29,103 bases of DNA from the IMG/VR virus record IMGVR_UViG_3300010354_000431, positions 1 through 29,103 of that record. One strand, 5' to 3'. The notes beneath the pieces were generated by a model. It searched no databases and was not told where the DNA came from. It was given only the letters and a program-made list of their open reading frames with translations. The position numbers and the translations under genes were made by a program. Source of the DNA: a virus. Positions 1-29,103 of the stretch are shown piece by piece (position 1 is the stretch's first letter; every line of letters starts with the position of its first letter).

Positions 1-37
1 AGGTGCCGGAACGTTTTATTCTAATAATTGATGCCAT
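1..37 (-). CDS. Fibre-type virion protein, N-terminus only
   Basis: Only the first 12 codons lie inside the window; the gene runs off the left edge. They read MASIIRIKRSGT. The IRIKRSG/S start is common at the N-terminus of fibre or virion structural proteins of marine T4-like phages. The ATG is preceded on the minus strand by AAAGGG about 10 bases upstream, a plausible ribosome binding site. It follows the 79-aa gene by 14 bases in the same direction and so belongs to the same late operon. Its function beyond 'virion/fibre-like' is inference from the start motif and neighbours. Confidence 0.6.
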   Translation of the reverse strand, partial: MASIIRIKRSGT

Positions 38-51
38 TTATTTTTTTCCCT

Positions 52-291
52 TTAATAGTGTCCGCCCTCTAGATTTTGTCCCTCTAGAGTTCTAGTAGCT
101 GTCCACTTTAATGAGCTACTCTTATATACTAAAACTGATCCATTTTCTAAACTGGAGACATCGACGTCTCCAGCAGTATTGACATAATTAGGACCAGATG
201 GTCCCTGAACTCCAACCGCCACTACTTCAGTCGTTCCCTGTGTATTAACAGAAACAACTTTTGAAGTTTGACCAGTTACTTTTATTTTCAT
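52..291 (-). CDS. Small fibre-associated virion protein (79 aa)
   Basis: The protein carries a short collagen-like GVQGPSGP stretch near residue 30, then a segment (about residues 42-79) of the type 'VSSLENGSVLVYKSSSLKW...TLEGQNLEGGHY'. That pattern recurs in structural and fibre proteins of marine myophages. It is likely an adaptor or linker in the fibre network; this is inference. The start overlaps the stop of the upstream 113-aa gene in an ATGA junction, which suggests coupled translation. Only a weak SD-like sequence precedes the start. No enzymatic motif, signal peptide or membrane segment is visible. Confidence 0.65.
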   Translation of the reverse strand: MKIKVTGQTSKVVSVNTQGTTEVVAVGVQGPSGPNYVNTAGDVDVSSLENGSVLVYKSSSLKWTATRTLEGQNLEGGHY

Positions 292-629
292 GGTATCTTA
301 GTTATTTCTGGGTTGATCGTAACTATGCCTTGAACAACACGACTCTTAGAGTTATTACCGGGGTTTACAATTTCTACGTCATACAGATATCGACCTGGCT
401 TAATAGAAGAAGATGTTAATCCGGAAAGTTTCAAACTAAATTTCCCATTTACTGCATCGAGTATTTCGCACACGAACGAATAAGCTGTCGAAGAATTATA
501 ACTCTTTCTAAACTGAGAATATATCTGAGTTCCAAAAAGATTCATTGGAGAACCATCGTCGTTTTCTAAATCAATAATAACTGAAAAATCAGATCCTTGA
601 TCTACATCTAAGTAAGCGGTCATTGCCAT
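288..629 (-). CDS. Small beta-sandwich virion protein (113 aa)
   Basis: The sequence alternates beta-strand-like segments: an N-terminal TAYLDVDQGSDFSVIIDLEND, a central YSQFRKSYNSSTAYSF, then KFSLKLSGLTSSSIKPGRYLYDVEIV. The order 'DQGSDF ... R(K) ... GKFxLxLxxxxTxxIxxGRYxYDVEI' is typical of small virion proteins in marine T4-like phages and recalls the N-terminal beta domain of phage upper-baseplate proteins. I infer a structural adaptor next to the fibres. AAGAGA lies about 10 bases before the ATG. An alternative ATG at residue 3 would change little. Its stop overlaps the next gene's start by 4 bases. Confidence 0.65.
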   Translation of the reverse strand: MAMTAYLDVDQGSDFSVIIDLENDDGSPMNLFGTQIYSQFRKSYNSSTAYSFVCEILDAVNGKFSLKLSGLTSSSIKPGRYLYDVEIVNPGNNSKSRVVQGIVTINPEITKIP

Positions 630-645
630 TTTTTGTGTCTCTTAC

Positions 646-2526
646 TTATTTATTTGAAATCATGTTTTTGATATCTCTGACTTGAGTCTCAAGCTCTTTT
701 ATTGCTTCTACTATCAAGCCCATCATATTACCATAAGCTAAAGTCATGCGATCCTCAGCTTGTATTACAGCTTCTGGAAGAACTTCTTTAACATCTTGAG
801 CTATCAGACCAGTACTTCTCTGATTACTCTCAATCATCGTGAATGTGTATCCAGTTAGACTCTTTACTTTATCAAGTGCATTATCGATCTTTTCTAGATC
901 TTTCTTGAAGTTGATGTCAGAAGTTGAATTGAATATTGTCGAAGATAGTGTACCAGTTGATGGATTGAATTTAAATGCAGAATTACTTTGAGCTGTTTGT
1001 GCACCAGTTGCAGATGATACAAAAGTAACAAATCTATCAGCATTTGCAGTATCATCAGAAATAGACTGTAACGTATCAGTATTAGTATCAGTATCTGTCC
1101 AAGGAACATTAACAACTAATTGTCCGCTGCCATTTACTTGTATACCATATGTTCGACTTGCAGTTGTTGATACCGAGTTTGCTGCAATGCTTTGAGTAGT
1201 ATCACTGAATAATTTTACACCGCCTAATGCTGCAGATGTAGCAGCATTTAAAGTAAACGATTGTGAATCGGCACTTAATACTCCATTAGCATCAATACTT
1301 AATCTAGTACCAACTTTAATACCGCCAAGAACTGTAGCTGAAGCAATAGGTAAACTATAAACAGTATCAGTCCAAGGGACATTAACATACATCTTTTCGC
1401 TAGCAAGTTCGACTGCATAATTTTTTCCATTTGTGCCATACCCAATCTGTACACCACCTCTTGCACCATTCGTTGCTAGTGGAAGACTATAAATTGTGTC
1501 AGTATCATTATCAGCTGCCCACGTGGGAAGACCACTCACTAATTTTAATACTTGGCCATCAGATCCTTTAGCAAGTTTTGCTAAAGTATTTGCTGCACTG
1601 GCATATATGATGTCACCTGCAGCATAAGTAGTAAATCCTACGCCACCTTTAGCAATAGTTGCTGCGCCAGCAGCAATAGTCGTAGTAATTGCGGTTGTAC
1701 CAGTTCCAGTAACATCGCCACTTAGTGTAATCGATTGATTTCCAGTTAAATATGTATTTGTATCAATTGTATACGTATCAGCAGCTGCACCACGTTTAAT
1801 AAATCCAGCACCTGCTGTTGCCATAAGCGTAGTAAGATTAGTGATAGCTGGACCTACGACAGCTTCAATTGTTCTGTTATCTGCGGCATTTGCACTATAT
1901 GCGCCACTTAATTTTAGCGAAACTGCAGTATTTGTAAGTCCTGCACTCGGATTTGCTACTGTTAGTGTGCCATCTTTAATCTCACTTTTTAAAGCAACAG
2001 TATTGTCAATTGCAATTGTTACTGCGCTAGATCCATTAAAACTTGTACCACTTAAACCAGTTCCTATTGTAAGAGCATTTAAATTATTACCAAGACTAAC
2101 TCCTGAAATTGTAGATGCAGCTAGCTTAGCAATCGCAATTGCTGCACCAGTGGCAATATCTGCGTTTACAATCGTCCCATCAAGAATCATAGCAGATGTA
2201 ACACTGCCAGTATCACCTGTTGTGACTACAGTTCCAGTTGTAGCAGGGAATGTTATGGTTGTTGTTCCTGCTACTGCAATAGGAGCTAAAGTGATAGTAC
2301 CAGATGTAGCACCAGGTAATAAAATATTTTTAATAGTTACGTTGCTATTAAATGTAGTTGCACCGGTGATCGTACCACCGCTCTTATCAAACTTATCGTT
2401 ATCTAACGCCCAAAAGTTCTTATCAATTTCTAAATTGGTAAGAGGTCTAGCAACGCTTCCGTTAGTAGCATTAGCTGATCCAGGTGTTGATCCTGCTGCG
2501 CCCGATCTATAGAAAATATTTGACAT
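646..2526 (-). CDS. Tail fibre with C-terminal S74 intramolecular chaperone
   Basis: This is a 626-aa receptor-binding fibre. The N-terminus (about residues 27-48) has PLTNLEIDKNFWAL, the attachment-type motif shared with the neighbouring 517-aa fibre. The shaft is Ala/Thr/Gly-rich, with recurring units such as YSLP(L/I)A...GG(V/I) and VNVPWTDT. The last 91 residues form a peptidase S74 (endosialidase-type) chaperone domain: S536-DINF-K541 matches the Ser/Lys dyad, followed by GLIAQDVKEVLPE and LIVEAIKEL. In this family the domain drives trimerisation and then cleaves itself off, so the mature fibre probably ends near residue 535. The gene lies downstream of the collar-domain fibre. Adhesin specificity cannot be read from the sequence. 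Confidence 0.88.
   Translation of the reverse strand: MSNIFYRSGAAGSTPGSANATNGSVARPLTNLEIDKNFWALDNDKFDKSGGTITGATTFNSNVTIKNILLPGATSGTITLAPIAVAGTTTITFPATTGTVVTTGDTGSVTSAMILDGTIVNADIATGAAIAIAKLAASTISGVSLGNNLNALTIGTGLSGTSFNGSSAVTIAIDNTVALKSEIKDGTLTVANPSAGLTNTAVSLKLSGAYSANAADNRTIEAVVGPAITNLTTLMATAGAGFIKRGAAADTYTIDTNTYLTGNQSITLSGDVTGTGTTAITTTIAAGAATIAKGGVGFTTYAAGDIIYASAANTLAKLAKGSDGQVLKLVSGLPTWAADNDTDTIYSLPLATNGARGGVQIGYGTNGKNYAVELASEKMYVNVPWTDTVYSLPIASATVLGGIKVGTRLSIDANGVLSADSQSFTLNAATSAALGGVKLFSDTTQSIAANSVSTTASRTYGIQVNGSGQLVVNVPWTDTDTNTDTLQSISDDTANADRFVTFVSSATGAQTAQSNSAFKFNPSTGTLSSTIFNSTSDINFKKDLEKIDNALDKVKSLTGYTFTMIESNQRSTGLIAQDVKEVLPEAVIQAEDRMTLAYGNMMGLIVEAIKELETQVRDIKNMISNK
647..654 (-). promoter_or_regulatory. 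Possible late promoter element AATAAATA
   Basis: On the minus strand AATAAATA lies 17 bases upstream of the 113-aa ATG and overlaps the end of the 626-aa fibre gene. T4 late promoters have the single -10 element TATAAATA, so this is a one-base variant. The leader would be only about 12 bases. In AT-rich DNA such octamers also arise by chance. Confidence 0.25.
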
Positions 2527-2551
2527 GTTTTATCCTAAACTATATCTCTAT

Positions 2552-2559
2552 TATTTATC
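2552..2559 (-). promoter_or_regulatory. Possible late promoter element GATAAATA
   Basis: The 31-base gap between the 517-aa and 626-aa fibre genes contains GATAAATA on the minus strand, partly overlapping the upstream TGA stop and ending 25 bases before the ATG. It differs from the T4 late consensus TATAAATA at one base. The spacing would give a leader of about 20 bases that includes AGGA. Assignment rests on similarity and position only. Confidence 0.35.
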
Positions 2560-4111
2560 AATATTTAATGATAGGCATAAGGGCAATATTACGAGGACGA
2601 GTTTCAGTTCCTCCAGTAGCAAAGGTGTCTTTAAGATACGCATTTCCATCTGCTAGATTCGCACCTCCTCCAACACCTCTTAGATTTGGATAAGATCCTA
2701 TTCCGTGGACGTGACTCTTGAATTCGTCTGCTTGAGCTGACAATATTGATCGATTAGGATCAACACCTCTTCCGTGATCCCATCCACGAATGAACTCGCC
2801 TCTTAAATCTGGAAGTTGAAATTTATTAGCGTTGCTTCCGCTTCCAAGAGCTGGGGAACCAAGAGCTGTCCATAGATCTAAATATGTGTCTTTTAATACC
2901 CAAGATCCATTGCATTCTAAATAACCATAGGGAACTACAGTGCTTGCTATATAAAATACAGAAGCCGCTGGAACAGGTCTTGTAGAATTAATGGCATCTT
3001 GTAAAGCTGCAACTGCAGAATTCAATGTGTTTTGAATATTATTGATAGCAACAGTAGCAAAAGCAGTTGTTGCAAGTTGATTGCTATTTGTTCCAGGAGC
3101 AGCAGTAGGGGCTGACGGCGTACCAGTAAATTCAGGTGAAGCTAAGTTTGCTTTAAGATTCAATAGACCATTGACAATTGTATTGTAATTTGTAATAGCA
3201 GTAGTAGTGTAATTTTGATACGCAGTTGTAATCTCACCGGCTTTATTGTTCACTGCAGTATTTACAAATGCTGTTGTAGATACTGTAGTATTATTCGTGT
3301 TAGCAGAAGCAGTTGGAGCAGTTGGAGTTCCAGTAAATGTAGGTGAAGCTAAATTTGCTTTTAATGCTAGAGCTGATTCAATCGTATCAATTGCATTTTC
3401 TAAATGTGATAACGTTATAACTTGCGATGGAATGCCTTGAACATAACCAGGTGCTTGTACAACTCCTGTAAATGTCTGAGAATCTACACGAGCTATTTGA
3501 TTTGTCTGACCCTGAAGATGATAGAATAAACCTGAAGAAGTTGACCAAACATCACCATTGACTTTAGCTATAGAATCTGGTTCATTACCAACTCCAACAT
3601 TTACCGTTGCTCGAGCACTTGTAGCAGGCGAAAGATTTAACTTACCATTTAAGCTTCCTCCTGCAAGAGATAGTCTTGTAGAATCTTCTATTGTAATATT
3701 TGCAGTGCCATCAAATGCTACACCGTTTATTTGACGAGATGTAGACAATTTATTTGCACTAGTAGCTAATGTAGCTGTTTCTGCGTTTCCATTAAGATTG
3801 CCATTCACTGTAGAAACAGTGATATCGCCCGAAGAATCACGCGCAACTACAGAAGATTTATTCGTGATAACTGGAAGAGTTGACGAAGGCTGTAGATCAC
3901 GAATAGTCCAAGCGTTTACTGCATTTGCTTCAGCTAATTGCAGAGAAGTTTGACCTACAGATGTTGTTCGAAGCTTAAGCGAAATATTAGCAGCAGTAAA
4001 AGCACTAGTGCTGTACTTTAAATCTATTTGATCACGTAAATACTTAAAATTGTTATCTACTTGATCATTAGTCAAAGGGGTATTTTGATCTGTTCTAAAG
4101 ACTAGTGCCAT
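2558..4111 (-). CDS. 12: Short tail fibre, phage tail collar domain (gp12-like)
   Basis: This 517-aa fibre has the N-terminal motif PLTNDQVDNNFKYL (residues 12-25). Its shaft contains two copies of a roughly 40-aa unit, 'LKANLASPxFTGTPxAPTA...TTAF', near residues 250-290 and 319-358. A phage tail collar domain follows at about residues 393-445 (YGYLECNGS ... FQLPDLRGEFIRGWD). The C-terminal tip has SHVHG with H467-x-H469 and ends RPRNIALMPIIKY. In T4 gp12 an HxH motif in the trimeric tip binds metal and the tip binds the host surface. The length matches T4 gp12 (527 aa). Neighbouring genes are another fibre and baseplate proteins, consistent with a baseplate-attached short fibre. The gp12 name is by domain and position, not full-length homology. 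Confidence 0.85.
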   Translation of the reverse strand: MALVFRTDQNTPLTNDQVDNNFKYLRDQIDLKYSTSAFTAANISLKLRTTSVGQTSLQLAEANAVNAWTIRDLQPSSTLPVITNKSSVVARDSSGDITVSTVNGNLNGNAETATLATSANKLSTSRQINGVAFDGTANITIEDSTRLSLAGGSLNGKLNLSPATSARATVNVGVGNEPDSIAKVNGDVWSTSSGLFYHLQGQTNQIARVDSQTFTGVVQAPGYVQGIPSQVITLSHLENAIDTIESALALKANLASPTFTGTPTAPTASANTNNTTVSTTAFVNTAVNNKAGEITTAYQNYTTTAITNYNTIVNGLLNLKANLASPEFTGTPSAPTAAPGTNSNQLATTAFATVAINNIQNTLNSAVAALQDAINSTRPVPAASVFYIASTVVPYGYLECNGSWVLKDTYLDLWTALGSPALGSGSNANKFQLPDLRGEFIRGWDHGRGVDPNRSILSAQADEFKSHVHGIGSYPNLRGVGGGANLADGNAYLKDTFATGGTETRPRNIALMPIIKY

Positions 4112-4114
4112 ATA

Positions 4115-4339
4115 TTACCTTTTGATTAATGTTTGAATCATTGTTTTTATTTCATAGATATCATTCTTTAGAGAATCAATTTCACTCTGTTGTTTTAGCA
4201 TCAGACTTTCTCGACTCTCGGCTATTTTTTTCTTCATCTTATATTCGTTCACTTTTTCTTCAGACACATTGATAACAGCATGGCTCGTGATATCACGAGC
4301 TAAACTAGAATCTGTTTCAATTTGCACAAAATTATGCAT
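4115..4339 (-). CDS. Small coiled-coil virion protein (74 aa)
   Basis: The N-terminal part contains SSLARDITSHAVIN (residues 11-24), a pattern I associate with a small conserved protein of marine T4-like phages. The rest is a long amphipathic helix rich in K, E, I and L (residues about 28-73), probably a coiled coil. Its start overlaps the end of the 1856-aa gene by 8 bases and its stop lies 3 bases before the short-tail-fibre start. It may be a fibre adaptor or assembly factor; the function is not established. No SD is obvious, which fits translational coupling. Confidence 0.65.
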   Translation of the reverse strand: MHNFVQIETDSSLARDITSHAVINVSEEKVNEYKMKKKIAESRESLMLKQQSEIDSLKNDIYEIKTMIQTLIKR

Positions 4340-7300
4340 ATGCTATCACTCTCAATGCTTTCACTCTTGGTACACGAGAAGTACTAGATGATTTCATTAC
4401 AATTTTTACTTGAGCAATATCAAAATCACTTACATCTAGATTTATTTCAGCTTCTGTGAATTGACGAGAATTTTCTAATTTTCGTATTGGTTTAGTAAAA
4501 GTAGTAACTTTCGTAAACTCAACTGATGAAAAATTCGTACCTTGCAATCCAGTCTTGTAATATATTACTAAGTCTGCTAGACTTGGAACATTGCAATCAA
4601 ATAAAATTCTAAGATTAGTTGAAGGTTGATTTAATTTCACTTGTTTAGTAACATATTTAGCTGTAGCCGAACCAATTTCAGGATACTGCTCATTATCATT
4701 AGTAGTGTTTTCAATAACATTAGAAACTAATGTTGCAGAACAACGACTGACGTCAATTACTGGAGAAATATTATCTTTAGTAGTTGACATCGTAATTACT
4801 GGAGCAAATGATGCAGTTCCATTTTCTTCAGTCTTATCTTTTAGCTTTTGTTGTGAATCGAAAATAATATCTTGATCTAGAGGAATCGAAACATCATTGA
4901 GTTTAGCAGAAAGAGAAGTTCCTGGAAGAACAATTCTATTTACATTTATATTAGCTAAATCATAGAATATATCTGCATTAACGTGTTGATTAACTAAATT
5001 AACAGTTGCAGAATTAACTGTACTGAATACGGCTCTGTTTATTCTAAACTTAAGATCTTGATTTTGATCAGCAGTCCATGTGGATGCATTCTGTGACTTA
5101 AACAATACACCAGCATAAGGCTGCTGCGATATCAATCCAGATCCATCAACATCGAGCCTACCTGCTTCAGAAATCCAAACTTTATATTTTGCAGAGTCTG
5201 AAATAATTACTAGTGCATACTCTACACCGTTTTGAAGATATACTGGACTTGTAAATTTAAAGTTAGTAGCAACTGCGCCTTTATTGTCAACATTTACTTC
5301 CGAAGGACGTTTTATTACTTCAGAAAATGGTACAACCATTGGACCAGGATAGCCATTTACAACATTTCGTATCTGTATCTTAATAGGTAGATTTTCATCC
5401 ACTTGAGCAAAGAATAAATCTACATCTGTTATAAATGCCCCACCTTCTATATCAATGAGGAACGTCTGTGCTAAAGGATCATACCATCCGGTGTCAGACA
5501 CTACGCGAGATCCAGAAGTCGTAACTATTTCGGTTTTATCAGGCACTTTTTCTGTGACCACTGACGCAGTTTTTGTAGAAAGGATTGTTCTTTCTTTTAT
5601 TTCTAAAACACCTTTAGCAGTATATTCTGCTTCAGCTGATGTAGAAGCATTTGCTCTAACATTATCTGCATTGTCACTGAATCGTAAAACTCTAGTACCG
5701 GTACGGAAACTCATTCCAGTTCCGTTTGGTATAGTAAATGTGCCAAACAGTTGACCAGTCTTACTTGTTACTAAGTTAGAAGGAGTAACAATATTTCCCA
5801 CTTTCTTAATTTTCTTATTTGTGTCAAATTCAGATTGTAGATAATATATCGTATTACCTGAATCACTGCTAAGTGAACCAGAACCACCTTTTATATTTTC
5901 AACATATGCATAGTTATTTGTACCGTATGTTTCTTGTCCTACTATAACACATGTAACTCCAGTTGGTGTTGCATTAGCACTGCCCACTTTAATGTATTCA
6001 TAAAAAACTTCACCATAAGTATATGCTGTTGTTACATCACCTTGAGAAGTTTTACGAGCATCACTATTAATATTAGATCCTACGTTTACATTTACTAAGA
6101 ATGTAGGAATAGCTGTACCACTTGTGTAAGGTATAAATGTCATAACCTTAGAAGGCGTAATATAACTATCGACATTTATATTATCAAAGAAAGCATACAT
6201 TCTAGTATCAGGCTTTAGACTATCACCTCTAAATAATACTTTACGTGAACGTATGTATGGAATAAGCTCAGTACTTATTAACTTATCTTCAATAATATTG
6301 TCTGTGACGTTTGATTTAATGAATGTGCTAACACCGCCAGTATAAGCTTTAGTACCAGTTTGCGCGTATGTTTCTACAGTAAGTTCTCTTCTAGCCCAAC
6401 CATCTGCTTCTGGGCCTATTCCAAATGTTTGATCAAGCCAAGCACCTCCATCTCCCCAACGTCTATCGCCGCTGTATGTTTGTGTACCCGTGCTAACTTC
6501 ACCAGCCCAATTAACTGACCACGATTTGTAAACAGTTCCAAGTACTCCACTACTTTCAGCTTTAGAAACTATTGCATCATATTGACTCGTATCATTGATG
6601 ATAATATCTGGGCGGCGTTGAGTTTCATACCATGTATCATTCCAAGGATTGATCTGCAGCGATCCATTAAATACGAAAATATTAAATGGATTAACTGATT
6701 CACTATGAGAAGCTCTTAGTTGAGAAACCAGAGGAGTCTTAGAAGCAATTTTAAGAGTGATTAAATCTCCATTAATTTCATAGTTTAAATTGCTTCTATC
6801 AAGACTTGTTTCAACTTTTTCTAATAAAGCTATATTATTAGTGTTAAAGAAAGGTCTTAATTCTCCAGCTTTACTGTCAATAGATGCTTTCCAATCAAGA
6901 GAAGATGCTAAACCAATGCCTTGTCCCGTGAAATCATCAACTATAAATCCATTTTGAGGACGCTCTAAACCATAATTATCATATGCTTTATTGCTTAAAG
7001 TGTTTTGTTCAAGCAGCGAGAGAGTCGTGTAGTATTCCAGATTATTAATACGACTTTCGAGACGTCCTATGTCTCGCATAGTGTATCTCTTGTTTTCAAT
7101 CTTATAAGGAACTACGCTTGCAGTTGAACCTTTAAACGTGTATGGTTCAACATTGAATGTATATAAGTCCATTGCATCTTTTGGAGATGCGGGAACTTTA
7201 GGATTAGAATCTGATATGCCTTTAGTAATAACATACTCACCAGTAGTACTTAGAGATAGTTTGTCTATTCGTCCAAGATAATAGTCATATTTAAATGTAG

Positions 7301-9902
7301 TTTGTTCTGCGTATTTTGGAATAATACCGGTATACGTGCCATCACTTGCGCGAACTGGTCTAAAATCTATGGTATTAATTTGATCACTGCTGAGTTCTTC
7401 ATAAGAAATATTAGAATTTACATGAGTATACGAATTTATCGCAAAAACATCACCACCACCGTGATTGAAATAACTATAATTCACTTCCAATGTACCGGCA
7501 GGAGCTGTTTCACCTGAACGAAGAGAAACTCTAGCTAGATCATAATGAGTAGATCTAACTCCATTGTCAAAATTAAATTTAGATGTTACATCTGTAACGG
7601 TTGAGCCTACAGTAGAAGTTACAGATTGCAGTTCGTATCCGTCTGCTTTACTTAACAATGCCACACCACTAGTCAGTGTAATAGTTTCATTTATTACATT
7701 AGTCAATGTCTTATTCTTTATTGTACTGATATCTGTTGCATACACCGCATATATAATATCATATTCTCCGCTTGCTCCAAACTTAAAAGCAACAGAACTA
7801 GCTGTATATGCTGTTATTGTATATTCTGTTGCTCCAGGATTTGCAGAAGTGGTATATGTCATGTGATTACCAGTACCACGACTCACAACAATATAATTTT
7901 TTTCGTCAGTGATAACACCTAATGAATATACACTTTCTGGTACAGTTGAAGTTGTTCCTGGCGAAGTAGTAGTTTTCTTATAAAATGAATAAGAATATTC
8001 TTTGGTCGACTTAGTAGCATATACAGGAATACTGTAGTAGGAATTAATTAAATTTGGCTGATTGATAGTAGCTTCTACTCTATAAATCGCAGTTCCCGTA
8101 GTTATACTGATATTTGATTCAATTGTTATTGAACTATTACTTGTTACAGCTGTAACTCTGTATTCACTATCTGCTATAGATACATAATCACCAACTTTTA
8201 GATCTGCTATAAATGTAGTATTAACGCCATCAACTGTTGCTGAATTAGTCGACTCTTTAAGCGTTCCAACTAATTGTACTTTAGTTGGAACTATTCTTCC
8301 AGAAAAGCGTAAATACTGATTAGCTCCTGTCGCTGAATACACAAATTTTGCATCGCGACTAAACACTTTACCCGATTCAACTGACATGTTAAATAAAAAT
8401 ACTTTATATGTCAATGGACTTACAGTATGCAGTTGAATTTGTTTTACTCTAGCAGTAGCTACCAAAACTCCACTAGCAGGAACTGTTCCAGCATTGCCGT
8501 ATCTATCATAGAATTGTAAATCAGTGTTTATACTTGGCAAAGCATTTACAGATTTTAATATAATATAATTTCCAGGACTAGTATCAACAGGTCCTGATTT
8601 TACATAAGAAGAAGCTTCACGCGCTTTATCGAGAATAAGATATTGAGTTATAATTTTTTCAATCTCATATCCACGTACATACGCTTTACCTGGTTCAACT
8701 GCAAGAGAAATTTTAGTATTAAGCGCGTTTATACTGCTAGTAGTGCCAGTAGTTGGTCCTTGATAAAGGCCATAATTATAAACTGGTGTATTATCTGCCA
8801 ACCAATTAGGACTTGCAGCAAAACTTCCAGTTGTCCCAGATGTATGATCTGTTATACACTTATAAGTATTTCCTCCTGAAGTTACTATATCACCTTTAAC
8901 ATAAACGGTATTATTAGCCCAAGCACCGCGATCATTATTGCGATAGTCTCTTATTTGGATTGGAAATTCACGTACCGTGTAATCACCGGATTCATCGAAT
9001 GTGCGGCGTGCTAGTGTTTTTTCAATTTGAGCGTATTGAGTCTTATCTACTAAAAATTGAACAACACCGCTTTTAAGAGTCAATAGAGAAATAAATTCAT
9101 CTGCGTCTACTAAAGAATCATATGGTTTAGAAGTTAATACTAATTCGATTGAGTAGCGCGCAGCACCGGGTGCTGAATAGTTTGGAGCACCTAGTGCGTT
9201 GTCTAATAAGCTCTCGTCGTCTTCAGGATAAACTACACTTTCATTAACTTGTAATCCAATTTTAGCACTGGCAGCTGTGCTGTACTTTGAAACAACAGTC
9301 GTTTGTTGTTCAACAAAAACAAAATGATTTTTTATATAATATACGCCTTCTTGTATCGTTGCTGTAGTGCCTTTGCCTATAGCAGGATTCAGTGTTGTAT
9401 TTGTTATTTGAACTGTAAAATCTAATCCAGTCGTACCATCTAATGGACTTATCACTTCACCGGGTGAAAAAGTACCAGATGTAGTTCCATTTCCACGGAT
9501 ATATTTTACAAATAATGTATCAGGTTCTGTAGTAGAATTATCAATAGCTTCTTTTGGCGTAGCAGCAAGAACTATAGCTTGGACACCAGAACTATTCTGA
9601 TAAATTTTTCCAACAGCAGTTGATATAACAGAGAAAGTTTTTACTATAGCACTACCTGATATATTTTCTGCTAATTTCACATACGAGGTATTATCATCGT
9701 ATGAAATTTGTCCAGGAATAATCATAGCACCATTCTTAAACATATGGTCGCCATGACGCTTAACTTGTTGTTGAAGAATTGTTTGAAGTTGCGTCAATTC
9801 TCTAGCTTGGACTGCATAACCTGGACGAAATAAAATTCTATAGAATTTCTTGTTTTCGTCGTAATCATCGTAAAATGGTTCAATATTAAAATTTAGTGCC
9901 AT
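4332..9902 (-). CDS. Giant DUF4815-type virion structural protein (1856 aa)
   Basis: The N-terminus (NIEPFYDDYDENKKFYRILF, then RPGYAVQARELTQLQTILQQQ) is the hallmark of DUF4815 proteins, large virion proteins of myophages and prophages. At about residues 320-368 lies a compact segment with W-x(5)-Y-x(2)-GD-x-V ... G-x-x-Y-x-C ... HTS ... W, resembling a family 5/12 carbohydrate-binding module. A Trp-rich stretch follows in the middle (GDRRWGDGGAWLDQTFGIG), then a segment with SRKVLFRGDSLKPDTRMYAFF. The C-terminal part has WYDPLAQTFLID and a beta-sandwich-like region. It sits in the position of T4 genes 9-11, between gp8 and the short tail fibre, so it may serve as a peripheral baseplate or fibre-connecting protein; that is inference. 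AAGAG precedes the ATG. Confidence 0.8.
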   Translation of the reverse strand: MALNFNIEPFYDDYDENKKFYRILFRPGYAVQARELTQLQTILQQQVKRHGDHMFKNGAMIIPGQISYDDNTSYVKLAENISGSAIVKTFSVISTAVGKIYQNSSGVQAIVLAATPKEAIDNSTTEPDTLFVKYIRGNGTTSGTFSPGEVISPLDGTTGLDFTVQITNTTLNPAIGKGTTATIQEGVYYIKNHFVFVEQQTTVVSKYSTAASAKIGLQVNESVVYPEDDESLLDNALGAPNYSAPGAARYSIELVLTSKPYDSLVDADEFISLLTLKSGVVQFLVDKTQYAQIEKTLARRTFDESGDYTVREFPIQIRDYRNNDRGAWANNTVYVKGDIVTSGGNTYKCITDHTSGTTGSFAASPNWLADNTPVYNYGLYQGPTTGTTSSINALNTKISLAVEPGKAYVRGYEIEKIITQYLILDKAREASSYVKSGPVDTSPGNYIILKSVNALPSINTDLQFYDRYGNAGTVPASGVLVATARVKQIQLHTVSPLTYKVFLFNMSVESGKVFSRDAKFVYSATGANQYLRFSGRIVPTKVQLVGTLKESTNSATVDGVNTTFIADLKVGDYVSIADSEYRVTAVTSNSSITIESNISITTGTAIYRVEATINQPNLINSYYSIPVYATKSTKEYSYSFYKKTTTSPGTTSTVPESVYSLGVITDEKNYIVVSRGTGNHMTYTTSANPGATEYTITAYTASSVAFKFGASGEYDIIYAVYATDISTIKNKTLTNVINETITLTSGVALLSKADGYELQSVTSTVGSTVTDVTSKFNFDNGVRSTHYDLARVSLRSGETAPAGTLEVNYSYFNHGGGDVFAINSYTHVNSNISYEELSSDQINTIDFRPVRASDGTYTGIIPKYAEQTTFKYDYYLGRIDKLSLSTTGEYVITKGISDSNPKVPASPKDAMDLYTFNVEPYTFKGSTASVVPYKIENKRYTMRDIGRLESRINNLEYYTTLSLLEQNTLSNKAYDNYGLERPQNGFIVDDFTGQGIGLASSLDWKASIDSKAGELRPFFNTNNIALLEKVETSLDRSNLNYEINGDLITLKIASKTPLVSQLRASHSESVNPFNIFVFNGSLQINPWNDTWYETQRRPDIIINDTSQYDAIVSKAESSGVLGTVYKSWSVNWAGEVSTGTQTYSGDRRWGDGGAWLDQTFGIGPEADGWARRELTVETYAQTGTKAYTGGVSTFIKSNVTDNIIEDKLISTELIPYIRSRKVLFRGDSLKPDTRMYAFFDNINVDSYITPSKVMTFIPYTSGTAIPTFLVNVNVGSNINSDARKTSQGDVTTAYTYGEVFYEYIKVGSANATPTGVTCVIVGQETYGTNNYAYVENIKGGSGSLSSDSGNTIYYLQSEFDTNKKIKKVGNIVTPSNLVTSKTGQLFGTFTIPNGTGMSFRTGTRVLRFSDNADNVRANASTSAEAEYTAKGVLEIKERTILSTKTASVVTEKVPDKTEIVTTSGSRVVSDTGWYDPLAQTFLIDIEGGAFITDVDLFFAQVDENLPIKIQIRNVVNGYPGPMVVPFSEVIKRPSEVNVDNKGAVATNFKFTSPVYLQNGVEYALVIISDSAKYKVWISEAGRLDVDGSGLISQQPYAGVLFKSQNASTWTADQNQDLKFRINRAVFSTVNSATVNLVNQHVNADIFYDLANINVNRIVLPGTSLSAKLNDVSIPLDQDIIFDSQQKLKDKTEENGTASFAPVITMSTTKDNISPVIDVSRCSATLVSNVIENTTNDNEQYPEIGSATAKYVTKQVKLNQPSTNLRILFDCNVPSLADLVIYYKTGLQGTNFSSVEFTKVTTFTKPIRKLENSRQFTEAEINLDVSDFDIAQVKIVMKSSSTSRVPRVKALRVIAYA

Positions 9903-9939
9903 ACGTTTCTCTTTGCGGTTAAAGTACAGGATATTTCTA

Positions 9940-9947
9940 TATTTATC
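9940..9947 (-). promoter_or_regulatory. Possible late promoter element GATAAATA
   Basis: The 54-base gap between the gp8-like gene and the 1856-aa gene is the longest gap in the left block. It contains GATAAATA followed by TAG on the minus strand. The element ends 37 bases before the ATG, nearly the same spacing as the AATAAATA upstream of gp48. It is one base away from the T4 late consensus. This would be a secondary late promoter for the fibre end of the operon. Confidence 0.4.
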
Positions 9948-9956
9948 TGTAAAATA

Positions 9957-12368
9957 TTAGAAAGTGATCGAATTTGTTACAACAACAATTTGCTGAGCAG
10001 ATGGAGAAAATTTTAATCTATTGTCGATAGTTAATAAATCGCCCGAAAATTTATTAACATCTGGAAGAATTAAACTAGTGCTGCTAAAGATTACACCAGT
10101 TTTACTAAAAGTCGCACCAGAAGGTGGTATCTTATTATCTAGATAAGATAACAATAGCGCAGACTCAGTATCAGAATATGTTGCATTCTTCTCAATAACT
10201 CTAAATGTATAAGCCTTGTTTGGTACTACTGATGTGTCAGTCCAAGTTAAAATATCATCTAATTGAATAGATGAAAATCCGGATTGACCTGAAGTACCTA
10301 TAGCCACGAAACATGTAGAAGCCAATGCTAATCTTAAGTTATTTTGCTTATTAAATATCTTAGGATTTTTTACAATACATACTTGGCGATAATCGTTCGT
10401 AGAAACGAATCCTTGATTCTTTTCTTTGGATAAGTTTCCATGAAAAACTATAGTTCTAGAATATAATTCTCCAACTGCGTCTTTTCCATGACCTCCTTTT
10501 GGAGATATAATAGCACTAGCATTTGCAGCAGACGCAGATGGTCCTATAATACTAACTGAAGCACGTGTATACCCAGAGCCTATAGTATCGACTTCAATCC
10601 TATCAATACTTCCCGTTGTAGTCAAATATGCAGTTGCAGTACAACCAGTTCCATCACCTGTTATAACAACTGATGGAGGAGAAGTGTAACCAAAACCTGG
10701 GTTATTTACTTTAATGACATGAATTGCTCCTTCAACTGCAGTTAATTCAACAGTTGATTGACGAGATTCAATGTCACCAATGCCGAAATTTAAAATAATA
10801 GAAGCTTGTTCAAAATCAGCATCGTCTTCAGGATCAAGAGAAGTATTAACTGTCACCGTTGCATAAGTGTAACCTATGCCTGGCTTTAAAATTTGAATAG
10901 CTTCAATTTCACCGTTGCTATTAATCAGTGGAATTAATTCTGCTTCATTTTTCTTAGTATTAACACGAAATGTCAATCCAGTCGCATTTTGACCTGAAAC
11001 GTTTGCAGCCTCAACTAAAACAATATTACTTGCATTTGAATCTTGGAACAATGAATAGAACGGTTTGGAATATCCATATCCAGGATTAGTCACTGTTATA
11101 GCTGTAACTGCGCCATTGTTAGTAGTAGCTTGCGCTACTGCTTTAATGCCATTTGGAAGATCTGGATCTGTGAATAGCAGAGTAACAGATGCGTATCCGC
11201 TTCCGCCATTTATAACTTCAATAGAATCAACTTGGTAAGGATTTTCTTCAAGATATCCATCACCACTTACACTAAGTGTAGTATATACATTGCCTAAGCG
11301 AGCTATTATTGGTTCAATGGTTGCTTGACGAGATGGAGTACCTCCACTGATTGTCACTATTGGAGGATATGAATAACCTGATCCTTGATTATTTACACTA
11401 ATTGCAGTAATTTGACCACTATTAATAGTGACAGTTGCAACAGTAGCTGGCACTCCTCCATTTTGATCAGGATTGGAAAGTGTAATCGTAGGAACTGAAT
11501 TATATCCAGATCCGCCATCTATAATTCTAAATCCAGTAACTTTATAACTTGTTATAGGATATTTTTTACCAGGATTTTCAATACTATAAGAAAGAATAGA
11601 ACCGCTAGAATAAAATTGATTTGATAATGCTGTCACGACTGGCATTGTCGTGGCCGTCAAAAACTTATTACGCACTGATAGCGGAATTGTATACATGTAC
11701 TTCCAAATATAACCATCTCCCAATTTTATTGGGATAGTGGAAGTACCAGTGGGTTTTATCGAAGAAGGACTATCATTATTATTGAATAAACATTTATAAA
11801 CATTGAAGTCATCAGTTAAACAATAAAATTCTGCATTCTCAAGAGCCGTAGCTCCTGAGAACGCAACTTTATCATAAAACTCAACTTTAATGACATCTCC
11901 TAAAATAGCTGGAGACAATAATATAATACTAGTTTGACTTATATTATATTGAGAAGCATTTAAAACAACGCCATTCTTGTACACCTTTACTAATTCAGAA
12001 CTAAATGGCTTTATAAAGCCATAGGAATAAGGAAATGTAGTTTGACCATCGGTATTAGTAACAGTGAATGTCTGAGATTCTAACGAGTAGTCAGAGTACA
12101 TATCAAATGTGTAACCAGCAACCCAATTGCGTCGCGGTACGACTGCGCAAATATCATTAGCATCTAGTTGTTTAAATAAAATAGCTTCATTACGTGTTTG
12201 ATTTTCATATTCAAAAGAATCTGAAACCGGTTCTGGAGAAGTTTCATTCGTCCATGCACCGGGATGACAGTACACGTAATAATATCTGCTTATATTTGAT
12301 ACAATCTCTGAAATAACCGACTTTACTAAGTTGGTTCTTAAAGAAGATTTAAGAAGTGACGTTGCCAT
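9957..12368 (-). CDS. 8: Baseplate wedge subunit gp8, enlarged by repeat insertion
   Basis: Three signatures match T4 gp8. VVPRRNWVAG (residues 76-85) corresponds to VIPRRDW; LGDGYIWKYMYTIP (216-229) corresponds to GDGYVWEYLFEIP; the C-terminal LTIDNRLKF ... TNSITF corresponds to the end of T4 gp8. T4 gp8 is 334 aa, whereas this protein is 803 aa. One addition is a beta domain at about residues 98-168 (FTVTNTDGQTTFPY ... GDVIKVEFYD). The other is a block at about 284-625 with at least seven G-x-GY repeat units (GGSGYNSVPTITL, QGSGYSYPPIVTI, NPGFGYTSPPSVVI and relatives). gp8 dimerises in the wedge and contacts gp7 and gp6; the insertions probably project outward. The gene lies between a small virion protein and the DUF4815-type protein. 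Confidence 0.82.
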   Translation of the reverse strand: MATSLLKSSLRTNLVKSVISEIVSNISRYYYVYCHPGAWTNETSPEPVSDSFEYENQTRNEAILFKQLDANDICAVVPRRNWVAGYTFDMYSDYSLESQTFTVTNTDGQTTFPYSYGFIKPFSSELVKVYKNGVVLNASQYNISQTSIILLSPAILGDVIKVEFYDKVAFSGATALENAEFYCLTDDFNVYKCLFNNNDSPSSIKPTGTSTIPIKLGDGYIWKYMYTIPLSVRNKFLTATTMPVVTALSNQFYSSGSILSYSIENPGKKYPITSYKVTGFRIIDGGSGYNSVPTITLSNPDQNGGVPATVATVTINSGQITAISVNNQGSGYSYPPIVTISGGTPSRQATIEPIIARLGNVYTTLSVSGDGYLEENPYQVDSIEVINGGSGYASVTLLFTDPDLPNGIKAVAQATTNNGAVTAITVTNPGYGYSKPFYSLFQDSNASNIVLVEAANVSGQNATGLTFRVNTKKNEAELIPLINSNGEIEAIQILKPGIGYTYATVTVNTSLDPEDDADFEQASIILNFGIGDIESRQSTVELTAVEGAIHVIKVNNPGFGYTSPPSVVITGDGTGCTATAYLTTTGSIDRIEVDTIGSGYTRASVSIIGPSASAANASAIISPKGGHGKDAVGELYSRTIVFHGNLSKEKNQGFVSTNDYRQVCIVKNPKIFNKQNNLRLALASTCFVAIGTSGQSGFSSIQLDDILTWTDTSVVPNKAYTFRVIEKNATYSDTESALLLSYLDNKIPPSGATFSKTGVIFSSTSLILPDVNKFSGDLLTIDNRLKFSPSAQQIVVVTNSITF

Positions 12369-12375
12369 TTGTCAA

Positions 12376-12915
12376 TTACTGAATGGTTACAGTCCATGTG
12401 ATGGTGATCGAATCATTAGCAGCTTTGTTAACTACATCGAACGATGTTTTACAAAGCATAGTTCCAGCCTTTGCAGTAGCGCTGTTAAAAATACCAGCTT
12501 CAATCAAAGAACCTGTACCAGTACCAGCATTGAATGTTGCGGCGTATGTAACTGTAGCACCTGAAACTGTACCACCTGCTACAGTTAATCCAACTCGTGC
12601 AAGTTCATCATATGTACCACTACCTGAACCACCAGTACTTAGAAGTGCAGGACTGTCATTTGCTGCTGGCGTGGTTTTAGCTGGATTTGATCCAACAGTG
12701 CTACTACCACCAATTGCCATGTGACTCATTTGAACTGGAATAGTATATCCACTAACCGAGTCTTTCATACGTCCAGCAATCCAGGATTTTCCTACATTGT
12801 GAACTACGTTAGAATAAAAACGGTTTTCGATTAACTCACCGTCTGGACCAAAGTGGGCGATAGAAAGTGTACCGCCTAACTCGATGAAATTTGAAAATTT
12901 TGGAATTGTGATCAT
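12376..12915 (-). CDS. Small virion/fibre-like protein (179 aa)
   Basis: The C-terminal half has the pattern ELARVGLTVAGG ... VTYAATFNAG ... LIEAGIFNSATAKAGTML ... TSFDVVNKAANDSITITWTV. This is a recurrent family of phage virion or fibre proteins ('EaGIFNa...GtmLaRt.F..v.Ka..D.l.ItW'). The N-terminus (MITIPKFSNFIELGGTLSI) and a middle SHMAIGGSS segment fit the same family. The exact role is not established; I infer a small trimeric baseplate decoration or fibre tip. It is inserted between the gp7-position protein and gp8, where T4 has no gene. It is probably cotranscribed with both, with gaps of 17 and 7 bases. Confidence 0.7.
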   Translation of the reverse strand: MITIPKFSNFIELGGTLSIAHFGPDGELIENRFYSNVVHNVGKSWIAGRMKDSVSGYTIPVQMSHMAIGGSSTVGSNPAKTTPAANDSPALLSTGGSGSGTYDELARVGLTVAGGTVSGATVTYAATFNAGTGTGSLIEAGIFNSATAKAGTMLCKTSFDVVNKAANDSITITWTVTIQ

Positions 12916-12932
12916 GTTTTTACCTTTACAAA

Positions 12933-15848
12933 TTAAGAGATTGCTACTGTAATACGCTCTGCATATGTCTCGCTATCATACGAGTATGAAGTGAGAGGAT
13001 CTAGAGCATCATTTTGATTATATGCATTATAATAAAGGGTTCCTGATGTATTTATAGAAGAAATTGAATCATCTGGTGTACGAAAATATGCAGCACCAAT
13101 TCTTATTTCTGGGTTGATTAATACATATGAAACGCCGTTCCATTGCCATTCACCTCCAACTGCACTTGCAAGATCATCTATAGTGCGTGGAGTTATAGCT
13201 TTTGCAGAACTATCAGTCGCTAAAGCCGGATCTAACGATACTAATGGTACTGTTGATCTGTCATACGTAACAGTTCTATCAAAAGAATCAGTTTGACTTG
13301 ATGTGCTTTGTATACCAGGTTTTGTCACATCTTTAATATCACTTGAAGACAAATGACTTGCCGTTGTGGTCTGATAAAATGTGCCGTTTTCAATAGATGA
13401 TATATCCCAAGATCTAACAGCACTTTCAGAATTCGCTGTCGCATCATCTGTTTTTGCCTGTTCTACTTCTTTACGAGTTATTTCATCGACTGATGGAGCT
13501 GTGTCGCTAGTAGTATTTTTATCGAAATCATCTTTAATACTATCATTTTGAGTTGATGTGCTCTGTATGCCAGTTTTTGTCACATCTTTAATATCACTTG
13601 AAGACAAATGACTCGCAGAAGTTGTTTGATAAAATGTGCCGTTTTCAATAGATGATATATCCCAAGATCTAATAGCACTTTCCGAATCAGCTATACTACT
13701 ATCTGCTTTAGATGCGTCTACTACTTTAGTATCAATTGAATCAGTTAATACATTTGTCAGATCTGCACTTCTTTGTATCACGTCGTTATAACGTTCGTCA
13801 GACGCGCTGTATAAAGAATCGCTTGAATCGATATTTTTTTCATCATCGTATCGATTTGCTGTCATAGGATCTACAGTAGACCAACGATTTTGATCTGTTT
13901 CTCCAGCTAAAGTGCCATCAGGTTTATATTTTTGTATTGATAATTGTATGTCCTTAATGTCATTTAAATAGTTGTGTACTGCTGTCGAGACAGCATCAGA
14001 TGAAACGATATTTTTATTAATTGATCTAGTACCTTGATCATCTGTAATATAGTTTTGTTCAAAAAACTGTAAGCGAATAAATGCCAACAACGGAGTCGCT
14101 GAAACATAATAATCATTTTTAATATTGTATTCGGCAAATAATTCAAGACCTGCAGGATGTAATAACTGTTTTACTATATCATAATATGAATCAATTTGTT
14201 GTTCTACTCGAATAACATATGAAAACAACTGATAGTATTTTCCATCTTGAATGTATGATTCGTCGGAAATAAATCCATCAGATGATGAATAATAACCAGG
14301 ATAAATCGCTACTGCGCCTAATTCAACTTTGATTTCAGCAGCATCTTCATCAATTACATTCGTGTTACTTGCATTAGTATAAAATGATCCTATTATTTCA
14401 CCAACGTATGAACCGTCTACATAAAATACATTCTGATCGTTTGCAATAGAAGGAGTGTAAAATTTGTCAAAATAGAAATAATCTTGACGATTAATATAAC
14501 CATAATCTACAAATCCATTAGTACCATCAGAATAAGCAGGTGAATTTGATAAAACTTTAAAAGTGATAGTTCCACTAGTTTCTGCTGGCTTACTTAAAAG
14601 TAAAGTATTATCACTCAAAGGAGTAGTTGTAGAAGCTGAAACACTTTTTACAGTAATAAGAGTAGAAGCTGTACCATTTCCAGTTCCTATTCCAGTTGCA
14701 GTAAACACTGTTCCTATATTATTATTTTCTGCTCCTATAGATGTAAAATCAGTAGTACCTGCAGTAACTATAGTGTACTCATTGCCTATAACAAAATTTC
14801 CAGCATTATGCACAACTTGTTGTGTTGCATTAACGAAATTACCAGTACCAGAAGTTTTAACTACTGAAAGATTTGTGAATGCAAAAGGAGCTTGTGCATT
14901 TAAGGCTACGGAATTACTACCCTGAGTAACAGTTCCAGTTAATGTTGTAAGTACACCATATGAAGTATTTCCCGAATATGTGGGAGTTCCAGCTATTAAT
15001 GCGGTTACAGGACTATAATACGGAAGCGCTACAGCTTGTTTGTTACTTAATTTTGCATAGAACGTAGATTTATAATCTAATCCAAAACTAATGACTTGTA
15101 TCTTTTCGATAGATCCGCCAGTTCCTATTTTTGTGATCTTAATTAAGGATCCATCTCCATCTGTTGTTTTTAGATAATATAATTGTCCTGCTTCGAAACT
15201 AGCGCCTTTCGAAACAATCGTGTACTTATTGGGACACTCTATGATTTCGCCGTAATAACTGCCATCTTCTGAAGAAACTATATTTCCAACTTCAATATCT
15301 TGTACATAAGAACGATCAATGAAAACTTCGTAAATGTTTTCGCGATAATAGACAACTCGAGGACAAAAAACATAAATTTCTTTTTTATCTGTTTCAATCT
15401 TAATGATTTTTTCGCTGAGATTGAATAACTCTCCTGAAGAAGATCTCACAAAAATTGATTTTTCTTGTGTCCACTTTCCGTCAGACGCTTTCAACATCTG
15501 TGTTGATGGATAAAAAATCTCCGAATCTTTATTGAATAAAATTCTAAATAAAAATTGGAACGATTCTTTCGAACCTCTAGACTGGTAGAACTGACGAATT
15601 TTTTGAAGAATAAATCTTTCATTCTTCAGCGTATTTGTTGGAAATAATGCAGAAAGTTCTTTTTTAAATCTAACTATAAACTGTTCAAGAGTATTCTCTA
15701 TTGAACGTATATCTTCTAAATTTCGTTGCTGAGTTTCATTTAAAAACTCGTAGTAAGCTTTTATAAAATTTACAAATAGCTCGTACTCTCCCCTTATGAA
15801 TTCGGGGATTTGTCGTTCTAATGCAACTGAAATTGGAGTTTTTTCCAT
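12933..15848 (-). CDS. Baseplate wedge protein in the gp7 position (971 aa)
   Basis: The N-terminal roughly 140 residues (ERQIPEFIRGEYELFVNFIK, AYYEFLNETQQRN, then KIRQFYQSRGSKESFQFLFR, ILFNKDSEIFYPS) form a helical domain conserved in large structural proteins of many marine T4-like phages. A beta-rich body follows. Residues about 349-394 include a TTDFTSIGA ... FTATG cassette. Residues about 719-850 are low in hydrophobics and contain a duplicated unit of about 47 residues, 85 residues apart. The gene lies between gp6 and gp8, as T4 gene 7 does, and the length is close to T4 gp7 (1032 aa), but I see no clear sequence match to T4 gp7. The start overlaps the gp6 stop in a TAATG junction. The wedge role is inferred from position. 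Confidence 0.7.
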   Translation of the reverse strand: MEKTPISVALERQIPEFIRGEYELFVNFIKAYYEFLNETQQRNLEDIRSIENTLEQFIVRFKKELSALFPTNTLKNERFILQKIRQFYQSRGSKESFQFLFRILFNKDSEIFYPSTQMLKASDGKWTQEKSIFVRSSSGELFNLSEKIIKIETDKKEIYVFCPRVVYYRENIYEVFIDRSYVQDIEVGNIVSSEDGSYYGEIIECPNKYTIVSKGASFEAGQLYYLKTTDGDGSLIKITKIGTGGSIEKIQVISFGLDYKSTFYAKLSNKQAVALPYYSPVTALIAGTPTYSGNTSYGVLTTLTGTVTQGSNSVALNAQAPFAFTNLSVVKTSGTGNFVNATQQVVHNAGNFVIGNEYTIVTAGTTDFTSIGAENNNIGTVFTATGIGTGNGTASTLITVKSVSASTTTPLSDNTLLLSKPAETSGTITFKVLSNSPAYSDGTNGFVDYGYINRQDYFYFDKFYTPSIANDQNVFYVDGSYVGEIIGSFYTNASNTNVIDEDAAEIKVELGAVAIYPGYYSSSDGFISDESYIQDGKYYQLFSYVIRVEQQIDSYYDIVKQLLHPAGLELFAEYNIKNDYYVSATPLLAFIRLQFFEQNYITDDQGTRSINKNIVSSDAVSTAVHNYLNDIKDIQLSIQKYKPDGTLAGETDQNRWSTVDPMTANRYDDEKNIDSSDSLYSASDERYNDVIQRSADLTNVLTDSIDTKVVDASKADSSIADSESAIRSWDISSIENGTFYQTTSASHLSSSDIKDVTKTGIQSTSTQNDSIKDDFDKNTTSDTAPSVDEITRKEVEQAKTDDATANSESAVRSWDISSIENGTFYQTTTASHLSSSDIKDVTKPGIQSTSSQTDSFDRTVTYDRSTVPLVSLDPALATDSSAKAITPRTIDDLASAVGGEWQWNGVSYVLINPEIRIGAAYFRTPDDSISSINTSGTLYYNAYNQNDALDPLTSYSYDSETYAERITVAIS
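13298..13437 (-). repeat. Internal duplication, copy B (downstream copy)
   Basis: This 140-base direct repeat lies inside the 971-aa gene and pairs with 13553-13692, exactly 255 bases (85 codons) away. By eye the copies are about 90% identical at DNA level with no indel. This copy encodes a unit containing RSWDISSIENGTFYQTT and HLSSSDIKDVTKPGIQSTS. Confidence 0.9.
13553..13692 (-). repeat. Internal duplication, copy A (upstream copy)
   Basis: This is the partner of 13298-13437 inside the 971-aa gene. It encodes RSWDISSIENGTFYQTT and HLSSSDIKDVTKTGIQSTS. The longest identical runs exceed 35 bases, so the duplication is recent or kept similar by recombination. Confidence 0.9.
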
Positions 15849-17653
15849 TATGTTCTACTAGAAGAAACTTGATGATTTAATGAAGATGTTTCTTGTACTA
15901 CATTCACTGTCAGATAATTTAAATCGATATTAACTATTTCGTTATAAAGACCAATAATATCATTAGACCTTGTTTTTATAATAAATTCGAAATTAGACTC
16001 TACCAATCCAGAAACAAATAGAGAATTTATCTTTAATTCTCCAGTATCATAATTTACAGTACCAATGCTAGAATTTACAAAAACTTTTGCGTAATCTAAA
16101 GGATTATAATAAAATAATCTTAGTTTTCCAGCACCATCATCATCAATATAATATGCCGTCTCGGTATTATTAATGTAAAATCCAGTCGTCATAACAACTT
16201 CTTCAGGAACACCTGGATTGAAAATTGGGTTATTCAACTGTACTGTGTAACTGGTGGAAAGATTAAATATAACATCTACAATTCGTCTAAGTGTGATAGT
16301 AGTAATATTATTTATGATAGACGTATCAGCATCGTCTATTGCTCTAATCAATCTAGAATATCGCAGTACTCCATCAAACTTTTGAAGATACGTATCATTA
16401 TAATCTAAGATAGATTGACGAACAATCTGTTGCATTTGAGAAGAAGATTTGTTCGTTAAATTAGGATCATAATAAACAGTTGTTTCTAATTGAATAGTGT
16501 TATAAATTGGATCTACCATTGTAGGAAGAATACCAAGCATTGACTTTGGTTTTATTATGTCTTCTATAATCGTATTTTTTTCTGACTGAGTTAAAAACAA
16601 GCTTGATTGAGGCTTTATGCAAATATAAACTTTGCCATAAACTGGAGGGTTCATTGTATCGCCGCCCCAGCAACTAATTGAATCGATATCTGGATAATTT
16701 GTTTTAATTATATCAACGTAGTCTAAAGAAGTTACTGCTCTATCTTGTAGCTTATACTTGTGAGAAACATTATATTTGATTTCATCAACGGTTTCTGCTT
16801 CTCTTCCTCCAGCTGCAGTTTTATTAACTGTTATTGTTGGATTAGTTCCAAAACTAGGTCCATTATACGCAAATAACTTAATGCCATTTGCAACAGAACC
16901 ACTAGTAATCATATACTCTACTGTTATTACAGATCCAATATCTGGCTCTTTTCCAAGATTATCTTTTCCAAAATAAATTTCGTATTGTTGCCCTTCTATT
17001 TCTCTTACGAAAAACACTTCGCTTGAAGAATTTAATGTTATAATTTTTTCAGCGTACTTGTATGTTATCGTATTGAGAGACGTAGGATCTTTAATAGTAA
17101 CTCTTATTGTGTTTACATCTATATTTTCGTTTTGTAAAACTACTTTTGTGTTAGTTAAAAAGTTGAATCTTTCTATAATAGGTGTTCCTTCATATAAATC
17201 TATTGAAGAAAATTCATAGCGCCCTGATGCATCATTTCTAATACCAACATTTTCTGATAAAGTATAAAATGAATAATCAACTCCCGAAATCGTAGATGTA
17301 AAGGCAGTAAATTTAGGAATACTTATTGTAAGTCCAGTGTTGTTACCAACCGGCACTATCATAGAAATATTTGCTTTTGCAGCTGTACGAGAAATTGGAA
17401 GATAACCATAATTATTAGCAATTGATACAACACTGTCTCTCTTGCTTGCAGAATCAAGAAACATTTCATTTATTGCAAGATTTGTATACATGGCATTATA
17501 ATGTGTATTATATGCCAGAATATCGAGCAATACACTTAGTCCAGAACCATCAAAATCATAGTCAGTGAACTGGTCTTGACTCTTTAGAAATTCTTTTAGA
17601 TTTGCCTTGATTAAATCAAAGTCAAGATCTGAAACATTTATTTTATTAGCCAT
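15848..17653 (-). CDS. 6: Baseplate wedge subunit gp6
   Basis: The N-terminus contains LDFDLIKANLKEFLKSQDQF followed by TDYDFDGSGLSVLLDILAYN and THYNAMYTNLAINEMFLDSA. This is the signature of T4-like gp6 (baseplate J-like family). gp6 dimers form the continuous ring of the inner baseplate that holds the six wedges together and rearranges on contraction. The length (601 aa) is close to T4 gp6 (660 aa). It is joined by one-base TAATG overlaps to gp25 upstream and the gp7-position gene downstream, as expected for proteins made in fixed ratio for the same wedge. The identification is by direct motif recognition. Confidence 0.95.
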   Translation of the reverse strand: MANKINVSDLDFDLIKANLKEFLKSQDQFTDYDFDGSGLSVLLDILAYNTHYNAMYTNLAINEMFLDSASKRDSVVSIANNYGYLPISRTAAKANISMIVPVGNNTGLTISIPKFTAFTSTISGVDYSFYTLSENVGIRNDASGRYEFSSIDLYEGTPIIERFNFLTNTKVVLQNENIDVNTIRVTIKDPTSLNTITYKYAEKIITLNSSSEVFFVREIEGQQYEIYFGKDNLGKEPDIGSVITVEYMITSGSVANGIKLFAYNGPSFGTNPTITVNKTAAGGREAETVDEIKYNVSHKYKLQDRAVTSLDYVDIIKTNYPDIDSISCWGGDTMNPPVYGKVYICIKPQSSLFLTQSEKNTIIEDIIKPKSMLGILPTMVDPIYNTIQLETTVYYDPNLTNKSSSQMQQIVRQSILDYNDTYLQKFDGVLRYSRLIRAIDDADTSIINNITTITLRRIVDVIFNLSTSYTVQLNNPIFNPGVPEEVVMTTGFYINNTETAYYIDDDGAGKLRLFYYNPLDYAKVFVNSSIGTVNYDTGELKINSLFVSGLVESNFEFIIKTRSNDIIGLYNEIVNIDLNYLTVNVVQETSSLNHQVSSSRT

Positions 17654-18045
17654 TATCGAGTTCTTTCCAAGAATAGGTCAACACTTATAGGAGTGCTGGT
17701 GTTGACAATTGAAAAAACGATAGTAACATAAACACCATTGTTATCAGGACTAAGCAGTACTGAAACGTCTAATAAATTTATTCTAGGTTCATATGTTGTA
17801 ATTACATTCGTTATTGTTTTCTTTATAGTTGCTTTAGTTATAGGCGTCATTGGTTCAAAAAGCAACGACATAATCTGTGATCCCACTTCACTTCTGAACG
17901 GTCTCTCAAAATTCTTAGTCATAATAAGATTTTTTAGAGATTGTTTAATAGCATTCTCGTCGTATTTGCGAGAAATATCTTTAGACACAGGATTTGCAGC
18001 AAATGCCATGTCTATATCTGAAAATGTGCGAGTATTTTTAGCCAT
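17653..18045 (-). CDS. 25: Baseplate wedge subunit gp25
   Basis: This 130-aa protein (T4 gp25 is 132 aa) belongs to the GPW/gp25 family. It has SDIDMAFAANPVSKDISRKY near the N-terminus, NFERPFRSEVGSQIMSLLFE in the middle and a conserved EPR triplet at residues 86-88 (YEPRINLLDVSV). gp25 sits in the inner wedge core with gp6 and gp53 and nucleates sheath polymerisation; TssE of type VI secretion is the related protein. It is translationally coupled to gp6 through TAATG. The start is supported by AGGA about 12 bases upstream; the AATAAATA in this gap lies too close to the ATG to act as its promoter. Confidence 0.95.
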   Translation of the reverse strand: MAKNTRTFSDIDMAFAANPVSKDISRKYDENAIKQSLKNLIMTKNFERPFRSEVGSQIMSLLFEPMTPITKATIKKTITNVITTYEPRINLLDVSVLLSPDNNGVYVTIVFSIVNTSTPISVDLFLERTR

Positions 18046-18060
18046 ATGATTATTTATTCC

Positions 18061-20511
18061 TCATACTACCAAGACAAATTGACCAAAATCGCCAATTCTT
18101 TTGTGATCTCTCATCGTAAACACTTGTTGTTTAGATCCAACATATTTAAATGAAACATGAATCCAAACTGTATTTGAGCCCTGATATTCCAATAATAGCT
18201 GATTGTATGGAATCACTTTCTGTATTTTTTGGATTGCTTCATAATGACCCTCACGATCAAAATTGGGAATAACGATATCTGCAGCACACCCTAGATAATG
18301 ATCTGAAGTTTTTGATGAACCTACGACATCTTCAGGACGTCTAAATCCAGAAGTGATTACCATGTTTGGATAAAGATTACGTATTGGTTCTAAACAATTT
18401 TCCGCTAAACCTTTCAAATTACATACTATTTCCTGTATACTAAGTCCTTGCTGTGCAATAATAGGTCTACTATTATTTTTAGTAAGAGCTGATAACGTGA
18501 AATTTTTAGAAAGTATAAAAGATGGTTCAAAAGTCTCTTTCATTGCTATTGCATCGCAGCTCTTATCAAGAGCAACAATCGAAGGAGGTGTCACTTCTTG
18601 TATTTCCTGTTGTGTTCCGCTGTCTATTTCTTCTTTCTTAATTGCACCGCTATCTATTTGTCTTTGTAAGTACGCAGTATAATCACCTTCTTCAGGAGTT
18701 TCGTACTGCCCCGCAGCAGATGTACTTCTCGTCACAACAGTTAATTTACCTAAATTCGGCATTTGAGCAGACACTTTACTTGCAGGAGCACTTAAGTTTG
18801 ATGATGAAGCAAATTTTGCTCCACTTGCTATTCTTACTAATCCTCCATCAGCTGACAATATTCCTCCTGCACGAATATCGACTGAACCAGAACCAGAAGC
18901 ATTTAAAGATCCGTTTGATTTAATATTGACAGTACCACCTTCGATAAAAATTGAATTAGCTTTAAGTTTAAATGATTCTGCGACAGAAGCGTTTAAACTT
19001 CCACTTACATTTAAGTTTGCATCATTATAGACGTTAATGTTGGTAGCACCATTTACATTTAAATTCATCGAGTTCTTAACTAAAATATTTTGTGCGCCGT
19101 CTACAGTTACGTTTAATGAACCATTAACTTGCACATAGCCATTTCTTTCAAAAATTTCATACCCATCGCCTACTATGCGATTAACGCGTGTTCCATTAGC
19201 ATCTATTTCGCTAAATGTACCGGACTTGTGATAAATATGAATTCTTTCGCTGTTTGGTGTATCGTCGAATTCCAGAACGTGTCCAGATTCAGTTTGCATT
19301 ACGTGATTGAATGGATATTGCGCATTATAAGGAATAGGTGATTGATCCCAAGTGCTTCCATTTGCAGTCGAAACATTTTTAAGTTGTGCTGCTTCTTTCT
19401 TATATACAATAGTCTTATTAATCTCTTCATGACGCGCGAGTCTATTTGTATCAGGTTCATTAAAATATAATGGATATTTTCTATTTGGATCTGCAAACCC
19501 AATAGTACTTGAAGAAGACTGTGTTGCCACATTATTCAAATCAGCATCATTTTGTATTTGCTCTGGCAATTCGCCTGCAGAATTTGGAACACCATTCTTT
19601 AAAAATAAATCTTTTTCTGAAGATCGGCGTTTTACAAGACCTGCTAATTCCACTCCTCCAGCTTTAGTCCATTGCAAAAATCCAGCAGCTGCATCTAAAT
19701 ATTTTCCAGAATTTAAATCTTTAAACATTGTCGATTTTGTTAAATTTCCTGCGCCAAGATTATATGTAAAAGAACAAAGCGCATCGAACATAGACTGTGT
19801 TATCAAAGCGCGCGTGTTGGATTTTACTGCAGGAACAAAATCTGTATTAAGATCATCGATTAAATACTTTTCAGCCTGTTCTACAGTGATTGTCATTCCA
19901 GGCTGAACTGGCACACCATTTATTCGTGTCGTTCCATAACCTATAGTCCAAACACCAACTGAGTCTTGATAGGACGTTAAGCGTAATCCCTCATATCTTT
20001 TAATAAGTGATACACATTCAGAACTTGGGGTAAACTCTATAGCTCTTTTTAATTTGTTTGTGTTTTCTAAAGTAACTTCAGTAGTGCTTGTAGTAACTGG
20101 ATTTCCAGAAGAATCTACAACTGCATTACCAGAACCATCTAATAAAACATTTGACTGCGTATTAGTCTCTTTTATTTCACTGTCTATCTTAATCTTTATA
20201 GTAGTATCATCTACTGTTAAATTTTCAGAAGAGCTCTGTGGAATTCCGCCTATAGATCCAAGTATTATAGGATATTGCTTGTCATCATCTTGAAACATTA
20301 CGATAACGCTAGTACCTTCAACTAATCCAAGAGGCGTAGTCCCTATTCCTGATAATGCAGCTGAAGTTATCGGCTGCATTGGAATAGCCCAAGGTAAATC
20401 GTGTGTAGGTAACTTTATAGTATCATGAGTATGCAAACCTATAACTCGTACTTTACATCTTCCAAGTTTTAAAGGATCATTGCGATTTTCTATAATTCCA
20501 ATGTATAACAT
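18061..20511 (-). CDS. 5: Baseplate hub and tail lysozyme gp5, with extra M15-like peptidase domain
   Basis: This is the central spike and cell-wall hydrolase, 816 aa (T4 gp5 is 575). Residues 1-90 form the N-terminal OB-fold. Residues about 155-307 are a GH24 lysozyme, with E174, D183 and T189 in the same spacing as T4 lysozyme E11/D20/T26, then TIGYGTT. Residues about 455-570 are the beta-helical needle (NVNGATNINVYNDANLNVSG and similar). The C-terminal part, about 685-800, resembles a peptidase M15 (VanY/DD-carboxypeptidase-like) domain: TSGFRRPE, H738 in SDHYLG, D745 in CAADIV and H785 in WIHVS would be the zinc ligands. T4 gp5 lacks this last domain. Neighbours are gp25 and the gp27-like hub. 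Confidence 0.93.
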   Translation of the reverse strand: MLYIGIIENRNDPLKLGRCKVRVIGLHTHDTIKLPTHDLPWAIPMQPITSAALSGIGTTPLGLVEGTSVIVMFQDDDKQYPIILGSIGGIPQSSSENLTVDDTTIKIKIDSEIKETNTQSNVLLDGSGNAVVDSSGNPVTTSTTEVTLENTNKLKRAIEFTPSSECVSLIKRYEGLRLTSYQDSVGVWTIGYGTTRINGVPVQPGMTITVEQAEKYLIDDLNTDFVPAVKSNTRALITQSMFDALCSFTYNLGAGNLTKSTMFKDLNSGKYLDAAAGFLQWTKAGGVELAGLVKRRSSEKDLFLKNGVPNSAGELPEQIQNDADLNNVATQSSSSTIGFADPNRKYPLYFNEPDTNRLARHEEINKTIVYKKEAAQLKNVSTANGSTWDQSPIPYNAQYPFNHVMQTESGHVLEFDDTPNSERIHIYHKSGTFSEIDANGTRVNRIVGDGYEIFERNGYVQVNGSLNVTVDGAQNILVKNSMNLNVNGATNINVYNDANLNVSGSLNASVAESFKLKANSIFIEGGTVNIKSNGSLNASGSGSVDIRAGGILSADGGLVRIASGAKFASSSNLSAPASKVSAQMPNLGKLTVVTRSTSAAGQYETPEEGDYTAYLQRQIDSGAIKKEEIDSGTQQEIQEVTPPSIVALDKSCDAIAMKETFEPSFILSKNFTLSALTKNNSRPIIAQQGLSIQEIVCNLKGLAENCLEPIRNLYPNMVITSGFRRPEDVVGSSKTSDHYLGCAADIVIPNFDREGHYEAIQKIQKVIPYNQLLLEYQGSNTVWIHVSFKYVGSKQQVFTMRDHKRIGDFGQFVLVV

Positions 20512-20512
20512 A

Positions 20513-21796
20513 TTATTCCATTACCGATTCTTTAGAAAGCTCCATAATACACGTATGATTTTCTCTTGAAATAACGTGATTAATAGCAGTTACTATAAAA
20601 TTGCCCGAATATGCTGAATCAATAAAACCAGAAGCTCTATCAGTATTAGCTTGATCTGTTTGAGTTATAACAGTTGGTTTTGGAACTTCTACATAGACTT
20701 TTTGTCCAACCGTATAATCAGTTCTACCAAAAACATTTATCTCAATAATACATGATCTTATTAAATTGATTTTCGAATTTCTTTCTTGTTGTATTGTAAC
20801 TGTACTCGTATCTGCGTATCCATCATGACTAGCATAGTGCTTCACTTCATTAAACACACGATTAATAGAAGCTATTGGCTTCATATCAGTATAAAGTGGT
20901 AATTTGTTTAAGTGAGCACTACTTGAAAATTTCGACAGCGCATCGTAGTCTTTCGCCATGTACTTCTTTTTCACAAAATCGTATGAGTATAATCTAGAAG
21001 AATAAGCACCGCTATTTGTAAATTTTAAAGCATCAAATGGTACTCTAACTTTAAATTCTAATATTCTCTGATAATCTCTTTCAATATTTCTAATAGAAGT
21101 ATTTACATAGGTGTCTCTCGTATAATTATCTTTTATAAACTTTTGATATGTTTCTTGAGTATAAAGACTTTCAAGACTTTTGAAATTAAAACCAGATCTA
21201 TTTTCAAAAAACAAGTATGATGCGTTTCCGTCTTTGCTAATAGCACTGTTAGCTAAAAAATTCATGTTCTTAACTGGCGACCAATAGTTAGAAATGTATT
21301 TTATAGAATTTTTAGTGGGTTCAATGTTGTATTTCTTTGTACTGTTAAGGCCATCAGATCCCAAAATCTGTTTTGCTATATCAGCAATATTTCCTTTATA
21401 AGGTTTAGAATGTCGAGTATTTAAGTCATAAAGTGCTTCATAGGAAATACAATTCAATGTGTATGCTACATTTCTGTCAGTAAGAAGTTGTCTATCACTT
21501 ATCTTATAGATGTAGTATTTGCCTTTAAAAAAAGTATTTTCTTTTTCAAAGCTTGGTGTTGCGATTTCTAAATTTAATACTTCTTCTCCGCGTAACGGTA
21601 GAGCATTGATAAAGTCTTGAGATTCTCTTACTGTAATAGATAAAGAAGTAAATGACGAAAACATATCTTCATATATCTCAATTCCAATCAACTGATTGGT
21701 GATGTCAACTCTATATTGCGCAGACGACACTATTTCCAAGCGACGAATATTTACATCACCTGCAAATCTTATACTCTCAGTTGGAGAAATACTCAT
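20513..21796 (-). CDS. 27: Baseplate hub protein, gp27-like
   Basis: This 427-aa protein (T4 gp27 is 391 aa) begins with RFAGDVNIRRLEIVSSAQYR and continues with IGIEIYEDMFSSFTSLSITV, the pattern seen in T4-like baseplate hub proteins. The middle contains YISNYWSPVKNMNFLANSAI and SYLFFENRSGFNF; the C-terminal domain has GQKVYVEVPKP and IVTAINHVISRENHTCIMEL, the usual hub beta-barrel finish. gp27 trimers bind gp5 and form the adaptor between the spike and the tube. It lies 1 base upstream of gp5, the expected functional partner, and overlaps gp53 by 4 bases (ATGA). Naming rests on motif pattern, length and the adjoining gp5. Confidence 0.82.
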   Translation of the reverse strand: MSISPTESIRFAGDVNIRRLEIVSSAQYRVDITNQLIGIEIYEDMFSSFTSLSITVRESQDFINALPLRGEEVLNLEIATPSFEKENTFFKGKYYIYKISDRQLLTDRNVAYTLNCISYEALYDLNTRHSKPYKGNIADIAKQILGSDGLNSTKKYNIEPTKNSIKYISNYWSPVKNMNFLANSAISKDGNASYLFFENRSGFNFKSLESLYTQETYQKFIKDNYTRDTYVNTSIRNIERDYQRILEFKVRVPFDALKFTNSGAYSSRLYSYDFVKKKYMAKDYDALSKFSSSAHLNKLPLYTDMKPIASINRVFNEVKHYASHDGYADTSTVTIQQERNSKINLIRSCIIEINVFGRTDYTVGQKVYVEVPKPTVITQTDQANTDRASGFIDSAYSGNFIVTAINHVISRENHTCIMELSKESVME

Positions 21797-22521
21797 ATAA
21801 TATCTTTAAATTCTTTTACTAATTGTTCTACTAATGCAGGGTCAACAATTTTAATTCTACGTTTAGACTCATTTAAAGCAAACTCATAATCATAATTCGT
21901 AGTAATCGTATACTGAGCTGGAACAGTGCATGACACTACTTCAGCAAATGTGTTTTCACCTAAAATTGTTACAGTCTCATTAGGTTGAAATTTGCCGTGT
22001 CTCAAAGAAACTTCTATCTGCACAGTAATACTATTTGAAGCAACAAGAATATTATCAATTCTGGCTTGATATTCATTGACCACACTTTCTAATACTTTCC
22101 CTTCAGCCATCATCCCGATTCCGCCGCCTTCTAATTCAGAATCACGAAGAGTGATTATATTAATTCCTTCTTTGATAATTCCATTTACTTTATAATCATG
22201 AACATGATATTTCTTATCGCCGTATTTTTTGTCTATGTGAGTATCTAATTCTAACTGAGTCAACGGAAAGTCATTAATATAATCATAACGTTGATTAACT
22301 AACATAATAACCCAATGGTAATACGGAGTACCATATATTTTTTCTGATATGATTTCTGGTGTTTCACCTTCACCTATATCGTAATAATCATACACTAATA
22401 TATTTTCAAGAATCTGTTTGCGCAATCTTACATTTCGTGTGATGTCAGTAACGATTTTATAATCTACACCATTTGGTAGATCGAAATCGTATACTATTTT
22501 TGGAAAGTTTGAAAAATACAT
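21793..22521 (-). CDS. 53: Baseplate wedge subunit gp53
   Basis: The N-terminal half shows PKIVYDFDLPNG, DITRNVRLRKQILENILVYD, then GETPEIISEKIYGTPYYHWV, IMLVNQRYDYINDFPL. The 'PE-x-IxxxIYG-x-P-x-YHWVIML-x-N' block is diagnostic of gp53 (compare the 'IYGNPQLYWVLLMCND' of T4). gp53 clamps gp6 dimers with gp25 in the inner wedge. The protein is 242 aa against 196 in T4; the extra length is in a C-terminal beta region. It overlaps the gp27-like gene by 4 bases and gp48 by 1 base. Confidence 0.92.
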   Translation of the reverse strand: MYFSNFPKIVYDFDLPNGVDYKIVTDITRNVRLRKQILENILVYDYYDIGEGETPEIISEKIYGTPYYHWVIMLVNQRYDYINDFPLTQLELDTHIDKKYGDKKYHVHDYKVNGIIKEGINIITLRDSELEGGGIGMMAEGKVLESVVNEYQARIDNILVASNSITVQIEVSLRHGKFQPNETVTILGENTFAEVVSCTVPAQYTITTNYDYEFALNESKRRIKIVDPALVEQLVKEFKDII

Positions 22522-23693
22522 TATAGACCTTCCGCAATAAGTTCTTTAGTGAGAATCGTAAGTTCTTTAAATGTCATCGATACATTTATCTGTGTAGGAC
22601 GACCTTCTTTGAAAGTTGAAAAATTACCATTAGGTGTATAATTAACATTTAATTCAGTTAAAACACAAGAAGTATGTCGATGAATATTTAGATTTTCTTC
22701 GCCATTATGGTAATATTCTAGATCAAATTCAGATGGATATAAAAACAAGAAATTATTGGTGTCCTTATACTCAGGATGCATGTGGTATTTAAATGCTTTT
22801 ATAATATCATTGACATTGTTGGATTCTTCTGCACTTCGTGGAGCAAATTGGTATTCCATAGTGAATGTACGAAAATCTACACCCTTAAATATTTGTTCTT
22901 TCATAGGATTAGGTGCAAGACCTGTAAGAGCTGACATAGCACCGGCATTTGGTCCACGCGTTAAAGCTACATTTGCTACTATTGACGATATACCTTTTGC
23001 TCCCTGCACAAATGCTGCTTGAGCTGCAGAAATATTTGGATTTTTATTAACCAGTGCGTCAGTAGCAGATGATAATGCTCGTCCAATTGTTTCGCCACCC
23101 TGCAATAAAGCTTGAAGACCAAATGTTTCTTCATCAGCCCAACCTGCTCCATATCTGATTGTCAGTTGATTTGGTACGTGAAGAGCTATCACAGCCTTTA
23201 ATCTTTTTTGAGGACGAGAAAATACTGAATTCTTAGTATTTGCTGCAACTGATGCAGCTCCAGCAAGTCCAGCCATAGCTCCTAAAATTGCTCCTTTTGT
23301 TCCACTCCCAGCAGAACCTACAGTTTGAGTTATAAGTCCTGTGACTCCAGCAGTTTCTGCCATTTGAGCTGCAACTACAGCTTTCTCTGAATAATCTCTA
23401 CCAGCCAACTGTTTTTTAATTCTCTGAGAAATATCTACGTCAACAAATTCATTCATGCGGTTAGTGTTATCAGGATTTTCAATCATTTTAGAGTCGTTGT
23501 TCACGTTGATGTAAAATACGACATAATTGCCTCCGTATGCATGTTGCGTTCCAGTGGGATCATTAATAGTGCTCAATCCAATCAAATCTGATGGATATTG
23601 ATAATTATCTACTGTGTACTTTTGCTCGTTTATGAAACGCTTTATTTTGTACTTAGATTCTGGAACGGCTGACAGAGAATATGGTGAAGCCAT
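22521..23693 (-). CDS. 48: Baseplate tail tube cap gp48
   Basis: This 390-aa protein (T4 gp48 is 364 aa) is the first gene of the leftward operon. The C-terminal half (FRTFTMEYQFAPRSAEESNN ... ILKAF-like helix ... NIHRHTSCVLTELNVNYTPN ... INVSMTFKELTILT) has the tube-protein-like pattern of gp48. A segment before it reads VIALHVPNQLTIRYGAGW. A Gly/Ala-rich hydrophobic stretch lies at about residues 112-150. gp48 caps the baseplate hub and, with gp54, starts tube polymerisation. gp54 is the main alternative, but the plus-strand 224-aa protein fits that role better. The start follows AATAAATA at 36-37 bases. Confidence 0.82.
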   Translation of the reverse strand: MASPYSLSAVPESKYKIKRFINEQKYTVDNYQYPSDLIGLSTINDPTGTQHAYGGNYVVFYINVNNDSKMIENPDNTNRMNEFVDVDISQRIKKQLAGRDYSEKAVVAAQMAETAGVTGLITQTVGSAGSGTKGAILGAMAGLAGAASVAANTKNSVFSRPQKRLKAVIALHVPNQLTIRYGAGWADEETFGLQALLQGGETIGRALSSATDALVNKNPNISAAQAAFVQGAKGISSIVANVALTRGPNAGAMSALTGLAPNPMKEQIFKGVDFRTFTMEYQFAPRSAEESNNVNDIIKAFKYHMHPEYKDTNNFLFLYPSEFDLEYYHNGEENLNIHRHTSCVLTELNVNYTPNGNFSTFKEGRPTQINVSMTFKELTILTKELIAEGL

Positions 23694-23702
23694 GTAAGTT
23701 CC

Positions 23703-23710
23703 TATAAATA
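23703..23710 (+). promoter_or_regulatory. Late promoter TATAAATA for the rightward operon
   Basis: This is a perfect match to the T4 late promoter -10 element, which in T4 is recognised by the gp55 sigma factor with the gp45 clamp. It lies 28 bases before the gp4 ATG, so transcription would start near 23716. It is in the only divergent gap of the window. Confidence 0.7.
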
Positions 23711-23714
23711 GTTA

Positions 23715-23726
23715 ATAGTATACTAT
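23715..23726. promoter_or_regulatory. 12-bp perfect palindrome between facing late promoters
   Basis: ATAGTATACTAT is self-complementary and lies midway between TATAAATA (23703-23710) and the opposite-strand AATAAATA (23730-23737). Predicted start sites of both transcripts fall inside it. It could be an operator, a start-site element or chance. Confidence 0.5.
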
Positions 23727-23729
23727 ACT

Positions 23730-23737
23730 TATTTATT
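23730..23737 (-). promoter_or_regulatory. Late promoter AATAAATA for the leftward baseplate operon
   Basis: One base from the T4 late consensus, on the minus strand, ending 36 bases before the gp48 ATG. A start site near 23724 would give a leader of about 30 bases. The position at the head of a roughly 23-kb minus-strand late block supports the call. Confidence 0.55.
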
Positions 23738-23738
23738 C

Positions 23739-24176
23739 ATGTTTCACAAACGAAAATTCAAACCGACAAATCCTCAAAAATACATAGGAGATTATACAAA
23801 CATCATAATGAGATCGAGTTGGGAAACTAAATTCGCTATATGGTGTGATAATAATCCTTCTGTATTAAAGTGGAGTTCAGAAGAGACAATAGTACCCTAT
23901 ATCTCTCCAATTGACAATAGGGCACATAGATATTTTATAGATTTTAAGATACAAGTAAGAAAAAACGATGGAAGTTTAAAGACATATTTAGTGGAAATTA
24001 AACCCGATTCACAAACGAGACCTCCTCAAGCTCCTTCTCGAAAGACAAGAAAGTTCATTCAAGAAGTCATGACTTGGGGCGTAAATGAAGCAAAATGGAA
24101 AGCTGCTTCTAATTATGCAAAAGATAGAGGATGGGAGTTTTTAATTTTAACTGAAAATCACTTAGGAATCAAATGA
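23739..24176 (+). CDS. 4: Head completion nuclease gp4 (gp50)
   Basis: This 145-aa protein (T4 gp4 is 150 aa) carries a TnsA-like PD-(D/E)xK pattern: E29 in SSWETKFAIWCD, D68 in RYFIDFKI and E86-I-K88 in YLVEIKPD, followed by QTRPPQAP. The N-terminus FKPTNPQKYIGDY is typical of the family. In T4, gp4 is needed to finish the head so that tails can join. It is the first gene of the rightward operon. No SD sequence precedes the ATG, although the predicted leader of about 20 bases is present; the conserved N-terminal motif supports this start. It overlaps the next gene by 4 bases (ATGA). Confidence 0.92.
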   Translation: MFHKRKFKPTNPQKYIGDYTNIIMRSSWETKFAIWCDNNPSVLKWSSEETIVPYISPIDNRAHRYFIDFKIQVRKNDGSLKTYLVEIKPDSQTRPPQAPSRKTRKFIQEVMTWGVNEAKWKAASNYAKDRGWEFLILTENHLGIK

Positions 24177-24748
24177 CAAGTATGTTAAATGTGTTCGAAA
24201 AACACAAATACGATCCTTCTATAGTTACAAAGTCTAGAACATGGTTTAGACAGCAAGCTCTATTGCTTCGTAAAGAAGGAATTAGAGCTAATAATATGTA
24301 TCAGCATTCTGGAACAAACGTAGGATACGTAAAACCCGGAAATATGTACATGTTCTTTTATGATCCTAAAACTAAAGATAAGCTTCCTCATTATGACAGA
24401 TTCCCATTAGTTTTCCCCTTTGCAAGAACTACTGAAGGGTTTATGGGTTTAAATCTTCATTATTTATCTTATCGGTTTAGAATAGTTCTTTTAGACAATT
24501 TATTGCATTTTAAAAATACAAAAGGATTAGATGAAAACACCAGATTGAAAATGTCTTGGAGTTTACTAAAAGGAATTTCAAAGCATCGGCTAGTAGAACA
24601 TTGTGTAAAAAGCTATTTAAACGAACATCTTATGACACAACTAAAAATAATAACACCTATAGATTGGACTACAGCTTTAATGATGCCAGTTGAAAGCTTT
24701 GCAAAAGCAACTCCTACACAAGTATGGAAAAATACTGGAGGATTTTAA
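24173..24748 (+). CDS. Conserved T4-like phage protein of unknown function (191 aa)
   Basis: I recognise the motif set (MYMFFYDPKTKDKLPHYDRF, PLVFPF, GFMGLNLHYLSYRFR) as a conserved protein of T4-superfamily phages, but cannot assign a function. There are few Cys and no visible catalytic motif. The C-terminal half is helical, with KMSWSLLKGISKHRLVEHCV. It is coupled to gp4 through ATGA and to the tube gene through TAATG. In T4, gene 2 (DNA-end protector) lies next to gene 4, so a head-completion or DNA-end role is possible by position only. The protein is shorter than T4 gp2 (274 aa). Confidence 0.6.
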   Translation: MTSMLNVFEKHKYDPSIVTKSRTWFRQQALLLRKEGIRANNMYQHSGTNVGYVKPGNMYMFFYDPKTKDKLPHYDRFPLVFPFARTTEGFMGLNLHYLSYRFRIVLLDNLLHFKNTKGLDENTRLKMSWSLLKGISKHRLVEHCVKSYLNEHLMTQLKIITPIDWTTALMMPVESFAKATPTQVWKNTGGF

Positions 24749-25422
24749 TGCCTAACACTTTACAAGATTTCATAGAAACAATAAAAACAAGAGGTACTGC
24801 TAGATTAAATCGATTCACAGTTCAGATTACAAATCCTGCTACTATCGATGTTAAAGATCAAATTTTAGTAGAATTATATTGTGAACAAGCAATTTTGCCA
24901 AGTATAAGTTTTGCTTCTCAACCAGTCAGAACATATGGTGAACAACGTGAAGTTGTATATGATAGAACATTTGAAACCTTATCTCTGACATTTATTTTAG
25001 ATACACAGTTTATAATTAAAGAATATTTTGATAGTTGGATGAATAAGATAATTGATCCTGGAACTAGACTTTCAGGATATTATGAAGAATATGTTCGAAA
25101 TATGAAAATTATAACTCAAGACACTAATAATAATAATACATATGAAACTCAAATATACGAAGCATATCCAAAAACAGTTGGTGCTATAAACTTAGATCAT
25201 AATTCGAAAGATATCGCCAAATTACAAGTAACATTCAATTATAAGTATCATACGAATAAGAGATATAATACTCTATCTAATAATACTTCAATACCAAGAT
25301 TATACTATAATGATTTTACACAATTCCAACAAATTGTTAATAGCGCATTGGCAACTAATCAAATTGAACGTCAAGGTCAAATAACTGGACGTGGAATTCC
25401 TTCCGAATATATAAATGGTTGA
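24748..25422 (+). CDS. Tail tube family protein, likely tube initiator gp54 or gp19
   Basis: Reading from ATG 24748 gives 224 aa. A longer in-frame start at 24724 exists, but GGAGG lies 7 bases before 24748 and the ATG overlaps the previous stop (TAATG). The protein has the tube-fold pattern: RLNRFTVQI near the N-terminus, REVVYDRTFETLSLTF in the middle and YEAYPKTVGAINLDHNSKDI followed by LQVTFNYKY, which aligns with 'GLWPTNVGELQLDWDSNNEI...FEVTLALDY' of T4 gp19. T4 gp19 is 163 aa and gp54 is 320 aa, so length does not decide. Being among baseplate genes favours gp54, the protein that starts the tube on gp48. Confidence 0.75.
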   Translation: MPNTLQDFIETIKTRGTARLNRFTVQITNPATIDVKDQILVELYCEQAILPSISFASQPVRTYGEQREVVYDRTFETLSLTFILDTQFIIKEYFDSWMNKIIDPGTRLSGYYEEYVRNMKIITQDTNNNNTYETQIYEAYPKTVGAINLDHNSKDIAKLQVTFNYKYHTNKRYNTLSNNTSIPRLYYNDFTQFQQIVNSALATNQIERQGQITGRGIPSEYING

Positions 25423-25427
25423 TTTTT

Positions 25428-25835
25428 ATGAATATTGATGATAAGTTAAGTGAAATTTTTAGTACAGCTCCAATTGAAAAACAAGAAACATTACCTGCAT
25501 CTATTGAAGAAGTGTCCTCAAATAAAGACTTAGAAACAGACTTCGAAGTATCACGTAGTAATTTACATTTGTTATTAAGTCAAGGACAAGATGCTTTATA
25601 TCATGCTTTAGAAGTTGCAAAACAAAGTGAACATCCTAGAGCTTTTGAAGTAGTAGGAGGTTTAGTAAAACACTTATCAGATGTAAATGCTCAATTAATA
25701 CATCTGCATAAACAAAAACAAATGGTAGAAGCTCCATCTAAAAAAGAAGCTTCTGTTACAAATAACAATGCTATTTTCGTGGGTAGTACTAGTGAACTTA
25801 GCAAAATGCTTAATGATTTGAGAAAAGGAAAATAA
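25428..25835 (+). CDS. 16: Small terminase subunit gp16
   Basis: The reading frame could also start at TTG 25419 (three residues longer, overlapping the previous stop); I prefer ATG 25428, giving 135 aa. The core matches T4-like gp16: a DFEVSRSNLHLLLSQGQDAL helix, ALEVAKQSEHPRAFEVVGGL, then KHLSDVNAQLIHLHKQKQ, and a C-terminal NNNAIFVGSTSELSKMLNDL. In T4 gp16 forms oligomeric rings that recognise packaging DNA and stimulate the large terminase gp17. In T4, gene 16 overlaps gene 17; here it is flanked by tube and baseplate genes instead and gp17 is not in the window. Confidence 0.9.
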   Translation: MNIDDKLSEIFSTAPIEKQETLPASIEEVSSNKDLETDFEVSRSNLHLLLSQGQDALYHALEVAKQSEHPRAFEVVGGLVKHLSDVNAQLIHLHKQKQMVEAPSKKEASVTNNNAIFVGSTSELSKMLNDLRKGK

Positions 25836-25837
25836 AC

Positions 25838-26551
25838 ATGGCTTTACCAATGGCAAATACACCGCGATATAAATTGACAATACCTTCTAGCGGAAAAAGT
25901 GTAACATACAGACCATTCTTAGTTAAAGAAGAAAAGGCCCTATTGATAGCGCAACAGAGTGAAGATTCTGAAACGATGATTACGACTTTAAAATCAGTTA
26001 TCGAATCATGCATACAAGATCCGATAAAAGCAAGTGATCTAGCAATATTCGATATAGAATACATCTTTACGCAGATCAGATCAAAATCAGTAGGTGAAAT
26101 AGTCAACTTAGTGTTAAAGTGTGATGAATGCGAAACCGATAAAGCATCTGTTTCATACGAAATAGACTTAACTAAGCTAAAAGTAAATATTCCAGAAGGG
26201 CACGATAAAACAATTCCTTTATTTGGAAATGTTGGTGTTATAATGAAATATCCTTCTCTAGAATTACTTAAGAAATTAGAAAATGTTAATACAAGTGATG
26301 CAGAAGCAATCTTCAATATCATAACATCGTGTATTGATTCAGTATATGATTCAGAGCAAATATATTCGGCAAAAGATCATAGACCTGAAGAAATGAGGCA
26401 GTTCGTAGATAACTTGACACAAGAACAATTTATGAAGTTACAGAAGTTTTTTGAAACTATGCCAAAGTTAGAAGAAAAGGTTTCTTATAAATGCCCTGTG
26501 TGTAGTAAAGAACACGAGAAGTATATAAGAGGACTAGACTCTTTTTTCTAA
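25838..26551 (+). CDS. 26: Baseplate hub assembly protein gp26 / tail assembly chaperone
   Basis: This 237-aa protein belongs to the T4 gp26 family. Signatures are ATIP-like N-terminal strands, YRPFLVKEEKALLIAQQSED, and FDIEYIFTQIRSKSVGEIVN. Four cysteines, C95/C98 (CDEC) and C219/C222 (CPVC), probably bind zinc. T4 gp26 (208 aa) is needed for hub assembly. AAGGA lies 8 bases before the ATG. The gene ends in CT TTT TTC TAA: a T TTT TTC heptamer directly before the stop, with AAGAGGA 8 bases upstream and an open -1 frame. This and its position before the tape measure gene suggest it also encodes a frameshift product, as lambda-type gpG does. Confidence 0.9.
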   Translation: MALPMANTPRYKLTIPSSGKSVTYRPFLVKEEKALLIAQQSEDSETMITTLKSVIESCIQDPIKASDLAIFDIEYIFTQIRSKSVGEIVNLVLKCDECETDKASVSYEIDLTKLKVNIPEGHDKTIPLFGNVGVIMKYPSLELLKKLENVNTSDAEAIFNIITSCIDSVYDSEQIYSAKDHRPEEMRQFVDNLTQEQFMKLQKFFETMPKLEEKVSYKCPVCSKEHEKYIRGLDSFF

Positions 26552-26736
26552 TTTGTTTATATCATGATAATTTGCAAAATTACTATAAAATGAATTTTGC
26601 GCTTATGCAGTATCATAAGTACAGTCTAGGGGAAATTGAGGATATGATTCCCTTTGAAAGAGAGATTTATATTTCTCTGTTGATTCAGTATTTGGACGAA
26701 GAAAAACAACGATTAGAAGCACAAAAGAGTAAATAA
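25838..26736 (+). CDS. Predicted -1 frameshift product, gp26 fused to the 48-aa ORF (299 aa)
   Basis: This is an inferred second product, not a separate gene. If ribosomes slip back one base on T TTT TTC (26542-26548), the next codon is CTA at 26548. The frame then stays open through 26733, adding 62 residues to the 237 of gp26. The extension begins LICLYHDNLQNYYK and then contains the whole 48-aa ORF. The -1 frame is open from 26509, just before the slippery site. In lambda-like phages the G and G-T proteins are made this way at a few percent ratio and both chaperone the tape measure. Confidence 0.55.
26527..26548 (+). promoter_or_regulatory. Programmed -1 frameshift signal (SD-like element plus T TTT TTC)
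   Basis: AAGAGGA at 26527-26533 is followed after 8 bases by the heptamer T TTT TTC (26542-26548), in the X XXY YYZ phase relative to gp26. A TAA stop comes directly after. The layout resembles E. coli dnaX, where an SD-like element about 10 bases upstream stimulates -1 slippage. A hairpin (26574-26600) lies further downstream than usual. Confidence 0.6.
26574..26600 (+). repeat. Inverted repeat with the 48-aa ORF start codon in its loop
   Basis: GCAAAATT (26574-26581) and AATTTTGC (26593-26600) are perfect complements with an 11-base loop that contains the ATG at 26590. The 8-bp stem is AT-rich and so weak. It may hinder independent initiation of the 48-aa ORF or pause ribosomes after the slippery site; its distance from that site, 25 bases, is long for a classical stimulator. 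Confidence 0.5.
26590..26736 (+). CDS. Small ORF, second part of tail chaperone pair (48 aa)
   Basis: The product reads MNFALMQYHKYSLGEIEDMI then PFEREIYISLLIQYLDEEKQ. The 'SLxEIEdMIPFEReiYisLL' pattern is typical of short proteins placed just before the tape measure gene, and of the T part of tail chaperones in other tailed phages. Upstream of the ATG there is no SD sequence (TTACTATAAA), and an inverted repeat encloses the start. This argues that much of its expression may come from frameshifting out of gp26. It ends 1 base before the tape-measure ATG. Function by analogy only. Confidence 0.7.
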   Translation: MNFALMQYHKYSLGEIEDMIPFEREIYISLLIQYLDEEKQRLEAQKSK

Positions 26737-26737
26737 A

Positions 26738-28795
26738 ATGGCCAAAAAAACTAATATCACAAATGTCATAAATGTCAATACCGTAGGGCAAGAAAGTTTT
26801 ACTGCTCTTCTTGACGTTCAGAAAAAATCAGTCGAACATTTAGACACGATATCATCAGCGCTCAAACAATCGCTTATAGCTCAGCGATCATCTGTTATAG
26901 AACAATTAATTATAGCTAGAGATTTTCATACACAAACGCAGATATTTAAAGATATTAGTAAAACGCTTGAGGATATAGCGAAGTCACTTAAGCTGATGGC
27001 TCAATCATCAGCAACTTTAACAAGTGGAAATACGAGCTCTTCTAAGACACCATCGGCTATAGCCACCGTTGGGAAAGAAGAAAAACAAGAAGCACAGCGT
27101 TCTCAAGAAGCACAGAAGAGCGTCTTAGTTAAGATTGAAAAGAATACAGAAGGATTGGGTAGTTTAGCGAAAGCATCTAAGCCAGCCGCTGCAGGTGGAG
27201 ATGGTGGATTGGGATTAGGCTTAACTGCACTAGCGGCTGGGCTGGGTGTAGTCGTAGGTGCAATGAAAGCACAATTAGATACAATAAAGTATTTTTCAAA
27301 GTTACTAATGCCAACCTTGGGAGCACTGTTTGATACAGTAAAGTATTTTTCAAAGCTAGTAGTACCAATCTTGGGAGCAGTATTTGACGCAATAAAATAT
27401 TTTGCAAAGTTATTAACTCCAGAATTTGTTATAACAAAAGCGCAAAAAGCAATAGCATCTTTTGCTGCCGGTATTAGTATGTCTTATGACTTATTGAAAC
27501 TATCAATAAGTGAAAAGCTTTCTTCTATAACAAAAATATTTGATAACATAGTAGATACTATGAAAGTTGCTATATCAGAAAAGCTTTCTTCTATAACAAA
27601 AGTATTTGACAGCGTAGTCGATACTGTGAAAGTTACCATATCAGAAAAGCTTTCTTCTATAACAAAAATATTTGATAACATAGTAGATACTATTAAAGTT
27701 ACCATATCAGAAAAGTTCCCATCTATAGCAAAAATATTTGACAACATAGTAGACTCGGTGAAGGGATTCTTTACTCTCGCATCTGAAGAATCTACGATAG
27801 CAAAGTTCATTAAAAATATAATGTCTGGCTTAAATGTGATTATAGAGCCATTCGCAGATGCATTTAAAATCGTAAGAGAATTTTTCAGTGGACCAACTTC
27901 TGCTGTGTTTGAAACTATAAAAGGAATATTCTCGACTATAGGTAGTACATTCGATGATTTTGCAAAATTATTCTCTACTGTCGCAAAAGTAACTTCTAAA
28001 TTATTAGTACCTTTAAATATTATAATGACTCTCTGGGATACCGTCAAAGGTGCTATTGAAGGTTACGAGGAAGAAGGAATAATTGGAGGAATAAAGGGCG
28101 CAATAAAAGGATTCTTCAACTCACTGATATTTGGCCCAATTGATATGATCAAAGATGCTATGGCGTGGGTATTAGGATTCTTTGGATTTGAAAATGCTAA
28201 AGAAACTCTTAAGTCATTTAGTCTACAAGAAATGTTTAAAAGCTATGTTGATATGATTTTTAGTCCTATTGACACTTTTAAAGCTATAGTTTCTAAAATT
28301 AGTGACTTTTTTTCTGTATTTAGAGGCTTAGAAATACCTGGATTTGGATTTAAAATTCCCGATTGGATTCCAAAGATCGGAGGCAAAGAATTTAAATTCG
28401 GCCCTTGGTATCCATTCGGCAAAAATATGACACAAATGGTTGATGGAGTAGTAGGAGATATCACTAAATCTCAACAGGATAAACAGGATGCAGAGTCTGC
28501 TAAAATTGTACAAGCTACTAAGTTCCTAATGTCTGGCAACAAAGGATCTGATAATCAAATTATTAGTCCCGAAGAAGTTAATGCTTATAGACCAAATAAT
28601 TCTGACTTAGTTAGAGCAGGAACTAATCAAGTTAATGCTCTTCGTGAAAATAAAGCTGGTGGTGCTACTACTGTCGTTGCTCCCGCAATTAGTACTGTCA
28701 ACAATAGACAAACACAAGTTGCAAGAATAGAAGCACCTATAAGAAATAATGATTCAACGTATGATCGCTATATGTATGATCGCGTTGGTTGGTAA
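26738..28795 (+). CDS. Tape-measure-like hub protein (gp29 position)
   Basis: This 685-aa protein begins with MAKKTNITNVINVNTVGQES and has a helical N-terminal region (residues about 20-95). A Ser/Lys/Gln-rich linker follows, then a Gly/Ala hydrophobic segment (about 153-176) long enough to span a membrane. Two sets of tandem repeats come next: three 18-aa units (181-230) and four 22-aa units (257-344). Further amphipathic segments and a Pro-containing region (PGFGFKIPDWIPKIGGKEFK) precede a polar tail. Long helical, repeat-bearing proteins with hydrophobic segments just after tail chaperones are tape measures. T4 gp29 (590 aa) has that role and is part of the hub. Direct similarity to gp29 is not clear to me. 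AAGAG lies 8 bases before the ATG. Confidence 0.75.
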   Translation: MAKKTNITNVINVNTVGQESFTALLDVQKKSVEHLDTISSALKQSLIAQRSSVIEQLIIARDFHTQTQIFKDISKTLEDIAKSLKLMAQSSATLTSGNTSSSKTPSAIATVGKEEKQEAQRSQEAQKSVLVKIEKNTEGLGSLAKASKPAAAGGDGGLGLGLTALAAGLGVVVGAMKAQLDTIKYFSKLLMPTLGALFDTVKYFSKLVVPILGAVFDAIKYFAKLLTPEFVITKAQKAIASFAAGISMSYDLLKLSISEKLSSITKIFDNIVDTMKVAISEKLSSITKVFDSVVDTVKVTISEKLSSITKIFDNIVDTIKVTISEKFPSIAKIFDNIVDSVKGFFTLASEESTIAKFIKNIMSGLNVIIEPFADAFKIVREFFSGPTSAVFETIKGIFSTIGSTFDDFAKLFSTVAKVTSKLLVPLNIIMTLWDTVKGAIEGYEEEGIIGGIKGAIKGFFNSLIFGPIDMIKDAMAWVLGFFGFENAKETLKSFSLQEMFKSYVDMIFSPIDTFKAIVSKISDFFSVFRGLEIPGFGFKIPDWIPKIGGKEFKFGPWYPFGKNMTQMVDGVVGDITKSQQDKQDAESAKIVQATKFLMSGNKGSDNQIISPEEVNAYRPNNSDLVRAGTNQVNALRENKAGGATTVVAPAISTVNNRQTQVARIEAPIRNNDSTYDRYMYDRVGW
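27278..27427 (+). repeat. Tandem 54-base (18-aa) repeats in tape measure gene
   Basis: Three units start at 27278, 27332 and 27386, the last partial: DTIKYFSKLLMPTLGALF, DTVKYFSKLVVPILGAVF, DAIKYFAKLLTPEF. Spacing is exactly 54 bases. DNA is similar between units (for example AAGTATTTTTCAAAG in the first two). Confidence 0.9.
27506..27769 (+). repeat. Tandem 66-base (22-aa) repeats in tape measure gene
   Basis: Four units start at 27506, 27572, 27638 and 27704. Each follows ISEKLSSITKIFDNIVDT then (M/V/I)KV(A/T), with the fourth more diverged (ISEKFPSIAKIFDNIVDS). The first three are nearly identical in DNA over GAAAAGCTTTCTTCTATAAC, which points to recent duplication. Confidence 0.92.
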
Positions 28796-28969
28796 CTATC
28801 CTTTCCAAACGACGATACCATCACTTATTTGTCTTATTTCATAATCTGAAATCTTCCAGTTGTTCATATCACACACTCTCTTGATATGCTCAACACCCAG
28901 TGATAGTACTTTGAACTCACCAATTTTCTTGTTGTCTTTGTAGACTTCATATAAAATCTTATTGCTCAT
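28796..28969 (-). CDS. Small protein of unknown function (57 aa)
   Basis: The reading frame starts MSNKILYEVYKDNKKIGEFK and ends GIVVWKG. AGAGG lies 5 bases before the ATG, a good ribosome binding site. The protein is mixed alpha/beta by pattern, with no recognised motif. It lies directly after an intrinsic terminator on the same strand, so it needs readthrough or a promoter I cannot see. Its TAG stop abuts the TAA of the convergent tape-measure gene with no base between. I do not recognise a family. Confidence 0.65.
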   Translation of the reverse strand: MSNKILYEVYKDNKKIGEFKVLSLGVEHIKRVCDMNNWKISDYEIRQISDGIVVWKG

Positions 28970-28979
28970 CTAGACCTCT

Positions 28980-29007
28980 AAAATAAAAAGGAGAGCTTAG
29001 CTCTCCT
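28980..29007 (-). terminator. Intrinsic terminator, leftward
   Basis: On the minus strand AGGAGAGC-TAA-GCTCTCCT forms an 8-bp stem with a 3-base loop and is followed by TTTTATTTT. It lies 25 bases after the stop of the gene at the right edge. On the plus strand no T-run follows, so it would not end the rightward late transcript. Confidence 0.85.
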
Positions 29008-29010
29008 CGT

Positions 29011-29028
29011 ATCCACACTTACGTGGAT
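29011..29028. repeat. Short inverted repeat between stop codon and terminator
   Basis: ATCCAC (29011-29016) and GTGGAT (29023-29028) are complementary around a 6-base loop. It stands between the right-edge gene's stop and its terminator and may form a second 3'-end hairpin that protects the transcript. Six base pairs can also occur by chance. Confidence 0.45.
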
Positions 29029-29031
29029 GCT

Positions 29032-29103
29032 TCACTCTTCCATAGCAATTTTCTTAAAGTAACTCATTGCTTCTTCGTCGTCGTCATCTTGAGAAATAGT
29101 GAC
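29032..29103 (-). CDS. C-terminus of an acidic-tailed protein, partial
   Basis: Only the last 23 codons are in the window: VTISQDDDDEEAMSYFKKIA then MEE and TGA. The gene enters from the right edge and is followed by an intrinsic terminator, so it ends a transcription unit separate from the late operons. An acidic, partly hydrophobic tail of this kind occurs in phage single-stranded-DNA-binding proteins such as gp32, but 23 residues are too few for a call. Confidence 0.6.
   Translation of the reverse strand, partial: VTISQDDDDEEAMSYFKKIAMEE

Follow-up and report, generated by a model that had tools for sequence, protein, structure and literature searches.

Probable expression of a gp26-gp51 fusion by -1 frameshifting in a marine T4-like phage and its relatives

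Frameshifting reportedly appears conserved in several groups of T4-like phages, with 26 and 51 said to be separate genes of T4. The chaperone genes of T4-type phages were identified by Vladimirov et al. 2022 (Virology 566:9-15), according to later accounts (PMC12846349, PMC10885494). As that work is summarised in the PRFect paper (PMC10885494), some T4-like phages dispense with frameshifting and have two genes, one short and the other longer and fused, and the paper on phage Adele (PMC12846349), citing Vladimirov et al. 2022, treats poly-T slippery sequences as an established feature of the TAC-N genes of T4-like phages. The first-pass annotation of the DNA analysed here had known of no description of such a frameshift for T4-type gp26 and taken it as undescribed, wrongly in view of the chaperone genes and poly-T sites that Vladimirov et al. 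2022 and PMC12846349 have. The gp26/gp51 locus is, on good support, a further instance of the already described T4-like frameshift, now with wider comparative evidence; as far as these accounts describe the system of Vladimirov, Gautam and Davidson 2022, the genes are the same, there are two forms, and a poly-T slippery site lies in TAC-N.

The window, by which we mean the whole 29,103-base stretch of the virus record, carries the locus in the following arrangement:

25838-26551, + strand: gp26, putative short chaperone form (TAC-N, gpG-like), 237 aa, assigned from PF12322, phrog_150 and the N-terminal fold
26527-26533, + strand: SD-like AAGAGGA, 8 nt 5' of the heptamer, seen in the sequence, a weak match in this phage
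26542-26548, + strand: slippery heptamer T TTT TTC in the X XXY YYZ phase of gp26, seen in the sequence and kept across relatives
26548-26736, + strand: -1-frame extension, 62 aa plus stop, gp51 domain (putative TAC-C, gpT-like), matching phrog_634 at 4.7e-26
26549-26551, + strand: gp26 stop TAA, seen in the sequence immediately 3' of the heptamer
26738-28795, + strand: tape-measure-like protein, 685 aa, with phrog_58 (tail length tape measure protein) as its best tape measure PHROG match, at 1.9e-13

Profile searches match the gp26 protein to PF12322 (T4_baseplate) at 3e-64 and to phrog_150 (baseplate hub) at 6.3e-70. The gene closes with GAC TCT TTT TTC TAA. Across the main genes of the window, 9,473 codons in all, there are just three in-phase T TTT TTN, of which only this T TTT TTC sits at the end of a gene. 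In order, the genes of this region are those for head closure, DNA end protector, tail tube, small terminase and gp26, followed by the -1 ORF and the tape measure gene, which places the pair directly 5' of the tape measure gene. Several particulars of the first-pass annotation were confirmed at this point: the heptamer at the end of gp26, correct to the base in its X XXY YYZ phase and with TAA next; the AAGAGGA element 8 nt upstream of it; and the -1 frame free of stops from 26509 to 26733, which is closed by TAA at 26734-26736. Its placing of the pair ahead of a tape-measure-like gene is borne out by the phrog_58 match.

The first post-slip codon of the -1 frame is CTA (26548-26550), and the fusion junction reads SFF-LICLYHDNLQNYYK from the sequence. 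The 62 post-slip residues align with profile positions 58-117 of phrog_634 (baseplate hub assembly catalyst, gp51), the homology beginning at the slip point, 5' of the ATG at 26590. The 48-aa ORF that starts at this ATG, earlier proposed as the T part, does lie in the open -1 frame and would be gpT-like, but the added part is really 62 aa, and it is not anonymous, being the gp51 domain. Although phrog_150 is for the most part a gp26 profile, the same residues also match its C-terminal end, which suggests that this family probably includes database members joining gp26 and gp51. The -1 domain consists of three helices and is conserved from the first post-slip codons on in all families examined.

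Other features of the window may be recorded here. The tape-measure-like protein (26738-28795) contains internal repeats built of KYFSKLLMPTLGALFDTV / ISEKLSSITKIFDNIVDTMKV units. On the minus strand, a gp5-like hub protein (18061-20511) matches baseplate hub/lysozyme profiles and has two separate endolysin profile matches, at residues 145-364 and 649-793, and 4332-9902 encodes a large, conserved phrog_358 protein of 1,856 aa with no function assigned.

How would one locus supply both a short and a long protein? We consider it very likely from the sequence evidence that ribosomes slip by -1 at the end of gp26, yielding gp26 together with a gp26-gp51 fusion. We infer the occurrence of slippage, its efficiency and the roles of both forms along the following lines. 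On reaching T TTT TTC, ribosomes translating gp26 would have tRNA-Phe paired to both TTT and TTC. A minority of them would move back by one base before decoding the adjacent TAA, and go on through 62 -1-frame codons to the TAA at 26734-26736. Two products would result, namely gp26 (TAC-N) and the gp26-gp51 fusion (TAC-NC) of about 299 aa. If lambda gpG/gpGT is a guide, both forms may act on the neighbouring tape measure protein: the shared gp26 part would bind it, and the extra C-terminal helical domain would recruit tail tube subunits in a fixed, low proportion.

The comparison of gp26/ORF junctions among related phages, proposed by the first-pass annotation as a check, was run on 261 usable loci from four scans (relatives of this gp26 and of four other gp26 proteins) and from public records, grouped at 70% amino acid identity of gp26 into 66 clusters. 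We observe an in-phase T TTT TTN within the last 25 gp26 codons, together with a -1 frame leading into the gp51 domain, in 63 of the 66 clusters and 240 of the 261 loci. The stop follows the heptamer immediately in 22 of these 63 clusters and after one intervening codon in 37 (together 59/63). Heptamer-bearing clusters include cyanophages, KVP40-type Vibrio phages and phages of Rhizobium, Sinorhizobium and Pseudomonas, and the G+C content of the fetched stretch reaches 57% among them. The three clusters lacking the heptamer are two of Ackermannviridae and that of Vibrio D509.

Two kinds of locus depart from this arrangement in ways that deserve description. In the Ackermannviridae loci L090 and L176-L193 the gp51 domain still follows gp26 in the -1 frame, but a T TTT TTN is absent (TTTTCATTTAATTTTTG context), and several of these loci are without an ATG at the junction. 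One locus of a heptamer-bearing cluster (L145, IMGVR_UViG_3300049043_000112) has gp26 and gp51 in a single frame (…EGLTSFWLGMAHVDLASYYK…), which apparently arose by a two-base loss at the T run and represents either a real fusion or an assembly error.

The sequence just after the slip evolves as codons of the -1 frame and fits no other frame. Over the first 16 post-slip codons, read in the -1 frame, third positions have 615 substitutions and the other positions 270 and 205, and codon changes divide into 395 synonymous and 360 non-synonymous; for the other frames the split is 127/659 and 77/715. The substitution counts are pooled, this phage and its four nearest relatives giving too few changes over the 14 codons before the ATG.

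In the EG motif preceding the slip, 36 of 46 clusters encode Glu by GAG, compared with 27% overall (GAA makes up 73% of Glu codons), and most relatives have GAGGG or GGAGGG at the position of AAGAGGA. The GAG preference points to a GAGG-type sequence kept some 9-10 nt upstream, much as signals of the dnaX type have it; the excess of SD-like 5-mers upstream is modest (23 against 15.7 expected). A downstream stimulatory RNA structure was rejected, since the single-sequence fold gives a z of about -1 and the consensus of 15 relatives is nearly empty. As no such conserved structure is found, the visible signal consists of the heptamer, perhaps with the SD-like element. A more specific proposal, to which we attach considerable doubt, is that the fusion is the only gp51-containing product here, its dose being set by the stop-adjacent heptamer, where slip is pitted against termination, and by the SD-like stimulator, a design not described for T4-type chaperones.

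Could the gp51 part be made without any ribosomal slip? Re-initiation, whether independent or coupled, would have ribosomes stop at the gp26 TAA and restart at the TTG at 26572 or the ATG at 26590 to produce a small separate gp51. Both start codons exist in this phage, the TTG (+8) being the only one up to codon +11 and the ATG standing at +14; many public records annotate gp51 as a separate CDS; and the junctions of Vibrio D509 and some Ackermannviridae, which lack the heptamer, read TAATG. Against this stand residues conserved 5' of the first start codon, in this phage and in many families, and the rarity of usable starts: between the upstream -1 stop and codon +11 inclusive, there is no ATG, GTG or TTG in 25 of the 63 clusters, and GTG or TTG are the only start codons in 12 further ones. 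S-WAM1 (L272) and ACG-2014b (L092) carry an intact gp51 domain for which no CDS can be annotated, and none is annotated in their public records. Six clusters have a -1 stop just two codons ahead of the first post-slip codon, which leaves the heptamer itself as the place where the frame must switch. Re-initiation gives no reason for the retention of the heptamer. We regard re-initiation as improbable.

The remaining explanations concern the T run. Slippage during transcription would yield mRNAs with an altered number of U, and with them the fusion, an account suited to the 12 clusters with a run of 8 T and the 7 clusters with 7 T; such slippage usually needs runs longer than 6 T, however, and only 6 are present in 44 of the 63 clusters, this phage among them, and the heptamer never departs from its 0-frame phase. 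With the run too short in so many clusters, we reject transcriptional slippage as highly improbable. The heptamer might also be a mere by-product of a conserved C-terminal FF in an AT-rich genome, with no decoding role, and FF is indeed invariant in the gp26 protein and TTT the commoner codon. Under a null model holding amino acids fixed and applying each cluster's own codon usage, however, a T would precede the first TTT in 23.4 of 63 clusters, and it does so in all 63 (log10 P -29.7, a value that is only indicative and overstated, as clusters at 70% identity are related and not independent; the 63 were preselected for the heptamer, the fair comparison being 63/66). The -1 domain is, moreover, conserved directly after the heptamer. 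Codon statistics and conservation rule out a chance origin, unless codon usage is badly misjudged, and we leave it only a vanishing probability. The programmed -1 frameshift put forward by the first-pass annotation is supported by the presence of the heptamer in 63/66 clusters, by selection in the -1 frame and by the start-codon-free junctions.

What would the two products correspond to in better-known phages? The T4 genes 26 and 51 are separate and divergent. T4 gp26 matches the gp26 profile (6.5e-18) and not that of the -1 domain, and T4 gp51 matches both, the former along residues 13-186 (3e-6) and the latter along residues 206-244 (9e-5). On these alignments T4 gp51 resembles the fusion protein, supplied by a gene of its own with gp26 and gp51 parts in frame, and T4 gp26 resembles the short form. 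An AlphaFold2 model of gp26 has a pLDDT of 86.6, and the best PDB match to its N-terminal domain is 2ob9, the tail assembly chaperone of HK97 (first in both comparisons, with Z 7.8 but a Foldseek E of 0.23), followed by the prophage-type structures 3fgx (Z 7.5) and 3klu (7.1) before a drop to 4.7, all these Z values lying below 8, a level where common arrangements also turn up. A search for sequence relatives of solved structure gave none that was convincing for gp26 or the -1 part. Since T4 has the short and long forms as genes and the HK97 chaperone ranks first, gp26/gp26-51 is, judging by alignment and model, the probable T4-type counterpart of lambda gpG/gpGT, and the earlier analogy of gp26 with gpG and of the downstream ORF with the T part holds in the comparative tests.

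A two-form tail chaperone expressed by frameshifting would then be near universal among the sampled marine and related T4-like phages, with T4, the textbook phage, as the exception with two genes. In many public genomes the gp51 domain is unannotated or has been given an arbitrary start, and a joined CDS would be appropriate.

Set beside T4 itself, in which the long form is the separate gene gp51, this phage would obtain both forms from one locus and a -1 shift. The likeness to lambda gpG/gpGT and its conserved frameshift (Xu, Hendrix and Duda 2004) lies in a short and a -1-extended form encoded 5' of the tape measure gene. The two pairs are unrelated in sequence as far as tested, and gp26 is longer than lambda gpG, with a zinc-finger-like C-terminal part. 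The lambda heptamer is G GGA AAG, from which the T TTT TTC found here differs. HK97 gp13 (2ob9), the top-ranked fold match to the N-terminal domain of gp26 (1-85), has no detectable sequence similarity to it, and gp26 has about 150 further residues. The chaperones of Vandenendeviridae and Andersonviridae (PMC12846349), which belong to another phage family, likewise have a -1 shift at a poly-T motif, GTTTTT in their case, at the end of TAC-N, an arrangement that the locus described here would share.
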